Shown in pieces: positions 1-64,000 of a DNA stretch of 64,000 nt. The notes beneath the pieces were generated by a model. It worked only from the letters and a program-made list of their open reading frames with translations. It did not search any database and was not told the DNA's origin. Within the stretch, counting starts at the first letter, position 1; the number at the start of each line of letters is the position of its first letter. Origin of the DNA: Halorubrum trapanicum (lineage in GTDB: Archaea; Halobacteriota; Halobacteria; Halobacteriales; Haloferacaceae); the NCBI RefSeq assembly GCF_017873555.1, contig NZ_JAGGKE010000001.1:1-64000 (forward strand). Direction: 5' to 3'. A program made the position numbers and the translations under genes.

Positions 1-3
1 CCA

Positions 4-76
4 GACCGACACAGGCGTCTCTCCTCCCGATTTTACGCGGGAGCAGAGAGTCTCGGTTCGACTCCGAGAGTCGGCA
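4..76 (+). other. Hairpin-rich spacer just upstream of 5S rRNA, with a tRNA-like T-arm
   Basis: Two stem-loops lie directly before the 5S gene. The first pairs 18-22 with 45-49 and 24-29 with 38-43 around an 8-nt loop. The second, 52-56 with 64-68 around the loop ttcgact, matches the tRNA T-arm consensus exactly, and 69-75 could be the 3' side of an acceptor stem. I cannot find the matching 5' acceptor, D-arm or a 7-nt anticodon loop inside the window. It is either the 23S-5S spacer with processing hairpins or the 3' part of a tRNA that begins, or is interrupted by an intron, to the left of the window. Confidence 0.4.
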
Positions 77-198
77 TAAAGGCGGCCAAAGCGGTGGGGC
101 AACACCCGTACCCATTCCGAACACGGAAGTTAAGCCCACCAGCGTATCGTGAAGTACTGGAGTGAGCGATCCTCTGGGAACCACGAGTCGCCGCCTGT
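77..198 (+). rRNA. rrf: 5S ribosomal RNA
   Basis: The segment carries the archaeal 5S signature: closing helix ggcggc (81-86) with gccgcc near 190-195, the loop A and helix III stretch cccgtacccattccgaacac, ggaagttaagcccacc, and the agtactggagtg helix IV/V region. Length is about 120 nt. It is the last gene of an rRNA operon whose 23S gene would lie left of the window. No tRNA-Cys follows it, although one often does in haloarchaeal operons. The ends are approximate by 1-2 nt. Confidence 0.95.
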
Positions 199-226
199 CC
201 ATTCATACGGGAGACAACTCCCTTAC

Positions 227-259
227 AGCCCACGGACGCTGCGTCCGTGGGCTTTCTTT
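227..259 (+). terminator. Hairpin and T-rich terminator after 5S rRNA
   Basis: An 11-13 bp perfect stem (agcccacggac at 227-237 pairs with gtccgtgggct at 243-253) is followed by ttcttt. It lies about 30 nt after the 5S end, so it is probably the rRNA operon terminator. Confidence 0.75.
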
Positions 260-442
260 ACGTATTGAAAGCCGCGGCACTCGCGACGCGAACTTCCGAA
301 ACCAGCAGCAGCGCTGGCGAGTAATATTGGAATCACGTTGTAGCGCTCGCAGGTACTGACACGTCGGACTTCCGAGTCCTTACCACTTGGCGGCAAGTCC
401 GTGGTCAAACCGTAACGACCGGCTAAGTCGCCGTTTCGTCGA

Positions 443-490
443 TATTCATATCAGTACTGATAACAATATCCATAAGTTTATCAGTTTTGT
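443..490 (+). promoter_or_regulatory. Promoter with a perfect 14-bp palindrome upstream of the 509 gene
   Basis: The stretch 260-508 has no gene. Its last 70 nt are A/T-rich. The perfect palindrome tatcagtactgata lies at 449-462, and its half-site tatcag recurs at 479-484, overlapping the TATA-like agtttatc (475-482) placed about 27 nt before the ATG at 509. This is the geometry of an operator next to a haloarchaeal promoter. The cognate regulator is unknown; the protein encoded at 509 itself ends in a winged-helix-like segment. Confidence 0.5.
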
Positions 491-508
491 CGGTGAAGCT
501 AACGTATC

Positions 509-1363
509 ATGGTCGGCCCGAAGGACGCCGGAGCCACGGTGCGGCTGGCTTGTGGGGATCCCCCGTCGGTTCGCGATCGGACGGCTTCGGACCGCGTCGT
601 GTCGGTGTTGTTCGGGAGCGACGTCGAAGCCTGGCGAACCGGTTGGGATCGGATGGCTGCGGGACCGCCGAATCGGGAGGCGGTGGTGGACGCGAGCGAC
701 GTCGCCCGGAGCGGGACCGCCGCGTCGACGCAAGTCGTACCGAACGGCGGACTCGCATACACGGTACTCGGACGTGCGGCCGGAGGTGAACGGGTTCTTG
801 ACGCTGTCGCAGACCATCTCGACGACGCCCCCTCGGGGACGGTCGATCTGCTAATTGACGACCTCGCACCCGTCGCCGAACGAGAGGGGATCGGCTCCGC
901 GATCGCGTTCGCGAACCGACTCTCGGACCGGTTTGAGGGACAAGCGAATCGGATCGCGATTGGGTACTCTTTCGAGGGTCCCGCAGAGTTTGTCTCTCGG
1001 ATCGGCGCTCGCGTCGGTTCCGTCACCGGCGCCGACGCGGAGACGGTAGCGGCGGTCGAACGGCTCTCACGTGACGATCCCACGACCTTCGGGTACGTCC
1101 GTCGCCACTGGGACGAGGCCAAGCGGGGAATCGAGGAGTGCGATCGGAACTACCCTCAGTCGAAGCAGGTTCACGCCGTGCTGGCGGACCCGGAGACGAC
1201 GCCGCGAACGCTGGGAGCGGCGCTGTCGGGGTTAGTGACGCTCGGTGCGCTCGACACGTGGAGCGAGACCGTGGGACCTACCCGATACGATCTCACCGCG
1301 TACCGGCCGAACCGGGCGTGGGCCGTCGGCGTCGCGATCGAGGCGGACGCAGCCGATGACTGA
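509..1363 (+). CDS. Haloarchaeal RecA-like domain protein with C-terminal winged-helix-like region, function unknown
   Basis: A 284-residue soluble protein. The N-terminal ~190 residues look like the degenerate RecA/KaiC-fold proteins common in haloarchaea: a Walker-B-like hydrophobic strand ending in acids (VDLLIDDLAP, about residues 112-121) is present, but no Walker A P-loop is visible. The last ~80 residues (SKQVHAVLADPETTPRTLG onward) resemble a winged helix. I know such proteins only as conserved haloarchaeal families, often near signalling genes. The ATG is supported by a TATA-like element 27 nt upstream. A regulatory or sensory role is inference. Confidence 0.75.
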   Translation: MVGPKDAGATVRLACGDPPSVRDRTASDRVVSVLFGSDVEAWRTGWDRMAAGPPNREAVVDASDVARSGTAASTQVVPNGGLAYTVLGRAAGGERVLDAVADHLDDAPSGTVDLLIDDLAPVAEREGIGSAIAFANRLSDRFEGQANRIAIGYSFEGPAEFVSRIGARVGSVTGADAETVAAVERLSRDDPTTFGYVRRHWDEAKRGIEECDRNYPQSKQVHAVLADPETTPRTLGAALSGLVTLGALDTWSETVGPTRYDLTAYRPNRAWAVGVAIEADAADD

Positions 1364-1401
1364 GTCGGGGATCGAACTCGGTCCACTGCGCGGAGATTGT
1401 C

Positions 1402-1686
1402 TCACTCGTCCGCCGTGCCGACGCGTTTGAGGTCGGCTTCTACCACCGTGCCGTCCGGTTCGATCGTCACGCTCCCGAGGGGAGCCGTCTCCCCCGTCTC
1501 GTACCGTGCGGCGACGGCCTCCAGAGTCGAGCGTCGGTCGAGTCGCTCCCACACGGTTTCGGCCACGAGCGATTGAAACGCCTCGGGGTCGGTCCATCCT
1601 GCGTCGATGTCGGAGGGAACGCCGACGACGACGCGGAGCTCCGTCTCGGCGACGCGGATGCCGACCCCGAACGTGTCCGCACACAT
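1402..1686 (-). CDS. Small conserved haloarchaeal protein, function unknown
   Basis: A 94-residue acidic protein starting MCADTFGVGIRVAETE. The longer open frame upstream of this ATG is arginine-rich and does not look like coding sequence, so the start at 1686 is preferred. It has alternating hydrophobic strands (LRVVVGVP, SVTIEPDGTVVEAD) that suggest a small alpha/beta fold. No metal-binding or catalytic motif is visible. It is convergent with the gene at 509 and divergent from the EamA gene at 1817. I do not recognise a function. Confidence 0.65.
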   Translation of the reverse strand: MCADTFGVGIRVAETELRVVVGVPSDIDAGWTDPEAFQSLVAETVWERLDRRSTLEAVAARYETGETAPLGSVTIEPDGTVVEADLKRVGTADE

Positions 1687-1816
1687 GATTCGCCGTTTGC
1701 GTCGAGGGGTGAAATCTCCGTCGGCGCGTCCGTCGGACGCCGGGACTTCTCCGTCGACTGCTCGGCCGCCTCTCAAAACCCGTAAGCGCCCGCCGCTCGA
1801 ACGGCCGCGAGACCCG

Positions 1817-2704
1817 ATGACCTCGAAGCCGGCGGTGTCACCGAAGGGAGGACTGGCGGCCGCGGTCGCCGCCGTGAGCGCGGGCGCGATTCTGGTCCGC
1901 TTGAGCGACGCGCCGAGCTCGGTCGCCGCGTTCTACCGGGTGTTGTTCACGACGCTGCCGCTGGCCGGAATCGCCGCGTGGCGGTACCGCGGAGAGTTCG
2001 CGCGGATTCGGTCTCGGGACCTCGCGTTCGCGGTTCTGTCCGGAGTCGCACTTGCGGTCCACTTCGCGGCGTGGTTCGAGAGCCTGCGGTGGACGAGCGT
2101 CGCCGCGAGCGTGACGCTCGTTCAGGCCCAACCGGTGTTCGTCGCGCTCGGCGCGTGGCTGCTGTTACGCGAGCGCGTCACGCGCCGCATGACTGCGGGT
2201 ATCGCGGTGGCCGTGGCCGGGATGGCGTCGATGTCGATCGGCGACTTCCTCGGCGGCGTGGCGATCGGTCCCCGTCCGCTGTACGGGAACGCGCTGGCGC
2301 TGTCCGGCGCGGTCGCCGCCGCGGGCTACGTGTTGGCCGGGCGTTCGCTTCGCCAACGCATCTCGCTCGTCCCCTACGTCACGGTTGTGTACGGCGTCTG
2401 CGTGCTCGTTCTGCTCGGGTTCGTCCTTGCCGCGGGGCACCCACTCACCGGCTATCCACCCCGAGAGTGGCTCCTGTTCGCGGGGCTGGCGGCGGGTCCG
2501 GGGCTGCTCGGTCACACCGTCCTCAACTGGGCGCTCGCGCACCTCGAGTCGAGCGTCGTCTCCGTCTCGCTGCTCGGCGAGCCGGTCGGCGCGACGCTGC
2601 TCGCGTTCGTGTTGCTGTCGGAGACGCCGACGCCGGCTACCGTTGTCGGCGGCTGCGTCGTCCTTCTGGGTATCTACGTCACGGCGGCCGCTGACCGGGA
2701 ATAG
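1817..2704 (+). CDS. EamA/DMT-superfamily membrane transporter
   Basis: A 295-residue membrane protein with about ten hydrophobic segments arranged as two EamA repeats. The second repeat contains the family-like stretch LGEPVGATLLAFVLLSETP near the C-terminus. DMT proteins of this type export or import small metabolites across the cytoplasmic membrane; substrate cannot be read from sequence. The start MTSKPAVSPKGG is chosen because the upstream extension is non-hydrophobic and overlaps the opposite-strand gene's promoter. A second EamA gene lies at 53442. Confidence 0.9.
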   Translation: MTSKPAVSPKGGLAAAVAAVSAGAILVRLSDAPSSVAAFYRVLFTTLPLAGIAAWRYRGEFARIRSRDLAFAVLSGVALAVHFAAWFESLRWTSVAASVTLVQAQPVFVALGAWLLLRERVTRRMTAGIAVAVAGMASMSIGDFLGGVAIGPRPLYGNALALSGAVAAAGYVLAGRSLRQRISLVPYVTVVYGVCVLVLLGFVLAAGHPLTGYPPREWLLFAGLAAGPGLLGHTVLNWALAHLESSVVSVSLLGEPVGATLLAFVLLSETPTPATVVGGCVVLLGIYVTAAADRE

Positions 2705-2764
2705 CGTTTTCAGCGCCGATATTTTGGGATAAACGTTGAAGCCCGCCGACCGGCTGGTGCGAGT

Positions 2765-4339
2765 ATGGATCGGCGAACAGTCGTCGCGTTCGTGGGCGAC
2801 GACGCGAGCGCCGGTGAACGCGTGTCCTGCGCGGTCGATGCCGTCTGGCAGGGACCGGACGGACCGACGTTTCGCGCGCTCACTCCGGGCGATTTCGACG
2901 CGGATCGCGACGGGGAGGACCCCCTGAACGCGACGTGCGGCGTGGTCGTCACCGTCGCGGCTGCGACCGACGACGCGGTGGGGGACCGCCTCGCGATGCT
3001 CCCGTCGAACGTCCCGGTGATCGCGCTCGTCGAGGACGCGACGACGGCGACGATTCGCACCCTGTTGTCGGCCGACGTGGACGACGTGGTGGACGCCGAC
3101 GACCGGGAGTCGAACTCGGACGGCGTCGACGACACCGGCCCGCTCGCCGAGCGTCTCGCGAACCGAGTGGACCCCGACCGCGTCCGGCTCGGGGACGACG
3201 ACGTCGCCCGCCTCGCGGAAGTGTTGCTCGACGCCGGGACGACGCTGATGAGCACGCGAACCGACGAGGTCGGGACGAAGATCGAGTGGACGATGGAGAA
3301 CGTCGGCGAACACGCCGAACTCGACCGGATCGTCTGTTACCGAGAGGACGACGGACAGTTCGTGCCCGCGTACAGCTGGTGTCCCGACGGGTTCGAGCCG
3401 GCGCCGAGACCGTTCGACGACTTCCCCGACCCGGACCGGCTGTCGACGTTCGGCAACGTCGCGCGCTCGTCCGCCTCCGTCCCGCCTCTCGGCGACGAGG
3501 CCGAGACTACGGCCGAGGAACCGCCGGCGACGGTCCACGTCCCGCTCGTCGTGGACTGGGAACTGAGCGGGATCGTCGCGTTCGAGTCCGCCGACCGCCG
3601 CGTCTGGACGGACGACGAAGTCGACCTGTACCGCACTCTCGGCGACCTGGTCGCGCACACGATCGCGCGCAACGACCGTCGGGTGGCGCTCCGACGCCAG
3701 GCCGAACAGCTCGAACAGTTCAGTGCCGTCGTCTCACACGATCTCAGAAATCCGCTCAACGTGCTCTCGGGGTATCTCTCCCTCTCCGAGGACGAGATAT
3801 CGCCGGCGCGCTACGACGCTATGAGCGGCGCGGTCGACCGCATGGAGACGCTGATCGACGACCTCCTCATGCTCGCGCGCCGCGGCAAGGCGATCGGTGA
3901 CACGGAACCCGTTCCGATCGAGGCTATCGCGGAAGACGCCTGGCAGTCGGTTCGCGCGCCCGACGCGACCCTCACGATCGCGGACGAGGTCGGCCGCGTC
4001 GAGGCGGACCCGAGTCGTCTTCGGCAGGCGTTCGAGAACCTCTTCCGCAACGCGATCGACCACGGCGGTCGGGACGTCGAAATCGAGATCGGCCCGATCG
4101 CCACAGAGGGAGACGGCGGGGGACTGTACGTCGCGGACGACGGTCCCGGGATCCCCGTCGAACTCGTCGACACGGTGTTCGACTCGGGCGTCTCCTCGGC
4201 CGACAGCTCCGGGATCGGACTGGCGATCGTCGACCGGATCGTCGAAGCGCACGAGTGGGACATCGAGGCGCGAAACGACGACGGTGCCGTTTTCGAGCTC
4301 ACATTCGGCGCGGACGCGACGCGGGCCGCGTCGCCGTAG
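2765..4339 (+). CDS. GAF-domain sensor histidine kinase with pseudo-receiver N-terminus
   Basis: A 524-residue cytoplasmic two-component sensor kinase. Residues 1-115 have a receiver-like alternation of strands and helices but no clear phospho-acceptor Asp. Residues ~140-300 form a GAF-like sensor. The HisKA H-box is SAVVSHDLRNPLN with phospho-acceptor His325. The HATPase_c domain has the N-box FRNAIDH (~Asn429), G1 DDGPGI (~460) and G2 GIGLAI. No transmembrane segment is seen. No response-regulator gene is adjacent, as is common for haloarchaeal orphan kinases. A TATA-like gataaacg lies ~30 nt before the ATG. The signal is unknown. Confidence 0.9.
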   Translation: MDRRTVVAFVGDDASAGERVSCAVDAVWQGPDGPTFRALTPGDFDADRDGEDPLNATCGVVVTVAAATDDAVGDRLAMLPSNVPVIALVEDATTATIRTLLSADVDDVVDADDRESNSDGVDDTGPLAERLANRVDPDRVRLGDDDVARLAEVLLDAGTTLMSTRTDEVGTKIEWTMENVGEHAELDRIVCYREDDGQFVPAYSWCPDGFEPAPRPFDDFPDPDRLSTFGNVARSSASVPPLGDEAETTAEEPPATVHVPLVVDWELSGIVAFESADRRVWTDDEVDLYRTLGDLVAHTIARNDRRVALRRQAEQLEQFSAVVSHDLRNPLNVLSGYLSLSEDEISPARYDAMSGAVDRMETLIDDLLMLARRGKAIGDTEPVPIEAIAEDAWQSVRAPDATLTIADEVGRVEADPSRLRQAFENLFRNAIDHGGRDVEIEIGPIATEGDGGGLYVADDGPGIPVELVDTVFDSGVSSADSSGIGLAIVDRIVEAHEWDIEARNDDGAVFELTFGADATRAASP

Positions 4340-4370
4340 GACGCTCGATCCCGGGGCCGGTCGCTGGCGC

Positions 4371-4871
4371 TCAGTTCTTCGAGAACCGCTCGACCGTCCG
4401 TCGGTGCCGGTCGCGGAACATCCCTTCGAACCCGATCTTCGCCGGCGGGCCGGCGGCGTCGCCGAGCGGTCCGAGCGGCAGCCGATAGGTGACCGTGTCG
4501 ACGAGCAGGGTCTCGTCGTCGGCGGCGTAGAACGCGTGGGTGTGTTCCCAGCGCCGGAACGGGCCGCCTTCCATCTCGTCGACGAACCGGGCGGAGCGCT
4601 CGGGCGGCGTCTCTCCGTCGGGATCGCGCTCGACGATCCGCGAGGTCCACCGCTGTCGCGGGCCGATCCCGAACGGTCTGATCGACATCCCTATCGTCGA
4701 CCCGGCGACGAGGACGTCGGGATCGGGCGATCCGTCCGGTCCCTCGACGTCGCCGACACGGAGGCGCATCCAGTCGGGGGTGAGCTCTCGCAGTCCGTCG
4801 ACGGTGGAGTGAAACTCCCACACGTCTTCGATCGGGGCCGGCACCCGAGTCGTCCGCCTGTACGTCGGCAT
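4371..4871 (-). CDS. SRPBCC (START/polyketide-cyclase-like) ligand-binding family protein
   Basis: A 166-residue protein beginning MPTYRRTTRVPAPIEDVWEF, the typical first strand of SRPBCC proteins (V-x-AP-x-E-x-VW). The body follows the helix-grip pattern: the DGLRELTPDW helix, then strands such as VLVAGSTIGMSIRPF, RWTSRIVERD and LLVDTVTYRLPLG, ending in a long C-terminal helix (FRDRHRRTVERFSKN). Such proteins bind small hydrophobic ligands or act as cyclases; no specific reaction can be assigned. The ATG at 4871 is preferred over an Arg-rich upstream extension. Confidence 0.85.
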   Translation of the reverse strand: MPTYRRTTRVPAPIEDVWEFHSTVDGLRELTPDWMRLRVGDVEGPDGSPDPDVLVAGSTIGMSIRPFGIGPRQRWTSRIVERDPDGETPPERSARFVDEMEGGPFRRWEHTHAFYAADDETLLVDTVTYRLPLGPLGDAAGPPAKIGFEGMFRDRHRRTVERFSKN

Positions 4872-4963
4872 ACCTCGGATACGGGTCGGGCGGACAAAAA
4901 GCCGTCTTCGGCGGCGGTCCGGGACCGAAACCCGCATGTCCGAGCGCGCCCTGGCCGCAGACG

Positions 4964-5890
4964 ATGGAACGCGGGGCGATCGACGTCGGCGACCTGGCTG
5001 GACCGTTCGACCTTCAGGCGACCCTGGAGAGCGGACAGAGCTACCTCTGGAACCGCGCTGACGGCGACGCGTACGCGGAACTCCACGCCAGCGGCGGCGA
5101 CGCGTGGTACGAGACCGTCGTCGACCCGATCCCCGGCGTGACGGACGAGCGCGCAGCGGTCCGGGTTCGCCAGGAGGGGGGCGTCCACGACGGAACGCTC
5201 CACTGGGAGGCGTCGATCGACGCCGAGCCGCTGTTGACGCACTTGCTCCGGCTCGACGACGACCTCGACGCGATCTTAGACGCCACGCCGGATCTCCCCC
5301 TACTGGAGCGCGCGTACGACGCCTACGAGGGGATGCGGCTGACCCGCGATCCGGTCTTTCCCTGTCTGATCTCCTTTATTTGCTCGGCGCAGATGCGGGT
5401 CGCCCGCATCCACGGCATGCAGCGGCGGCTCCGGGAGACGTACGGCGACGCGGTCGCGCTCGACGACGAGACGTACCGGGCCTTCCCGACGCCCGAGCAG
5501 TTGGCCGCGCGCACGGAAGACGAACTCCGCGACCTCTCTTTGGGCTACCGCGCGCCCTACGTCCAGCGCACCGCGGAGATGGTCGCGACCGGCGAGGCCG
5601 ACCCGCTGGAGGCGGCCGACCTCCCCTACGAGGAGGCCCGCGAGTCGCTCACGCGGTTCGTCGGGGTCGGGGACAAGGTCGCCGACTGCGTGCTGTTGTT
5701 CTCGCTCGGGTTCCTCGAAGCGGTGCCGCTGGACACCTGGATCCGCACCACCATCGAGGAGTACTATCCCGACTGCGACCGCGGGAGCTACGCGGCCACC
5801 TCCCGCGCGATCCGCGATCGCTTCGGCGACGAGTACGCCGGCTACGCGCAGACGTACGTGTTCTACTACCTCCGCGCCGGCGGCGAGTGA
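4964..5890 (+). CDS. ogg: OGG1-like 8-oxoguanine DNA glycosylase/AP lyase
   Basis: A 308-residue base-excision-repair enzyme. The N-terminal ~115 residues resemble the OGG_N domain (FDLQATLESGQSYLW is the diagnostic start). The remainder is the HhH-GPD fold with the hairpin GVGDKVADC carrying the catalytic Lys238 and the Asp of PLDTW (Asp257). OGG enzymes excise 8-oxoguanine opposite C and can cleave the abasic site. A 3-methyladenine glycosylase of the same superfamily is a less likely alternative, because the Lys/Asp pair marks a bifunctional glycosylase. It stands alone between an SRPBCC gene and a UPF0212 gene. Confidence 0.9.
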   Translation: MERGAIDVGDLAGPFDLQATLESGQSYLWNRADGDAYAELHASGGDAWYETVVDPIPGVTDERAAVRVRQEGGVHDGTLHWEASIDAEPLLTHLLRLDDDLDAILDATPDLPLLERAYDAYEGMRLTRDPVFPCLISFICSAQMRVARIHGMQRRLRETYGDAVALDDETYRAFPTPEQLAARTEDELRDLSLGYRAPYVQRTAEMVATGEADPLEAADLPYEEARESLTRFVGVGDKVADCVLLFSLGFLEAVPLDTWIRTTIEEYYPDCDRGSYAATSRAIRDRFGDEYAGYAQTYVFYYLRAGGE

Positions 5891-5980
5891 TCGGGGGTCC
5901 CCGAGAGCCGCCCGCCACGGCTCCCGACTGTCGGCCGCGGCCGAAGTTTGATACTCGTTCGCGTGGTAGCTCCGGTCGTG

Positions 5981-6421
5981 ATGGACTGTCGAGTCGTCGT
6001 CGAGGCCGCGGTTCCGGTGTACGACGTGGAAACCGTCGACGAGGCGGTCCGGATCGCCATCTCGAAGACGGGCGAGATGCTCAATCCGGATCTCAACTAC
6101 GTCGAGATCGATACCGGAACGCGGACGTCGCCGAGCGGCGAGCAGCTCGATCCGGCGTTCGTCGCGGCCGACGAGGCGCTCGTCGCCTTGGAACTCCAGA
6201 TGGACGTGTTCAACGTCGACCGCGGCGAACACGCCAGCCGCGTCGCGCGCAAGGAGATCGGGAAGCGCCTCCGGAACATCCCGCTGAAGGTGCTCTCGGT
6301 CACCGAAATCGATCCGGAGGAGAGCGACCGCACCGACGGACCCGAGACGGCCGAAGGGGAGTCGGCGTCGAGCGACGACGAGCCGGCGACCCGCGACGAC
6401 GAGGAAAGCGTCGGAAACTGA
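5981..6421 (+). CDS. UPF0212 (DUF555) family protein
   Basis: A 146-residue protein starting MDCRVVVEAAVPVYDVETVDEAV. The conserved archaeal core (~residues 1-115) contains AIxKxGExLN-type and LNYVEID segments and ends VLSVTEIDPEES. The ~30-residue C-terminal tail is acidic and low-complexity. Family members are restricted to archaea and have no established function. The in-frame upstream ATG at 5948 would add 11 hydrophobic residues not typical of the family, so the start is set at 5981. Confidence 0.85.
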   Translation: MDCRVVVEAAVPVYDVETVDEAVRIAISKTGEMLNPDLNYVEIDTGTRTSPSGEQLDPAFVAADEALVALELQMDVFNVDRGEHASRVARKEIGKRLRNIPLKVLSVTEIDPEESDRTDGPETAEGESASSDDEPATRDDEESVGN

Positions 6422-6533
6422 ACGCCGGTCGGAGCGACGTGTCGACCGACCCGGGATCCCGATAACCAGAGAGCGGCCGCTACGCTACGTGGGTGTCGGA
6501 GCGGTCGGCGAGGAGCAGTACGCGGTAAGCGTC

Positions 6534-6767
6534 TCAGTCGGCCGTCGGGGCCAGCGGCTCCGATTCGGACGATTCCATCGGCTCGGTGATTCCCTCTGTC
6601 AGCTTGAAAACGGCCGCCTTGTGGTCGGTCTTCGACTTGTGAATCGATGTCGGTTTGACGCCCAGTTCCTCGTAGGCTTCGAGGTCAACATCGTCGTCCC
6701 AGAACTCGCACTGTTTTCGTACCTCCGCGAGGAGACCGTGAAGATGGATGAGCTCCTGCTTCTTCAT
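6534..6767 (-). CDS. UPF0058 family small protein (copy 1)
   Basis: A 77-residue protein starting MKKQELIHLHGLLAEV. The signature HKSKTDHKAAVF (residues ~43-54) defines the archaeal UPF0058 family, whose function is unknown. A TATA-like gtttatattatta (6792-6804) ends about 27 nt upstream of the ATG, so the mRNA is probably leaderless. A paralogue with the same layout lies at 34105-34383. Helical content and His/Lys/Glu spacing hint at metal or nucleic-acid binding, but that is inference. Confidence 0.85.
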   Translation of the reverse strand: MKKQELIHLHGLLAEVRKQCEFWDDDVDLEAYEELGVKPTSIHKSKTDHKAAVFKLTEGITEPMESSESEPLAPTAD

Positions 6768-6979
6768 GAGTACCAGTCCTTTGCTACCGGAGGTTTATAT
6801 TATTATCTTGAGTAACGTTACCATACTGTTCGCGTATTTCGTGAGTAGCGGGGCGGAGAAGTGGTTTCTCGATGAATCATTAAGGATCGTTCACCGATGT
6901 TCGTAGCCGTGCGAAACTGATGCTACGGAACCGATGATCGTCGACGACGAACGGCTCGGACTGTGCGGCCCTCGGTCAG

Positions 6980-7159
6980 TTACTGAAACTGCTTGACTGC
7001 CTCGAGATCGCGTTCCGTCCGCATGAACTCGGTCAGGCGCCGCGTCGCGTGACACGCCGAACAGCTGAAGTTGGACCGAAGATCCTGAAGTTCGGCGGGA
7101 TTGTCCTGCCACTCCTTGCCGCACTCCGGACAGACCAGTCTGACGAACGCGTCCACCAT
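6980..7159 (-). CDS. Small zinc-ribbon protein
   Basis: A 59-residue protein starting MVDAFVRLVCPECGKEWQ. Two CxxC pairs (CPECGKEW and CSACHATRR) about 24 residues apart form a single zinc ribbon. TATA-like ttttaac sits ~27 nt upstream of the ATG at 7159, arguing against the longer frame. It is transcribed in the same direction as, and upstream of, no close partner (75 bp to the TFB stop). Function is unknown; such miniature zinc ribbons often bind RNA or protein. Confidence 0.8.
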   Translation of the reverse strand: MVDAFVRLVCPECGKEWQDNPAELQDLRSNFSCSACHATRRLTEFMRTERDLEAVKQFQ

Positions 7160-7234
7160 GCCCCCGCCTACAGCGGGCCGCGTTAAAAACGTGGGTGGCG
7201 AACCGCCGTACAACAGGTCACTGCCGGTGACGGG

Positions 7235-8305
7235 TCAGGCGGGGACGTCGCCGCTCGCCTCGAGCAGTTCCTTGTACCGGTTCCGGATGGTGACCTCGCT
7301 GACGTCGGCCACGTCGGAAACCTGACTCTGGGTCACCTTCTCGTTCGACAGCAGCGCGGCGGCGTACACGGCCGCGGCCGCGAGTCCCACCGGTGACTTC
7401 CCGCTCGTGATCCCCGCGCTCGCGGCGTCGTCGAGCAGTTCCCGGGCCCGTCGCTCGGTCTCGTCCGAGAGATCGAGCCGCGAGACGAACCGCGGGACGT
7501 AGCTCGTCGGGTCCGCCGGCTTCACTTCCAGCTTCAGCTCGCGGACGACGTAGCGGTACGTCCGCGTCAGTTCCATCTTCTCCACCCGCGAGACCGCCGT
7601 GAACTCGTCGAGGCTCCGAGGGTTTCCCACCTGACGCGCGGCGGCGTACAGCGCCGCGGTCGCGACGCCCTCGATGGAGCGCCCGGGGAGGAGGTCCTCG
7701 CTCAGCGCGCGGCGGTAGATGACGCTGGCGGTCTCGCGGACGTTGTCCGGGAGGCCGAGCGCGCTGGCCATGCGGTCGATTTCGCCGAGCGCCTGCTTGA
7801 GGTTACGCTCCTTGGAGTCGCGGGTGCGGAACCGCTCGTTCCACGTCCGGAGCCGCTGCATCCGGCGTCGCTGCCGTCCGGAGAGCGACTTGCCGTAGGC
7901 GTCTTTGTCCTGCCAGCCGATGTTGGTCGACAGCCCCTTGTCGTGCATCATGTTCGTCGTCGGGGCGCCGACCCGAGACTTGCTGTCGCGCTCGCCGGCG
8001 TTGAACGCGCGCCACTCCGGCCCGCGGTCGACCGAGTCCTCCTCGACGACCAGGCCGCAGTCGCTACAGACGGTCTCGCCGTGTTCCGTGTCCGTCGCGA
8101 GCCGCCCGCCGCACTCCGGGCAGGTCGTCGTCCGCTCGCTCTCGCGCTCGGTCGTCGTCTCCTCGGCCTCCGCCGTCTCTTCGGCCTCCGTCGACTCCGC
8201 TCTCGTCCTCGTTCGCGTGCGCTCGCCGCTGGCGGGCGCGTCGCCCGGGTCCGCGAGTCGCTCTCGTTCCGTGCCGCCGTCGCTGTAGGTGTCTGTCTCT
8301 GTCAT
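7235..8305 (-). CDS. tfb: Transcription initiation factor IIB (TFB), copy 1
   Basis: A 356-residue general transcription factor that bridges TBP-TATA and RNA polymerase. An acidic low-complexity tail (residues 1-60) precedes the zinc ribbon (Cys62, Cys65, Cys80, Cys83), the B-finger/linker ([10 protein letters not shown] then SRVGAPTTNMMHDKGLSTNIGW) and two cyclin repeats. The second cyclin repeat ends with the recognition helix [18 protein letters not shown] for the BRE. Haloarchaea carry several TFBs with differing regulons. A second one lies at 29677, which lacks the long acidic N-terminus. Upstream A/T-rich elements lie at 8331-8341 and 8388-8399. Confidence 0.95.
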   Translation of the reverse strand: MTETDTYSDGGTERERLADPGDAPASGERTRTRTRAESTEAEETAEAEETTTERESERTTTCPECGGRLATDTEHGETVCSDCGLVVEEDSVDRGPEWRAFNAGERDSKSRVGAPTTNMMHDKGLSTNIGWQDKDAYGKSLSGRQRRRMQRLRTWNERFRTRDSKERNLKQALGEIDRMASALGLPDNVRETASVIYRRALSEDLLPGRSIEGVATAALYAAARQVGNPRSLDEFTAVSRVEKMELTRTYRYVVRELKLEVKPADPTSYVPRFVSRLDLSDETERRARELLDDAASAGITSGKSPVGLAAAAVYAAALLSNEKVTQSQVSDVADVSEVTIRNRYKELLEASGDVPA

Positions 8306-8384
8306 GGGTTTGCCTCCGACGATCCCTCGACGAAAATACAGCGAGGTCCGCGAATCGCCAGTCTGTTAACGTATAGTTAGTCAC

Positions 8385-8412
8385 CAAGGTATTTAAACTT
8401 GTTTATACGCGA
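8385..8412 (-). promoter_or_regulatory. A/T-rich promoter region of TFB 1
   Basis: The run ggtatttaaacttgtttata contains two overlapping TATA-like boxes on the minus strand about 85-105 nt upstream of the TFB 1 start, while a weaker one (aaaatac, 8333-8339) sits at the leaderless distance. The gene may therefore have two promoters. A separate tatatatac lies at 8524-8532 with no gene in position to use it. The 275-bp gap 8306-8580 holds no ORF that I can support. Confidence 0.4.
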
Positions 8413-8580
8413 ACCACACAGAATCGACGCGAAACGCCTCCGAAGGCAGGCTGCGTCGTCAACTGGCCCGAATACGCATCGCCCGTAACCGTCCGGGTTC
8501 GGAGAAGAGAGCCGCACGACCGTATATATACTTCACTCTCGCAGGCGTCGAACGCGGAAGGGATCGACGCGTCCGGAGTC

Positions 8581-9537
8581 TCACCGGTTCCGGCTCACGG
8601 GGAACGCCACGCGGTCGGGGTTATCGTTGAACCGCTCTAAGATCCGCTCGTACAGCCGGTTCTTCACGCGCTGGCCGCGCCGCGGGTGCGTGAGGTACCG
8701 GACGCGAAGCTCGACCCACGACTCCTCCTGTCGGACGTTGACGCTCGGGCCGTCGTGGACCTCCAGTTCGACCGGCGTCTCCGCGAGCGCCTCGCGGTAG
8801 GCGGCGATCCCGTCCGCCATCTCCCGGCCGACCAGATCGGTCGCCTCCTCGATCATCACCGAGCGCGCGAACTCCAGGTCGGTCTCGTAGGCGACCTGGA
8901 CGGCCACCTCGTTCCAGACGTACGGCGACCCGCCGCCGCCGAAGTTGACGACGTTCGACGAGAGGACGACGCTGTTCGGGACGGTGACCACCCGCCCGGA
9001 GGGCTGGTTCGTCGTCACCAGTTCGCCGTTTATCTCCCACAGCGTCGTCACGAGGAAGTCGACGCCGATCACGTCGCCTTTCGCGTCGTCGATCCGGACC
9101 CGGTCGCCGACGCCGAATGGCTGCTTGACCGCGATGTACACCCACGCGATCAGCGATAAGAGCGGCTGCTGGAGCGCGAAGGTGATCGCGAACCCGATGA
9201 CGCCGAGCGAGAAGAGGAGTCCGAGCCAGTTCTCCGTCGCGACCGCGAGCGTCGCCACAGTCCCGACGACGCCGAACGCCAGCCGGAGGAGGTTCCGGAC
9301 GTTGTGCGCCCGGCGCTTGCTCGCAGAGCGCGTCAGCACGCGGACCGCGAGCAGGTAGCTCCCGTACACCAGCCCCGCGACGGCGACGACGAGAAGCGAC
9401 CGGCCCACCACCACCGGCGCGGGGTACCCGCCGATCGGCGGCCAGTTCGCGAGCGCGTCGGTCGTCCCGGCGATCGTTCCGGCGATCCCCGCCAACAGCC
9501 CGACCGCGAGCGACGCGAGTCCGAGTGGACGTCTCAC
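8581..9537 (-). CDS. mscS: MscS-family mechanosensitive ion channel
   Basis: A 318-residue membrane protein. It has an N-terminal hydrophobic helix, three further helices, then the pore-lining TM3 region and beta domain (ALQQPLLSLIAWVYIAVKQPFGVGDRVRI is the family hallmark at ~140-168), followed by the alpha/beta cytoplasmic domain with YLTHPRRGQRVKNRLYERIL near the end. MscS channels open under membrane tension to release osmolytes, useful for a halophile experiencing dilution. It is followed 3' by the TFB 1 gene on the same strand but with a 275-bp gap, so not obviously co-transcribed. Confidence 0.9.
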   Translation of the reverse strand: MRRPLGLASLAVGLLAGIAGTIAGTTDALANWPPIGGYPAPVVVGRSLLVVAVAGLVYGSYLLAVRVLTRSASKRRAHNVRNLLRLAFGVVGTVATLAVATENWLGLLFSLGVIGFAITFALQQPLLSLIAWVYIAVKQPFGVGDRVRIDDAKGDVIGVDFLVTTLWEINGELVTTNQPSGRVVTVPNSVVLSSNVVNFGGGGSPYVWNEVAVQVAYETDLEFARSVMIEEATDLVGREMADGIAAYREALAETPVELEVHDGPSVNVRQEESWVELRVRYLTHPRRGQRVKNRLYERILERFNDNPDRVAFPVSRNR

Positions 9538-9610
9538 GCTCGTCGCTCGCGGCCGACCGGCAAAACGGTTGTGCCGTCGCGGACGCGGGAGCCGCTCCCG
9601 TCTCCGACCG

Positions 9611-10921
9611 TCACACGCCGCCCGCGACGCGCGCGAGCGCCCCGGCGAGCACCCCGGTCGCGGCGGCGCAGTCCGCCCAGTCGGTCCACTCGCGGGGGTT
9701 GTGCGAGATCCCGTCGCGCGAGGGGGCGAAAAGCAGCGACGCGTCGGTGACGCGCGCGACCCGCATCGCGTCGTGGGCGGCGCCCGAGTGGAGGTCGATC
9801 GCCTCGCGGTCGGCCGCGTCGGCGGCGGCGTGGGCGGCCTCGCGGAGCCGGTCGCTCATCGGCGTCGGCGCGACGTCGAACGGGCGCTCGAACGCGGTCT
9901 CGACCCCCCGCTCGCGCTCCAGCCGCGCCAGCGAGTCGCGGGCGGCGTCGGCGATCGTCTCCATCGATTCGGTCTCGACGTCGCGAACGTCGACGCCCGC
10001 CTCGACGCGCCCGGGCACGACGTTCGTCGCGTTCGGCTCGACCGACAGCGATCCCACGGTGCCGACCGCCGACGGCGACGACGACGCCACGACCTCGTTG
10101 GCGGCGGTCTCGACGTCCAGCACGAACTCGCTCGCGGCCGCCAGCGCGTCGGTGCGCTCGCCCATCGCGGTCGCGCCCGCGTGGTTGGCCTCGCCCTCGA
10201 TCGTCGCCTCGCAGTGGGTGATGCCGGTGATAGTCGTCACGACGCCGGCGGCCGCGCCAGTCGACTCCAGCGTCGTGTCCTGTTCGACGTGGAGTTCGTA
10301 GAAGGCGTCCCACGACGCGGGATCCAGCGTCGTCCGCTCACCGTCCGCGTCGGTTGGCGTGACGGCGTCGACCGCGCTCCCCCCGCGGTAGCCGATTCGG
10401 TCGAGGGCTTCACCGAGCGTCTCTCCGTCGGGATTCGACAGCGCGAGGGCGTCGTCGAGCGCCAGTTCGCCGGTCGCCACGGTCGAGCCGAGCAGCCCGT
10501 TGCCGAACGTTCCACCCTCCTCCTCGGTGAAGCTGACGACGCCGACCGGTCTGTCGGGTTCGAACCCCTCGTCGCGCATCGCGCGCACCGCCTCCAGCGC
10601 GGCGTACACCCCGAGCGGGCCGTCGAAAATCCCGCCCTCGGGGACGCTGTCGAGGTGGCTCCCCGAGACGACCGGCGCCGCGTCCGGGTCGGCGCTCGCC
10701 GGGGTCCACGTCCCGAGAATATTGCCGACGGCGTCGACGGTGACGTCGAGGCCGGCGTCGCGGAGGCGCTCGACCAGCCGGTCTCTCGCCCGTCGGTTCG
10801 CCTCGGTACCGGTCCGGTTCGTTCGCGCGTGCGCGTCAGGGTCGTCCGTCTCGACCCGGCCGAACGCCGCGTTCGCCTCGATGTCCGCGCGGAGCCGGTC
10901 TGCGTCGACTGGGAGTCTCAT
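9611..10921 (-). CDS. M20-family Zn-dependent amidohydrolase (allantoate/N-carbamoyl amino acid hydrolase type)
   Basis: A 436-residue cytoplasmic dimetal hydrolase. Metal ligands are visible in GSHLDSVPEGGIFDGPLGV (His and Asp, ~90-108) and in SFTEEEGGTFGNGLLGS (Glu pair, ~138-154). The central lid (residues ~215-330) begins with the HVEQ motif ELHVEQ. The C-terminal GAAHDAM carries another conserved His. Family members cleave N-carbamoyl-L-amino acids, beta-ureidopropionate or allantoate, releasing ammonia and CO2; I cannot choose among these. No purine or pyrimidine catabolic gene is adjacent. Confidence 0.85.
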   Translation of the reverse strand: MRLPVDADRLRADIEANAAFGRVETDDPDAHARTNRTGTEANRRARDRLVERLRDAGLDVTVDAVGNILGTWTPASADPDAAPVVSGSHLDSVPEGGIFDGPLGVYAALEAVRAMRDEGFEPDRPVGVVSFTEEEGGTFGNGLLGSTVATGELALDDALALSNPDGETLGEALDRIGYRGGSAVDAVTPTDADGERTTLDPASWDAFYELHVEQDTTLESTGAAAGVVTTITGITHCEATIEGEANHAGATAMGERTDALAAASEFVLDVETAANEVVASSSPSAVGTVGSLSVEPNATNVVPGRVEAGVDVRDVETESMETIADAARDSLARLERERGVETAFERPFDVAPTPMSDRLREAAHAAADAADREAIDLHSGAAHDAMRVARVTDASLLFAPSRDGISHNPREWTDWADCAAATGVLAGALARVAGGV

Positions 10922-11240
10922 ACCGGGACCGGGCGCCGCGGGATCAAAACGGTTCGGTCTCCGGCGGTCGCGTCGGGGTCCGATCGGGCGGGGTCGATCG
11001 GGTCGGCATCAACGGGTGGGAACGTCACCGCACCCCGAACACTCTCCGAGCCCGTGAGGTAATCAGGCCGTCACCCGTACGATCCCTCGCCCGTTGATAA
11101 ACGGCCCTCCACCGCTTTCGTCGACGTGTGCTTCCGCCGGTAGCGGAGCGAAAATCCACGCTCCAGACGTGAGATGGGATCGACTATCTGAGAAACACGC
11201 AAGAGTCAACTATTTATTCGCAATCTCATTAGGGAATCTA
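10922..11240. other. Intergenic gap with a divergent promoter region
   Basis: No gene is supported in these 319 nt. The right end holds the promoter of the downstream wHTH gene: TATA-like ctatttattc at 11210-11219, about 27 nt before its ATG. A second A/T-rich element (ttgataaac, 11094-11102) has no obvious target. Confidence 0.5.
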
Positions 11241-12026
11241 ATGGTAGACGACGGAACCGATCTCCGCTCGGTACTCGCCAAGCGGGACGATATTCTCGCG
11301 TCTCTCGCGGAGTCTCCCGCGCGAAAGCCGGAACTCGTCGACGAACTCTCGGTCTCGCGGTCGACGGTCGACCGCGCGATCGGCGAACTGACCGACGTCG
11401 ACTGCGTCGTCGCGGACGGATCCACCTACAGCGTGACGAAGGCCGGCCATCTCGCGCTCGCCGAGCGAACGGAGTACGTCGCCAGCACCGACGCGATCGG
11501 CCGCGCGAGCGGATTACTGAAGCACCTGCCGGCGACGGCCGAGATCCCCCCGGTGTTCTTCAAGGGGGCGACGGTGACGCGATCGGAGCCGCACGCGCCC
11601 GATCGGGCGGCCGCGGCGAGCGCCTCGCTGCTCACGGAGGCGACGAGCATGCGGGGACTCGCCCCGACCGTCCTGAAATCGGACGTCTTCACCGTCGACG
11701 GCGAGCTCGAACGCGACGATCTGACCGTCGAAATCGTCGCCGAACGGAGCGTGATCGACTCGCTCAGGTCGTTCCCGGCGACGCCGACCGAATCGCTGCT
11801 CGGCAGGGAGTCGCTGTCGCTCTACGAGTCCGAGACGAGCCTCCCGTACGCGCTGTGGATCATGGAAACCCCGGAGGGAGACCACGCTGGCATCACCGTT
11901 CACGATTCCGGCGGCAGCGTCGCCGGCATGATCATGACGCAGTCGGAACCGGCTCTCAGATGGGCGAACGACCGGTATCGGGAGTACAAGCGGCGGGCGT
12001 CGCCCGTCGCCGTCACCCCGGACTGA
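11241..12026 (+). CDS. Winged-helix transcriptional regulator (haloarchaeal DUF1724-like)
   Basis: A 261-residue protein. Residues ~10-75 are a winged helix-turn-helix (DILASLAESPARKPELVDEL then SVSRSTVDRAIGEL as the recognition helix). Residues ~100-255 form the alpha/beta effector domain found C-terminal in archaeal regulators of this kind, containing a phospholipase-D-fold-like pattern. The ATG at 11241 is chosen because a TATA box lies 27 nt upstream; an ORF from 11094 would run through the promoter. It is probably a DNA-binding regulator with an unknown ligand and regulon. Confidence 0.85.
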   Translation: MVDDGTDLRSVLAKRDDILASLAESPARKPELVDELSVSRSTVDRAIGELTDVDCVVADGSTYSVTKAGHLALAERTEYVASTDAIGRASGLLKHLPATAEIPPVFFKGATVTRSEPHAPDRAAAASASLLTEATSMRGLAPTVLKSDVFTVDGELERDDLTVEIVAERSVIDSLRSFPATPTESLLGRESLSLYESETSLPYALWIMETPEGDHAGITVHDSGGSVAGMIMTQSEPALRWANDRYREYKRRASPVAVTPD

Positions 12027-12147
12027 GCTACGTCGGCTCCCTCGACCCCGTCTCTTCAGAGACGCCCGGTTCGAAACGGTCGGTAGAGAGGGACTGCTTC
12101 GTGACTAATGACCGTAATTTAAGAGAATCGGACAAAACGAGTGTACC

Positions 12148-12504
12148 GTGCCCTCCTCAAAACGCATTGCGGCGGCGTTGGTACTGATCGGTATACTCGG
12201 ATTGGCGTACTCGGTGCTGACCAGACAGGAGTTAATTGGGGCGTGGGTGACGATTTCAGCGTTCGTCGTCGCGGTACTGGTGTACTACGGCGATGCCGAA
12301 CGTCATACGCTCGCTCGCGCTACGATCGCTGTCACGGTCGTCTATGGCGTTTTCACGGGCCAGCTTCCGATGGCTGTCATCGCCGCCTGCGTTGTCTACC
12401 TCTCCGCGTGGCTCACCGGACCGGACGGTCCGTTCAACGCGCCTGATACGGCGATATTCCCGGCTAAACGAGCGACTACCGAGGAGTCTGAACACACTGA
12501 TTGA
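12148..12504 (+). CDS. Small multi-span membrane protein, function unknown
   Basis: A 118-residue protein reading from a GTG start (MPSSKRIAAALVLIGILG). Four hydrophobic segments are visible between residues 7 and 90, followed by a short hydrophilic tail rich in Thr and Glu. A TATA-like aatttaaga (12116-12124) lies ~27 nt upstream, supporting the GTG. GC content is slightly lower than in its neighbours. No family assignment. Confidence 0.65.
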   Translation: MPSSKRIAAALVLIGILGLAYSVLTRQELIGAWVTISAFVVAVLVYYGDAERHTLARATIAVTVVYGVFTGQLPMAVIAACVVYLSAWLTGPDGPFNAPDTAIFPAKRATTEESEHTD

Positions 12505-12670
12505 CGGCCGTGATCCCTTGTCCTGACCGAAGCCGGGTCCGGACATCTCCCACTGAGATCCCGAGAGAGTCAGCGTTCCGTGGTCGTGTCTAACGGGGAC
12601 CCTGTTCGACGAGCGACGCCGCGGACGATCCGGAAAACACTTGCCTCCGGCCGTTCTGGAATCGGTCGGC

Positions 12671-12883
12671 ATGTCCCCGTTGCTCCTCTAAGGCGCGGCC
12701 GCCGGTATCGTCCTCCTGATCAGCCTCGTGTTCCTCGTCGTCCACCTCGCGCTGATCGTGTGGACGTACTCGGACGCGGAGTCCCGCAGCGACCACCCGC
12801 CGATCCTCTGGGCGCTCGTCGTGTTCTTCGCCCCGATCCTCGGGGTGTTGCTGTACCTCATCATCGGCCGGAACTCCTACTAG
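12671..12883 (+). pseudogene. Small PLDc_N-like membrane protein gene interrupted by TAA at codon 7
   Basis: Reading from ATG 12671 gives MSPLLL, then TAA at 12689-12691, then an uninterrupted 63-codon frame to TAG 12883. The distal frame starts GAAAGIVLLISLVFLVVH, has a first hydrophobic helix, a charged turn WTYSDAES, a second helix ALVVFFAPILGVLLYL and ends IIGRNSY. This is the two-helix layout of small phospholipase-D-nuclease N-terminal-like (PLDc_N) membrane proteins. The ATG and the distal frame are in phase, so a single base change (for example CAA to TAA) explains the break. Translation could restart at an internal GTG (about codon 17) but would lose most of helix 1. A sequencing error is possible. 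Confidence 0.6.
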
Positions 12884-12934
12884 ACCGCCGTCCTTCGCGG
12901 TCGTCCGCGAACGACGACTGATACAGACACGGAC

Positions 12935-13963
12935 TCACACCCCTCTGAGCACGCTCGTCGCCCCGACCGTCTCGGCGACGACCCACGCGACGAACAGCCC
13001 GTAGGCCGCGAGCAGCGCGTACGACTCGCGCGCGGTGAGCGCGAGGCTCGTCCGGAGCGTCACGAAGAGCAGGACGGTCGCGCCCGTCAACACGCCGAGC
13101 ATCGGCACCGCCGTCGAGAAGTTGACGGCGACCTCGCCGACGATCAGCACGCCGAGCGGGATCGCGACGAGCAGGTCGAACGTGTTCGACCCGAGGACGT
13201 TGCCGAGGCTCGTCGCGCCCCGGTCGGCGCGGGCGGTCCGGACGCTCACCAGCGCGTCCGGCAGGCTCGTCGCGGCCGCGACGACCGTGACGCCGGCGAG
13301 GAACTCGGGGATCCCGAAGGTGACGCCGAGCGACTCCACCGACGCGACGAGGCGCTCGACCGTGACGACGATGAGCCCGAGTCCGGCCGCCAGTTTCGCC
13401 CACTCGCGGCGGACGTCGACCCCGTCGCGGACCCGGTCCATCGCCGCGTCGTCGACGTCTTGGTACTGGATAAAGAGGTAGAGACCGTACAGCGCGAGGG
13501 GGATGACCGCGAGCGACCGGGGCATCGTCCCGACGATCGGCTCCGACGAGACCGGGAAGTAGATGGCCGCGAGCGCGAACGTCACGACCAGCGCCGACAC
13601 CGCGAGCATGTAGAACTGCGCCTCCTTGTACACGATCGCTCGGTTGGCCTCCAGTTTGCCGTCGCCCCCGAGTCCGGACACCGCGGGGATCACGAGGACG
13701 TTGAAGATGGCCGACCCGACCAGCGCGCCCACGCCCATGTCGAAGACGCCGGTGACGGCGGTGACGAGCACGCTCACCAGCTCTGGGAAGCTCGACCCGA
13801 TCGCGACGACGATCGACCCCTGAACCACCGCCGGCAGGCCGTAGTACCCGGAGAGCGTCTCGGCGGCCTCTTCCAGCCAGCCGCTCCCCAGCCAGATGAA
13901 CCCGGTCGCGGCGACGATCACCAGGACGTGGACGGTCGGCGTGTCAGGGAGGATCCCGGTCAC
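12935..13963 (-). CDS. CaCA-family sodium/calcium exchanger-like transporter
   Basis: A 342-residue membrane protein with about ten hydrophobic segments and the two inverted alpha repeats of the CaCA superfamily: VVAIGSSFPELVSVLVTA (~52-69) and VVAAATSLPDALVSVRTA (~227-244). A hydrophilic loop (DVDDAAMDRVRDGVDVRREW) separates the halves. These antiporters exchange Ca2+ (or K+) for Na+ or H+. Start is GTG at 13963, three nucleotides after the malQ stop on the same strand, so it probably shares malQ's transcript. Confidence 0.9.
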   Translation of the reverse strand: MTGILPDTPTVHVLVIVAATGFIWLGSGWLEEAAETLSGYYGLPAVVQGSIVVAIGSSFPELVSVLVTAVTGVFDMGVGALVGSAIFNVLVIPAVSGLGGDGKLEANRAIVYKEAQFYMLAVSALVVTFALAAIYFPVSSEPIVGTMPRSLAVIPLALYGLYLFIQYQDVDDAAMDRVRDGVDVRREWAKLAAGLGLIVVTVERLVASVESLGVTFGIPEFLAGVTVVAAATSLPDALVSVRTARADRGATSLGNVLGSNTFDLLVAIPLGVLIVGEVAVNFSTAVPMLGVLTGATVLLFVTLRTSLALTARESYALLAAYGLFVAWVVAETVGATSVLRGV

Positions 13964-13966
13964 GGC

Positions 13967-15457
13967 TCACCGCACGTGTTTCCCGCCCAGCTCCCACAGC
14001 CGGTCCGCGATTTCGTCGTCGAGCGCGTCCCGGGTGACGCGCCACTCCCAGTTGCCGTCCAGCGTCCCCGGCTCGTTGAACCGCGCCTCGCTGCCGAGTC
14101 CGAGCAGGTCCTGTAGCGTCGTCACGGCGAGGATCGCGTCCGAGGCCCACACCTCGTCGATGATCGCCCACTCGCTCGGCTCGTCGGGGTCCGAGCCGAC
14201 GTTGTACCGGAAGCAGTCGCGCTGTTCGGGCGGCAGGTCCTCGAAGTAGCCGACCCACGTGTCCGTGTCGTGCGTCGAGGTGTAGCCGACGACGCCCTCG
14301 TCGTAGTGCATCGGCTGGTACTCGTTCCCCTCCGCACACCAGTCGGCGTACTGCGGGACGCGCATTCCCGGGAAGCCGAACTCGGCCATCAGCCCGTCCA
14401 TCGCCGGCGCCTCGAAGCCGAGGTCCTCCGCGATGAAGGGGGCCTCGCCGAGCTCGCGCTCGACCGCCTCGAACAGGTCGCGGCCCGGCCCGTCGCGCCA
14501 CTCCCCGTCGCCCGGGTCGCCGCCCTCGGCGGGGATCGCCCAGTACTTCGCGAACCCGAGGAAGTGGTCGAGCCGCGCCACGTCGGCGAGCTCGAACAGC
14601 CGGCGGAACCGGTCGAGCCACCAGTCGTACCCCGACTCCGCGAGCCGGTCCCAGTCGTACAGCGGATTCCCCCAGCGCTGGCCGGAGTCGCCCGCGTTCG
14701 GCGGGACGCCCGCGACCGCGGTCGGGCGGTTCCCCTCGTCGAGCCGGAACGCCTCCGGGCTGGCCCACACGTCCGCGGAGTCGAGCGCGACGTAGATGGG
14801 CACGTCGCCGACGATCGACACCCCCTCCTCGGCCGCGACCGCGCGCAGGTCGCGCCACTGGCGGTCGAACGTCCACTGGACGAATTCGCGGAACCGGACC
14901 TCGCGGGCGTGCTCGTCGCGCGCCTCGGCCAGCGCCTCGGGGTCGCGCGTCCGCAGCGGCTCGGGCCACTCGGTCCAGACGTCCTCCGGCCGCGCCTCCG
15001 AGACCGCCCGGAACAGCGCGTAGTCGGGGAGCCACGGCTCGCGCTCGCGGAACGCGTCTATCGCCGCGCGGTCGTCCTCGGTCGCCCGCTCCTCGAAGCG
15101 ATCGAAGGCGGTCCGCAACAGCGGGAGCTTGTACTCCCGGACCGCGTCGTAGTCGACGCGGTCGGTCGGGAACTCGGGGACCGGCTCTAGGTCGTCTCGG
15201 TCGAGCCAGCCGTCGTCGACGAGTCCCTCGGGGTCGACGAACAGCGGGTTGCCGGCGAACGCCGACGGCGACTGGTACGGCGACTCCCCGGCGACCGAGA
15301 GCGTCGGGCCGATCGGACAGATCTGCCAGTGGTCGACGCCGGCGTCGCCGAGGAACGAGAGGAACTCGCGCGCGCCCTCGCCGAGGTCGCCGATCCCGTA
15401 CGCCCCCGGCAGCGAGGTGACGTGACAGAAGACGCCGTCGGAGCGGTCGAATCGCAT
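13967..15457 (-). CDS. malQ: 4-alpha-glucanotransferase (amylomaltase, GH77)
   Basis: A 496-residue cytoplasmic enzyme that disproportionates maltodextrins. GH77 hallmarks are present: CHVTSLPGAYGIGDLG at the N-terminus, SPYQSPSAFAGNPLFV, VARLDHFLGF (nucleophile Asp), FIAEDLGF (acid/base Glu) and STHDTDTWVGY (transition-state Asp). The start MRFDRSDGVF is preferred over an ATG seven codons upstream by family length and N-terminus. It lies upstream of the cation exchanger and next to the GH13 amylase and glucoamylase, forming an alpha-glucan utilisation block. Confidence 0.95.
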   Translation of the reverse strand: MRFDRSDGVFCHVTSLPGAYGIGDLGEGAREFLSFLGDAGVDHWQICPIGPTLSVAGESPYQSPSAFAGNPLFVDPEGLVDDGWLDRDDLEPVPEFPTDRVDYDAVREYKLPLLRTAFDRFEERATEDDRAAIDAFREREPWLPDYALFRAVSEARPEDVWTEWPEPLRTRDPEALAEARDEHAREVRFREFVQWTFDRQWRDLRAVAAEEGVSIVGDVPIYVALDSADVWASPEAFRLDEGNRPTAVAGVPPNAGDSGQRWGNPLYDWDRLAESGYDWWLDRFRRLFELADVARLDHFLGFAKYWAIPAEGGDPGDGEWRDGPGRDLFEAVERELGEAPFIAEDLGFEAPAMDGLMAEFGFPGMRVPQYADWCAEGNEYQPMHYDEGVVGYTSTHDTDTWVGYFEDLPPEQRDCFRYNVGSDPDEPSEWAIIDEVWASDAILAVTTLQDLLGLGSEARFNEPGTLDGNWEWRVTRDALDDEIADRLWELGGKHVR

Positions 15458-15565
15458 ACGCCACCCTGCGATCCCCACCGACTCAAGCGTTGCGTCCGCC
15501 CGGGTCGCGTCCGAGCGAACCGCACCGCGGTCGGCCGCGGGGAGATCGATCGAGCGGTCGGCCGC

Positions 15566-17692
15566 TCACTCCGCTTCGACCGGCACCACCGCCACCTCGT
15601 CGACGCGGATCCGCTCGGTCCCGTCGCCGTCCTCGACGACGCACCGCTCGCCGGCCACCAGGTCGCGCTCGCCGTGGTCGAGTTCGACCGCGACGCTCGC
15701 GTCGGCCGGCGCGAAGTTGAGGACGACGACGAGGTCCTCCTCGCCGTCGCTCCGGCGGAACGCGACCACGTCGTCCGGGTGGACGTCGCCGCTGGCGACG
15801 ATCGGTTGTTCCGAGAGATCGCCGCTCGCGACGTGGTAGCCGACGCGGTCGAGTTCGCCCGCGGGACCGAGCGCCGGGTGCTCCCGGCGCGTCTCGAGCA
15901 GTCGCTCGTAGCGGTCGCGGACCTCTTCTCGCGCGTGGTCCCACGCGATCGCGTCGCGGCGGCCGCGCTGGCCGATCTCCTGGCCGGCATACACCATCGG
16001 GACGCCCGGAAGCGTCATGATCGCCGCGCCAGCGGCGGCCGCGGCCGCGTCCCCGCACTCGACGCGGTAGCGCGTCTCGTCGTGGTTCTCGATGTACTGG
16101 AGGAACTCCGCGTGGTCGGGGAACCCGATCTCGGCGCGCCCGTCGACCGCGTCGAGGACGGTCGCCGCCGGCTCCGCGCCCCGGCCCACCTGTCGGAGCT
16201 GGAAGTACAGCGTCGCGTCGAAGTGGACGTCGAACATCCCCTCGTGGAACCCGGGGATGTACGGGATCGTCTCGTCCATCAGGAGGAACTCCCGGTCGAT
16301 GTCCTTCACGCGGTCGCGCAGTTCGCGCCAGAACGAGTCGGGGACCGCCCACGCCATGTCGCAGCGGAACCCGTCGACGAGCGGCGCCCACTCGTCGATC
16401 ACGTCCAGCAGGAACCGGCGTACGTCGAGGTTCGCGTGGTTCAGGTTCGCGATCAGCTCCCAGTCGAAGTAGGTGCCCGGCTCGCCGGACGCCTGCCACT
16501 CGTAGCGGTCGCGGAACGGCGAGTCGGGGTTCCGATACGCGTCCCGAAACCACTCGTGGTCGCGCGCGGTGTGGTTGGCGACGAAGTCGAACAGCACGCG
16601 CATCCCGTGGTCGTGGGCGGTGTCGACGAGCGCCTCGAAGTCGTCGCGGTCGCCGAGGTCGTCGGCGGTGTCGAAGAAGTCGACGATATTGTAGCCGTGC
16701 GGCTTCCCGTCGTGGCCGAGGACCGGCGTGAGCCAGAGCGTGTCGACGCCGAGTTCGGCAATCTGCGGGATCCGCTCGGCGATCGCGTCGAACGCTTCCC
16801 CCTCCTCGGCGTCCGCGAAGGTGCGGACGAACACCTCGTAGACGGCGGCCTCCCGGGTCCACTCGGGCGGGTCGTTGAGTCGCCGCGTCTCGAAGTCGGG
16901 CGTGTCCGGCGTCAACACGGCCTCGCCGCCGGCGGCCTCGCCGATCGCAGACGCGCCGTCGCCGGCGCGCTCGACCGCGGCCGCGTCGGCGACGCTGACC
17001 CGCGGGTTCTCGCCCGGATCCCTCGCGACCGCGACGGCGTGAACCCGAAGTCGGTCCGGCACGGCGTCGAGCGGCACGCGGAGCTCGCGGCCGTCCTCGC
17101 CCACGCGCAGCGCGTCTCGGGGATTCGACCGACCGTCGGCGACCGCGGTCTCGACGTCGCGGTCGTCGACGACGAACGTCACCGTCAGGTCGTCGGCGTC
17201 GAGCGTCGACTCCGGGTTCGGCGTCGGAACCGCGGTGAACACCGCCTCGCCGGCGCTTTCGCCCGACGGATATTCGGTCGCTTGCCCCGCCGACTCCTCC
17301 CCGTCGAACGCGACGCTCGCGTCCACCTGGACCCGCGGGCGACCGACCCCCTCGTGTCGCTCCCGCGCGGCGTAGTCGCTCGGTATCCCGTCCGCGTCGC
17401 GGTCGCGTATCGCGGTGCCGCTCCCGCCCGCGACGTCGACGCCCTCGTAGCTCGCGGCGAACGCGCGCACCGTGAGCAGGTGGTCGCCGTCCGGCGCGTC
17501 GAGTCCGAGCAGGTAGCGACCCGGCACGTCCGGGGTGAACCCGGTCACGGGGGCGTCGCCGACGGTCGCCTCGCTGTCGGGCGGCGCGTCCGCGACGCGC
17601 CACGCGTACGTTGCGTCCGGGTCCGGGTCTCTCGGTGCAAGCTCCGTCCGCTCGCCGGTCGGGAGGAAGCGCGGGGGTCCGGGGTGGTGCAT
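15566..17692 (-). CDS. GH13 alpha-amylase-family glucan hydrolase
   Basis: A 708-residue enzyme. About 240 residues of beta-sandwich-like N-terminal modules precede the (beta/alpha)8 barrel. Barrel regions are readable in order: LFDFVANHT (region I), DGFRCDMAW (region II, nucleophile Asp), FLLMDETIP (region III, acid/base Glu) and YIENHDETR (region IV). A C-terminal all-beta domain closes the protein. There is no signal peptide, so it is presumably intracellular and acts on maltodextrins or glycogen; specificity (amylase, cyclomaltodextrinase, neopullulanase) is not decided. It is divergent from the glucoamylase across 130 bp. Confidence 0.92.
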   Translation of the reverse strand: MHHPGPPRFLPTGERTELAPRDPDPDATYAWRVADAPPDSEATVGDAPVTGFTPDVPGRYLLGLDAPDGDHLLTVRAFAASYEGVDVAGGSGTAIRDRDADGIPSDYAARERHEGVGRPRVQVDASVAFDGEESAGQATEYPSGESAGEAVFTAVPTPNPESTLDADDLTVTFVVDDRDVETAVADGRSNPRDALRVGEDGRELRVPLDAVPDRLRVHAVAVARDPGENPRVSVADAAAVERAGDGASAIGEAAGGEAVLTPDTPDFETRRLNDPPEWTREAAVYEVFVRTFADAEEGEAFDAIAERIPQIAELGVDTLWLTPVLGHDGKPHGYNIVDFFDTADDLGDRDDFEALVDTAHDHGMRVLFDFVANHTARDHEWFRDAYRNPDSPFRDRYEWQASGEPGTYFDWELIANLNHANLDVRRFLLDVIDEWAPLVDGFRCDMAWAVPDSFWRELRDRVKDIDREFLLMDETIPYIPGFHEGMFDVHFDATLYFQLRQVGRGAEPAATVLDAVDGRAEIGFPDHAEFLQYIENHDETRYRVECGDAAAAAAGAAIMTLPGVPMVYAGQEIGQRGRRDAIAWDHAREEVRDRYERLLETRREHPALGPAGELDRVGYHVASGDLSEQPIVASGDVHPDDVVAFRRSDGEEDLVVVLNFAPADASVAVELDHGERDLVAGERCVVEDGDGTERIRVDEVAVVPVEAE

Positions 17693-17822
17693 GTGACGGC
17701 CATCGACGCCCGGGGCCTTCGGTGTTGCTCTTGTTCCGGTGCCACTCAGGGTAGCGACGCCCGGCACGGACGGTCCCCGCCGCGGTCGTCAAGGCTTTTA
17801 CTCCGGCAGGCGCAGGGCGCGT

Positions 17823-20800
17823 ATGCGACTGCGTACCGCCCTTACGGAACATGAACGTCGGCGCGGGGAGCGCTACCCGGCGGAACACTCGATGACCGCC
17901 GGTGCGTTCACCGGCGATGACGGCCGACTGGTCCACGTCGGGCCGGACGGGACCGTCCACGACTGTTCGTACTCCCTCTCCGGCGTCGGCGGCGCCGACC
18001 GGCTCCGGATGGGGATCACCGCCGGGCGCGGCGTCCGCTGGTTCGACGACCTGGAGACGACCCGCCAGCACTACGACGGGGACACGCCCCTCGTCGAGAC
18101 CGAGTACGACGCCGGCCGCTACACCATCCACCAGTTCGACCTGGTCGTGAGCGACACGCACCTCACCCACGTCGAACTCCGCGGCTCGCCGCCGGCCGAC
18201 GCCGAGCTGGTCGCCGCCTACGCGTTCTCGCCCGACATGGTCGAGGGCCGCGTCGGCAACATGGTCCACGAGGCCGCCGGTCCCGAAGACGGCGGCGTCG
18301 TCGAGGTGTATCACCGCACGGAACACGACTTCCTCACCGCCTCCACCGGTCTCTCGAACGCCCACGGCCAGCGGCTGCGGACGATCCCGGAACTGCTCGG
18401 CGAGGGCGAGGACGGCTTCCCGCACCGCGGCGAGATCGACCGCCGCGAGGACTCCCGGCTCACCCCGGACGTCGTCGTCCGCGCGCCCTTCGAGCGCGAC
18501 GGGCGGACCGAGCGAGTCACCCTCGCCGGCCGGGCCGTCGTCGACCGTCGGGAGGCCCGCGACACCGGCGACGACGCGAAGGACGCGCTCACCGACGGGG
18601 CCGACCGCCAGCGCCGCATCGAGGCGGTGTCGAACATCGCCACCGCCTACCTCGACGCCGACGACCTCCGCGAGGCCGCGGACGGCCGCGGGCCGAACGT
18701 CCCCGAGGACGCCCCGCGTCGGTCGGTGATCGCGAGCGACCTCCGCGCGCTCGACCTGCTCACCGCGGAGTCCGGCGCCCGGATCGCCGCGCCCGAGTTC
18801 GACCCGTTCTACTCCACCTCCGGCGGCTACGGCTACACGTGGTTCCGCGACGAGGCGACGGTGTCGACCGCGCTGCTCGGCGCGAGCGAGGAGCTCGACC
18901 TCGACGCCGACGAGGAGCTGCTCGCGGCCGCGAGCTTCTTCTGTCGCACGCAGGACGCCGACGGCTCGTGGCCCCACCGGGTGTGGGCCGACTCCGGGAA
19001 GGTCGCGCCCGGCTGGGCGAACGCCCGCATCGAGGGAGCGAACGGAACGCCCGGCCCGAACGACCAGCTCGACCAGCCCGCGACGGTCGTCGCCTTCTTG
19101 GCGACGCTGCGCCGCGAGGCGGACCTCCCGGCCGAGTGGCGCGACCGGATCGACGAGACGATCGCCGACGCCGTCGGCTTCCTCCTCGAGACGACCGAGG
19201 ACGACGGGCTGCCCCGCCGCTGTCAGAACTGCTGGGAGAACGCGCTCGGCCGGTTCACCCACACCGGCGCCGAGTACCTGCGGGCGTTCGCCGCGGTGGC
19301 GCGCGCGCCGGTCGGCGAGGAGCTCCGGGCCGACGCCGCGGACGCCGCGGACGCGGCGCTGTCCGGTCTCGACGCCCGCTGGAACCCCGAGACGGAGCGG
19401 TTCCTCCAGCGCGCGAGCGAGGAGAGCCAAGACGCCCGCGCCGACGCCAGCACCTTCGCGCTCGCGACCGCCGCCGCGGAGTACGCCGCCCTACTCGACG
19501 ACGAGTCCGCGGCGGCCGGCGGTAGCGACGCGCCCGCCGACGACTCCGCGCCCGCCGACGACTCCGCGCCCGCCGACGACTCCGCGGCTACTGACGGCTC
19601 GGGCGCCGGGTCGATAGAGTCCGTCGAGGCGAGCGAGTTCGACCGGTTCCTCGACCGCGTCAACACCCACGTCCGGCGGTCGATCGACGCCCTCCGGCGC
19701 GAGACCGCCTCGGTGGAGGGACTCGTCAGGTTCACCGGCGACGACTGGCGCACGGCCGAGCAGGGCGCCGCGAAGGTGTGGTCGATCGCGACGCTGTGGG
19801 GCGCGAGCGCGGCGGCGACGCTCGCGGGCGTCGTCGAGGAGCGCGGCGGCGCCTCCGGGCCGCTGTTCGCCGACGCCCGCGAGCTGTACGCGCTCTGTGA
19901 ACCCGACGGTCCGTTCGTCAACGAGGCGGGACTGTTCGCGGAGCAGGCGTTCGACGACGGCGATCTCGACAGCGCGACCCCCATCGCGTGGTCGCACGCG
20001 CTCCGGATCGACGCGACGGTGACGCTCGCGAGCCACGGCGAACTCCCGGTCCCGCACGACCGCGAGACGGGTCCCGAGGCGGCGCCCCACTGGACCACCG
20101 GTCGGAAGTTCGGCGTCGGCACGCCCGCGGACTACGAGAGCGACGAGCCGGTGCCGGTGTGGTTCACGCTCACCGAGGGTGCGCTCACCGAGGCGCGGTT
20201 CCCCCGGATCGACGTGATGAACGTCCGGACGTTCGACTTCCTCGTCGCCGACCCCGACTCCGAGTACGCCGTCCGGACGTTCGACGAGACCGACCACGTC
20301 GCGACGACGGAGACGGTCGAGCGGACGACGGAGCCGGCGGCCGACGACGCGCTCGCGTACGTCCAGACGATCCGCGAGACGGGCGACGGCCACGGCCACA
20401 GCTGGACGCTCAGAGTCGAATACGCGGTCGACACCGACGGGACCGCGATCCTCGCCGACGTCCGGTTCGAGGGGAGCCGCGAGTACGACGTGTACGCGCT
20501 CGCCGACGCGACGGTCGCCAACGTCGGCACGAACGACCGCGCCGAGCGCGTCGACGGCGACGCGGGGGCGCACCTGCTCGCGCGCAAGGACGAGCCCGAC
20601 CGCGACGCGGGCAAGCTCGTCGACGACGAGGGCGAGCCGTTCGACCCCGCGCTCGCGCTGGCGAGCGGCGACGGGTTCGACTGGGCGAGCGCGCTCGCGG
20701 CCGGGAGCGAGGCGGCGGACGCGCTGTTCGGCGACGGCGAGCGCGGCGCGGAGTCCGACGAGGCGGTCGGCAACGTCGTCCTCGCCGGTCTCGTCGGCAG

Positions 20801-22592
20801 CGGCGAGGCGGTCGCGGACACGGTCGCGCTCGGCTTCGCCGAGGCGTCGGACACCGCGGCCGCGCTCGGCGAGGCCGAGGGGGCGCTCGCCCGCGGGTTC
20901 GACGACGCCGTGGACGCGTACGCCGAGACCTGGCGCGCGTGGCTCGCTGACCGCGAGCTTCCGGACTCGGTCGCGGGCGACCCCGACCTCGCGGCGCAGT
21001 ACCGCTTCGCGCTGATGACGCTGGCGGCCGTCGAGGACAAGGCCCACGACGGCGCGGGGATCGCAAGCCCCTCGGTGCCGTGGGGCGAGACCGAGTACGC
21101 CGCGGAGGACCGCGGCTACGGCTACAACTTCGTCTGGTCGCGGGACCTCTACCAGGTGTTCACGGCGCTGATCGAGATGGACGAGCTGGAGCGCGGCGCC
21201 GACGCCCTCGCGTACCTGTACAACACCCAGCAGGACGACGACGGGTTCCTCCCGCAGAACACCTACATCGACGGGCGGACCCGGTGGGGCGGCGAGCAGA
21301 TGGACAACATCGGGTTCCCCTCGGTGATGGCGTGGCAGCTGTACGAGCGCGGCGTGACGCTCGCCGACGCGGGCTACACCTACGAGCAGGTGAGCCGCTC
21401 GCTCGATTATATCGCCGAACACGGTCCCGAGACCGCACAGGAGCGCTGGGAAGAGGAGGCCGGCTACTCGCCGTCGAGCATCGCGGCGGAGATCGCGGGC
21501 CTGGTCTCCGGCGCGGCGCTCGCGCTCGCGGAGGCCGACCGCCGCGACGGAGCCGAGTCCGGGAGCGACGCCGCGGCGTCGCCCGGCTCGCTCCGCGCCG
21601 ACGCGCTCGCGTGGCTGGCGCTCGCGGACGACTGGACCGCGCGCGTCGAGGACTGGTGCGCGACCGCGACCGGCACCGACCGCCACAGGGAGACCCCGTA
21701 CTACCTCCGGATCACGGCCGACGGCGACCCCGAGGCGGGGCGCCCCCGAACCATCGCCAACGACGGGCCGACGTACGACGAGCGGGAGATCGTCGACGGC
21801 GGCTTCCTCGAACTCGTCCGGCTGGGGATCAAGCCTGCCGACGACCCGGTCGTCCGCAACTCAGTCTCCGTCGTCGACGACTCGATCCGCGTGGACACGC
21901 CCCACGGCGCCGCCTGGTACCGCTACGTCGGCGACGCGTACGGCGAGATCGCGGTCGGCGACCCGGGCGCGCCGTGGGCCGGAACCGGCGACGGCCGCGG
22001 GCGCCTCTGGCCCATCTTCACCGGCGAGCGCGGCGAGTACGAGCTGCGCGCCCGCGCCGACGGTCCCGACGCCTTCGGCGGCACCGACGACGAGAAGCTC
22101 GACCCCGAGGCGCTGTTGGAGACGATGGCCGGCTTCGGCAACTCCGGACGCATGCTCCCCGAGCAGGTGTGGGACCGCGAACACCCGACGAAGTACGGCT
22201 GGGAGTTCGGCGAGGGAACCGGGGGGGCGACCCCCCTCGCGTGGTCGATGGCCGGCTTCGTCCGGCTGGCGCACGGCGTCGACGCGGGCGAGCCGGTCGA
22301 GACGCCGACCGTCGTCCGCGAGCGTTACGTCGAGCGCGGCCGCCCCGCCGGTCCCGACCTGACGGCCACAGCCGAGTTCGTCGAGGACTCCGTCGTCGTC
22401 GCCGGCGAGACGGACGCCGAGTGCGTCGCGGTCCACACGCGGAAAATCTCCCGTCTCGTGACGCTCGACGACGACGGCGCGTTCGAGGTCGACCTCGACG
22501 CGGCGACCGACGCGGACACCGTCGTGGTCGCGGCCGCGACCGACGAGGAATTCGAGACCGCCGGCACCGCGGTCGAGCGAATCCGGCTGTAG
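17823..22592 (+). CDS. Double-module GH15 glucoamylase/glucodextranase-like protein
   Basis: A 1589-residue protein, roughly twice the usual family length. It contains two successive halves, each with a beta-sandwich-like N-terminal part and a GH15 (alpha/alpha)6 region. Half 1 starts MRLRTALTEHERRRGERYPA and has DCSYSLSG and GYTWFRDEA (~338). Half 2 starts near APHWTTGRKFGVG (~residue 755), has GYNFVWSRDL (~1100) and the ERWEEEAGYSPSS acid motif, and ends with an Ig-like extension. A repeated Ala-Pro-Asp-Asp-Ser linker lies at ~569-587. TATA-like cttttac lies ~25 nt upstream. No signal peptide. It would release glucose from alpha-glucans supplied by the adjacent GH13 and GH77 enzymes. Confidence 0.93.
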   Translation: MRLRTALTEHERRRGERYPAEHSMTAGAFTGDDGRLVHVGPDGTVHDCSYSLSGVGGADRLRMGITAGRGVRWFDDLETTRQHYDGDTPLVETEYDAGRYTIHQFDLVVSDTHLTHVELRGSPPADAELVAAYAFSPDMVEGRVGNMVHEAAGPEDGGVVEVYHRTEHDFLTASTGLSNAHGQRLRTIPELLGEGEDGFPHRGEIDRREDSRLTPDVVVRAPFERDGRTERVTLAGRAVVDRREARDTGDDAKDALTDGADRQRRIEAVSNIATAYLDADDLREAADGRGPNVPEDAPRRSVIASDLRALDLLTAESGARIAAPEFDPFYSTSGGYGYTWFRDEATVSTALLGASEELDLDADEELLAAASFFCRTQDADGSWPHRVWADSGKVAPGWANARIEGANGTPGPNDQLDQPATVVAFLATLRREADLPAEWRDRIDETIADAVGFLLETTEDDGLPRRCQNCWENALGRFTHTGAEYLRAFAAVARAPVGEELRADAADAADAALSGLDARWNPETERFLQRASEESQDARADASTFALATAAAEYAALLDDESAAAGGSDAPADDSAPADDSAPADDSAATDGSGAGSIESVEASEFDRFLDRVNTHVRRSIDALRRETASVEGLVRFTGDDWRTAEQGAAKVWSIATLWGASAAATLAGVVEERGGASGPLFADARELYALCEPDGPFVNEAGLFAEQAFDDGDLDSATPIAWSHALRIDATVTLASHGELPVPHDRETGPEAAPHWTTGRKFGVGTPADYESDEPVPVWFTLTEGALTEARFPRIDVMNVRTFDFLVADPDSEYAVRTFDETDHVATTETVERTTEPAADDALAYVQTIRETGDGHGHSWTLRVEYAVDTDGTAILADVRFEGSREYDVYALADATVANVGTNDRAERVDGDAGAHLLARKDEPDRDAGKLVDDEGEPFDPALALASGDGFDWASALAAGSEAADALFGDGERGAESDEAVGNVVLAGLVGSGEAVADTVALGFAEASDTAAALGEAEGALARGFDDAVDAYAETWRAWLADRELPDSVAGDPDLAAQYRFALMTLAAVEDKAHDGAGIASPSVPWGETEYAAEDRGYGYNFVWSRDLYQVFTALIEMDELERGADALAYLYNTQQDDDGFLPQNTYIDGRTRWGGEQMDNIGFPSVMAWQLYERGVTLADAGYTYEQVSRSLDYIAEHGPETAQERWEEEAGYSPSSIAAEIAGLVSGAALALAEADRRDGAESGSDAAASPGSLRADALAWLALADDWTARVEDWCATATGTDRHRETPYYLRITADGDPEAGRPRTIANDGPTYDEREIVDGGFLELVRLGIKPADDPVVRNSVSVVDDSIRVDTPHGAAWYRYVGDAYGEIAVGDPGAPWAGTGDGRGRLWPIFTGERGEYELRARADGPDAFGGTDDEKLDPEALLETMAGFGNSGRMLPEQVWDREHPTKYGWEFGEGTGGATPLAWSMAGFVRLAHGVDAGEPVETPTVVRERYVERGRPAGPDLTATAEFVEDSVVVAGETDAECVAVHTRKISRLVTLDDDGAFEVDLDAATDADTVVVAAATDEEFETAGTAVERIRL
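19530..19583 (+). repeat. Three 18-bp tandem repeats encoding an APADDS linker
   Basis: Three perfect copies of gcgcccgccgacgactcc (19530-19547, 19548-19565, 19566-19583) stay in frame and encode repeated APADDS inside half 1 of the glucoamylase. The acidic, proline-containing unit is a flexible insertion in the catalytic region, likely variable in copy number between strains. Confidence 0.9.
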
Positions 22593-22644
22593 CCGCGGGC
22601 GAACCGCTTTCCCCGCCGGTCCCGCCATCCGAGCGCAACCAGCG

Positions 22645-23103
22645 TCACCCGAGCGCGACCACGTCGACCGCGCGGGAGTCGCCGTCGCCGTCGATCTCGA
22701 CCGACGAGCCGATGCTCCTCCGAACGCGCTCGCGCCAGTCCTCGACGGCCTCCGCGTGTCGCTCCCGCCGGGCTTCGAGGTCGGTATCCGGGTGTTCGGC
22801 GGCGGTGTCGTCCGGCTCGGGGTACGGCGGTACGTCCGCGACGAGGTCCCGAGGATCGATGTGAAGCGGGGCGGGCGCGTCGTCGGCGCTCCTGGCGTCC
22901 CTCTCGTCGGTCCCGTCCCCGCCCGCGTCGAGCGCGTGAAGTCGAGCGCGCATCCGTCCGGAGAAGGGCGGCGTCGCGCGGAGGACGACCTCTCGGTCGC
23001 TCCGGAGCGCGGCTTCGAGGGCGTTCGCCACGTCCTCGCGGTGGACCGCGATCGACCGGATCCGGCCGGGTCCGGGGTCGCTGCCGGGCTCCTCCTCAGT
23101 CAT
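22645..23103 (-). CDS. Haloarchaeal conserved protein of unknown function, coupled to MutS-like gene
   Basis: A 152-residue acidic protein with a conserved-looking N-terminus (IRSIAVHREDVANALEAALRS, then REVVLRATPPFSGRMRARLH) and a disordered, Asp/Glu-rich middle. The C-terminal helix DLEARRERHAEAVEDWRERVRRSI precedes a short strand VDVVAL. Its ATG at 23103 overlaps the 3' end of the MutS-like gene by eight nucleotides, so both are co-transcribed and probably translationally coupled. No function can be assigned from motifs; the linkage suggests a role with the MutS-like ATPase, but that is inference. Confidence 0.75.
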   Translation of the reverse strand: MTEEEPGSDPGPGRIRSIAVHREDVANALEAALRSDREVVLRATPPFSGRMRARLHALDAGGDGTDERDARSADDAPAPLHIDPRDLVADVPPYPEPDDTAAEHPDTDLEARRERHAEAVEDWRERVRRSIGSSVEIDGDGDSRAVDVVALG

Positions 23104-24946
23104 CGTTCGCCGTCCACTCGGCGTCCGAGAGCGTGCGCTGGACCGCCTCCTCGCCGACCGCGCCGGCGAGGTGCTCGAAGCCCGCGCGGACGCCGCGGTC
23201 GCTCGCGTTCGCGACCAGCCGCGAGACGATGAACTCCGGCGTCGACTTCCCGACCGTCTCGAACCGCGGCTGGTAGTCGACGCGGAGGTCGAGGTCGCTC
23301 GTCAGCCCCTCCGCGAAGATGCCGTCGATGCGTGCGGCGTCGGGCAGCGGACTCAGGTCCTCCGCGAGGTGGGTGACGTAGACGCCGAGCGCGCCGCGGT
23401 CGACGGTGAGCGTCACCAGCCCGTTCAGCAGGTCGGCGGCGCGGCCCGGCTCCGTGATCGCCTCGAACTCGTCGACGAGCATGAGCGTGCGGCCGTCCGC
23501 GACCAGCGGCGGGACGACCGACTTCAGCGTCGACTCCAGCACGCCGGCGTTGAAGGAGGCGTGCCGGCGGTGGAAGACGATCCGGTCGAACGTCCCGACC
23601 TCGGCCGCGTCGGCGGGCACGGGCAGCCCCATCGACGCGAGCAGCGCGACCGCACAGAGGGTCTCCAAGAGCGTCGTCTTCCCGCCGGAGTTCGCCCCGG
23701 TGAGGACGCTCACGCGGTCGCCCGTCGGCGGCGCGTCCGCGCTCGCGACGCCCGCGTCGTCCGCGAGCGAGTGGGATCCGACGCCGTAGGAGACTGGCTG
23801 GACCTCGCCGTCGAGGAACGGGTTCCGCGCCCCGCGCACGGCGATCCCGTCGTCGACGAGCGTCGGTCGGACGTGGCCGTTCTCGGCCGCGAACCGGCCG
23901 AGCGACAGCAGGAACGCGGCGTCGGAGACCGCCGTCGCGGCGCGGGCGACGGTGGTGTCCCCGTCGTCGCTCTCCGCCTCATCGCCGTCGTCGCTCGCGT
24001 CCGCCGCGGACTCGTCTCCCAGCCGCTCGCGGATGTCGGCCGCCACGGCAGCCTCCCGCTCCTCGACCGCCGATTCGAGTTCGACGACGAGGTCCCGGAG
24101 CGTCCCGGAGACGAAGTCGGCCGCGTCGAGCGCCTCGTCGGGCGCCGCCGACCGGACCGTCGCGGGCTCGACGCCGGTCTCGCGGGCGACGTGGTCGATC
24201 GTCGCCGCCTCCAGCGCCTCGAAGTCGCGGAGGCTCCCGTCGCGGACCGATTCGAGCACGTCGAACGCGGAGTCCGCGAGGTCGCGCGCGGCCGACAGCT
24301 GATCGCGAAGTCGGTCCAGTTCCGCGTCGGCACCGCTCGCGATCTCGATGTCGTCGCCGTCGAGTCCCCCGGCGGGGTCGATCGACCCCCGCACGTCGGC
24401 GAGGGCGTCGGCCGCGTCTCGAAGGCGGTCGCCGTCGAGCGCGCCGACGTCGGCGAACGGACCGTCCGTCAGCCTCGCCTCGCGGAGCGCGACAGCGGTC
24501 TCGACCGCGGCCAGGTCCGACCCCTCGGCCTCGTCGTACGCCGCGAAGGCGTCCGCGACGGCCCCGCGCTCGGCGTCGTCGAGACCGGCCCACGCGTCGC
24601 GGGCGGCGACGACGCGATCGAGCCGCGACTCGACGGCGTCGCGGTCGAGCAGCGGGGTCAACACCCGGATGCGGTCGGCGGCGTGCGCGGTGAGCGCCTC
24701 GCCCGCCGCGAGCGCGAGGAGGTCGTCGTACACCGAGCGCGCGTCGCCCGTCGCGAGCACGTCCATCCCGGCCTCGCCGTTCGCCCGGCGGAGGATGCGA
24801 GTCGCGCGGCCGCGGTGGAGTCCGGCGTCGACGAGCGCGCGGACATCGGCCGATTCGATCGCCTCGACCGCCCGCTCGGTCCCGAGCGCCTCGGTGAGCC
24901 GCTCGCTCGTCTTCGGGCCGATCCCCCAGTAGTCCTCCAGTCGCAT
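23096..24946 (-). CDS. Archaeal HhH-MutS-like DNA repair ATPase
   Basis: A 616-residue protein. It begins with a helix-hairpin-helix segment (YWGIGPKTSERLTEALG, residues ~6-22, and a second hairpin near 40-55) instead of the MutS mismatch-recognition domain. A long helical core/clamp follows, then the MutS ABC-type ATPase with Walker A GANSGGKTTLLET (~416-428), Walker B TLMLVDEFEAIT and a conserved FHRRHASFNAGVLEST segment between them. Such proteins resemble MutS2/MutS5-type factors that act on branched DNA rather than mismatches. Start is set at MRLEDYWGIGPK, as the upstream frame is Arg-rich shadow. It is the first gene of a two-gene operon. Confidence 0.85.
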   Translation of the reverse strand: MRLEDYWGIGPKTSERLTEALGTERAVEAIESADVRALVDAGLHRGRATRILRRANGEAGMDVLATGDARSVYDDLLALAAGEALTAHAADRIRVLTPLLDRDAVESRLDRVVAARDAWAGLDDAERGAVADAFAAYDEAEGSDLAAVETAVALREARLTDGPFADVGALDGDRLRDAADALADVRGSIDPAGGLDGDDIEIASGADAELDRLRDQLSAARDLADSAFDVLESVRDGSLRDFEALEAATIDHVARETGVEPATVRSAAPDEALDAADFVSGTLRDLVVELESAVEEREAAVAADIRERLGDESAADASDDGDEAESDDGDTTVARAATAVSDAAFLLSLGRFAAENGHVRPTLVDDGIAVRGARNPFLDGEVQPVSYGVGSHSLADDAGVASADAPPTGDRVSVLTGANSGGKTTLLETLCAVALLASMGLPVPADAAEVGTFDRIVFHRRHASFNAGVLESTLKSVVPPLVADGRTLMLVDEFEAITEPGRAADLLNGLVTLTVDRGALGVYVTHLAEDLSPLPDAARIDGIFAEGLTSDLDLRVDYQPRFETVGKSTPEFIVSRLVANASDRGVRAGFEHLAGAVGEEAVQRTLSDAEWTANDD

Positions 24947-25072
24947 ACGCCGTGGTGTCGCCCCGGCGTCTTGGCGCTTTCGTCGCCCGCGCCGGCGACT
25001 CGCAATCGCCTTGGTGGCGTCTGTCCCTCTTTCACGACAGCACTCATCCCGATTCGGCCCGTACGCGTCGAC

Positions 25073-25747
25073 ATGGCCACGGAGATCACGGACGGCGTCT
25101 GGCGGTTCGACTGCCGAGGTGTCAACGCGTACCTCGTCTCCGACGACGTGCCGACCCTCGTCGACGCCGGCACGCCGTGGGACGAGGAGACTATCCGGCG
25201 CGGGCTCGACGAGGCCGGCGTCGAGGTCCCGGCGATCGGTCGGATCCTCCTCACCCACTACGACCTCGACCACGTCGGGACCCTGGCGGCGCTGGCGCCC
25301 GAACTCGACGCGTCGGTCCGCGCGTACGGCTTCGACGCGGAACTGCTCCGCGGGACGCGGTCGCCGCCGCTCCGGAACCACAAGGGGTTGATCCAACGGC
25401 TCGGGGGACTCCTCACGGACTTCCCCGACCTCGACGTGGTCGGGGTCCGCGACGGCGAGACGCTGGGATCGTTCACCGCGTATCACACGCCCGGCCACAC
25501 GCCGGGCCACGTCGCGTACGTCAGCGAGGAGCTGGGCGTCGGACTGCTCGGCGACCTCGTCTCGGAATCGGACGGCGAGCTAGAGCCGTCCGGCTGGCTG
25601 ATAAGCTACGACACGGACGCGGTCGCGACGAGCGTCCGCGGCCTCGCGGCGCGCGCGCCGCCCTACGAGGTCGCCTGCGTCGGACACGGTGAGCCGCTCG
25701 CGGCCGGGGGTAGCGAGGCGCTGCGTCGGTTGGCTGCGACGCTTTGA
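25073..25747 (+). CDS. MBL-fold metallohydrolase
   Basis: A 224-residue metallo-beta-lactamase-fold protein. Strand 1 is GVNAYLVSDDVPTLVDAGTPW. The metal motif reads LLTHYDLDHVG (residues ~62-72), with Asp in place of the second His of the usual HxHxDH. HTPGHTPGHVAYV provides a further His, GLLGDLVSE the bridging Asp and VACVGHGEPL the C-terminal His. Members include glyoxalase-II-like thioesterases; substrate unknown. It is divergent from the MutS-like gene (126 bp apart). Confidence 0.88.
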   Translation: MATEITDGVWRFDCRGVNAYLVSDDVPTLVDAGTPWDEETIRRGLDEAGVEVPAIGRILLTHYDLDHVGTLAALAPELDASVRAYGFDAELLRGTRSPPLRNHKGLIQRLGGLLTDFPDLDVVGVRDGETLGSFTAYHTPGHTPGHVAYVSEELGVGLLGDLVSESDGELEPSGWLISYDTDAVATSVRGLAARAPPYEVACVGHGEPLAAGGSEALRRLAATL

Positions 25748-25772
25748 ACGGATCGAACGGGGGCGCCCGATC

Positions 25773-26921
25773 TCAGCGCGACTGCCGGTAGATCAGGTTA
25801 CGCTGGATGTCGTTGGCGCCCTCGTAGATCACGGGGATCCGCACGTCGCGGTAGACGCGGGCGATTCTGCGGTCCGTGAGGATCGAGCGACCGCCGTGGA
25901 GCTTCATCCCCTGCTCGGCGCAGTCGGTGGCGACCTCGGTCGACTTCGTCTTCGCCAGAGCCGCCCAGTAACCCGCGTTCTCGTTGTTCGCGACCTTCTC
26001 GCAGGCGCGCCAGTTGAGCGCGCGGGCCGACTCGAACCCGATCCGCATGTCCGAGATGGTGTGTTGGACCGCTTGGAACTCGTCGATGGTGCGGCCGAAC
26101 GCCTCGCGCTCGTCGATGAACGCCTCCGCCTCCTCGATGGCCGCGGCCGCGAGGCCGAGCCCGTGGCCGCCGACGACGACGCGGCCGTGGTTGAAGAAGT
26201 CCGCGAGTACGTAGAAGCCGCCGCCCTCGCTGCCGACGACGTTCTCCTCCGGGACGAAGCAGTCCTCGAAGACGATGTGGCCCTGCTTCGACGCGCGCAT
26301 CCCCATCTTCTCGGGGATGTGTTCGGCCTCGTAGCCGTCCGAGTCCGTCTCGACGATGAACAGCGTGTAGTTCGAGTACCGGTCGTCGCTCTCGCCGGTC
26401 TTCGCGTAGACGGTGAGCCAGTCGGCCTCGACCGCGTTGCCGACCCAGTACTTCTCGCCGGTGATCTCGTAGCCCCCCTCGACCTTCTCCGCCTTCGTCG
26501 TCATCCCCGCCAGGTCCGAGCCGGTCTGCGGCTCCGAGACCGCGAGCCCCGAGATCTGGTCGTTCTCGGCGACCGGGCGGAGGTACTCCTCCTTCTGTTC
26601 GTCGGTGCCGTACTGCTCGACCATCTCCGCGCCGAAGCTGGCGAGTTGAAGCGTGAGCGCGATGCCGGCGTCCGCGCGGTAGAACTCCTCCGCGATCGCG
26701 AGCGTCTGCGCGAGGTCGTACCCCTTCCCGCCGTACTCCTCGCCGATGTCCTGGGCGACGAGTCCGGCGTCCATCCCTGCTTCGAGCACCTCCCACGGGT
26801 ACTCGCCCGACTCGTAATACGCCTCGGCGTTCGGGGCGATGTACTCGTCGGCGAACTCGCGGGCCTCCTGTTTGACGTCTCGCGCGCGCTCCGGCACGAC
26901 GCTGTCGTCGAGCAGTTCCAT
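25773..26921 (-). CDS. Acyl-CoA dehydrogenase
   Basis: A 382-residue FAD-dependent dehydrogenase that introduces the 2,3-double bond into acyl-CoA. Signatures are LAVSEPQTGSDLAGM and YWVGNAVEADWLTVYA (FAD and substrate contacts), the C-terminal helix bundle with AFGRTIDEFQAVQH, and RIPVIYEGANDIQRNLI near the end, where the Glu is the usual catalytic base. Start at MELLDDSVVPE matches family length. No other beta-oxidation gene is adjacent. The preceding minus-strand gene is the MenE-type ligase 61 bp away, so co-transcription is possible. Confidence 0.92.
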   Translation of the reverse strand: MELLDDSVVPERARDVKQEAREFADEYIAPNAEAYYESGEYPWEVLEAGMDAGLVAQDIGEEYGGKGYDLAQTLAIAEEFYRADAGIALTLQLASFGAEMVEQYGTDEQKEEYLRPVAENDQISGLAVSEPQTGSDLAGMTTKAEKVEGGYEITGEKYWVGNAVEADWLTVYAKTGESDDRYSNYTLFIVETDSDGYEAEHIPEKMGMRASKQGHIVFEDCFVPEENVVGSEGGGFYVLADFFNHGRVVVGGHGLGLAAAAIEEAEAFIDEREAFGRTIDEFQAVQHTISDMRIGFESARALNWRACEKVANNENAGYWAALAKTKSTEVATDCAEQGMKLHGGRSILTDRRIARVYRDVRIPVIYEGANDIQRNLIYRQSR

Positions 26922-26982
26922 GTCCGCACTGAGACCCCCGCGGACAAAACGTTCGTGGAACAACGAACAACTCCGGGCGTGT

Positions 26983-29082
26983 TTACGGCTCGTCGTTTTC
27001 GGCGTCGCCTCCGGCACTGCTCGCCCCGCCGACTCCGTCAGGCTCGTCGTCGCCGACGTCGGGGTCCGGCCCGTCGTCTCCCTCGGCTGACCCGTCAAAG
27101 TCGTCGATTTCGGCGGTGTCGTCGTCGGGTTCGGCGGTGTCGTTGCCGACGTCGACCGGTCCGTCCGCGACCTCGTCGGCATCGGCGATCTCGACTTCGT
27201 CGGCGACGGCGGTCGCGGTCTCGTCGTCGCCCGACGCCGCCGGTTCCGATTCCTCCAGCGGCTCGGTCGGGTCGGCGGGCTCGAACCCCGCCGTTTCGAG
27301 GTCCGCATCGGCGCTCTCGCGGGGGTCGACGCCGCGCTCGCGGAGGACGGCGCGCGTCGCCTCCCTGTCGACCGTCCCCGAGACGGTCCGTGGCAGTTCC
27401 TCGGCGTACGCGACGGTTTTCGGGATCTTGAACCCCGTCAGTCGCTCGCGGGCGAAGGCGACGAACGCCCCCTCGTCGATGGGCGCGGGACCGATGCGGT
27501 CGGCTCCGGCAGCCGGCTCCGCGATTTCGTCGTCGTTCGGTTCCCCCTCGGTCGTCTCGGAGCCGTCCGGCTCGGAGATGATTTCCGGGGAAGCGTCTTC
27601 CGGGGAAGCGTCCCCGGGGGGCGCGTCGTCGCCGGCGGGATCGGCGGCGACCGACGGGAGCCGGTCGCCGACGGCGAGGAGCGCCGCGACCCGCTCGCCC
27701 CACACGTCGTCGTCGAGACCGACCACCGCCACGTCGTCGACCTCCCCGTACTCGCGGAGCACGTCCGCGACCTCTCCGGGTTCGACGTTCTCGCCGCCGG
27801 TGATGATCCGGTCGTCGACGCGGTTGAGCACGTGGAGGTACCCCGACTCGTCGAACCGTCCGACGTCGCCGGTGTGGAGTCCGTACGGTCCGAAGTCGGA
27901 GCGGTCGAGGGCCGCGGGGTCGATCCCGTTCACGTCGACCGCGTCGGACGCGGGGAGGTCGCGCTCGTCAGCCCCATCGGGAGCGGGAGCGTCCCCGTCT
28001 TCGGCGAGGTATCCCGGCGTGATCGTCGGTCCGCTGACGGCGATTTCACCGGTCTCGCCCGGCCCGACCGGGTCGCCGCCGTCGCCGACGACCGTCACGT
28101 CGGTGCCGAAGAGCGGTCGGCCGACCGTCCCGATCCGGTCTCTGGTCTGTCGCGGCGTCGCGGTCGTGATCTGCGAGGCGGCCTCCGTCATCCCGTAGGT
28201 CGGATACACGGGGATCGAGTAGTCCCGACACCGCTCCAACAGCTCCGCCGGCGCCGGCGCGCCGCCCAGCAGGACGACGCGGAGCGAGTCCGACAGCGTC
28301 CCGCGGCGGTCGAGCATCCGCTTGAGCATCGTCGGGACGAGCGAGACGCCGGTCACGTCGTAGGCGTCGATGTCGTCGGCGGTGCCGCCCGCGTCGAACC
28401 CCTCGCGCAACACGAGCGTCGTCCCGTACAGCACCGACCGGTACACCGGTGCCAGCCCGCCCATGTGGTGGAGCGACAGCGACACGAGCCACCGGTCGTC
28501 GGACTCGACGCCCAGCCGGAACGCGGAGGCGACCGCCGAACTGTACAGGTTGCCCGCGGTCAGCGGCACGGGCTTGGGTTCGCCGGTCGTCCCGGAGGTG
28601 AACAGCACGCAGAGCGGGTCCGCGAACGACCACTCCGAGGGATCGATCGACGCCGGGTCGACGTCGTGGATCCCGGTCACGTCCGCGCTCGTCGCATCGT
28701 CGACGGAGTACACGGGAACCCCCTCGATCCGAGACGCGGCGTCGGTCGCGGTCGACTCGGTCGGCTCCGCGCAGACGACGGCGTCGAGGTCGGTCCGGTC
28801 GATCCGCGCGGCGATTTCCCGCGAGGTCAGCTCCTCGCCGAGCGGGACGAACGTCGCCCCGATCCGCATCGCCGCGTGAACGAGTCCGACGGTGCCGACG
28901 TAGGGCGGCGTGAGCACGCCGATCCGGTCGCCCTCGCCCAGCCCGTGGGCGACGAGCCGCCCCGCGGTCTCGGAGACGAGGCGGTCGAGGTCGGTGTAGC
29001 TCCACGCCTCGCCGTCCTCGGCGCGGATGAGCGCGGTGTCGTCGGGCGACGAAACGACGCGGTGTGACAGCCAGTCCCGCAT
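26983..29082 (-). CDS. menE: o-Succinylbenzoate--CoA ligase-like AMP-forming enzyme with long acidic tail
   Basis: A 699-residue acyl-adenylate-forming enzyme, longer than typical MenE (about 450-550). Motif A3 LFTSGTTGEPKPVPL lies at ~160-174, A5 PVYPTYGMTEAA near 300, A7 YGLHTGDVGRFDE and A8 RVDDRIITGGENVEP near 410-430, and the A10 region GFKIPKTVAYAEELPRT near 560. An acidic insert (~480-530) and a ~100-residue Asp/Glu-rich C-terminal tail account for the extra length. MenE converts o-succinylbenzoate to its CoA ester in menaquinone synthesis, fitting menF at 35663. Another acyl-CoA ligase role is possible. ATG 29082 preferred over GTG 29091. Confidence 0.82.
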   Translation of the reverse strand: MRDWLSHRVVSSPDDTALIRAEDGEAWSYTDLDRLVSETAGRLVAHGLGEGDRIGVLTPPYVGTVGLVHAAMRIGATFVPLGEELTSREIAARIDRTDLDAVVCAEPTESTATDAASRIEGVPVYSVDDATSADVTGIHDVDPASIDPSEWSFADPLCVLFTSGTTGEPKPVPLTAGNLYSSAVASAFRLGVESDDRWLVSLSLHHMGGLAPVYRSVLYGTTLVLREGFDAGGTADDIDAYDVTGVSLVPTMLKRMLDRRGTLSDSLRVVLLGGAPAPAELLERCRDYSIPVYPTYGMTEAASQITTATPRQTRDRIGTVGRPLFGTDVTVVGDGGDPVGPGETGEIAVSGPTITPGYLAEDGDAPAPDGADERDLPASDAVDVNGIDPAALDRSDFGPYGLHTGDVGRFDESGYLHVLNRVDDRIITGGENVEPGEVADVLREYGEVDDVAVVGLDDDVWGERVAALLAVGDRLPSVAADPAGDDAPPGDASPEDASPEIISEPDGSETTEGEPNDDEIAEPAAGADRIGPAPIDEGAFVAFARERLTGFKIPKTVAYAEELPRTVSGTVDREATRAVLRERGVDPRESADADLETAGFEPADPTEPLEESEPAASGDDETATAVADEVEIADADEVADGPVDVGNDTAEPDDDTAEIDDFDGSAEGDDGPDPDVGDDEPDGVGGASSAGGDAENDEP

Positions 29083-29115
29083 CGCTGTCACCCGCGTTCA
29101 CCGGAGGTGATGCGG

Positions 29116-29550
29116 CTACTCATCCGTTGGCTGTCGGACGGTCAACACCGGCACGTCCGAGGTGCGGACGACGCGCTCCGTGACGCTCCCCAGCAGGTAG
29201 CGGTCGAGTCCCTTTCGACCGTGGGTGCCCATCACGACGACGTCGATGCCGTGTTCGTCGACGTAGTCGTGGATCGACTGGTAGGCGGTCCCGGACACAA
29301 CGGTGGTGACACACTCGACGCCGGCGGCGGCGGCGGCGTCCGCCACGCGTCTCGTCGCCTCCTCGCCCTCGGATTCGAGCGCGTCGACGACGACCTCCGC
29401 CCCGGCCTCCAGACTGGAGTACGCCCCGCCGTCGACGACGTACAGCGCGTGAAGGCGGGCGCCGTACCGGTCGGCGAGGTCGATCGCGTGTTCGATCGCG
29501 GCGTCCGACGCCGGACTTCCGTCCGTCGGAACGAGGATCTCTGAGTACAT
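29116..29550 (-). CDS. Universal stress protein (UspA family)
   Basis: A 144-residue USP domain beginning MYSEILVPTDGSPASDAAIEHA. The ATP-binding signature GTHGRKGLDRYLLGSVTE (G-2x-G-9x-G(S/T) type) is near residue 110, followed by VLTVRQP. TATA-like ttaaaaa lies ~27 nt upstream of the ATG at 29550, supporting this start over an ATG 15 codons upstream. USPs are cytoplasmic stress-response nucleotide-binding proteins. A second USP is at 56446. Confidence 0.92.
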   Translation of the reverse strand: MYSEILVPTDGSPASDAAIEHAIDLADRYGARLHALYVVDGGAYSSLEAGAEVVVDALESEGEEATRRVADAAAAAGVECVTTVVSGTAYQSIHDYVDEHGIDVVVMGTHGRKGLDRYLLGSVTERVVRTSDVPVLTVRQPTDE

Positions 29551-29676
29551 CTCTCTCGGTGAGTACAGCGGGTATCGATTAAAAACCCGATCCAACTACT
29601 CGGGACGCGAGCACGCGGCGAGGTGGGCGCCCCGGGCGAGGCCAGAACGCGAGCCGGTCTCCGTCGTCGAACCGCC

Positions 29677-30630
29677 CTACCTGAAGCCCATCGCTTCGAT
29701 CTGCTCTTGGTACCGGTTCCGGATGGTGACCTCGGTGACCTGCGCCACGTCGGCGACCTCGCGCTGGGTCTTCTTCTCGTTACACAGCAGCGAGGCGGCG
29801 TAGATGGCGGCCGCCGCGAAGCCCGTCGGCGACTTCCCGGAGAGGAGTCCCTGCTCGGCGGAGACGTCGATGATCTCGGTCGCCTTCGACTGGACCTCCT
29901 CGGAGAGCTGGAGCGAGGACGCGAACCGGGGGACGAACTGCTTCGGGTCGACCGGCTTCAGCTCCAGGCCCAGCTCCTGAGAGATGTACCGGTACGTCCG
30001 CCCGATCTCCTTCTGTGGCACCCGCGAGACGTCCGCGACCTCGTCGAGGCTGCGAGGGATCCCCTCCTGCCGGCAGGCGGCGTACAGCGCGGCGGTGGAG
30101 ACGCCCTCGATGGAGCGCCCGCGGATCAGGTCCTCGTTGAGCGCGCGGCGATAGATCACCGACGCCACTTCGCGTACCGAGCGCGGGACGCCGAGCGCGC
30201 TCGCCATGCGGTCGATCTCCGAGAGCGCGAACTGGAGGTTGCGCTCGCCCGCGTCCTTCGTCCGAATCCGCTCCTGCCACTTGCGCAGGCGGTGCATCTG
30301 CGACCGCTTCTCCGAGGAGAGCGACCGCCCGTAGGCGTCCTTGTCCTTCCAGTCGATCGTCGTCGTCAGCCCCTTGTCGTGCATCGTCTCCGTGATCGGG
30401 GCGCCGACGCGCGACTTCGACTGCCGCTCGTTGTGGTTGAACGCCCGCCACTCCGGCCCGCGGTCGATGTTCCGCTCGTCCAAGACGAGCCCGCAGTCCT
30501 CACAGACGAGCTCTTGGTCTGCGTCGGTGACGATGTTCTCCGAGTCACACTCCGGACAGGAGACCGTCGATTCGTCCGTTTCCTGCTCCGTGTCTCGCTC
30601 CTGTTGCCGTTGGCGGCTCGGACGTTCCAT
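29677..30630 (-). CDS. tfb: Transcription initiation factor IIB (TFB), copy 2
   Basis: A 317-residue general transcription factor. The zinc ribbon (Cys25, Cys28, Cys43, Cys46) is followed by [20 protein letters not shown], the B-finger/linker [18 protein letters not shown] and two cyclin repeats, ending in the BRE-reading helix [24 protein letters not shown] 30630 ([10 protein letters not shown]) is chosen: a TATA-like atttaact sits at 30652-30659, the leaderless distance, and would overlap the longer reading frame. Compared with TFB 1 at 7235 it has a short N-terminal tail, so it looks like the housekeeping form; that is inference. Confidence 0.95.
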
Positions 30631-30994
30631 TAAAAGGTTTCTGGTCAGTCGCACATTTAACTCTTGTCCACCCCGTTAACGACCCTGATGGATCTGCGAT
30701 CGTTTGGAACTGCCTTCTCCACCGGGTACAGCGCTCGTAACGCCGGAACGAGTAATTCGGTGCCGGTCCGGCGATAGGTTCGACACCCCGCCATTGCCGC
30801 CGCCGCGACGCACGAAACGTGACCGCGAGTCGGGGTCGGAATCTGTCGGTTCGGGTTCTCGGGATCGACCGCGGCGCACTCACCCGACGGTCGTGGGAAT
30901 CACGGATCCCGCGCGCCCCGATGTCGTCCTCTCACTGAGTATTACTATGAAACATCTATAAAGACTTTTGTATAACCTACACCAATGGGTGCGT
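30631..30994. other. Divergent intergenic region between TFB 2 and the 30995 operon
   Basis: No gene is supported in these 364 nt. The left end holds the TFB 2 promoter (30652-30659). The right end is A/T-rich (30936-30976) with tctataaag (30956-30964) and ttgtataac (30968-30976); the first lies about 35 nt and the second about 23 nt before the ATG at 30995. The 200-nt middle is GC-rich without visible repeats. Confidence 0.5.
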
Positions 30995-31390
30995 ATGAGC
31001 ACTACCTCGTCTCCCGGCATCGAACGCACGCTCCGCGGCTGTCGCCCCGCCGACGTCGACCCGGTCGTCATCGACGCGTCCGACCTCGACAGTACCGCGC
31101 CCGAACACCTCCGCGACCTCAAGCAGGGACTGGCGGCCCGCGGCTACCAGCCCGCCGCGGTCGCGACCGAGGCGGAGTTCGACGCCGAAAGCACGCTCGA
31201 ACGCCAGCGCGAGGTCGACCGGCTCCGGGGACTCGTCCGCGCCGCCTCGTTCCTCGGCGCCGGCCGCATCGAGGTCGGCGTCGACGAGGCGGCGTGCGAG
31301 GCGGTCCGCACGGCGCTCGCGGCGCTCGCCGAGCGCGCCGACCGCGAGGGCGTCGAGTTCGTTCGCGTCGAGGGCGACGGCGCCGCCTGA
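30995..31390 (+). CDS. Haloarchaeal conserved protein of unknown function, upstream partner of METTL5-like gene
   Basis: A 131-residue protein, mostly helical: the N-terminal RGCRPADVDPVVIDASDLDS is followed by the helix DLKQGLAARGYQPAAVATEA, a basic/acidic helix (STLERQREVDRLRGLVRAASFLG) and a strand-helix-strand ending VEFVRVEG. No cysteine pairs are present, so it is not a Trm112-type zinc protein. It stops three nucleotides before the METTL5-like gene, which implies an operon. ATG 30995 fits the TATA boxes better than an ATG at 30968 inside them. Function not recognised; a cofactor of the methyltransferase is a guess. Confidence 0.75.
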   Translation: MSTTSSPGIERTLRGCRPADVDPVVIDASDLDSTAPEHLRDLKQGLAARGYQPAAVATEAEFDAESTLERQREVDRLRGLVRAASFLGAGRIEVGVDEAACEAVRTALAALAERADREGVEFVRVEGDGAA

Positions 31391-31393
31391 CCG

Positions 31394-32017
31394 ATGGCGA
31401 CGAAGCGGTCGCTCGCGACGAAACTCGGCGTCGTCGCCGGCTTCGAGCGCCCCGACGCCGCCCTCGAACAGTACCCGACGCCGCCCGAACTGGCCGCCCA
31501 CGTCGTCCACCTCGCGGACCTCCACGGCGACGTCGACGGCCGGACCGTGGTCGATCTGGGCGCCGGGACGGGGATGCTCGCGCTGGCCGCCGCGCTGCGC
31601 GGTCCCGCCCGCGTCGTCGGTCTCGAACTCGACGGGGACGCGCTCGCGACCGCCCGGGCGAACGAACGCCGCGTCGCCGCCAGCGCGCCGGTCCACTGGG
31701 TCCGCGGCGACGCCACGCGCCCGCCGCTCGCCGTCGCGGAGCCGGTGACCGTCGTGATGAACCCGCCGTTCGGCGCACAGGACGGGAACCGGAACGCCGA
31801 TCGGGAGTTCCTCGCGGTCGCGAGCGAGCTCGCCGACGTCTCCTACTCGGTCCACAACGGCGGCAGTCAGGAGTTCGTCGAGGCGTTCGCCGCCGACGAG
31901 GGCGGCGAGGTGACCCACGCGTTCGCGGCCGAGTTCCGGATCGAGGCGCAGTTCGACCACCACGCCGACGACGCGCGCGACATCGAGACCGAAGTGTACC
32001 GGATCGAGTGGTCCTGA
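31394..32017 (+). CDS. METTL5-type N6-adenine RNA methyltransferase
   Basis: A 207-residue Rossmann methyltransferase. SAM motif I reads VVDLGAGTGMLALAAAL (~52-68), the acidic loop GLELDGDAL follows, and the catalytic motif IV is NPPFGAQDG (~121-129), the NPPF form used for exocyclic-amine methylation of adenine. N-terminal LEQYPTPPELAAHVV is the usual substrate/lid segment of METTL5 proteins, which methylate A in small-subunit rRNA in eukaryotes. The archaeal target is inferred by homology. A C-terminal FRIEAQFDHHADDARDIETEVYRIEW strand-rich end completes the fold. Confidence 0.85.
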   Translation: MATKRSLATKLGVVAGFERPDAALEQYPTPPELAAHVVHLADLHGDVDGRTVVDLGAGTGMLALAAALRGPARVVGLELDGDALATARANERRVAASAPVHWVRGDATRPPLAVAEPVTVVMNPPFGAQDGNRNADREFLAVASELADVSYSVHNGGSQEFVEAFAADEGGEVTHAFAAEFRIEAQFDHHADDARDIETEVYRIEWS

Positions 32018-32058
32018 GAACCGCCCTGGCCCCTCCGGCGTCGGGACGACCGACCGCG

Positions 32059-34029
32059 CTACTGCCGTCCTTCGTACGTTTCCCGCTGCGCGATCCGCAC
32101 CCGCGTCTCCCCCCGGACCGCGAACACCGCGTCGCTCCGCTGAACGAACGTGACTCCCCGCAGCGTCACCGACTCGTTCGCCGCCGGAAGCGGCGCGCTC
32201 GCGTTCCCGACGGGACCCGTGACCCGCAGTTCGAACCCGCCTCGCGTCGCCGCGACGGTGACGTTGCGGCCGTCGATCCGCGGTTCGGCCCGCGCCGGCT
32301 CGCTCGTGAACAGCGTCCGTCTGGTCTCGTTTCGGACCGCGTCGACCCGGTAGGTCGAGCCGTCGTTCGCGGCGACCCAGCCGACGCGCTGGACCCAGAC
32401 GGTCTCGCGCCAGCCCGTGCCGCCCACGTCGACCGCGCGGTACCCCCAGAACGCGAGGTTCCCCTTCGAGACCGCGGTCGTCCATATCTCGCGGTCGGGG
32501 TCGCTGACGATCACTCCCGACGTGTTGACCGACGTCGAGCGACCGAACGCCTCCACGTCGACGACGCCTACGAGCTGGTTTTCGACGTTCTCGGCGTAGG
32601 TCACCTGATACCCCTCCACCTCGACCGGTTCGCCGGGGAGGTCGCCGTCGTCGACGGTGACGAGGTTCGGGACGACGCCCGGTCCCGCGACGACCGCCAG
32701 CGCCGCGACGAGAAGGAGGAGACCGACCGCCGCCGGCGTCGCGGATCGGATTCCCGCTCGTAGCGTCTCCGGATCCGGGGTCGCCCGCGCCGGCCACAGG
32801 GGATCGTCACGCGCGACGGCGGCGACGGCGACGATCGCAGCGAGGAGGCCGAGCAGCCCGACCCCGACCGCGCGGTACAGCTCGTACTGCTCGTTGCCGA
32901 GGTACCAGTACACCGCCCACAGCCGACGCGAGGCCCCGAACAGGAGCAGGGCGCCGAAGACGACGAGCGCGGACCGTTCGGTCGCGTCCGCGTCGGAGTC
33001 GCTTTCGGTCGCGTCCGCGGCGGAGCCGTCGCCGCTCGCGGCCGCGGTCGGATGGAACCGCCACCTACCGGCGGTCGCGTCCCCGTCGCTCTCGATCCCG
33101 GACCGCCCGCGACTCGTCTCGTCCCGTTTGCGAGCGCGGCGGCGCAGGAGGAGGACCGCGATCAGCGCGCCGCCGATGAGTCCGAGCGCGTGCCCCTGGA
33201 TCGCGATGTTCGCCCAACTCGGCGCGCCGTACGAGGGGGACGCCTCCGCGAACGCCACCGGGACTCGGACGGCGTCGTAGAGGACGCCGACGAGCGTCGT
33301 CCCCGCCATGGCGACGACCGCGGCGATGGGACGCGACACGAGCGCGAACCCCCAGTACGCGAACACGACGACGGAGAAGCCGATCACCGGTCCCAGCGCG
33401 AACAGCGCGGACACGAGACCGAACGCGACCGCGGCGCCGGGGACGATCAGGAACGCCCGGACGTACGGGTTCGATCCCGGCGACTCGACGGCGGAAATCC
33501 GGCTCGGCAGGCGCCGGATCCGTCCGGAAAGACGCCGCGCTCGGCTCGGGAGCCGCCGCAGTCGAGCCGGAACTCCCCGCAGCCGACCCGGGAATCGCCT
33601 GAGCCGGACACCGAGGCGGTCGCCGTCGTCGACGTCGCGTCCGTCGGGAAAGTGGCCGTACGCGTACTCGGCGAGCCCGCCGGCGACGAGCGCGGACAGG
33701 AGGTTCCCGGTGATGTGACCGCGACTCGAATGCGCGAAGCTGGACCAGAGGAGTCCCTCCGGGTAGAAGTACGACCACGACCGGAACGGGATCACGACCG
33801 GTCGGTTCGGGTCGTCGATCCCCGACTGGACGAACAGGTACACCGCGATCACGCCCGCGATCACGACGAGCGTCCCCCACGGGACGCCGAGGAGAAGCCG
33901 CGAGCGGAGCGCCCGCGTCCACTCCCCGGCCGGGCGGTCGATGAGGTACACCGCGACGAGCGCGACGGCGACGCCCGCGGCCCCCGCGGCGAGGTGGACG
34001 GCGTCCGACGTCAGCGCCTCCGCGACCAT
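32059..34029 (-). CDS. Rhomboid-family intramembrane serine protease, large form
   Basis: A 656-residue membrane protein, over twice the minimal rhomboid. Rhomboid elements are the HxxxN oxyanion motif H105ITGN109 in TM2, a GFS motif with Ser219 (instead of the usual GxSG) and His280 in ANIAIQGHALGLIGG. Between TM2 and TM4 is a very Arg-rich loop (~141-178, repeats of RLRRLP type). After the six-TM core come 3-4 more hydrophobic helices and a C-terminal ~200-residue beta-rich extracytoplasmic-looking domain. It probably cleaves membrane proteins; substrate unknown. Activity depends on whether Ser219 is the nucleophile. Confidence 0.78.
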   Translation of the reverse strand: MVAEALTSDAVHLAAGAAGVAVALVAVYLIDRPAGEWTRALRSRLLLGVPWGTLVVIAGVIAVYLFVQSGIDDPNRPVVIPFRSWSYFYPEGLLWSSFAHSSRGHITGNLLSALVAGGLAEYAYGHFPDGRDVDDGDRLGVRLRRFPGRLRGVPARLRRLPSRARRLSGRIRRLPSRISAVESPGSNPYVRAFLIVPGAAVAFGLVSALFALGPVIGFSVVVFAYWGFALVSRPIAAVVAMAGTTLVGVLYDAVRVPVAFAEASPSYGAPSWANIAIQGHALGLIGGALIAVLLLRRRARKRDETSRGRSGIESDGDATAGRWRFHPTAAASGDGSAADATESDSDADATERSALVVFGALLLFGASRRLWAVYWYLGNEQYELYRAVGVGLLGLLAAIVAVAAVARDDPLWPARATPDPETLRAGIRSATPAAVGLLLLVAALAVVAGPGVVPNLVTVDDGDLPGEPVEVEGYQVTYAENVENQLVGVVDVEAFGRSTSVNTSGVIVSDPDREIWTTAVSKGNLAFWGYRAVDVGGTGWRETVWVQRVGWVAANDGSTYRVDAVRNETRRTLFTSEPARAEPRIDGRNVTVAATRGGFELRVTGPVGNASAPLPAANESVTLRGVTFVQRSDAVFAVRGETRVRIAQRETYEGRQ

Positions 34030-34104
34030 GTCACGACGGAGGGGACCGCGCGTACATCAATTCGGGGGGTCGAGCGCGGTCCGCCGGTGGGGCCGGTACC
34101 CCGA

Positions 34105-34383
34105 TCAGATCTTGTTCTCGGCGTCGTCGGCCAGCTCCTCCATCCGCTTGCCGACGCGGCCGGCGGGCGAGAACTCGTCTTCGCTCATCGCGTTCGCCAA
34201 GGCGTTGCCGAGGACGAACACGGCGTGTTTGTGTTCGCTCTTCGATTTGTGAACGTGCGAGGGGTCCACGTCGAGCTCGTCGTACGGGTCGAAAAGCGAT
34301 CCGTCTACCGTCTCCTGTGCGCGGAAGTGCTCCATGATCGTCACCATCTGTTCGTGGAGTTCGAGCAGCTCGTCTTTGTGCAT
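34105..34383 (-). CDS. UPF0058 family small protein (copy 2)
   Basis: A 92-residue protein starting MHKDELLELHEQMVTI, with the family signature HVHKSKSEHKHAVFVLG (~43-59) and a charged C-terminal tail. TATA-like cctttaag (34409-34416) lies ~27 nt upstream, so leaderless expression is likely. It is paralogous to the gene at 6534: N-terminal helix, HKSK(T/S)xHK(A/H)AVF motif and length match, but the tails differ. Function unknown. Confidence 0.88.
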   Translation of the reverse strand: MHKDELLELHEQMVTIMEHFRAQETVDGSLFDPYDELDVDPSHVHKSKSEHKHAVFVLGNALANAMSEDEFSPAGRVGKRMEELADDAENKI

Positions 34384-34486
34384 ACCCTCGGATACGGTCT
34401 GTAGGCCCTTTAAGCGTTGTTGAGGCCGGGACGCACGGTTTAGCCCGTTCGGCGCCCTCCGACGGAAAAAGTGTCGCCGGTGGCGG

Positions 34487-34702
34487 TCAGAAGACGTACT
34501 CGTCTTCGTGGCCCATCATCCCCTCGTCCTCGAACCCGCTGGAGTCGTCGTCCTCCCGCGGGCCGCTCGTCTTGTACGCCTTGATGCCCGTCGAGAGCAG
34601 CTCCTCGACCGCCTCCTCCCGGTTGAGGAACTCCCCCTCCTCGACCATCTGGGCGATCTGCATCTCCAGATGCTCCGGCACCGTTATCTTCACTCGTGGC
34701 AT
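34487..34702 (-). CDS. Ribbon-helix-helix (CopG-like) DNA-binding protein
   Basis: A 71-residue protein starting MPRVKITVPEHLEMQIAQM. The first strand (VKITVP), helix A (EHLEMQIAQMVEEGEF) and helix B (NREEAVEELLSTGIKAYK) form an RHH fold. The C-terminal ~20 residues (EDDDSSGFEDEGMMGHEDEYVF end) are acidic. TATA-like acatataaaa (34731-34740) lies ~30 nt upstream of the ATG on this strand, ruling out the longer frame. RHH proteins dimerise and insert the ribbon into the major groove; targets unknown. No toxin gene is adjacent. Confidence 0.88.
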   Translation of the reverse strand: MPRVKITVPEHLEMQIAQMVEEGEFLNREEAVEELLSTGIKAYKTSGPREDDDSSGFEDEGMMGHEDEYVF

Positions 34703-34923
34703 TTGCTGTCCGGGTCTTGTAGCATGGCACATATAAAAGTGGCGTCGAAGATGTGTGTATCTGAAAACTAAACGCTGATATCAAAAACCCTATTTTCTAC
34801 CAATAAAATATACTTTTCAATATCTCGAACGCGGCCGCTCCCCATCGCTTGTGAGCGACGCTCGCGCGCGGTCTCGCATCCGAGAGCGACATTAATACGT
34901 CGGTCCGGGTCGTACCGCACTCT

Positions 34924-35538
34924 ATGACCGCATCTCGTGTCGATTCCGTCGAGGACCTCACGGACCTCTACCGCGAGTACGGCGACGACCGGCTCCCGCC
35001 GGGCCAGCGCGAGACCGACGGCTTCCCCGTTCTCTCGAAGAGCGGGACGCCGTCTTGGGACCCGGAGACGTTCGAACTCGACGTGTGGGGCGCCGTCGAG
35101 GAGCCGCTCGCCTTCTCGCTCGAGGAGTTCCGCGCCCTCCCGGCAGTCACCCAGCGACAGGACTTCCACTGCGTGACGGGATGGAGCAAGTTCGACTGCG
35201 AGTTCACGGGCGTCGCGTTCGCGGACCTGGCCGAGCGTGCGGACGTCCGCGACGACGCCGAACACGTCATGTTCCACGCGCTCGACGGCTACGCGACCGA
35301 CCTCCCGCTCGACGAGTGCGCGAAGCCGGGCGTCCAGCTCGCGTACGGCTACGACGGCGACGACCTCCCGGCCGACCACGGCGGACCGGTTCGCGTCGTC
35401 ACGCCGCACAAGTACGCGTACAAGGGCGCGAAGTGGATCTCCGGCGTCGAGTTCCTCACGGAGAAGGAGCTGGGTTACTGGGAGAAGCGGGGGTACAGCG
35501 ACACGGCGAATCCCTGGAACGAGGAGCGCTACAGCTGA
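34924..35538 (+). CDS. Molybdopterin-dependent oxidoreductase (sulfite oxidase/YedY-fold)
   Basis: A 204-residue single-domain protein of the sulfite-oxidase molybdopterin superfamily. The Mo-ligand Cys lies in QDFHCVTGWSKFDCEFTGV (~75-93), and the C-terminal GGPVRVVTPHKYAYKGAKWI is the usual pterin-contact segment. There is no signal peptide or dimerisation domain, unlike true sulfite oxidases, so it resembles the small soluble MSO-like proteins. TATA-like cattaatac lies ~27 nt upstream. Substrate is unknown; no molybdenum-cofactor gene is in the window. Confidence 0.88.
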   Translation: MTASRVDSVEDLTDLYREYGDDRLPPGQRETDGFPVLSKSGTPSWDPETFELDVWGAVEEPLAFSLEEFRALPAVTQRQDFHCVTGWSKFDCEFTGVAFADLAERADVRDDAEHVMFHALDGYATDLPLDECAKPGVQLAYGYDGDDLPADHGGPVRVVTPHKYAYKGAKWISGVEFLTEKELGYWEKRGYSDTANPWNEERYS

Positions 35539-35662
35539 CGACCGAGACCGTTGCCGGTCGGGCCGTCTCTCGGTCCTTCGACCCTCTCTCGCCGCTCGAT
35601 TTCCCCCGTCTCCTCCGCCCCGATAGTCAGGATAAAGAGTCCCCGTCCCCGACGGGCATCGC

Positions 35663-37054
35663 ATGGAACAGGCGCGCTCGCGGTCGTCGCCGCCGCTGGT
35701 CAGCCGGACCACAGCAGTCGACGAGCCGGCGTTCGCGGCGGCGTTCGACGCGCTCCCGTCTCCGCGTACGACCTGGAGCGCGCCCGACGACGCGCTGGTG
35801 CTCGGCGGCGGCGCGGCCGCGACGCTGACCGCCTCCGGAAGCGACCGGTTCGCGTCGGTCCGCGAGGCGGCGACGGAGCTGTTCGAAGCCGGCGACGTCC
35901 ACGCCGGCACCGAGGCGGCTCGCCCCCGCGTGTTCGGCGGCTTCTCCTTCCACGAGGGCGCCTGCGACGGCGACCCGTGGAAGCCGTTTCCGGAGGCGCG
36001 GTTCGTGCTGCCGCGGGTCCAACTGACAATCGCGGACAACGGCGCGTGGCTCACCGTCAACGCGGTCGGCGCCGACGCCGACGTCGACGCCGTCGAGGAC
36101 CGGTTAGCGCGCGAGGTCGACCGGTTCGCGGCGCTCGACGGGAGCGCCGCCGCGGAGGCGTCCGCCGCTCTCGACCCGCGACCGTCCCGGCCGGGAATCC
36201 GCGAGAGCCGCCGGACGACGAGCCGCGAGGCGTGGCGCGAGAGCGTCGGCGCCGCGGTCGACCGGATCCGCGACGGCGACCTTCGGAAGGTGGTGCTGGC
36301 GCAGGCGCTGGAGACCGACCTCGCCGGCGACTTCCCGCGCGCGGCGACCCTCGAACGCCTCGCCGAGAAGTACCCCGACTGCCACCGCTACTGGTTCGAG
36401 CCGGCCGCCGGGGAGAGCGCCTTCTTCGGCGCCACGCCCGAGCGCCTGGTCTCGCTGCGGGGCCGGACGGTCGAGACCGACGCGCTCGCCGGCACGACCG
36501 GGCGCGGCGAGACCCCCGCGGAAGACGAGTGGCTCGCACAGGAACTCCTCGACGACGAGAAAAACGTCCACGAGCACGAACTCGTCGCGGAGACGGTCCG
36601 CGACCAGCTGGAGCCGTTCGCGGCCTCGGTCTCCGCCGGCGAACGCCGCGTCCGCCGGCTCGCGACCGTCCAACACCTCCACACCCCGATCACAGCCGAA
36701 CTCGACGCGGACCGCCACGTCCTCGATCTGGTCGAGGCGCTCCACCCCACTCCCGCGGTCGGCGGGCTGCCGCCGGACCGCGCGCTGGCGACGATCCGCG
36801 AGACGGAGCCGTTCGACCGCGGCTGGTACGCCGCCCCGGTCGGCTGGATCGACGCCGCGGGCAACGGCGCGTTCGCGGTCGCGATCCGCTCCGCCGTCGC
36901 GAGCCGCCGTCGCGCCACGCTGTTCGCGGGCGTCGGTATCGTCTCCGACTCCGACCCCGACCGCGAGTGGGACGAGGTCCAGCTGAAGTACCGGCCGATA
37001 CTGGACGAACTGGAGGGCGACGCCGCGGACGCGGACGACTCGCCCGAGCGGTAG
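35663..37054 (+). CDS. menF: Isochorismate synthase
   Basis: A 463-residue chorismate-utilising enzyme. The N-terminal part contains RVFGGFSFHEG. The catalytic C-terminal domain has KVVLAQALE (general base Lys region), FFGATPERLVSLRG, ETDALAGTTGRG, NVHEHELVAETVRDQL, LHPTPAVGGLPPDRA and WYAAPVGWIDAAGNGAFAVAI, which is the standard order for MenF/EntC enzymes. It converts chorismate to isochorismate, first step of menaquinone synthesis; menE-like gene at 26983 belongs to the same pathway. The gene is not next to menD in this window. ATG 35663 is ~27 nt after ggataaag. Confidence 0.93.
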   Translation: MEQARSRSSPPLVSRTTAVDEPAFAAAFDALPSPRTTWSAPDDALVLGGGAAATLTASGSDRFASVREAATELFEAGDVHAGTEAARPRVFGGFSFHEGACDGDPWKPFPEARFVLPRVQLTIADNGAWLTVNAVGADADVDAVEDRLAREVDRFAALDGSAAAEASAALDPRPSRPGIRESRRTTSREAWRESVGAAVDRIRDGDLRKVVLAQALETDLAGDFPRAATLERLAEKYPDCHRYWFEPAAGESAFFGATPERLVSLRGRTVETDALAGTTGRGETPAEDEWLAQELLDDEKNVHEHELVAETVRDQLEPFAASVSAGERRVRRLATVQHLHTPITAELDADRHVLDLVEALHPTPAVGGLPPDRALATIRETEPFDRGWYAAPVGWIDAAGNGAFAVAIRSAVASRRRATLFAGVGIVSDSDPDREWDEVQLKYRPILDELEGDAADADDSPER

Positions 37055-37079
37055 TGTAACCGTCCGGCGGCGCTCGCGT

Positions 37080-37820
37080 CTACTGGAACATCTTCAGCGG
37101 CTCGGCCTGCGAGCTCTCCTCGGTCGCCCGTCGCATCTGCTCTGCGAGCTGCTGTTTCGCGTCTCGGATCTCGGTCGCCTGCTCGACGAGTCCCTCGGTC
37201 GGGGTGTCGATGCCGGCTATCGGGTCGATTCCGTCGGCGATGAGCACGCGCGCCGCCTCGGGGTCGGGGAACTGCGGGTCGGACTCGACGACCAGCCCGA
37301 CCGCGTCGCGGTCGTCTTCCAGCGCGGCCGCCAGCATCGCGCCCGTCGGCCCGGAGACGAGTCCGGACTCGGGCGGCTCTGACACCTCGGCGCGCCCCAG
37401 CGCCCCGCCGCCGTCGCCGGTCGCGATCCCGTACAGCTCCGGTGGCGCCTCGTCCTTCTCGCGGCCGAGCCCCGACAGGAACACCGGGAACAGGTCGACC
37501 TCGTCGAACCACGAGCCGAGACACGCCGCCACCTCTGTCGCCGCACTCGGGTTCACGGGCACGTCGCTGCGGAGCGCGACGAGGTCGTTCTCGGGGTCCG
37601 CGTACAGCCGCACCGGCGTCGTCGCGGCCGTCTCGGACTCCAGGTAGACGGCCACCGGCGGGAGTCCGTCGCAGTGGACGTTCGCGTAGTGGGTCATCCC
37701 GTGAGCGTCGATCAGGTGATCGGTCGCTATCTTCCCGACGAGACCGACGCCCGGGAACCCCTCCACCAGCGTCGGCTCGTCCAGCGAGACGTCGTCGTCG
37801 AGGACGGAGATGCGTGCCAT
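37080..37820 (-). CDS. PAC2-family proteasome assembly chaperone-like protein
   Basis: A 246-residue PAC2-family protein. The N-terminal hallmark LVEGFPGVGLVGKIATDHLI (~16-35) is intact, followed by VYLESETAATTPVRLY and VPVFLSGLGREKDEAPP-type strands, and GPTGAMLAAALE at ~165-176. A Glu-rich coiled C-terminus (EQATEIRDAKQQLAEQM) follows. Archaeal PAC2 proteins (PbaA/PbaB type) are proposed proteasome-assembly or ATP-independent chaperones; the role is not settled. Start MARISVLDDDV chosen over a long Arg/Ser-rich upstream frame. It is convergent with menF. Confidence 0.88.
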   Translation of the reverse strand: MARISVLDDDVSLDEPTLVEGFPGVGLVGKIATDHLIDAHGMTHYANVHCDGLPPVAVYLESETAATTPVRLYADPENDLVALRSDVPVNPSAATEVAACLGSWFDEVDLFPVFLSGLGREKDEAPPELYGIATGDGGGALGRAEVSEPPESGLVSGPTGAMLAAALEDDRDAVGLVVESDPQFPDPEAARVLIADGIDPIAGIDTPTEGLVEQATEIRDAKQQLAEQMRRATEESSQAEPLKMFQ

Positions 37821-37917
37821 GCGCGCCCCTACGCCCGGGGCGGACCTAAAGGTGCGGCGCGGCGCGACGACGCGCGAGTCCCGAAACCGTCTAACGGCCC
37901 GGCGCGAAAGGGAGGCC

Positions 37918-38871
37918 ATGAATCCGCTCGACCGATACGAGTCGCTCGTCGACGACGTCGACGCGTTCCGGGCGGCGTGCGACCGCCCGCTCCCCTCGGT
38001 CGTGCGCACGAACCGGATCGCGGCGACGCCGGCCCGCGTCCGCGAGGCGTTCGACGAGGCGGGGGTGGCGTACGAGCCGGTCGACTGGCACGACGGTCTC
38101 TTTCGGCTCCCCGACGGGAACCCCGGCGGCAACTGGCCGTACGTCCACGGTTGGACCCACGGGCAGGAGGAGGTGTCCGTGCTGCCGGCGCTCGCGCTCG
38201 ACCCGCAGCCGGGCGAGCGCGTCTGGGACGCCTGCGCGGCTCCCGGCAGCAAGACGACCCAGATCGCGGACGCGATGGACGACGAGGGGACGGTCGTCGC
38301 CAACGACAACAACCTCGGGCGCCTCTCCGCGCTCCGCCACAACGCCGAGCGCCTCGGGATCACGAACTCCATCGTCACGAACCAGGACGCCCGCAACTTC
38401 TCGACGAAGCCGCTGGCGTTCGACGAGTTCGACCGCGCGCTGGTCGACGCCCCCTGCTCGTGTGAGGGCACCTGCCGGAAGAACCCGGACGTGCTCGACC
38501 AGTGGACGCTCGACCACGTTCACGCGGTCGCGGGGATCCAGAAGGGGGTCTTGGCCCGCGCCGTTCAGGCGACCCGCCCCGGCGGCGTCGTCGTCTACTC
38601 CACGTGTACGTTCGCGCCCGAGGAGAACGAGGCCGTCCTCGATCACGTCCTCGCGAGCGAGGACTGCGAGCTGGTCGAGTTCGACCTGCCGCTCGAAACC
38701 GACCCCGGCGTCACCGAGTGGGACGGCGAGACGTACGACGAGTCCGTGACGCGCACGAAGCGGGTCTACCCGCACCGCAACGACACGGGCGGGTTCTTCT
38801 GCGCGAAGCTGCGTGTCGGCGGAGAGAGCGACGAGAGCGGTGACGCGGTCGACCGCGAGGTGGCCGCATGA
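37918..38871 (+). CDS. RsmB/NSUN-family RNA cytosine-5 methyltransferase
   Basis: A 317-residue m5C RNA methyltransferase. Motif I reads VWDACAAPGSKTTQIA, motif IV is ALVDAPCSCEGT and motif VI YSTCTFAPEENE; the two Cys (PCS and TCT) are the paired catalytic and product-release cysteines. The N-terminal ~100 residues form the RNA-binding ferredoxin-like part. No PUA domain is fused, but the next gene, overlapping by ATGA at 38868-38871, encodes a PUA-like protein. Substrate is probably tRNA or rRNA. Confidence 0.92.
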   Translation: MNPLDRYESLVDDVDAFRAACDRPLPSVVRTNRIAATPARVREAFDEAGVAYEPVDWHDGLFRLPDGNPGGNWPYVHGWTHGQEEVSVLPALALDPQPGERVWDACAAPGSKTTQIADAMDDEGTVVANDNNLGRLSALRHNAERLGITNSIVTNQDARNFSTKPLAFDEFDRALVDAPCSCEGTCRKNPDVLDQWTLDHVHAVAGIQKGVLARAVQATRPGGVVVYSTCTFAPEENEAVLDHVLASEDCELVEFDLPLETDPGVTEWDGETYDESVTRTKRVYPHRNDTGGFFCAKLRVGGESDESGDAVDREVAA

Positions 38872-39419
38872 GCGACGACGCCAGGAGCGCGGAGGTCGAC
38901 GCCCCCACCAACGACGGTCAGCAGTTCGATCGGTTGCCGGCGACGCCCGCCGATCGGGAGGTGGAGGGCCGGGCGAGCCGCGAGGAGGTCCTCGACTGGT
39001 GGGAGGAACGGTTCGAAATCGGGAGGGAGGTCTTCGCGGAGTACTCCTTCTGGGAGAAGGGCGCCGGGAAGGTCTGGATCTTCAACGGCGAGGCGACCGA
39101 CCCCAGCGAGGTGGAGGCGGTCGGGATGACGTTCCTCCGGACGCGACAGGAACACTGGAAGCCGACCGGGCGGGCGGTCTCGCGGTTCGGCGCGCGCGCG
39201 ACGAAGAACGTGATCGAACTGGATCCGGAGCAGGCGGCCACCTTCGCCGCGGGCGACGATCAGGACATCCCCGAGTGGGACGGCGACTGGGGATACCTGA
39301 TCGCGACCCACGAGGTCGCCGGTGAAAGCGTGCCGATCGGCGTGGGGCTGTATTTATACGACGAACTGCGCTCCGTGGTTCCGAAGGGAAGCCGGGCGGA
39401 CCTGCCGGTCGTGGAGTGA
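38868..39419 (+). CDS. NIP7/PUA-like RNA-binding partner of the NSUN methyltransferase
   Basis: A 183-residue protein. The N-terminal ~45 residues are acidic and flexible. The middle has the helix REEVLDWWEERFEIG and strands around EKGAGKVWIFNG. The second half reads like a PUA-type barrel (TGRAVSRFGARATKNVIEL then IATHEVAGESVPIGVGLYLYDELRSVVPKG). Start ATG overlaps the methyltransferase stop in ATGA, a strong sign of translational coupling. Inference: it guides the methyltransferase to its RNA, as the fused PUA domain does in eukaryotic NSUN6. Confidence 0.82.
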   Translation: MSDDARSAEVDAPTNDGQQFDRLPATPADREVEGRASREEVLDWWEERFEIGREVFAEYSFWEKGAGKVWIFNGEATDPSEVEAVGMTFLRTRQEHWKPTGRAVSRFGARATKNVIELDPEQAATFAAGDDQDIPEWDGDWGYLIATHEVAGESVPIGVGLYLYDELRSVVPKGSRADLPVVE

Positions 39420-39447
39420 GGGATCGAGGTGGTGAGTCGTTTTGTTG

Positions 39448-39875
39448 TTTATAAACCGCTACCGCCGTGGTGAACGCTTCCAAGGCCCCAGCCGCTCGCT
39501 TATAAACGATTGACTATGTGACGGCGGTGAACACTTCCAAAGCCCCAGCCGTGAGGTGGGCGCACGCTCGCTGTGCTCCTCGTCGCTCGTTTCACTCGCT
39601 CCTGCGGTGCTTGCGTCGCCTGCGCCCACCTCACGGCTGCCCCTTTGAGTCCCACCCGAACGCGACCGCACCACCGGAAGACGGTCCTGCTCGCTCACTG
39701 CGTTCGCTGCGCGGGCTGCGACTTCCGTACTCCCGCTCGCTCCCTGCGGTCGCTCGCGGGACCGCGCCTCACGCCTCCCCAGCCTCGTCGCTCACTTCGT
39801 TCGCGACTCCCTCGCGCGTGCGACTCGCGGCCTGCGGCCGCTCGTCGGCACGCGCCACCGCTCCGATTTAAATAT
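39448..39875. repeat. Structured intergenic repeat element, copy 1
   Basis: A ~430-nt gene-free stretch between convergent genes. In order: TATA-like tttataaac (39448-39456); unit A' (39469-39494); TATA-like cttataaac (39499-39507); unit A (39526-39551), which is 23/26 identical to A'; an 18-bp inverted repeat (39547-39564 with 39621-39638) closing a 56-nt loop; the stretch gcccctttgagtcccacc; a ~110-nt part not found in copy 2; a conserved block (39765-39789); hairpin 39787-39807; hairpin 39827-39841; and A/T-rich gatttaaatatc. Copy 2 at 49854-50189 has the same plan with compensatory stem changes and the opposite loop orientation. No transposase or target-site duplication is seen. Confidence 0.85.
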
Positions 39876-39876
39876 C

Positions 39877-41394
39877 CTATTCCGATTTCTCCCGGACCGT
39901 TCCCCCGCCCAGTCCCTCCCACTCGACCCGGTAGCCGAGCCGCGAGAGGGCCGCGCTCGCGTCGTCGACGCCGTGCTCGTCGAGGACCGCCTCGGCCTCA
40001 GAGAGCGACATCCCGGCTTCGATTTCGTCGCTGATTGCCGCTAACACCGCGGGCCGCACGAGCGTCCGCCCGATCTGCTCGTGGTCGGGGAACGCCTTGC
40101 CATCGATCGCCTCGACGCTCACGCCGTGTTCGTCCGCGAGGTCGTCCAGTCCGATCGCGTCGGCGTCCGGCGAGAGCGAGTCGGGGAGGTCGGCGGCCGC
40201 GTCCGCGACGAACTCGGCCTCGTACTCGCGGAGCACGTCGACCACGTCCTTCACCCGCACCGTCCCGGAGTAGGTGACGACGCGGTGGTCGCGCGCGGCG
40301 ATCTCCTCGCCGACGCCGAGGCTCTCGTCGACGGCCACGAGGAGGTCCACGTCCTCGACGTCCGCCAGCTGGCCGAGCTTCTTCTCGACGTACTCGGGCG
40401 TCCAGAAGCCCATCACCTCGAAGAACAGCCGGAAGTCGGCGTGGTCGTAGTCGAACGCGAAATCGGGGATCATCACGCTCGCGCCCGTCTCCAGCGGCTC
40501 CGGCTCGCGGACGAGCGTCCAGTCGAGGTCGAGTCCGCGGACGCGCCCGGCGAAGTCCGCCTCGACCCCGCTGTCGAAGTCGGGTTCGGCGACCGGCTCC
40601 ACGTCCGGCACGCTCACGTCGCCGTCGGAGAGGCGCATCGTGCGCTCGCGGCCGCGGTCGTCTATCGTCGCCTCCAGCGACCACTCCGCCGACTCCGCGA
40701 CCGTCCGGAGCAGTCTGGCAAAGGCGGTGCCGTACCGTCGCGTGTGCGAGAACAGCCTGTCCGGGCCGGTGACGACGAGTTCGCGGCCCTCGGAGGTCTG
40801 CTCCACCTCGTACATCAGCCGCAGGCGCTTGACGGCGGAGACGAGCCGCTTCGGGTCGTTCGACCGGACCCTGACCTCGGTGGCGTCGAACAGCGCGGTC
40901 TGGGCCAAAGAGAGGTCGTACTGCTCCAGCAGGGAGTCGGGGTCCCACCGTACGTCGCCGTCGACGAGGACCTGATTGACGTCGCGGTCGGCGTACAGCG
41001 ACGCGTCCACGTCCGCCGATTCGATGCCGAGCGCGTCGGCCGCGCGGTCGACCGCGGTCTCCCGCTCCGCCTCGCTGGCGACGCCGACCGCCTCCGCGGC
41101 CTCGAACGCGGCCCGCCGGACGCGACGGGGCGGGACCGGCGCTCGCGTCTCGAACTCGCACTCGCGCTCGACGAGCGCCGCCAGCCCGCGGACGAGCTTG
41201 AAGTCGCCGTTCCGCGCGGCGGCGTCGGACTCCAGCTCCGCCAGCGCGCTGTCGAGGTCGCCGCGGCGCTCGCCGACGTGCGACTCGAACGTCCCGAGGA
41301 CCTGCGCCGCGAGCGGCCGGTGTTCCCGGGTCGCGAACTGCGGGCGGTAGCCGCCGCCCGCCCGGGAGACGCGCAGGAGGTCCTTCCGTAACAC
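39877..41394 (-). CDS. Bax1-like (DUF790) nuclease
   Basis: A 505-residue protein from a GTG start (MLRKDLLRVSRAGGGYRPQF). The DUF790 family includes archaeal Bax1, a nuclease that partners helicase XPB. The C-terminal third holds a PD-(D/E)xK-like core: MIPDFAFDYDHADFRLFFEVMGFWTPEYVEKKL, where Asp, Glu and the Lys of EYVEKKL would be catalytic. XPB itself is not adjacent here. The C-terminus (after ~420) contains two small helical repeats. Role in DNA repair is inferred from the family. Confidence 0.88.
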   Translation of the reverse strand: MLRKDLLRVSRAGGGYRPQFATREHRPLAAQVLGTFESHVGERRGDLDSALAELESDAAARNGDFKLVRGLAALVERECEFETRAPVPPRRVRRAAFEAAEAVGVASEAERETAVDRAADALGIESADVDASLYADRDVNQVLVDGDVRWDPDSLLEQYDLSLAQTALFDATEVRVRSNDPKRLVSAVKRLRLMYEVEQTSEGRELVVTGPDRLFSHTRRYGTAFARLLRTVAESAEWSLEATIDDRGRERTMRLSDGDVSVPDVEPVAEPDFDSGVEADFAGRVRGLDLDWTLVREPEPLETGASVMIPDFAFDYDHADFRLFFEVMGFWTPEYVEKKLGQLADVEDVDLLVAVDESLGVGEEIAARDHRVVTYSGTVRVKDVVDVLREYEAEFVADAAADLPDSLSPDADAIGLDDLADEHGVSVEAIDGKAFPDHEQIGRTLVRPAVLAAISDEIEAGMSLSEAEAVLDEHGVDDASAALSRLGYRVEWEGLGGGTVREKSE

Positions 41395-41481
41395 GGCCGC
41401 GGCTACGCGAGCGCCCGTCTAAAACCGGGCGGTTTCCCCGGTGCGACACGCTTAACTCCGAAACCCCTCGATCGGAGGGTA

Positions 41482-43218
41482 ATGAGTACCGACGCGGCGA
41501 GCGACACGGACGCCGGCGGTGAGAGCGACGACGCCGGCGACGCCGCTTCCTCCGAGGCGTTCGTCCGGACCTGCGAGCACCTCGTCGAGCGCATCCTCGC
41601 GGGCGAAATCGAGCGCGACGACCTCGAGAGCGCCAAGCTCGACGCCTGCTCGGAGTTCGGCTCCCCGAAGGTGCCGAAGAACACCGAGATACTCGACCAC
41701 GCGCCCGCGGAACACCGCGACGACGTGATCGAGGTGGTCCAGCGCAAGCCCGTCCGGACCGCCTCGGGCGTCTCGCCGGTCGCGATCATGACCTCGCCGG
41801 AGCTGTGCCCCCACGGGAAGTGCCTCTACTGCCCCGGCGGTCCGGCCTCCGAGTTCTCCTCCGCGCAGTCGTACACGGGTCACGAGCCGGCCGCCGCCCG
41901 CGGCGAGCAGAACGACTACGACCCGTACGGGCAGGTCACCCTCCGGCTCGAACAGCTCCGGAAGATCGGCCACCCGGTCGATAAGGTCGAACTCATCCTG
42001 ATGGGCGGGACGATGACCGCGCGCTCGCACGACTACCAGGAGTGGTTCGTGAAGCGCGCCCTGCAGGCGATGAACGACTACGACCTCGACAAGGAGCCGG
42101 AGCCGGCCGAGGGCGAGTCGTTCGCGCCCGCCCCCGAGGAGACGGAGTTCGAGTATCTGGAGGACGTGATCGCGGAAAACGAGACGAACGCGATCCGCAA
42201 CATCGGCACCACTTTCGAGACGAAGCCGGACTGGTGCGATCCCGAGCAGATCGACCGCATGCTCGATCTGGGCGGCACGAAGGTCGAGGTCGGCGTCCAG
42301 ACCACCTACGAGCGGATCAACCGCGAGATGCACCGCGGCCACGGCAACGAGGCGAGCCGGAACGCGAACCGCCGCCTGCGCGACGCCGCGTTCAAGGTCG
42401 GCTTCCACATGATGCCCGGCCAGCCGGGGATGACCCGGGAGATGTGTCTGGAGGACTTCCGCCAGCTGTTCGACAATCCCGACTGGCGCCCGGACTACCT
42501 GAAGATCTACCCCACCCTCGTCGTCGAGGGCACCCGGGTGTACGACCGCTGGCGCCGCGACGACTTCGACCCGCTCACCAGCGAGGAGGCGGCCGACGTG
42601 GTCGCCGACGCCATGGACCTCATCCCGAAGTACACGCGGCTCCAGCGCGTCCAGCGCGACATCCCCGCCGACTTCATCGACGCCGGCGTCCAGAAGTCGA
42701 ACCTCCGCCAGCTCGCGGCCCGGCGCGCCGAGGAGAAGGGGATCGTCCAGCGCGACATCCGCGCCCGCGAGGTCGGCCACAACGACGCCGACCCGGACCC
42801 GGACGACGTCGAACTCGACGTCACCACCTACGAGGCCGGCGGCGGGACGGAACAGTTCATCGCCTTCGAGGACCCCGTCCGCGACCTCCTCGTCGGGTTC
42901 TGTCGCCTGCGGTTCCCCTCCTTCGCGCCCGACCAGCCGGGCGCGCCGGGCACCGAGAGCGACCCGATCCGCCCCGAACTCGAAGACGCCGCGCTGGTCC
43001 GCGAGCTCCACGTGTACGGCAACGAGGTCGGCATCGGCGGCGACGGCGACTGGCAGCATCAGGGGTACGGGACGAAGCTCCTCGAACGCGCCGAAGAGCT
43101 GTCTCGCGAGGCGGGCTACCGGAAGATTGCGGTCATCTCAGGGATCGGCGCCCGCGAGTACTACCGGAACAAGCTCGGCTACCGACAGGACGGGCCGTAC
43201 GTGTCGAAGCGGCTCTGA
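41482..43218 (+). CDS. elp3: Elongator-like tRNA U34 carboxymethyltransferase Elp3 (radical SAM/GNAT)
   Basis: A 578-residue enzyme of tRNA wobble-uridine modification. The 4Fe-4S cluster Cys are C109, C114 and C117 in [12 protein letters not shown]. The radical-SAM body includes [31 protein letters not shown] and [12 protein letters not shown]. A zinc/RNA-binding lid precedes the C-terminal GNAT acetyl-CoA domain ([40 protein letters not shown]-type, residues ~520-570). The N-terminal ~25 residues are acidic and probably disordered. A TATA-like taact lies ~28 nt upstream. Elp3 acts alone in archaea, without other Elongator subunits. Confidence 0.96.
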   Translation: [578 protein letters not shown]

Positions 43219-43318
43219 CCGGATCGAGAGCGGTCCGGTCGCTCGCTTCGTCGCCCCCGCAGTCCCCACCGCACCCACAACGACACGCCTTTTTCCGGCC
43301 CGCCGGTTGCTTTGGAGT

Positions 43319-45565
43319 ATGGACCAGAAGCGGGAGCTGTCGAGCATCGACCTCGCCGCGCTCGTCACCGAGCTGAATCGGTACGAGGGCGCGAAGGTCG
43401 ACAAGGCGTACCTCTACGACGACGACCTGCTCCGGCTGAAGCTCCGCGACTTCGACCGCGGCCGCGTCGAGCTCATGATCGAGGTGGGCGACGTGAAGCG
43501 CGCGCACGCCGCCGACCCGGACCACGTCGCGGACGCCCCGGGCCGCCCGCCGAACTTCGCGAAGATGCTCCGGAACCGGATGTCCGGCGCCGACTTCGCG
43601 GGCGTCGAGCAGTACGAGTTCGACCGCATCCTCACCTTCGAGTTCGAGCGCGAGGACCAGAACACGACGCTCGTCGCGGAGCTGTTCGGCCAGGGGAACG
43701 TCGCCGCGCTCGACGAGACGGGCGAGGTGATCGGGGCGCTCTCGACCGTCCGACTGAAGTCACGCACGGTCGCGCCCGGCTCGCAGTACGAGTACCCCGC
43801 CTCCCGGCTGAACCCGCTCGACGTGAGCTACGGCGGGTTCGAGCGCCACATGCGCGAGTCGGACAGCGACGTGGTGCGGACCCTCGCCACGCAGCTCAAC
43901 CTCGGCGGGCTGTACGCCGAGGAGGTGTGTACCCGGGCCGGCGTGCCGAAGGAGACGCCCGTCGAGGAGGCGACCGACGACCAGCTCCGCGCGCTCCACG
44001 ACGCGCTCGCCCGGATCGACGAGCGGCTCCGCTCGGGCGACGTCGACCCTCGCGTGTACGAGGAGTCGATCGACGGCGGCGAGGGGAGCGACGGCGGTGA
44101 GAGGAGTGCTGGAGACGACGGGAGCGACGGAGACGACGACATCGACCCCCGCGTCGTCGACGTGACGCCGTTCCCGCTCGCGGAACACGAGGACCTGCCG
44201 AGCGTCGGGTTCGACTCCTTCAACGACGCCGTCGACGAGTACTTCTACCGGCTCGGGAGCGAGGACACCGCCGAGGGCGAGTCGCCCGCGGACGCGAGCG
44301 CGTCCCGCCCGGAGTTCGAGGAGGAGATCGCCAAACAGGAGCGGATCATCGAACAGCAGGAGGGAGCGATCGAGGGGTTCGAGGAGCAGGCGCAGGCGGA
44401 GCGGGAGCGCGCGGAGCTACTGTACGCGAACTACGACCTCGTCGACGAGGTGCTCTCGACGGTGCGGGAGGCCCGCGAGAACGACGTGCCGTGGGACGAG
44501 ATCGAAGCGACCCTCGACGCCGGCGCAGAGCGAGGAATTCCGGCCGCGGCGGCCGTCGTCGACGTCGACGGCGGCGAGGGGACGGTGACGGTCGAACTCG
44601 CCGAGGATAGCGACGACGGGGACGACGGGGGGACGACCCGGATCGAGCTCGACGCGAGCGAGGGCGTGGAGGTCAACGCGGACCGCCTCTACCAGGAGGC
44701 GAAGCGCGTCGAGGAGAAGAAGGCGGGCGCGAAGGCGGCGATCAAGTCGACCCGCGAGGAGCTGGAGGCCGTCAAGGAACGGAAGCGGGAGTGGGAGGAG
44801 ACGCAAGCGGCCGACGACGGCGCGGAGAGTGGCGGCGACGGCGGTGACGGTGCCGATGAGGACGAGGCGTACGAGACCGACTGGCTCTCGCGCTCGTCGA
44901 TCCCGATCCGGAGTCCGGACGACTGGTACGACCGCTTCCGGTGGTTCCACACCTCGACGGGCTACCTCGTCATCGGCGGGCGCAACGCCGACCAGAACGA
45001 GGAGCTGGTGAAGAAGTACATGAGCAAACACGACCGGTTCTTCCACACGCAGGCGCACGGGGGACCGGTGACGATCCTGAAGGCGTCCGGCCCGTCGGAG
45101 TCGGCCGACCCGGTCGACTTCTCGGAGGAGACGCTGCGGGAGGCCGCGCAGTTCGCCGTCTCCTACTCGTCGGACTGGAAGGACGGCCGCGGCGCGGGCG
45201 ACGCGTACATGGTCGAGCCGGATCAGGTGTCGAAGACGCCCGAGAGCGGCGAGTACATCGAGAAGGGGAGCTTCGTGATCCGCGGCGACCGCACCTACTT
45301 CGAGGACGTGCCCTGTCGGATCGCGGTCGGCGTCCAGTGCGAGCCGGTCACCCGCGCGATCGGCGGCCCGCCGTCGGCGATCGTCGACCGCGCGGCCGCG
45401 CACGTCACCTTCGAGCCGGGGATGTACGCACAGAACGACGCCGCGATGATGGCGTATCGGGACCTGAAAGAGCGGTTCGCGGACCAGTCGTTCGTGCGGA
45501 AGGTCGCGAGCGCGGACCGGCTACAGGAGTTCCTCCCGCCGGGCGGGTCGAACATCGTGGACTGA
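43319..45565 (+). CDS. rqcH: RqcH/NEMF-type ribosome-rescue protein (NFACT)
   Basis: A 748-residue protein. NFACT-N occupies ~1-180 (SSIDLAALVTELNRYEGAKVDKAYLYD), with the conserved EFDRIL segment. HhH/linker and two long helical coiled-coil blocks (FEEEIAKQERIIEQQEGAIEGFEEQ; KRVEEKKAGAKAAIKSTREELEAVKER) follow. NFACT-R occupies the C-terminal ~200 residues (WFHTSTGYLVIGGRNADQNEEL, KYMSKHDRFFHTQAHGGPV). The family binds obstructed large subunits and recruits tRNA to add C-terminal tails. Acidic low-complexity inserts (~255-290, ~435-460, ~495-520) are typical of halophiles. Start ATG 43319 follows a TATA-like ttttt at ~-27. Confidence 0.94.
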   Translation: MDQKRELSSIDLAALVTELNRYEGAKVDKAYLYDDDLLRLKLRDFDRGRVELMIEVGDVKRAHAADPDHVADAPGRPPNFAKMLRNRMSGADFAGVEQYEFDRILTFEFEREDQNTTLVAELFGQGNVAALDETGEVIGALSTVRLKSRTVAPGSQYEYPASRLNPLDVSYGGFERHMRESDSDVVRTLATQLNLGGLYAEEVCTRAGVPKETPVEEATDDQLRALHDALARIDERLRSGDVDPRVYEESIDGGEGSDGGERSAGDDGSDGDDDIDPRVVDVTPFPLAEHEDLPSVGFDSFNDAVDEYFYRLGSEDTAEGESPADASASRPEFEEEIAKQERIIEQQEGAIEGFEEQAQAERERAELLYANYDLVDEVLSTVREARENDVPWDEIEATLDAGAERGIPAAAAVVDVDGGEGTVTVELAEDSDDGDDGGTTRIELDASEGVEVNADRLYQEAKRVEEKKAGAKAAIKSTREELEAVKERKREWEETQAADDGAESGGDGGDGADEDEAYETDWLSRSSIPIRSPDDWYDRFRWFHTSTGYLVIGGRNADQNEELVKKYMSKHDRFFHTQAHGGPVTILKASGPSESADPVDFSEETLREAAQFAVSYSSDWKDGRGAGDAYMVEPDQVSKTPESGEYIEKGSFVIRGDRTYFEDVPCRIAVGVQCEPVTRAIGGPPSAIVDRAAAHVTFEPGMYAQNDAAMMAYRDLKERFADQSFVRKVASADRLQEFLPPGGSNIVD

Positions 45566-45649
45566 GGGGTGGTCTCTCGTGCCGGCGCATCGAACCCGAA
45601 GCCGCACCCCGAACGCGACGTTTTCAAGCCTCCGCGACCGAGGGGCGCC

Positions 45650-46042
45650 ATGGCCTTCGAATCGCTGCCGGAGGGGTGGCGGGTGTGGAACGAGGAGCCG
45701 AGCGGGCGGGCCATCCTCGTCTACCGCCCCGACGTCTTCGGGACCGGCGACCTCCCGGACGAGTGTCTCCCGACCATCTACCTGACGAACGGCTCCCGGA
45801 ACGCCCGGCCCGGCTCCGGCCAGTACGCGACCGACGAGTGGCACGTCGTTCTCTTCTTGGAACCCGAGATCGAGGCGGTCGCGGAGACGTACGAGAGCCG
45901 CGAGGCGGGCGCGGCCGGCGCGGTCGACGTCGCGGAGCGGTTCGTCGCGGGCAAGGTGGATTACCGGGGCGCGTATCAGGTGCCCCGAGAGGACTACTTC
46001 GCACGCCTCGACGAGTTCGTCGGGGGCGAGGAGACCGCCTGA
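45650..46042 (+). CDS. DUF5820-type conserved haloarchaeal protein
   Basis: A 130-residue protein starting MAFESLPEGWRVWNEEPSGRAILVYRPDVF. It has an alpha/beta layout with a Pro-rich middle (DLPDECLPTIYLTNGSRNARPGSGQYA) and a long helix EIEAVAETYESREA before AERFVAGKVDY and the C-terminal PREDYFARLDEFV. Family proteins are haloarchaea-specific; no function is known to me. The gene is 84 bp after rqcH and could be in its transcript, but it has its own TATA-like tttca ~27 nt upstream. Confidence 0.75.
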   Translation: MAFESLPEGWRVWNEEPSGRAILVYRPDVFGTGDLPDECLPTIYLTNGSRNARPGSGQYATDEWHVVLFLEPEIEAVAETYESREAGAAGAVDVAERFVAGKVDYRGAYQVPREDYFARLDEFVGGEETA

Positions 46043-46157
46043 CGACGCGGCGGCTGCGAGAGTTTTATCCACGATTACGCATAATATAGTGTGAGAAGGG
46101 GAGCGATACGCCACGAACACGAGGATTTTTATCGCCGCCCGCCCGACCCTCGCGTAC

Positions 46158-47657
46158 ATGAACGCCGGTGGGGACTACGGCGACGACGAACCGCGGGAGA
46201 AGTGCGGCGTCGTCGGCGTCTCGCTCGAGGACCGGGAGGCCGCGCGACCGCTGTACTACGCGCTGTACGCGCTCCAACACCGCGGTCAGGAGTCGGCCGG
46301 GATCGTCACGCACGACGGGTTCCAACAGCACAGCCACGTCGAGCGCGGACTCGTCGGCGACGCGTTCGAGGAGGGGGACCTCGCGTCGCTGTCGGGCGGC
46401 ACCGGCATCGGCCACGTGCGCTACCCGACCGCCGGCAGCCTCGACAAGAGCTGCGCACAGCCCTTCTCCGTCTCCTTCAAGTCCGGCTCGCTCGGCCTCT
46501 CGCACAACGGCAACCTCGTCAACGCCGACGAGGTCCGCGAGGAGCTGGCCGCGGCGGGCCACGCGTTCACCTCCGACGGCGACACGGAGGTGATCGCCCA
46601 CGATCTCGCGCGCAACCTCCTCGAAGAGGACCTCGTGCGCGCCGTCAAACACACGATGAACCGCATCCACGGCTCCTACTCGCTTGCGATCACCCACGAC
46701 GACACCGTGCTGGGCGTCCGCGACCCGCTCGGGAACCGCCCGCTGTGTCTCGGGAAGATCGACGGCGGCTACGTCCTCGCGAGCGAGTCCGCCGCCATCG
46801 ACACGCTCGACGGCGAGCTGATCCGCGACGTGCGCCCCGGCGAACTCGTCGTCTTGGACCCCGACGGCACCGGCTACGACACGTACCAGCTCGTCGAGCG
46901 CGAGTCGACCGCCCACTGCTTCTTCGAACACGTCTACTTCGCTCGCCCCGACTCCGTCATCGACGAGAACCTCGTGTACGAGGTGCGGCGCTCGCTCGGC
47001 CGGAAGCTCTGGGAGGAGTCCGGCGTCGAGTCCGACGTGGTGATGCCCGTCCCCGACTCCGGGCGCGCGTTCGCCTCCGGCTACGCGGACGCCGCGGGCG
47101 AGACCACGGCCGACGGCGAGCCTCGGGCGGCCGACGACGGCGGCGTGGAGTTCGCGGAGGGGCTGATGAAGAACCGGTACGTGGGTCGGACGTTCATCAT
47201 GCCGACGCAGGACGAGCGCGAGCGCGCGGTCCGGCTGAAGCTCAATCCGATCAAGTCGACGGTCGAGGGGAAGTCGGTCACCATCATCGACGACTCCATC
47301 GTCCGCGGGACGACCTCGACGCAGCTCGTCGAGCTGGTCCGCGAGGCGGGCGCCGAGGAGGTCCACCTCCGGATCGGTGCGCCGCCGATCCTCGCGCCCT
47401 GCTACTTCGGCATCGACATGGCGACGCGCGAGGAGCTGATCGCCGCCGACGCCTCGACCGAGGAGATCCGACAGGAGGTGGGCGCCGACTCGCTGTCGTA
47501 CCTCTCCATCGACGCCGTCGCGGAGGCGGTCGGCGAGAGTCGCGCGGACCTCTGTCTCGGCTGCGTCACCGGCGAGTACCCGTTCGACGTCGAGGGCGAG
47601 GCGACCGACCGCGACGTCGACGCGCCGGTCTCGGACCCGACGCCCGCGGACGATTAG
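46158..47657 (+). CDS. purF: Amidophosphoribosyltransferase
   Basis: A 499-residue first enzyme of purine synthesis, making phosphoribosylamine from PRPP and glutamine. The N-terminal nucleophile is Cys16 in EKCGVVGVS, after a 15-residue propeptide-like extension. The glutaminase domain has LQHRGQESAGI and GHVRYPTAGS. The phosphoribosyltransferase half has VMPVPDSGRAFASGYA, YVGRTFIMPTQDERERAVR and the PRPP loop VTIIDDSIVRGTTSTQLVE. The last ~30 residues are acidic. TATA-like atttttatc lies ~27 nt upstream. Fe-S ligand Cys (SRADLCLGCVTGEYPF) may be present near the C-terminus. Confidence 0.96.
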   Translation: MNAGGDYGDDEPREKCGVVGVSLEDREAARPLYYALYALQHRGQESAGIVTHDGFQQHSHVERGLVGDAFEEGDLASLSGGTGIGHVRYPTAGSLDKSCAQPFSVSFKSGSLGLSHNGNLVNADEVREELAAAGHAFTSDGDTEVIAHDLARNLLEEDLVRAVKHTMNRIHGSYSLAITHDDTVLGVRDPLGNRPLCLGKIDGGYVLASESAAIDTLDGELIRDVRPGELVVLDPDGTGYDTYQLVERESTAHCFFEHVYFARPDSVIDENLVYEVRRSLGRKLWEESGVESDVVMPVPDSGRAFASGYADAAGETTADGEPRAADDGGVEFAEGLMKNRYVGRTFIMPTQDERERAVRLKLNPIKSTVEGKSVTIIDDSIVRGTTSTQLVELVREAGAEEVHLRIGAPPILAPCYFGIDMATREELIAADASTEEIRQEVGADSLSYLSIDAVAEAVGESRADLCLGCVTGEYPFDVEGEATDRDVDAPVSDPTPADD

Positions 47658-47756
47658 CGGTCTCTTTTCGGCGGCGATCCCGCACACGTTCGCTGACGGT
47701 CCGACCGCTCGGGACGTATCGGGGGCTTAAATACGCTCACGATCAGACGTGGAGGT

Positions 47757-48842
47757 ATGACACGGAACGCCGACGCTGCCGCCGAGGGCGACGACACCGG
47801 GTCGATGAGCCGTCGCGGGTTCTTCCGCGCCGGGGCAGCCGGGGCGGCGGTCGCCGCAGGCGTCGCGGCCGGAAGCGGGACCGCTGCCGCGCAGTACGAC
47901 GGCTGGCTCGACGACGTGAGCAACTACGACGGGACCCACGACTACCGCGGACAGGACGAGGTCACCGTTCGGGTCGGGGCGGGCGAGAACGGACTCCGGT
48001 TCGGTCCCGCCGCGATCCTCATCGATCCGGGCGCGACCGTGGTCTGGGAGTGGACCGGCCAGGGCGGCGGCCACAACGTCGTCGCGGACGACGGCACCTT
48101 CGACAGCGGGTCGGCGGTCCCCGACGAGGGGACGACGTTCGAGTACACGTTCGAGGACGCCGGCGAGGGCGACACGTTCAACTACTACTGTGGTCCGCAC
48201 CAGTCGGTCGGCATGAAGGGCGTCGTCGCGGTCGGCTCCACCGACGACGACCTCGTCGACCCGCAGGCGGAAGGCGACGGCGGCGACGGCGGGTCCGGGG
48301 GCGGCGCGTCCGAGGGCGGCGCGTCCGGCTACGGCACCTGGTTTGAGAACGTCGGCAACTACGAGGGGACGCGGGACCTCCGCGGGGAAAGCGAGGTCAC
48401 CGTCTCCGTCGGCGCGGGTGAGAACGGCCTGCTGTTCGACCCGCCCGCGATTCTGGTCGACCCCGGAACGACGGTGGTCTGGGAGTGGACCGGCCAGGGC
48501 GGCGGCCACAACGTCGTCGAGGAGAACGACGTCTTCTCCAGCGGGGAGCCGGTCGCGGAGGAGGGGACGACGTTCGAGTACACGTTCGAGGACGCCGGGG
48601 AGGGCGACGTGTTCCGCTACGCCTGCGAGCCGCACCAAGGCGTCGGGATGAAGGGGGCGGTCGCGGTCGGCGCAGTCGACGACGACCTCATCGGCGGCGA
48701 CGGCGGTGACGGCGGCTCCGGCGGCGGTCGCAGCCTCTCGGCGAGCGACATCGGCACCCTGGCGCTCGGCTTCGGCTTCGCGGGCGCGCTGCTCGTTCCG
48801 CTGTTCTACGCGGCACACCAGAAGGCCGAGCGGAACGCGTAG
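47757..48842 (+). CDS. Tat-exported, membrane-anchored double halocyanin
   Basis: A 361-residue blue-copper protein. The N-terminus carries a twin-arginine signal (SRRGFFRAGAAGAAVAAGVAA, cleavage near ~46). Two plastocyanin-like domains follow: ligands His106, Cys145, His148, Met153 in domain 1 and His251, Cys290, His293, Met298 in domain 2. Gly/Asp-rich linkers separate them, and a TM helix (~333-353) with a basic tail anchors the C-terminus, leaving the copper domains outside. Most halocyanins have one domain. TATA-like cttaaatac lies at ~-27 of ATG 47757. It probably shuttles electrons between membrane respiratory complexes; a DUF420 gene is adjacent. Confidence 0.94.
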   Translation: MTRNADAAAEGDDTGSMSRRGFFRAGAAGAAVAAGVAAGSGTAAAQYDGWLDDVSNYDGTHDYRGQDEVTVRVGAGENGLRFGPAAILIDPGATVVWEWTGQGGGHNVVADDGTFDSGSAVPDEGTTFEYTFEDAGEGDTFNYYCGPHQSVGMKGVVAVGSTDDDLVDPQAEGDGGDGGSGGGASEGGASGYGTWFENVGNYEGTRDLRGESEVTVSVGAGENGLLFDPPAILVDPGTTVVWEWTGQGGGHNVVEENDVFSSGEPVAEEGTTFEYTFEDAGEGDVFRYACEPHQGVGMKGAVAVGAVDDDLIGGDGGDGGSGGGRSLSASDIGTLALGFGFAGALLVPLFYAAHQKAERNA

Positions 48843-48871
48843 TCGACCCGTCTTCCTCTCCGGACGTTCGG

Positions 48872-49432
48872 TCAGTAGAGATGGTACAGCAGGAGGTACA
48901 CGCCGATCCCCATCGTGAACGAGACCAGCCAGAGGACGGCGCCGACCAGCCCGACCTGCGCGTGTCGCGTCTCGTAGAGGTCCTCGAACGGCCGGGTCGC
49001 GGCGAGGAAGAGCGCGTGGAAGACGAACGGGATACAGACGATCGCGAGCAGGATGTGGATCGCGAGGAACGGGAGGTAGAGGTACGAGTAGACGATCTCC
49101 GGGCCGGGGAACTCGGTGGTGCCGACGTGGATCAGCCGGTAGAGGTACGCGCCGAGGAACGCGGCGAACAGCGCGAACGAGGTCACCATGAGGTTCCGGT
49201 GGCGTTCGACGTTCCCGCGCGAGATCGCTCGCCAGCCGAGGAGGATCGTGGCGATGGCGGTCGCGGAGACGGCGGCGTTGAAGTGCGGGATCGCGGCGAG
49301 GACGGCGTCGCTCGCGCGCGGTAGCAGCGAACTCGGGACGACGCCGCCGACCGCGGCGAAGACGAGCGCGAGCGCGGCGACGGAGGCGACGGCGGTCAGG
49401 ACGGAGACGTTCTCGCGGGCCCAATCGGACAT
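48872..49432 (-). CDS. DUF420 membrane protein (cytochrome oxidase assembly-like)
   Basis: A 186-residue membrane protein with five to six hydrophobic segments. DUF420 hallmarks: IPHFNAAVSATAIATILLGW, then RHRNLMVTSFALFAAFLGAYLYRL with conserved HRNLM, LPFLAIHILLAIVCIPFVFHAL and TRHAQVGLVGAVLWLVSFTMG, containing several conserved His suited to heme or metal binding. Related proteins (CtaM, Bacillus YozB) assist aa3-type oxidase assembly, which fits the neighbouring halocyanin. Start MSDWARENVSVL; four 20-bp repeats lie 31-108 nt upstream. Confidence 0.88.
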   Translation of the reverse strand: MSDWARENVSVLTAVASVAALALVFAAVGGVVPSSLLPRASDAVLAAIPHFNAAVSATAIATILLGWRAISRGNVERHRNLMVTSFALFAAFLGAYLYRLIHVGTTEFPGPEIVYSYLYLPFLAIHILLAIVCIPFVFHALFLAATRPFEDLYETRHAQVGLVGAVLWLVSFTMGIGVYLLLYHLY

Positions 49433-49462
49433 GTCCGTGCGGTGGGACGCGACCCCCAAACG

Positions 49463-49540
49463 CGTGCCGGTTGCGGTCGAGGCGTTCCAGTTGCGGTCGA
49501 GGCGTGCCGGTTGCGGTCGAGGCATGCCGGTTGCGGTCGC
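49463..49540. repeat. Four 20-bp tandem repeats in the promoter region of the DUF420 gene
   Basis: Copies of cgtgccggttgcggtcgagg lie at 49463-49482, 49483-49502 (three mismatches), 49503-49522 and 49523-49540 (last two bases missing, two mismatches). The array sits 31-108 nt upstream of the minus-strand start at 49432. On that strand the unit reads cctcgaccgcaaccggcacg. The period is not a multiple of three and the region is non-coding, so it may be a regulatory array or simple replication slippage. Confidence 0.85.
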
Positions 49541-49656
49541 CGAGTCGCGGCCGCGTCCCGCCGCCCGTCGGTCTGCGAAACCCCGCCACGCTCCCGCCAA
49601 ATGGAAGGGCTTTTAATTAGGGGAAGGGTACGTGGAGACGCGACAGAACACCGCGA

Positions 49657-49741
49657 GCGTGGGTAGCCAAGCCAGGCCAACGGCGCAGCGTTGAGGGCGC
49701 TGTCCTGTAGAGGTCCGCCGGTTCAAATCCGGTCCCACGCA
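49657..49741 (+). tRNA. tRNA-Leu (anticodon GAG)
   Basis: An 85-nt class II tRNA. Acceptor arms are gcgtggg (49657-49663) and cccacgc (49734-49740), with discriminator A at 49741. The D-arm contains tagccaagccaggcca. The anticodon stem cagcg/cgctg closes the loop ttgaggg, giving GAG, which reads CTC. A long variable arm and T-loop ttcaaat follow, consistent with Leu. No CCA is encoded. A/T-rich ttttaatta lies ~45 nt upstream as a likely promoter. Confidence 0.95.
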
Positions 49742-49853
49742 TCGCTCGGGGCACACCCCCAACGATGCCGGTGTTGTCTACACGACAGCACCCACGCATA
49801 ATTCCTTTCGAACGTTACGCGACGAGTGACGAGTACGATCGGAACGCTGTGAT

Positions 49854-50189
49854 CGTGAACCCCTCCAAAGCCGCAGCCGCTCGTTTATAAATAGCTACTC
49901 GCAGATCGGCGGCGAACACTCCAAAGCCCCAGCCGGGAGGCGGGCGCAGGCGACGCAAGCACCGCAGGGAGCGAACGAAGTGAGCGACCGAGGAGCACAG
50001 CAAGCGTGCGCCCGCCTCCCGGCTGCCCCCCTTGAGTCCCACCCCGCACAGCACCGCAACCGCACCTCACGCCTCCCCAGCCTCGTCAGTCGCCGTCGCT
50101 TCGCTCCGGCGACTAACTCCCTCGCGCGTGCGACTCGCGCCCTGCGGGCGCTCGTCGGCACGCGCCACCGCCGCGTTTATTTATAAGTA
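49854..50189. repeat. Structured intergenic repeat element, copy 2
   Basis: Gene-free stretch between tRNA-Leu and gatE (gap 49742-50264), with the same plan as copy 1 at 39448: unit A' (49854-49879), TATA-like tttataaat (49884-49892), unit A (49911-49935), an 18-bp inverted repeat (49931-49948 with 50007-50024) closing a 58-nt loop, gccccccttgagtcccacc, a conserved block (50063-50087), hairpin 50089-50113, hairpin 50137-50151, and A/T-rich gtttatttataag. Relative to copy 1 its loop matches the reverse complement. The 109-nt gap before it (49742-49853) holds nothing recognisable. Copy 2 lacks copy 1's extra ~110 nt between the stem-loop and the conserved block. Confidence 0.85.
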
Positions 50190-50264
50190 CTATCGGGAGT
50201 ACCACTCCCCATCGCTCGCGCGAACTGCCACCCTTTTAGTCGCGCGCCGTCGGAGTGAGGCGTA

Positions 50265-52148
50265 ATGAGTACGGACGCGACCCCCGAGTACGACTACGAG
50301 GAGCTGGGGCTCGTCGCCGGGCTGGAGATCCACCAGCAGCTCGACACGGCGACGAAGCTGTTCTGCGACTCCCCGACCGTCGAGCGCGACCCGGACGAGG
50401 CCGACCGGTCGATCACCCGGCGGCTCCACCCGACGAAGAGCGAACTGGGCGAGCTGGACGACGCCGCGATGGAGGAGAGCCGCGTCGACCGCGAGTTCAC
50501 CTACCTCGCGTACGACACCACCTGCCTCGTCGAGGAGGACGACGAGCCGCCCCGGCGCGTCGACGGCGAGGCGCTCGCCGTGGCGCTCCAGATCGCCGAC
50601 CTGCTTGACCTCTCCGTCGTCGATCAGGCCCACGTGATGCGGAAGCTCGTCATCGACGGCTCGAACACCTCCGGCTTCCAGCGCTCGATCCTGCTCGGGC
50701 AGGACGGCGAGATCGAGACGAAGTCCGGCTCGGTGTCGGTCGTCGACCTGATGCTCGAAGAGGAGTCCGCCAAGCGCGTCGAGGAGACCGAGGAGGGCGT
50801 CGTCTACTCGCTCGACCGCCTCGGCGTCCCGCTCGTCGAAATCGGGACCGGCCCGGACATCCGTAGCCCCGAGGGCGCGCGACAGGCCGCGGAGCGCATC
50901 GGGATGCTGCTGCGCTCGACGGGCGCGGTCAAGCGCGGGCTCGGCACGATCCGTCAGGACGTCAACGTCTCCATCGCCGACGGCGCCCGCGTCGAGGTGA
51001 AAGGCGTCCAGGACCTCCAGGGCATCGAGGACATCGTCCGCGGCGAGGTCGGGCGGCAGGCGGAGCTGCTCGCGATTCGGGACGACCTCCGCGAGCGCGA
51101 CGCGAGCGTCGGCGACGTCTCCGACGTGACCGACGTGTTCGCCGACACCGAATCCGGCGTCATCCGCGGCGCGCTCGACTCGGGCGGGAAGGTCACCGCG
51201 GTCCCGCTGTTCGGCTTCGACGGCCTCGTCGGCCGCGAGATCCAGCCGGACCGCCGGCTCGGCACGGAGCTCTCCGACCACGCGAAGCGCCACGGCGCGG
51301 GCGGGATCTTCCACACCGACGAGCTGCCGGCCTACGGCGTCACCGAGGCGGAGGTCGACGCGCTCCGCGACGCGGTCGACGCGGGCGACGACGACGCGGT
51401 CGCCATCGTCGCGGCCGATCCGGAGACCGCCGACCTCGCGATCGAGGCGGCCGCCGAGCGCGCCGAGACCGCCATCGAGGGCGTCCCCGAGGAGACCCGC
51501 GGCGCGAACGACGACGGCACGACGCGCTACCTCCGGCCGCTCCCGGGCGCCGCGCGGATGTACCCCGAGACGGACGTGCCGCCGGTCGAGCCGGACCCCT
51601 CGGACGTGGAGACGCCCGAACTACTCGACGAGAAGGCCGAGCGCTACGCCGACGAGTTCGGACTCGACGCCGGTCTCGCAGAGCAGGTCGCGTTCGGCCA
51701 GCGGTTCCCGCTGTTCGAGACGGCCGTCGACCGCGGCGTCGACCCCACCTTCGCAGCGTCGACGCTGGAGTCGACGACGACGGAGATTCGGCGCGACGGC
51801 GCTCCCGTCGAGAACCTCACCGACGAGCACTTCCTCGACCTGTTCGCCCTCGTGGAGGACGGCGACCTCGCGAAGGAGGGCGTCCCCGAGGTGCTGACGA
51901 CGCTCGCGGCGGACCCCTCGCTGTCCGCGGCCGAGGCCGTCGAGGAGGCGGGCCTCTCGGGAGTGAGCGAGGACGAGGTCCGCGAGGCCGTCGTCGAGGT
52001 CGTCGAGCGCAACGCCGACCAGATCGAGGCCGAGGGGATGGGCGCCTTCTCGGGACTGATGGGCGAGGCGATGGGCGCGCTCCGCGGGAAGGCGGACGGC
52101 GAGGTGGTCTCCGACGTGTTGCGCGAGGAGATCGGCAAGCGGTCGTAA
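50265..52148 (+). CDS. gatE: Glu-tRNA(Gln) amidotransferase subunit E
   Basis: A 627-residue subunit of the archaeal GatDE enzyme, which converts Glu-tRNA(Gln) to Gln-tRNA(Gln). The N-terminal GatB/E catalytic cradle starts GLVAGLEIHQQLDTATKLFC and includes GSNTSGFQRSILLG and RLGVPLVEIGTGPDIRSPE, then LGTIRQDVNVSI and VKGVQDLQGIEDIVR. An AspRS-like GAD insertion (~270-420) distinguishes GatE from GatB, followed by helical and tail domains for tRNA binding (to ~627). The GatD glutaminase subunit is elsewhere. TATA-like cttttag lies ~27 nt upstream. Haloarchaea lack GlnRS, making it essential by inference. Confidence 0.96.
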   Translation: MSTDATPEYDYEELGLVAGLEIHQQLDTATKLFCDSPTVERDPDEADRSITRRLHPTKSELGELDDAAMEESRVDREFTYLAYDTTCLVEEDDEPPRRVDGEALAVALQIADLLDLSVVDQAHVMRKLVIDGSNTSGFQRSILLGQDGEIETKSGSVSVVDLMLEEESAKRVEETEEGVVYSLDRLGVPLVEIGTGPDIRSPEGARQAAERIGMLLRSTGAVKRGLGTIRQDVNVSIADGARVEVKGVQDLQGIEDIVRGEVGRQAELLAIRDDLRERDASVGDVSDVTDVFADTESGVIRGALDSGGKVTAVPLFGFDGLVGREIQPDRRLGTELSDHAKRHGAGGIFHTDELPAYGVTEAEVDALRDAVDAGDDDAVAIVAADPETADLAIEAAAERAETAIEGVPEETRGANDDGTTRYLRPLPGAARMYPETDVPPVEPDPSDVETPELLDEKAERYADEFGLDAGLAEQVAFGQRFPLFETAVDRGVDPTFAASTLESTTTEIRRDGAPVENLTDEHFLDLFALVEDGDLAKEGVPEVLTTLAADPSLSAAEAVEEAGLSGVSEDEVREAVVEVVERNADQIEAEGMGAFSGLMGEAMGALRGKADGEVVSDVLREEIGKRS

Positions 52149-52239
52149 CCGGATTCGACGGTCACGGGCGAAACTCTCCCGGTCCGCGAAACACCTGATA
52201 TCCCCGACATTTTTCTCCGTCGGTGCGGAAGCCGATTCC

Positions 52240-52713
52240 ATGAGAGAGCCGTTCGACCCGGGGTTCGACTTCGACCGCGGGACGGTCGCGGCGGTCACCG
52301 CGACGACGGTCCTCCTCTGTGCGACCGTGCTGTTCGTGTTGGACCGCCCCGCGTGGATGCTCCCCGTCGCCATCGCCGTCGGCGGGTTCGCGACGGCGCT
52401 CGGCGGCTTCTACGACGCGAGCGCGAACAACGCGCTCCTCGGCGTGGCGCTCGGGACGCTCCCGCTGTACATGCTCGTGTTCGTCTACCGGATCGGCGGC
52501 GTTCCGACCCCCGGAACCGACCCCGACCTGCTGTTCGCGACCGCCGTCTACTCGATGGCCGACATGATCGGCTACATCCCCATGATGGCGGTGTTCGCCT
52601 ACCTCGGCGCCACCGCCGCCGACCGCGCCCGGCGTCGCTTCGAGCCGCCGGTCGGCTACCGCGACCGCGAGGAGACCCGGCGGATAACCGGTCTCGACGA
52701 CGAGACGCGCTGA
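52240..52713 (+). CDS. Four-helix membrane protein, function unknown
   Basis: A 157-residue protein with four hydrophobic segments (~19-35, 40-60, 64-82, 97-122), a hydrophilic N-terminus DPGFDFDRGT and a charged C-terminus. Small Gly/Ala-rich helices are notable (VAIAVGGFATALGGFY). TATA-like atttttctc lies ~27 nt upstream. No family was recognised. Its 3' end is followed by a 20-bp tandem repeat belonging to the Lrp gene end. Confidence 0.7.
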   Translation: MREPFDPGFDFDRGTVAAVTATTVLLCATVLFVLDRPAWMLPVAIAVGGFATALGGFYDASANNALLGVALGTLPLYMLVFVYRIGGVPTPGTDPDLLFATAVYSMADMIGYIPMMAVFAYLGATAADRARRRFEPPVGYRDREETRRITGLDDETR

Positions 52714-52740
52714 CCGGCCGGTCGTCGATCCTCCCGTCAG

Positions 52741-52800
52741 TCGGTCAGCACTTCGATCAGTTGGTCAGCACTTCGATCAATCGGTCAACTCTTCGATCAG
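52741..52800. repeat. Three 20-bp tandem repeats spanning the end of the Lrp gene
   Basis: Units tcggtcagcacttcgatcag (52741-52760), ttggtcagcacttcgatcaa (52761-52780) and tcggtcaactcttcgatcag (52781-52800). The last encodes the C-terminal LIEELTD of the Lrp protein on the minus strand; the other two lie beyond its stop codon at 52777-52779. The gene's 3' end has been duplicated outward twice. Confidence 0.85.
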
Positions 52801-53259
52801 CGTGTCGAGGTCGTACGTCGCCGGCGCGCGCGACTCGTCACGCAGGGTCGCGATGGTGAACGTCGAGTTCGTGCGCTCGACCTGCGGGATCGCCTCGAAG
52901 TCGCTGATGAGCCGCTCGACGGTGTCCGACGAGGAGAGGCGCGCGAGGACGACGAAGTCCGTCTCGCCCATCGTGAAGAACGCCTCCGTGACGCCCTCGA
53001 CCGCCAACAGCTCGTCGGCGAACTCCTCGTAGGGCCCCTCGTAGCTCGCGAGCACCTCGACGATGACGGTGACGCCCAAGCCGAGCGCCTCGTGGTCGAG
53101 GTCGTACAGGTCGTTCTCGATGACGCCGTCCTCGCGCAGGTTGTTCAGTCGGTAGTGGATCGTCGACACCGGAATGCCCGTCTCCTCGTGGAGTCGCTCG
53201 GGGCTTCCGGTGCCCAGATCGGAGATGGCCTTCAACAGCCGCACGTCGCGCTCGTCCAT
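52777..53259 (-). CDS. Lrp/AsnC-family transcriptional regulator
   Basis: A 160-residue protein. A winged helix-turn-helix (residues 1-60: MDERDVRLLKAISDLGTGSP then PVSTIHYRLNNLREDGVI) is followed by the alpha/beta effector domain with the GETDFVVLARL strand and the interdomain segment typical of Lrp. The C-terminal helix ends LDTLIEELTD. ATG 53259 is preferred: TATA-like gttgtatatg (53283-53292) lies ~27 nt upstream. It is divergent from the EamA gene across a 182-bp gap with palindromic elements, so it may regulate that exporter. Confidence 0.92.
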   Translation of the reverse strand: MDERDVRLLKAISDLGTGSPERLHEETGIPVSTIHYRLNNLREDGVIENDLYDLDHEALGLGVTVIVEVLASYEGPYEEFADELLAVEGVTEAFFTMGETDFVVLARLSSSDTVERLISDFEAIPQVERTNSTFTIATLRDESRAPATYDLDTLIEELTD

Positions 53260-53380
53260 ACCCCGGGATCGGACCCCGATCGGTTGTATATGTCGACCGA
53301 CAGGGTTGGATCCGAGTCCAAGATACCGACGCATATCGGAACTAAGTCGGATCTAATTCGTATGTCTGATTGATCATCTC

Positions 53381-53413
53381 GAATATTGGAATATTCCGGA
53401 GTGTAGTTTAACT
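53381..53413 (+). promoter_or_regulatory. Palindromic candidate operator and promoter for the EamA gene
   Basis: ggaatattcc (53388-53397) is a perfect 10-bp palindrome, and gaatatt recurs directly at 53381-53387 and 53389-53395. It lies just before TATA-like agtttaac (53406-53413), ~28 nt upstream of the EamA ATG. An earlier pair, tcggaactaa and tcggatctaa (53337-53355 region), is a partial direct repeat. Location and divergent Lrp gene make this the best candidate Lrp binding region. Confidence 0.45.
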
Positions 53414-53441
53414 ATCGTCGTGTATTTCGAACAGATAACGA

Positions 53442-54377
53442 ATGAAGCTCGCAAAACTCCTCTCTACTCCGGAAGCGATCGTCGGCGCGTTCCTCCTCCT
53501 CGCGACGCTGTGGGGAACCTCCTTCGTCGCCATCGAGGCCGGTCTCCACTACTTCCCGCCGCTGCTTTTCGCCGGCGTCAGGTACGTAATCGCCGGCGCG
53601 GTCGTGTTGGCCTACGCCGCGGTCGCCGCGGACCGGTGGCTCCCGCGGGGCCGCGACGAGTGGCTCGGCGTCGCCGTCGCGGGCACCTTCGTGATCGCGG
53701 CGTACCACGGACTCCTCTACCTCGGCGAGATCCGGATCTCCGGCGCCGTCGCCGCCGTCGTGGTGAGCCTCGCGCCGGTGTTGACGGCCGTCTTCGCGGC
53801 CGCGCTCCTCCCGAACGAGCGGCTCGGACCCGTCGAGATCGGCGGGTTCGCGCTCGGCGTCGTCGGCGTGGTCGTGGTCGCCGACCCGGCCGCGGCCGGA
53901 CTCGGCAGCGCGGCGGTCGTCGGCGTCGCGCTCGCGTTCGCGGGCGCGGTCGCCTTCTCGCTGGGCGCCGTCCTGCTCCGGCCGCTCCGAACCGATCTCC
54001 CGATCGCCGCGCTTCAGGGCTGGGCGATGGTGATCGGGGCCGGGCAGCTGCTCGTCGCCGCCGTCGCGATCGGCGAGTCGCCCGCCGCGATCGTCTGGAA
54101 CCAGACGTCTATCGCGTCGCTCGCGTACCTGACGCTGCTGTCCGGCGTCGTCGCGTTCCTCCTGTACTTCGCGCTGCTCGACGCCGTCGGCCCGTCGCAG
54201 CTTCACCTCGTCGGCTACGCGGAGCCGGTCGTCGCCGCGGTCGGCAGCTGGGTCCTGCTCGGCCACCTCATCGACGCCGAGGCGCTGATCGGGTTCGTCG
54301 CGATCCTCGCCGGCTTCCTCGTCTTGGAACGGCAGGAGATAGCCGACTACGTCGGTATCGACCGGCTGACGCGGTAG
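53442..54377 (+). CDS. EamA/DMT-superfamily exporter
   Basis: A 311-residue membrane protein with ten hydrophobic helices and two EamA repeats (the first opens LLATLWGTSFVAIEAGL). The N-terminus MKLAKLLSTPEAIVGA is positively charged. The gene sits divergent to an Lrp regulator; Lrp-DMT pairs often control amino acid or metabolite efflux, but the substrate here is unknown. It is a different subfamily from the EamA gene at 1817 by visible sequence. Confidence 0.92.
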   Translation: MKLAKLLSTPEAIVGAFLLLATLWGTSFVAIEAGLHYFPPLLFAGVRYVIAGAVVLAYAAVAADRWLPRGRDEWLGVAVAGTFVIAAYHGLLYLGEIRISGAVAAVVVSLAPVLTAVFAAALLPNERLGPVEIGGFALGVVGVVVVADPAAAGLGSAAVVGVALAFAGAVAFSLGAVLLRPLRTDLPIAALQGWAMVIGAGQLLVAAVAIGESPAAIVWNQTSIASLAYLTLLSGVVAFLLYFALLDAVGPSQLHLVGYAEPVVAAVGSWVLLGHLIDAEALIGFVAILAGFLVLERQEIADYVGIDRLTR

Positions 54378-54414
54378 CGACGGTCAGAACTGTCTCTTTG
54401 CCGTTCGAGAGGGC

Positions 54415-54990
54415 TTAGCCCTCGATGTCCTGACTCAGTCCCGTGCGGAGGTCGCGACCGAAGTAGTGCCCGAGCAGCGCGAGGACCAGGCCGACGCCGC
54501 CGCCGACCGCGACGAGGGGGAGCCCCCACTGCGAGAGGTAGTCGATCCCGATCGGCAGGAAGCCGACGCCGAGGACGCTCGTCACCGCGCTCACCGCGCC
54601 CGCCGCGGCGCCGGCGATTCCCGTCTCGACGTACCGGCGCGTCGACAGCACGAGACCGAGCAGGAACGCGGCGAGGAACACGCCGCCCGTGGTGCCGACC
54701 GTCCCGCCGATGAGCGGGATCAGGCTCCCGGCGAACGCGCCGACCGCGACGGTAACGAGCGCGAGCGCGAACGCCTTCGCCGAGAACCACCGGCCGGAGA
54801 CGCCGATTCTGCCGGTTTCTCCCGTACTCCCGGTACTTCGGGCGCTTCCCGCGCTCGATTCGGCAGCCGCGGGGGCGCCGGAATCGGCATCGGACTCCCC
54901 CTCGCCGCTCGCGAGGTCGTCGTCGAGGAGTTCGTCGAGGTCGTCCATCGGATCGCCCTCGGACGACTCGGGCTCCTTGGAGGGTTGCAT
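54415..54990 (-). CDS. Small Gly/Ala-rich membrane protein with acidic N-terminal tail, function unknown
   Basis: A 191-residue protein. Residues 1-65 are acidic and Ser/Ala-rich, likely disordered. The rest has four to five hydrophobic segments rich in Gly (for example SLIPLIGGTVGTTGGVFLAA and VGLVLALLGHYFG), resembling DUF456-like membrane proteins by helix pattern. The C-terminal DLRTGLSQDIEG is soluble. Six 14-bp tandem repeats lie 49-132 nt upstream of its start. Function not recognised. Confidence 0.75.
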   Translation of the reverse strand: MQPSKEPESSEGDPMDDLDELLDDDLASGEGESDADSGAPAAAESSAGSARSTGSTGETGRIGVSGRWFSAKAFALALVTVAVGAFAGSLIPLIGGTVGTTGGVFLAAFLLGLVLSTRRYVETGIAGAAAGAVSAVTSVLGVGFLPIGIDYLSQWGLPLVAVGGGVGLVLALLGHYFGRDLRTGLSQDIEG

Positions 54991-55038
54991 ACCGGAGCGT
55001 TCGGCCCCGCGGACTTGGCTTTTGTGCCGCGGGTTGCG

Positions 55039-55122
55039 TTCGTGCCGTCGAGTTCGTGCCGTCGAGTTCGTGCCGTCGAGTTCGTGCCGCCGAGTTTGAA
55101 CCGTCGAGTTCGTGCCGCCCGT
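55039..55122. repeat. Six 14-bp tandem repeats upstream of the 54415 gene
   Basis: Unit ttcgtgccgtcgag, perfect at 55039-55052, 55053-55066 and 55067-55080; diverged at 55081-55094 (one mismatch), 55095-55108 (three mismatches) and 55109-55122 (partial). A 14-bp period and promoter-side position resemble the 20-bp array before the DUF420 gene. On the minus strand the unit reads ctcgacggcacgaa. The region is otherwise non-coding. Confidence 0.85.
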
Positions 55123-55210
55123 CGCTGCGCGGTCGCGTGTGACGCGGTACCGCTCGCCGTTTCACCGGAAACGAGGTGTCCCCCTGCCCGAATCCGACCC
55201 TACTCACCCT

Positions 55211-55330
55211 CTACTCTCCGGCGTCCGCCTCCGGGTCGGACCGCCGCTCGCCCCACATGCGCTTGTCGACGAGCGCGACCGTCTCGCCGCCTCTCCCGCC
55301 GTCACCGTCGCCATCGTCGGAACCAATCAT
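55211..55330 (-). CDS. Possible 39-residue haloarchaeal small protein
   Basis: A short frame reading from ATG 55330 to TAG 55211. The N-terminal half is Gly/Asp-rich (IGSDDGDGDGGRGG) and the second half is compact (ETVALVDKRMWGERR). Codon use is similar to neighbouring genes. It is divergent from birA (78 bp away). It could be a real acidic mini-protein or a chance frame; no family was recognised. Confidence 0.35.
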   Translation of the reverse strand: MIGSDDGDGDGGRGGETVALVDKRMWGERRSDPEADAGE

Positions 55331-55407
55331 CGTCAGCCCTTCGCGCGCCGGACGGAACGCGTCCGGGACCCGGAACGGCTTTCGGCGCGGGCGTCGGAAC
55401 GGACGGC

Positions 55408-56397
55408 ATGGACACGCGTCGCGCGCTGCTGGACGCCCTCGCGGCCGACGACGGTCCCGTCTCCGGTCCCGCCCTCGCCGACTCGCTCGGCGTCTCGCGG
55501 GCGGCCGTCTGGAAGGCCGTCGAGGCGCTCCGCGAGGAGGGGTTCGCGGTCGAGTCGACCCCGGACGGGTACGTCGCCCCCGATGACCCGGGGTACTCAG
55601 GCCCGGGCATTGAGTTCGGACTCGACGCGCCCTACTCCGTGGAGTACCGCGACCGGATCGCGTCGACGAACGAGCGGGCCCGCGAACTCGCGGGGGAAGG
55701 CGAAGCCGGCGTCGCCGTGGTCGCCGACGAGCAGACCGGAAGCCGAGGCCGCCTCGACCGCGAGTGGGTGGCGCCGAGCGGGGGCGTCTGGCTGTCGATC
55801 CTGACGCGCCCCGACGTGCCGACGGCGCGGGCGCCGCTCTTCACCCTCGCGGCCGCGGTGGCGACGACCGACGCCGCCCGCGAGGCCGGCGTCGACGCGC
55901 ACATCAAGTGGCCGAACGACGTGCTCGTCGGCGGCGACGCGGGTGAAGAGGGCGACGACGACTCGGACGCGACCGGCCGCGGCGGGCGAAAGCTGGCGGG
56001 GATCCTCACCGAGATGGAGGGGGAGGCCGACCGCGTCGGCTGGCTCGTCGTCGGCGTCGGCGTCAACGCCGACCTCGACCTCGAGACGCTGCCCGAGGGG
56101 GCGACGTCGCTGTCGGCGGAGCGCGGCGAGCGAGTCGACCGTCGGCACTTCGCCGCGACGCTGCTCGAACGCTTCGCGGAGCTGACCGAGTCGCTCGAGG
56201 CGCTCAACCGGGTGCTCCCGGCGTGGCGCGAGCGGGCGAGCACGCTCGGACGACGCGTTCGAGTCGACACCGCGGACGGCCCCGTGGAGGGCACCGCGGT
56301 CGACGTCGCTGAGCCGGGCGCGCTCGTGGTCGACACCGACGAGAGGCGGCGACGCGTCCACGCGGGCGACTGCGAGCACCTCCGCGACGCGGAGTGA
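55408..56397 (+). CDS. birA: Biotin--[acetyl-CoA carboxylase] ligase/repressor
   Basis: A 329-residue protein. An N-terminal winged helix (LLDALAADDGPVSGPALADSL then VSRAAVWKAVEALREEG) is followed by the biotin ligase domain with STNERARELA, the biotinyl-AMP loop TGSRGRLDREW and IKWPNDVLVGG, and a C-terminal SH3-like fold with ADGPVEGTAVDVAEPGALVV. It activates biotin as biotinyl-5'-AMP and transfers it to a carboxylase Lys; the HTH domain makes it a likely regulator too. An acidic loop (~175-190) is a halophile-type insert. Confidence 0.93.
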   Translation: MDTRRALLDALAADDGPVSGPALADSLGVSRAAVWKAVEALREEGFAVESTPDGYVAPDDPGYSGPGIEFGLDAPYSVEYRDRIASTNERARELAGEGEAGVAVVADEQTGSRGRLDREWVAPSGGVWLSILTRPDVPTARAPLFTLAAAVATTDAAREAGVDAHIKWPNDVLVGGDAGEEGDDDSDATGRGGRKLAGILTEMEGEADRVGWLVVGVGVNADLDLETLPEGATSLSAERGERVDRRHFAATLLERFAELTESLEALNRVLPAWRERASTLGRRVRVDTADGPVEGTAVDVAEPGALVVDTDERRRRVHAGDCEHLRDAE

Positions 56398-56445
56398 CGG
56401 CGGCCGGCCGTCCGGGGGGCGCGGCGACCGAGTCGTCGCGGCTCC

Positions 56446-56991
56446 CTATCCCGTCTCGGTCGCGTCGGAGACCGATCCGTCCGCGTCGGTTCCGCCGACG
56501 CTCGCGGAGTCGGTCGCACTCGCGGAGTCGGTCGCGCTCGCCGCTTCCTCCTCGTCGCCGATCCGGACGGTCAACACGGGGACCGACGACCCGCGGACGA
56601 CCTTCTCCGCGACGCTGCCGAGGAGGAGTCGGTCGATTCCGCCGCGGCCGTGGGTCCCCATCACGACGAGGTCGCAGCCCGTCTCCTCGGCGTGAGTGAT
56701 GATCTCGCGGCTCGGCGACCCCTCGACGACCGCCGTCTCGACGTCGACGCCGCGGTCGGCGGCCAGCTCCTCCACCGTTTCGAGCGCGGCCTCTCCGTCG
56801 TCGTACAGCAGGTCGCCGACGCCCTCCCACGTCGTCTCCATCGGCATCCCGGCGTACCGCGCGGTGTCGACCACGTAGATGGCGCGGACCGAAGCCCCGT
56901 GGACCGCGGCGAGGTCGAGCGCGTGGCACACCGCCAGCTCCCCCTCCGAGGAGCCGTCGGTCGGGACCAGGATCCGGTCGTATAGGGGCAT
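56446..56991 (-). CDS. Universal stress protein (UspA family) with low-complexity tail
   Basis: A 181-residue protein. The USP domain starts MPLYDRILVPTDGSSEGELAV and has the nucleotide-binding signature GTHGRGGIDRLLLGSVAEK (~112-130) and VLTVRIGDEE. The last ~35 residues are Ala/Ser/Thr/Asp repeats (ATDSASATDSAS), an unusual tail relative to the USP at 29116. An ATG at 57006 is also possible; 56991 better matches family N-termini and a TATA-like ttatcc upstream. Confidence 0.9.
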   Translation of the reverse strand: MPLYDRILVPTDGSSEGELAVCHALDLAAVHGASVRAIYVVDTARYAGMPMETTWEGVGDLLYDDGEAALETVEELAADRGVDVETAVVEGSPSREIITHAEETGCDLVVMGTHGRGGIDRLLLGSVAEKVVRGSSVPVLTVRIGDEEEAASATDSASATDSASVGGTDADGSVSDATETG

Positions 56992-57142
56992 GTTCACGTG
57001 TACCATGTCACCGACGACGGATAACCCTTTGCGGTTCTTGCCGGTTCCTCGCCCTCAACGGGCGCCGTCAACGCCGATCGACGCTCGCGGCGACGGTCCC
57101 GACGAGGCGCGCGTTTATGCGGCGTCCCGCCGATGGGACGGT

Positions 57143-57400
57143 ATGTCCGACGAGATCAACCTCTCCCGGCTCGAACCGACGCTCGAATCCCACGCGTACC
57201 CCGCCGAGCGCGAGGCGCTCGCCGAGTCGTTCGCGGGCACGACGGTGTTGTTCGCCGACGGCGACGCCGACCTCGGTGACCTGCTCGCGGACGTCGACCA
57301 GCAGACGTTCGAAAGCGCCGCCGACGCGGTCGCCGCGCTCCAGAACGTCCTCCCGATCGAGGCGCTCGGGGAACCGGGGCAGTCCGACGGCGACGCCTGA
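57143..57400 (+). CDS. DUF5789-type small conserved haloarchaeal protein
   Basis: An 85-residue protein starting MSDEINLSRLEPTLESHAYPAEREAL. It is helical with a short strand TTVLFADGDADLG and ends IEALGEPGQSDGDA. Similar small proteins with LxxxLxxxxYPxxRxEL-type starts occur in haloarchaea with no known role. The final 22 nt including the stop are tandemly duplicated (57379-57422). TATA-like gtttatg overlaps -27. Confidence 0.75.
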   Translation: MSDEINLSRLEPTLESHAYPAEREALAESFAGTTVLFADGDADLGDLLADVDQQTFESAADAVAALQNVLPIEALGEPGQSDGDA

Positions 57401-57422
57401 GCAGTCCGACGGCGACGCCTGA
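57379..57422 (+). repeat. 22-bp tandem duplication at a gene's 3' end
   Basis: The segment 57379-57400, which contains the last codons and TGA stop of the DUF5789-type gene, is repeated perfectly at 57401-57422. The second copy lies after the stop. This mirrors the 3'-end duplication at 52741-52800. Confidence 0.9.
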
Positions 57423-57510
57423 CCGCCCCCGAATCCCGCCCCTCGTCACCGCTCCCCACGCCACGGCGCGTCTCGCATCGCTTTTTACCGCGGATCGCGC
57501 ACTGGTGGTA

Positions 57511-58713
57511 ATGAGCTACCGGATCGGACTCGTCGGCAAACCCTCGGTGGGGAAGTCGACGTTCTTCAACGCCGCGACCATGAACGACGTGCCGGAGGGC
57601 GCGTACCCGTTCACCACCATCGACCCGACCGTCGGCGAGGCGTACGTCCGCGTCGACTGCGCCGCGCCCGAGTTCGACGAGACCTGTACGCCGAGCGTCG
57701 GCGTCTGTAGCGAGGGCACGCGGTTCGTCCCCGTGAAGCTGGTCGACGTGGCCGGGCTCGTCCCGGGCGCCCACGAGGGGCGCGGGCTGGGTAACCAGTT
57801 CCTCACCGACCTCAACGAGACCGACGTGCTGATCCACGTCGTCGACTTCTCGGGGAAGACCGACATCGAGGGCGAGGCGACCGAGGGCCACGACCCGCGC
57901 GAGGACATCGACTTCTTGGAGGAGGAGTTGGACGCGTGGTACCTCGACGTGTTAGAGAAGGGACTGGAGAAGTTCGAGACGCGGTACCACGGCGCGGACG
58001 CGGCCATCGAGCGGGAACTCGCCGAGCAGATGTCCGCGTTCGGCACGGACAAAGACCGGATGAAGCGGACCATCCTCGCGCAGGGGCTGGAGCTCGACCC
58101 CGAGACGTGGGACGAGACGGACAAGGTCGAGCTGGCCCGCGAGATCCGGAAGCGGACGAAGCCGATGGTGATCGCCGCCAACAAGATGGACACGCCCGAG
58201 GCGCAGGCCAACTGGGAGGAGATCACGACCGACCCCGAGTACGACCACCTCTCCTTCGTCCCCGCGAGCGCCCACGCGGAGAAGGCGCTGAAGAACGCCG
58301 ACGACGCCGGCGTCGTCGACTACACCCCCGGCGACGACGCGTTCGAGGTCGTCGGCAACGTCTCCGGCGAGCAGAAGGCCGGACTCGATCAGATCGGCGA
58401 GTTCGTCGACGAGTACGACGGCACCGGGGTCCAGGGGGCGCTCGAAGCCGCCGTCTTCGACGTGTTGGGCTGTATCGCCGTCTTCCCCGGCTCCGCGAAC
58501 GGGAGCAAAGACGAGAAAGGGGTGTTCCGCGACTGCTTCATCCTCCCCGAGGGGTCGACCACCGAGGACTTCGCCTTCCACATCCACTCCGACATCGGCG
58601 AGGGGCTACTCCACGGCACCGACTGCCGGAGCGGCCGGCAGGTCGGGACCGACCGCGAGCTCTCCCACCGCGACGTGATCGAGCTGGTCTCGACGAACCA
58701 GGCCGCGCCGTAG
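57511..58713 (+). CDS. ychF: Redox-regulated Obg-family ATPase YchF
   Basis: A 400-residue P-loop protein starting MSYRIGLVGKPSVGKSTFFNAAT. G1 is GKPSVGKS, G3 VDVAGLVPGAHEGRGLG and G4-equivalent AANKMD; YchF uses ATP rather than GTP. A coiled-coil domain (~120-200) and C-terminal TGS domain (DCFILPEGSTTEDFAFHIHSD) follow. It binds ribosomes and is linked to oxidative-stress response in bacteria. ATG 57511 preferred over a GTG two codons upstream. TATA-like cttttta lies at ~-27. Confidence 0.96.
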   Translation: MSYRIGLVGKPSVGKSTFFNAATMNDVPEGAYPFTTIDPTVGEAYVRVDCAAPEFDETCTPSVGVCSEGTRFVPVKLVDVAGLVPGAHEGRGLGNQFLTDLNETDVLIHVVDFSGKTDIEGEATEGHDPREDIDFLEEELDAWYLDVLEKGLEKFETRYHGADAAIERELAEQMSAFGTDKDRMKRTILAQGLELDPETWDETDKVELAREIRKRTKPMVIAANKMDTPEAQANWEEITTDPEYDHLSFVPASAHAEKALKNADDAGVVDYTPGDDAFEVVGNVSGEQKAGLDQIGEFVDEYDGTGVQGALEAAVFDVLGCIAVFPGSANGSKDEKGVFRDCFILPEGSTTEDFAFHIHSDIGEGLLHGTDCRSGRQVGTDRELSHRDVIELVSTNQAAP

Positions 58714-58788
58714 TCGGCCCGGAACTCCCCGGTCCCCGCCTCCGGGAACTCCGATCAGCTATTACCCGCCGCGGTCCAACCCGACACC

Positions 58789-59115
58789 ATGGAACGGACC
58801 GTGACGGTCGAACCCGAGGCCGGACTCCACGCGCGACCCGCCTCGAAGCTGGTACAGACGGCGAACCGATTCGACGCCGACGTGTCGATTGGCCGCGCCG
58901 CCGACGGCGACGACGGACTCGTCCGCGCCGACAGCATGCTCTCCGTGAGCGGGCTAAACGTCGAACACGGCGAGTCGGTCCGCGTGGTCGCCGAGGGTCC
59001 CGACGCCGAGGCGGCGCTGGACGCGGTCTGCGACCTGCTCACGAGTCCGGTGGAGGAGGACGCGGACGGGAAGGAAACCGAGACCGACGGCGACGACACG
59101 GAGGACGCCTCGTGA
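58789..59115 (+). CDS. ptsH: PTS phosphocarrier protein HPr
   Basis: A 108-residue HPr. The phosphorylatable His14 lies in EAGLHARPASKL. The serine-loop region reads ADSMLSVSGLNVEHG and the second half VRVVAEGPDAEAALDAV ends the domain; the C-terminal ~18 residues are an acidic tail not present in bacterial HPr. Its stop overlaps the enzyme I GTG start (GTGA at 59112-59115), so the pair is translationally coupled. It relays phosphate from enzyme I to DhaM of the convergent dhaKLM cluster. Confidence 0.95.
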   Translation: MERTVTVEPEAGLHARPASKLVQTANRFDADVSIGRAADGDDGLVRADSMLSVSGLNVEHGESVRVVAEGPDAEAALDAVCDLLTSPVEEDADGKETETDGDDTEDAS

Positions 59116-60830
59116 GGACGCTCGACGGCGTCGGCAGCACGCCGCGCTCCGGGGTCGGGACAGTGCGCTGGTACCGGCCGGACGCCGACCTGACGCTTCC
59201 CGACCGCCCCGACCCCGAGTCGGTCGACGTCGACGCCGAACTGGAGCGGTACGAGACGGCCCGGGACGCGGTCAGGTCGGCCCTGCGCGACGCCCGCGAC
59301 CGGACGGCCGAACGCGTCGGCGAGGAGGAGGCCGCGGTGTTCGAGGCTCACGAGGGGTTCCTCGACGACCCGACGATAATCGAGGACGTCGAGACCGCTA
59401 TCCGCGACGGGACGCCCGCGGCCCACGCCGTCGCGGACCGGTTCGACGAGGCGGTCGCGCAGTTCGAGGGGATGGAAGGTCGGATGGCCGAGCGCGCCGA
59501 CGACCTGCGCGACGTCCGCGACCGGCTGCTCCGCGCGCTCCTCGACGCAGACGGAGGCGGGCCGGCCGCCACCGACCTCGCCGCGCTCCCGGCCGGCACG
59601 GTCCTGCTGGCGGAGCGGCTCACGCCGAGCGACACCGCCGCGCTCGACCCCGACGCGATCGCGGGGATCGCGACGGTCGAAGGGGGCCGGACCTCGCACG
59701 CCGCGATCATCGCGCGGTCGCTCGCCATCCCCGCCGTCGTCGGCGTCGGCGAGGCGCTCGAATCGATCGCCGACGGTGAGACGGTCCTCGTCGACGGCGA
59801 CGCCGGAACGCTCGTCGTCGACCCCGACGACGAGCGCCGCGCCGCGGCGGAGGGGACCGGACCGGCGGTGATCTCCGAGCGCGTCGCGACCGCCGACGGT
59901 CGGCCGGTCGAGGTCGCGGCCAACGTCGGCGGAGAGTCCGAACTGGACCCGGCCGCCGAGCGCGGCGCCGACGGAATCGGGCTGTTCCGGACCGAGTTCC
60001 TCTTCATCGACCGCGAGGCGCCCCCGACCGAGGCGGAACAGTACGAGACGATCACGGCCGCGCTGTCGGCGTTCCCCGAGGACCGCGTCGTCGTGCGGAC
60101 GCTCGACATCGGCGGCGACAAGCCCGTTCCGTACCTCGATCTCTCCGACGAACCGAACCCGTTCCTCGGTCGGCGCGGGGTCCGGCTGTCGCTCGACGAG
60201 CACGCCGACCTCTTCGAGACGCAGCTCCGTGCGCTGCTCCGCGCGGCCGCGACGGAACACGGCGACGACCTCGCCGTGATGTTCCCGCTGGTCACGCGGG
60301 TCGAAGAGGTCGAGCGCGCGGTCGAGACGGTCGAATCGGTCGCGGCCGACCTCGCCGACGAGGGCGTCGACCACGCGGTTCCCGACCTGGGCGCGATGGT
60401 CGAGACGCCGGCGGCGGCGTTCGTCGCGGACGCGCTCGCCGACCGGCTCGACTTCCTGAGCGTCGGGACGAACGACCTCGCCCAGTACGTGATGGCGGCC
60501 GACCGCGGCAACGACGCCGTGGCCGAGTACCACGACCCGCTCCACCCGGCGGTGTTGCGCGCGCTCGACCGCACGACCGCGGCCGTCGAGGAGACCGACG
60601 CGTGGGTGGGGATGTGCGGCGAGATGGCCGGGGACCCGGCGCTGACGGAGCTGCTCGTCGGACTCGGCTTCGACGAGCTCAGCATGAGCGCGGTGACGGT
60701 CCCGGACGTGAAACGGCGGATTCGCGAGGTCGACGCCGACGCCGCGGCGTCGCTCGCGATCGACGCGCTCGCCTGCGAGACGCGCGGCGAGGTGCTGGAC
60801 GTGCTGGGACTCGACGACCGCGAGGGGTAG
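59112..60830 (+). CDS. ptsI: PTS enzyme I (phosphoenolpyruvate-protein phosphotransferase)
   Basis: A 572-residue enzyme from a GTG start overlapping the HPr stop. The phospho-His is His196 in GGRTSHAAIIARSLAIPAVV. The PEP-binding TIM barrel has GIGLFRTEFLFIDREAPP, RTLDIGGDKPVPYLDL, and the C-terminal SVGTNDLAQYVMAADRGN and VGMCGEMAGDP with the reactive Cys. It takes phosphate from PEP to HPr. With ptsH and dhaKLM this gives PEP-driven phosphorylation of dihydroxyacetone; no sugar EII genes are in the window. Confidence 0.96.
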   Translation: MRTLDGVGSTPRSGVGTVRWYRPDADLTLPDRPDPESVDVDAELERYETARDAVRSALRDARDRTAERVGEEEAAVFEAHEGFLDDPTIIEDVETAIRDGTPAAHAVADRFDEAVAQFEGMEGRMAERADDLRDVRDRLLRALLDADGGGPAATDLAALPAGTVLLAERLTPSDTAALDPDAIAGIATVEGGRTSHAAIIARSLAIPAVVGVGEALESIADGETVLVDGDAGTLVVDPDDERRAAAEGTGPAVISERVATADGRPVEVAANVGGESELDPAAERGADGIGLFRTEFLFIDREAPPTEAEQYETITAALSAFPEDRVVVRTLDIGGDKPVPYLDLSDEPNPFLGRRGVRLSLDEHADLFETQLRALLRAAATEHGDDLAVMFPLVTRVEEVERAVETVESVAADLADEGVDHAVPDLGAMVETPAAAFVADALADRLDFLSVGTNDLAQYVMAADRGNDAVAEYHDPLHPAVLRALDRTTAAVEETDAWVGMCGEMAGDPALTELLVGLGFDELSMSAVTVPDVKRRIREVDADAAASLAIDALACETRGEVLDVLGLDDREG

Positions 60831-60894
60831 GCCGACGGGAGGATCGGGACCGGCGGCGGAGGGGGCCGGGACCGGTGGCGGAGCGGTCCGAGAC

Positions 60895-61329
60895 CTACAG
60901 CTTCTCGATGTCGCGGGCGGCCTCCGCCTGCTCGCGGACGGACTCGACCGTGGCCGACGGATCGGTGGCCGCGACCGCCGCGTTGACCGCGCCTTCGAGG
61001 ACGGGTGCGTCCGCGATCACGGCCTCCGCGTCGCTCAGTTCGACGGCGACGTCCGCGTTCATCACCGCGCTGCCGAGGTCGACGAGGACGACGACGCCGT
61101 CGGACTCGGTCGCGTCGCCTCTGTCCTCCGCGTCGGTCGCGTCTCCCTCGTCCGTCCCGCCGGCCGCGGCGTCGATGGCGTCCCCGATCGCGTCCGGGAC
61201 GGTGCCGATCCCGCCCTTCCCGTCGCCGCCGACCGGTTCGATGCGGGTGTCGCCGGCCATCTCGGCGGCGACCTCCGCGATCCCCTCGGCGGCGCGCTCG
61301 CTGTGCGAGACGACGACGATCCCGACCAT
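60895..61329 (-). CDS. dhaM: PTS-dependent dihydroxyacetone kinase phosphotransferase subunit DhaM
   Basis: A 144-residue EIIA-Man-type domain starting MVGIVVVSHSERAAEGIAEVA. His9 (VSHSE) is the phosphorylation site. VVLVDLGSAVMNADVAVEL is the conserved second motif. An acidic low-complexity loop (~58-78) is a halophile insertion. It lacks the HPr and enzyme I domains fused in E. coli DhaM, which are supplied by the separate ptsH/ptsI genes facing it. ATG overlaps the dhaL stop, the last gene of the dhaKLM operon. Confidence 0.93.
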   Translation of the reverse strand: MVGIVVVSHSERAAEGIAEVAAEMAGDTRIEPVGGDGKGGIGTVPDAIGDAIDAAAGGTDEGDATDAEDRGDATESDGVVVLVDLGSAVMNADVAVELSDAEAVIADAPVLEGAVNAAVAATDPSATVESVREQAEAARDIEKL

Positions 61330-62063
61330 CAGTCGTCCTCCGAGGCCGCAGCGGGGTCGTCGCTCGCCTCCTCCGGGTCGTCGTCCGGGATCGTCGGCGA
61401 GGCGGCGTCGGTCTCCGGCACGTCGACGTCGAGCCGCTCGGCGGCGACCGCGAGCAGCTCCTCGAGGATGATCAGCGCGCTCGTCGCGCCCGGGTCCTGG
61501 TGGCCGACGGAGCGCCAGCCGAGGTAGGAGGCCCGGCCCTTTCGCGCGCGGATCGGGACGGTGAACGCGACGCCGCGCTCCGCGGCGTCGACCGCCTTCG
61601 CGAGCGCCTCGATCGGCTCTACGTCGTCGACCTCGATCGACTTCTTGAACGTGTGGACCGCGGGCGTCAGCGCGTCCACCATCGTCTGGTCGCCGACGCG
61701 CGCGTCGCCTCTGTCCTCGACCTTCTCGAGGTACGTCTCCGCGAACGCGACCGCGGTCTCGGGGGTGACCCCCTCGTCGAGCTCGCCCGCCGCGAACACG
61801 AGCGACCCGCCGAACAGCGGGCCGGCCGCGCCGCCGACCTCGGCCATCAGCGTCTTGCCGACCGTCTTCGCGACGGTCTCGGCGTCCGGGTCGTTGAGGT
61901 CGCGCGCGGCGTCGGCCGCCTCGGCCCACCCGCGAGCCATGTTCCCGCCGTGGTCGGCGTCGCCGATGGCGGAGTCCAGTCGGGTCAGGTGGTCGCGCTC
62001 CGCCTCGATGCGCTCGGCGACCGCGTCGACCGCCGCCACGACGGCCGCGCCGTCGTCGGTCAT
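61329..62063 (-). CDS. dhaL: Dihydroxyacetone kinase ADP-binding subunit DhaL
   Basis: A 244-residue subunit. The nucleotide/Mg-binding segment DSAIGDADHGGNMARG (~30-45) is intact, and GGAAGPLFGGSLVFAA and LGWRSVGHQDPGATS match the DhaL helical barrel that holds ADP as permanent cofactor. The last ~30 residues are an acidic tail. It receives phosphate from DhaM and passes it to dihydroxyacetone bound on DhaK. ATGA overlaps connect it to dhaK upstream and dhaM downstream. Confidence 0.95.
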   Translation of the reverse strand: MTDDGAAVVAAVDAVAERIEAERDHLTRLDSAIGDADHGGNMARGWAEAADAARDLNDPDAETVAKTVGKTLMAEVGGAAGPLFGGSLVFAAGELDEGVTPETAVAFAETYLEKVEDRGDARVGDQTMVDALTPAVHTFKKSIEVDDVEPIEALAKAVDAAERGVAFTVPIRARKGRASYLGWRSVGHQDPGATSALIILEELLAVAAERLDVDVPETDAASPTIPDDDPEEASDDPAAASEDD

Positions 62064-63058
62064 GTCGTCGTCAGCGCCGGGGTGTCGGCCGGCGCGTCGA
62101 ACAGCTCCTTCAGTTCGTCGTCGACCGCGCACACCGTGATCGACGCGCCGGCCATGTCCAGCGAGGTCATGTAGTCGCCGACCCACGCGTCGTAGGTCTC
62201 GAGGCTGCGCTCGCCCAGCAGCTCCTGAAGCCGCCGGTTGACGACGAACAGCTCCATCTGCGGCGTGGCGCCCATCCCGTTGACGACCGTGAGCACCTCC
62301 TGCCCCTCGTCGAGGTCGAGGTCGTCGAGGACCGCGTCGGTCAGCTCCTCCGTGACCGCGTCGGCGGGCATCGCCTCGGTGCGCTCGGTGCCCGGCTCGC
62401 CGTGGATCCCGATGCCGAGTTCGATCTCGTCGTCGCCCAAGTCGAAGGTGGGTTCGCCCTTCTCCGGGGTGACACAGGAGGTGAGCGCGGTGCCCATCGT
62501 GCCGACGTTGTCGACCACCTTCTCGGCGACGCGTTTGACCTCCGAGAGGTCGGCGCCCTGCGCGGCCTTCGCGCCCGCGGCCTTGTGGACGAGGATCGTC
62601 CCGCAGACGCCGCGGCGGCCCGAGGTGTACAGCGAGTCCTCGACCGCCACGTCGTCGTCCACCACGACGCTCTCGACCTCGACGCCCTCCATCTCCGCGA
62701 GTTCGATGGCGGTCTCGAAGTTCATCACGTCGCCCTCGTAGTTCTTGATCACCGCGAGGACGCCGTCGCCCGCGTCGCAGGCGCCGATCAGCTCCTCGAA
62801 CTCGTCGGCGGTCGGCGAGGAGAACACGTCGCCCGCGGCCGCGCCGTCGAGCATGCCGTCGCCGATGTACCCCGCGTGGGTCGGCTCGTGGCCGCTTCCC
62901 CCGCCCGTGACGATCCCCACCTTCCCCTCGACCGGCCCGTCGTCGCGGACGAGCACCTGCGTGTCCGGCAACCGCCGCAGGCGGTCGGGATGCGCCGCGG
63001 TCATCCCGTCGAGCATCTCGTCGACCACGTCGTCCGGATCGTTGATCAGCTTCTTCAT
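62060..63058 (-). CDS. dhaK: Dihydroxyacetone kinase substrate-binding subunit DhaK
   Basis: A 332-residue subunit that binds dihydroxyacetone. Substrate residues are visible: GGGSGHEPTHAGYIGDGMLDGA includes His57, and GIGIHGEPG contains His219, the site of the covalent hemiaminal. Length matches PTS-type DhaK. TATA-like gttaaacg (63086-63093) lies ~30 nt upstream, so it heads a dhaK-dhaL-dhaM operon with both junctions overlapping. The product, DHAP, enters glycolysis or glycerol-lipid metabolism. Confidence 0.96.
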   Translation of the reverse strand: MKKLINDPDDVVDEMLDGMTAAHPDRLRRLPDTQVLVRDDGPVEGKVGIVTGGGSGHEPTHAGYIGDGMLDGAAAGDVFSSPTADEFEELIGACDAGDGVLAVIKNYEGDVMNFETAIELAEMEGVEVESVVVDDDVAVEDSLYTSGRRGVCGTILVHKAAGAKAAQGADLSEVKRVAEKVVDNVGTMGTALTSCVTPEKGEPTFDLGDDEIELGIGIHGEPGTERTEAMPADAVTEELTDAVLDDLDLDEGQEVLTVVNGMGATPQMELFVVNRRLQELLGERSLETYDAWVGDYMTSLDMAGASITVCAVDDELKELFDAPADTPALTTT

Positions 63059-63194
63059 GTTCGATCGAAACGACTCGCCCGGACCGGTTAAACGTAGTGG
63101 GAAACGGGGGGTGTCACCCCCGCCCGCGGGCGGTCCCCGCCCTCGCTCGTCCGCTCCCCGCCCGTCGCTGGTCCCCCTCGTCGCTCGCCGTCGG

Positions 63195-63557
63195 TCAGTT
63201 CGGTTCGAGGTCGAGGGAGCCGCACTCCCGACAGCGGAACACGCCGGCGTCGGTCCGGTCGGGAACGCGGAACTCGTGGCCGTTCTCGCAGACGCCGCCG
63301 TCGTCGAACGCCTCGTCGCTCGGTTCGAGGTCGGTCGACTCGCAGGCCGGGCAGGCGAACGCGCCGTTGCTCAGCTGCGTCGGCTCGACGAAGTAGTGGC
63401 CCTTCCGACACCGCCCGCCGTCCTGAATCCCGTCCGTGCTCGGCGAGACGTTCTTGACGTTGCACTTCGGGCAGTAGTACGTCCCGTCGCCGGCCTGCTT
63501 CGGCGACGCGAAGTAGTGGCCGTTCGTACAGCTACCGCCGTTGTCGAAGGGATCCAT
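63195..63557 (-). CDS. Triple zinc-ribbon protein
   Basis: A 120-residue protein made of three near-identical units. Each has a Cys-x2-GHxF-type knuckle followed ~15 residues later by CxxC: unit 1 CTNGHYF then CPKC, unit 2 CRKGHYF then CPAC, unit 3 CENGHEF then CREC. Units are joined by acidic linkers. Each unit supplies three Cys and a His, enough for one metal site (CxxxHxnCxxC-like). ATG 63557 is preferred over the frame at 63569; TATA-like gtgtaaac lies ~25 nt upstream. Function unknown. Confidence 0.85.
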   Translation of the reverse strand: MDPFDNGGSCTNGHYFASPKQAGDGTYYCPKCNVKNVSPSTDGIQDGGRCRKGHYFVEPTQLSNGAFACPACESTDLEPSDEAFDDGGVCENGHEFRVPDRTDAGVFRCRECGSLDLEPN

Positions 63558-63591
63558 ACCCCGCTCCACGGGGAACTGCGTGTAAACTGCT

Positions 63592-63915
63592 GTGGTCGGG
63601 GTCGTTCAGGTATTTCGAAACGAAACTCAATACGGCCGTGACGAGAGCAACGAGAACGGCTATCCGCGGGACGTGAAGGGGTCGATAGTCAACAGCGTGC
63701 CGGCCTGGGAGGACCAGCACGAGACGCTCGTGGGCGCTGACGGTAGGTACGCGCTCGTGTGGTATCGAGCGGAAGGCAGAGAGATAACCGTCATGTCGTC
63801 GCGCACGGTCCGCGCTCGGGACTTGGAGATAACGAACTGGACAAATCCGGGAGAGACGCACTATCGGAGTCACAGTCGCGAGGCACAGATCTCCGTGAGC
63901 CGGCTCCAGCCGTGA
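63592..63915 (+). CDS. Hypothetical protein or gene remnant
   Basis: A 107-residue frame with only a GTG start, directly after an in-frame TAA at 63583. It has mixed polar composition (FRNETQYGRDESNENGYP; TLVGADGRYALVWYRAEG; ISVSRLQP). GC is visibly lower than the window average, which suggests foreign origin or a decaying gene. It could be the 3' end of a truncated gene. No promoter specific to it is seen besides the divergent one of the zinc-ribbon gene. Confidence 0.4.
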   Translation: MVGVVQVFRNETQYGRDESNENGYPRDVKGSIVNSVPAWEDQHETLVGADGRYALVWYRAEGREITVMSSRTVRARDLEITNWTNPGETHYRSHSREAQISVSRLQP

Positions 63916-63937
63916 ACTCTGGATACTATAGTGCCGA

Positions 63938-64000
63938 TCAAATTGCCCACTCAGGAACCACTTCTTGGATCTTCTCGCTTAATGCTTCTCTCGATTCCGC
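63938..64000 (-). CDS. 3' end of a gene running off the right edge
   Basis: An open frame on the minus strand enters from the right edge and ends at TGA (63938-63940). The 20 visible codons give a helix-forming C-terminus (SREALSEKIQEVVPEWAI). Base composition is A/T-rich compared with the rest of the window. No identity can be given from so little sequence. Confidence 0.4.
   Translation of the reverse strand, partial: AESREALSEKIQEVVPEWAI

Follow-up and report, generated by a model that had tools for sequence, protein, structure and literature searches.

A haloarchaeal protein with two successive GH15 units of separate lineages, each with a conserved predicted catalytic pair

Introduction

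An amyloglucosidase has been purified from Halorubrum sodomense, reportedly the subject of Chaga et al. in 1993. According to the available text of PMC8305020, the purified enzyme has not yet been assigned to a gene. That source lists two glucoamylase candidates that are among the closest known systems: HVO_1711 of Haloferax volcanii, whose C-terminal half is matched by a Clostridium glucoamylase, and A0A1I6HD35 of H. sodomense, whose link to the purified amyloglucosidase is called likely. Only the C-terminal half of HVO_1711 is matched there, and the available part of the paper makes no mention of a second GH15 unit. In the open-licence literature, we found no account of two GH15 units in one protein, nor any that describes the N-terminal half as another GH15 unit.

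The solved enzymes most relevant here are the Arthrobacter glucodextranase (1ug9/1ulv), in which Glu430 is the acid and Glu628 the base (PMC9883506, available text), and the Thermoanaerobacterium glucoamylase (1lf6/1lf9). The accessible sections of PMC12446779 name GH15 active-site residues, including TtGA Trp390, which is tied to 1,4-specific enzymes, and AgGD Trp582. They also report Gly857-Glu858-Ser859 around the nucleophile of the Gluconobacter dextran dextrinase (9ju0), in contrast to the Glu-Gln of inverting enzymes, and state that inversion and retention are not distinguishable from sequence alone. A GH15 mutant of Sulfolobus acidocaldarius is consistent with a role in glycogen degradation (PMC11046441, available text).

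Here, we describe a GH15 gene at 17823..22592 (+ strand, stop codon included) in a 64,000-nucleotide stretch of Halorubrum trapanicum DNA, referred to as the window. The gene is one uninterrupted open frame of 1589 residues, and the ATG at 17823 fits as its start because M1 was invariant in all 41 rows of alignment A1, made of the window protein and its relatives. The H. sodomense orthologue (L072) shared 92% identity with the window protein and about 52% with Haloferax orthologues, and the latter value fits the 51% given in the available text of PMC8305020. The window protein belongs to a known family, the N-terminal half of which seems not to have been described before.

Results

Two GH15 units in one chain

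The protein had been predicted to be a tandem double glucoamylase with two successive beta-sandwich plus GH15 units. This layout was confirmed, as Pfam searches of each half, structure models and a profile-profile match all agreed on it, but the halves are not a recent duplication, as described below. Half 1 (residues 1-741; 17823..20045, + strand) is an N-terminal beta-sandwich followed by a GH15 (alpha/alpha)6 barrel of an archaeal lineage, an assignment made from Pfam PF00723, the model and the best solved folds, which are GH15. Half 2 (residues 742-1589; 20046..22589, + strand) consists of a glucodextranase-type N domain, a GH15 barrel and a C-terminal beta-sandwich tail, as seen with PF09137, PF00723, the alignment to 1ug9 and the model. 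When each half was searched alone, both exceeded the PF00723 gathering cut-off of 22 bits (37.2 bits for half 1 and 115.3 bits for half 2). Half 2 also passed for the PF09137 glucodextranase N domain (162.6 bits against a cut-off of 24.1) and was alignable by phmmer with 1ug9 across query residues 750-1584. A Big_6 match in its tail (E 0.078) was under the Pfam cut-off and no domain is claimed. We put down to chance the weak hits on foot-and-mouth capsid chains (E 0.44) and on the designed protein 4D2 (E 0.17-0.2).

In the models of both halves, a strand-rich N-terminal portion precedes an all-helical one, with a mean pLDDT of 86.3 for half 1 and 83.9 for half 2. Half 2 matched 1lf6 (Z 40.4) and 1ug9 (Z 38.6), and the next match, 9ju0, reached only 27.0. 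The N domain, the barrel and both catalytic Glu of the Thermoanaerobacterium and Arthrobacter enzymes are like those of half 2 (37% and 32% identity, respectively, by structural alignment), but these are single-unit enzymes, unlike the fused protein. The closest solved fold to half 1 was the Kribbella isomaltose glucohydrolase 5z3a (Z 35.9, 2.4 A, 319 aligned, 18% identity), followed by the dextran dextrinase 9ju0 (Z 34.5, 3.7 A, 566 aligned, 12% identity); 1lf6 (Z 33.0, 3.4 A, 569 aligned) and 1ug9 (Z 31.3, 3.2 A, 568 aligned) were also matched. Since many of the 50 matches listed for half 1, all with Z of at least 26.5, are not GH15, its fold supports membership in the family and is no proof by itself. 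Its profile reached 1lf6 with E 0.0004 and 9ju0, around the acid, with E 0.00021.

Neither half could be placed in the NCBIfam subfamilies that were tried. Half 2 scored 473.8 bits (whole protein 482.7) with the glucan 1,4-alpha-glucosidase model TIGR01535, which has a cut-off of 741.9. Half 1 fell far short of the 820.7 cut-off of the oligosaccharide amylase model TIGR01577, with 76.3 bits (whole protein 117.4). The archaeal trehalase model TreH1 (NF041084, cut-off 820) did not match half 1 and gave 15.3 bits for half 2.

Conserved catalytic glutamates in both halves

The original prediction held that one or both active sites may be altered, since neither PIAWSHALR in half 1 nor PLAWSMAGF in half 2 ends with the Glu of PLxWxxAE. 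These letters are as quoted and the motif Glu is missing from both halves, but alignment of each half to known GH15 enzymes located both an acid and a base elsewhere in each. In half 2, the residues were placed by counting along the phmmer alignment to 1ug9 and 1lf6. The predicted general acid is E1210 in RWEE (codon 21450..21452, + strand), aligned to 1ug9 E430 and 1lf6 E438, and the predicted general base is E1447 in PEQ (22161..22163, + strand), aligned to 1ug9 E628 and 1lf6 E636. A MAFFT alignment of 61 sequences placed the predicted acid of half 1, E472 in CWEN (19236..19238, + strand), in the column of E1210 and the two reference acids, and its predicted base, E707 in AEQ (19941..19943, + strand), in the column of E1447 and the reference bases; the EQ motif was present in all 61. 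Comparison of the two halves by hhalign (probability 95, E 3.5e-08) likewise paired CWEN with RWEE and AEQ with PEQ.

E472 and E707 were invariant in 43 of 43 half-1 rows, as were E1210 and E1447 in 35 of 35 half-2 rows, though the rows for residue counts were picked by similarity to the window protein and some loci are possibly from the same species, so that the counts are not independent events. The same pair was found in 18/18 single-unit GH15 proteins from the phylum, outside the class. The predicted base precedes the Pro of the quoted motif by 13 residues in half 1 and 24 residues in half 2. The crystallised glucodextranase 1ug9 itself reads PLSWAMAQ at this motif and, therefore, the Glu of PLxWxxAE is not the catalytic one. 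Alignment puts the base ahead of PLAW, at the Glu of an EQ motif.

Other positions of known GH15 active sites, namely the tyrosine, Arg-Asp, Trp, Gln and Ala, were also conserved. Among the residues named in the available text of PMC12446779, half 1 has Y336, D343, W398 (TtGA Trp390), Q708 and A718, and half 2 has Y1101, D1108, W1155 (TtGA Trp390), W1385 (AgGD Trp582), Q1448 and A1469. Half 2 thus combines the TtGA-type Trp of 1,4-specific enzymes with the AgGD-type Trp of glucodextranase, the latter position holding W in 33 of the 35 rows and F in the other 2. W398 and Q708 were invariant in all 43 half-1 rows; across the 21 half-1 rows used for the comparison, so were Y336, W340, R342, D343, R636 and W653. 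The Gly-Glu-Ser signature of dextran dextrinase was not found in half 1, which reads A/P/S-E-Q, with Q in 43/43 rows.

Several positions departed from the references. Both references have the second E of WEE at position 473, which in the 43 half-1 rows was N (27 rows), D (14 rows) or G (2 rows). At the E of QxDE, also E in the references, position 418 was Q in 40/43 half-1 rows (D417-Q418 in the window) and position 1162 was N in 31/35 half-2 rows (D1161-N1162 in the window), the other rows having E (3 rows) or Q (1 row). None of these changed positions is a catalytic Glu and, to our knowledge, fungal glucoamylases likewise lack the E of QxDE. Position 642 was W or F in the 21 half-1 rows of the comparison and Tyr in the references. 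The loop before QxD in half 1 was longer in haloarchaea than in single-unit archaeal GH15 proteins.

A repeat in a variable loop of half 1

The repeated APADDS noticed in half 1 is real. Tandem Repeats Finder detected 3.2 perfect 18-base copies at 19529..19586 (+ strand), situated in a loop between two barrel helices that was modelled with low confidence (pLDDT under 50 at residues 584-594). The segment around it, 546-612, has 67 residues in the window protein, against 41-55 in seven further fused rows of the genus and 22-25 in the remaining 20; in 15 separate half-1 rows, it has 22-25 residues in 13 and 39 in 2. The APADDS letters were missing from the other 42 half-1 rows. This has the look of common slippage at a repeat, in a loop that tolerates it, and the variant is confined to the window protein.

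Two old lineages rather than a duplication

A FastTree phylogeny of 61 sequences and 351 columns, with the root placed by us on the half-2 side, put 21 half-1 sequences and the 18 GH15 proteins from the phylum outside the class on one side of a split with support 1.0, and half 2 with the two reference enzymes on the other. The 18 proteins, from genomes taken to be mostly those of methanogens, scored 45-177 bits with the half-1 profile versus 13-47 bits with the half-2 profile. Single-unit archaeal GH15 proteins of the same phylum (about 620-700 residues) thus fall in the half-1 lineage in the tree but have no second GH15 unit fused to them. Given this split and an identity between the halves of 24% in the profile-profile alignment, a recent tandem duplication was ruled out. 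The double protein reads as a fusion of two old GH15 lineages, in which half 2 resembles bacterial glucoamylase and glucodextranase and half 1 belongs to the other lineage, common to non-haloarchaeal members of the phylum. Six same-genus comparisons gave dN/dS values of 0.13-0.42 (half 1) and 0.16-0.33 (half 2), indicating purifying selection on both halves.

Distribution of the fused gene and of separate units

A match was found in 78 of 145 class genomes. In at least 59 of the 145, including all 16 same-genus rows, the half-2 match lay in an open frame of at least 1497 codons, as counted by hand among the matches listed; the other 19 matching genomes had no frame of this length among the matches listed. 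Across 246 phylum genomes, there was no half-1 match outside the class in a frame of more than 704 codons among the matches listed. In a contig search, the best 80 of 265 relatives were kept, a set that leans towards close relatives and in which at least two loci (L133 and L144) hold only part of half 2 at a contig end; a single frame matched both halves in 80/80, and the closest loci were from Halorubrum. The occurrence of the fused frame in the 16 listed same-genus genomes, in at least 59/145 class genomes and in the 80 kept loci rules out a sequence or assembly artefact joining two genes.

Many genomes also carry half 1 by itself, frequently next to a GH13 gene of its own. The window's own genome has a separate half-1 paralogue at C6:71817-74000 (L052:5818-8001) that is 43% identical to half 1; this paralogue has a nearby amylase relative of its own on the opposite strand. 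On a plasmid of Halomicrobium urmianum (L192:5965-10408), half 2 (800 aa) and half 1 (660 aa) are separate neighbouring genes, each with its catalytic pair, in a cluster that also holds an alpha-amylase, a TrmB-type regulator and a sugar ABC transporter. Since half 2 comes before half 1 there, a frameshifted fusion was ruled out. A similar cluster on a Halobaculum limi plasmid (L193:5578-17727) has half-1 and half-2 type genes flanking an ABC transporter ATPase gene.

The N-termini were inspected by eye. The 7/7 separate half-2 proteins inspected begin with a twin-arginine-like signal, but none was seen in the separate half 2 of H. urmianum, in 6 fused N-termini or in 3 separate half-1 N-termini. 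From these N-termini, we infer a cytoplasmic location for the fused enzyme. In H. limi, the separate half 2 (which appears as L069) has a twin-arginine-like signal and a possible lipobox, and by sequence one unit may be outside the cell and one inside in this organism.

The record of Halobellus captivus ZY8 (L102) carries a gene and gene order that are Halorubrum-like (half 1 68% identical), versus 45% for Halobellus captivus ZY21 (L121), and the species name of L102 may be wrong.

A conserved amylase neighbour

The divergent neighbour of the fused gene is a GH13 alpha-amylase, MalA (15566..17767, - strand), with 884.9 bits for NCBIfam NF041321 (cut-off 875). The match starts at residue 26, and the annotated start of MalA may lie slightly inside the frame. 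We take the NF041321 model to be the Haloarcula japonica enzyme. Next after MalA is a 4-alpha-glucanotransferase of GH77, MalQ (13967..15478, - strand; Pfam PF02446 520.5 bits, TIGR00217 285.9 bits with a cut-off of 205.65). According to a reference title cited in the available text of PMC11239784, the Haloarcula japonica alpha-amylase is intracellular.

Among the best 80 of 265 relatives, an amylase relative adjoins the fused gene in 77 loci, and in the 3 without one the DNA begins no more than 351 bases before the gene. In a second set, an amylase relative was found in 17 of 20 fused loci (within 700 bases in 16), with no amylase match in the other 3, and in 10 of 15 separate half-1 loci (within 700 bases in 9). 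The fused gene on a Halobaculum lipolyticum plasmid is surrounded by sugar-nucleotide genes, and no gene annotated within 6 kb of it is MalA or MalQ. The annotation "glycoside hydrolase family 15 protein" is given to two fused relatives on plasmids.

Two further genes were observed downstream in the window. One is a 152-residue frame without a Pfam match (22645-23103, - strand), whose position after the fused gene is conserved in 32 of the 35 loci L072-L106. The other, next to the starch genes, encodes a MutS domain V protein that also matches helix-hairpin-helix weakly (23096-25015, - strand).

Discussion

The gene encodes a real, conserved and probably two-site enzyme. We consider it likely that it is an exo-acting alpha-glucan hydrolase with two complete GH15 sites in one chain, fused from two lineages, that works with MalA and MalQ to turn internal glucan into glucose. 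In this mechanism, two GH15 enzymes that had long been separate would have been fused, one of the archaeal lineage (now half 1) and one of the bacterial glucoamylase/glucodextranase type (now half 2). The Glu after the Trp (E472 and E1210) would protonate the glycosidic oxygen, while the Glu of the EQ motif (E707 and E1447) would activate water, so that glucose would be released with inversion. Endo-cleavage by MalA, disproportionation by MalQ and the fused enzyme together could convert an intracellular maltodextrin or glycogen-like polymer to glucose. Release of glucose from internal alpha-glucan would be the simplest joint function of the three, and the role may be shared with the separate half-1 paralogue. 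Points that count against this reading are the changed positions 473, 418 and 1162, the scores of both halves under the NCBIfam cut-offs, the H. lipolyticum locus with neither MalA nor MalQ and the 3 of 20 fused loci in which no amylase was matched.

The two halves could also be complementary, an idea that we put forward only tentatively. Half 2 would take 1,4 and 1,6 ends with its two tryptophans and half 1 would finish other or shorter chains, and together with MalA and MalQ they would strip branched alpha-glucan without a phosphorylase or a separate debranching enzyme. Other haloarchaea have the same two units next to each other as individual genes, in keeping with a working partnership of the halves.

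Another explanation is that half 1 is an active GH15 enzyme but no glucoamylase, acting on another alpha-glucoside such as isomaltose-type 1,6 ends or transferring glucose like dextran dextrinase. The ranking of 5z3a and then 9ju0 as its closest folds would agree with this, as would the profile match to dextran dextrinase around the acid and the D or N at position 473, where dextran dextrinase has Asp672 (PMC12446779, available text). The Z gaps are small, however, including that to 1lf6, and the identities are only 12-18%. In addition, W398 aligns with TtGA Trp390 of the 1,4-specific enzymes, and the Gln kept after the base, where dextran dextrinase has Ser859 after Glu858, argues for inversion (PMC12446779, available text). 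We therefore regard a different substrate or glucose transfer as rather unlikely.

It is less probable still that only half 2 is a working glucoamylase and that half 1 is catalytically silent, kept for alpha-glucan binding, salt stability or regulation. Half 1 is more divergent from the solved enzymes, as its E values with 1lf6 and 9ju0 indicate, it departs from the references at 418 and 473, and in the published comparison HVO_1711 is matched over the C-terminal half (PMC8305020, available text). Against silence, E472, E707, Q708 and W398 are invariant in all 43 half-1 rows and six further residues in 21 rows, half 1 is under purifying selection, and many genomes carry it by itself, frequently with a GH13 gene of its own alongside. 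That either site lacks its catalytic Glu, as the missing motif Glu in both halves had suggested, is almost certainly wrong and already refuted, since 1ug9 is also without that Glu and E707 and E1447, in the preceding EQ motif kept in all 61 compared sequences, align with known bases.

With two GH15 sites as the preferred reading, the results correct an interpretation of the motif that would label a conserved enzyme inactive. They indicate that a "glycoside hydrolase family 15" protein widespread in haloarchaea is made of two complete units of two old lineages; therefore, annotations with a single activity are probably incomplete. The fused gene, with four named Glu, is a candidate for the purified H. 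sodomense amyloglucosidase. If it is true that the halves differ in specificity, the protein would represent a naturally occurring single-chain saccharifying enzyme active in high salt.
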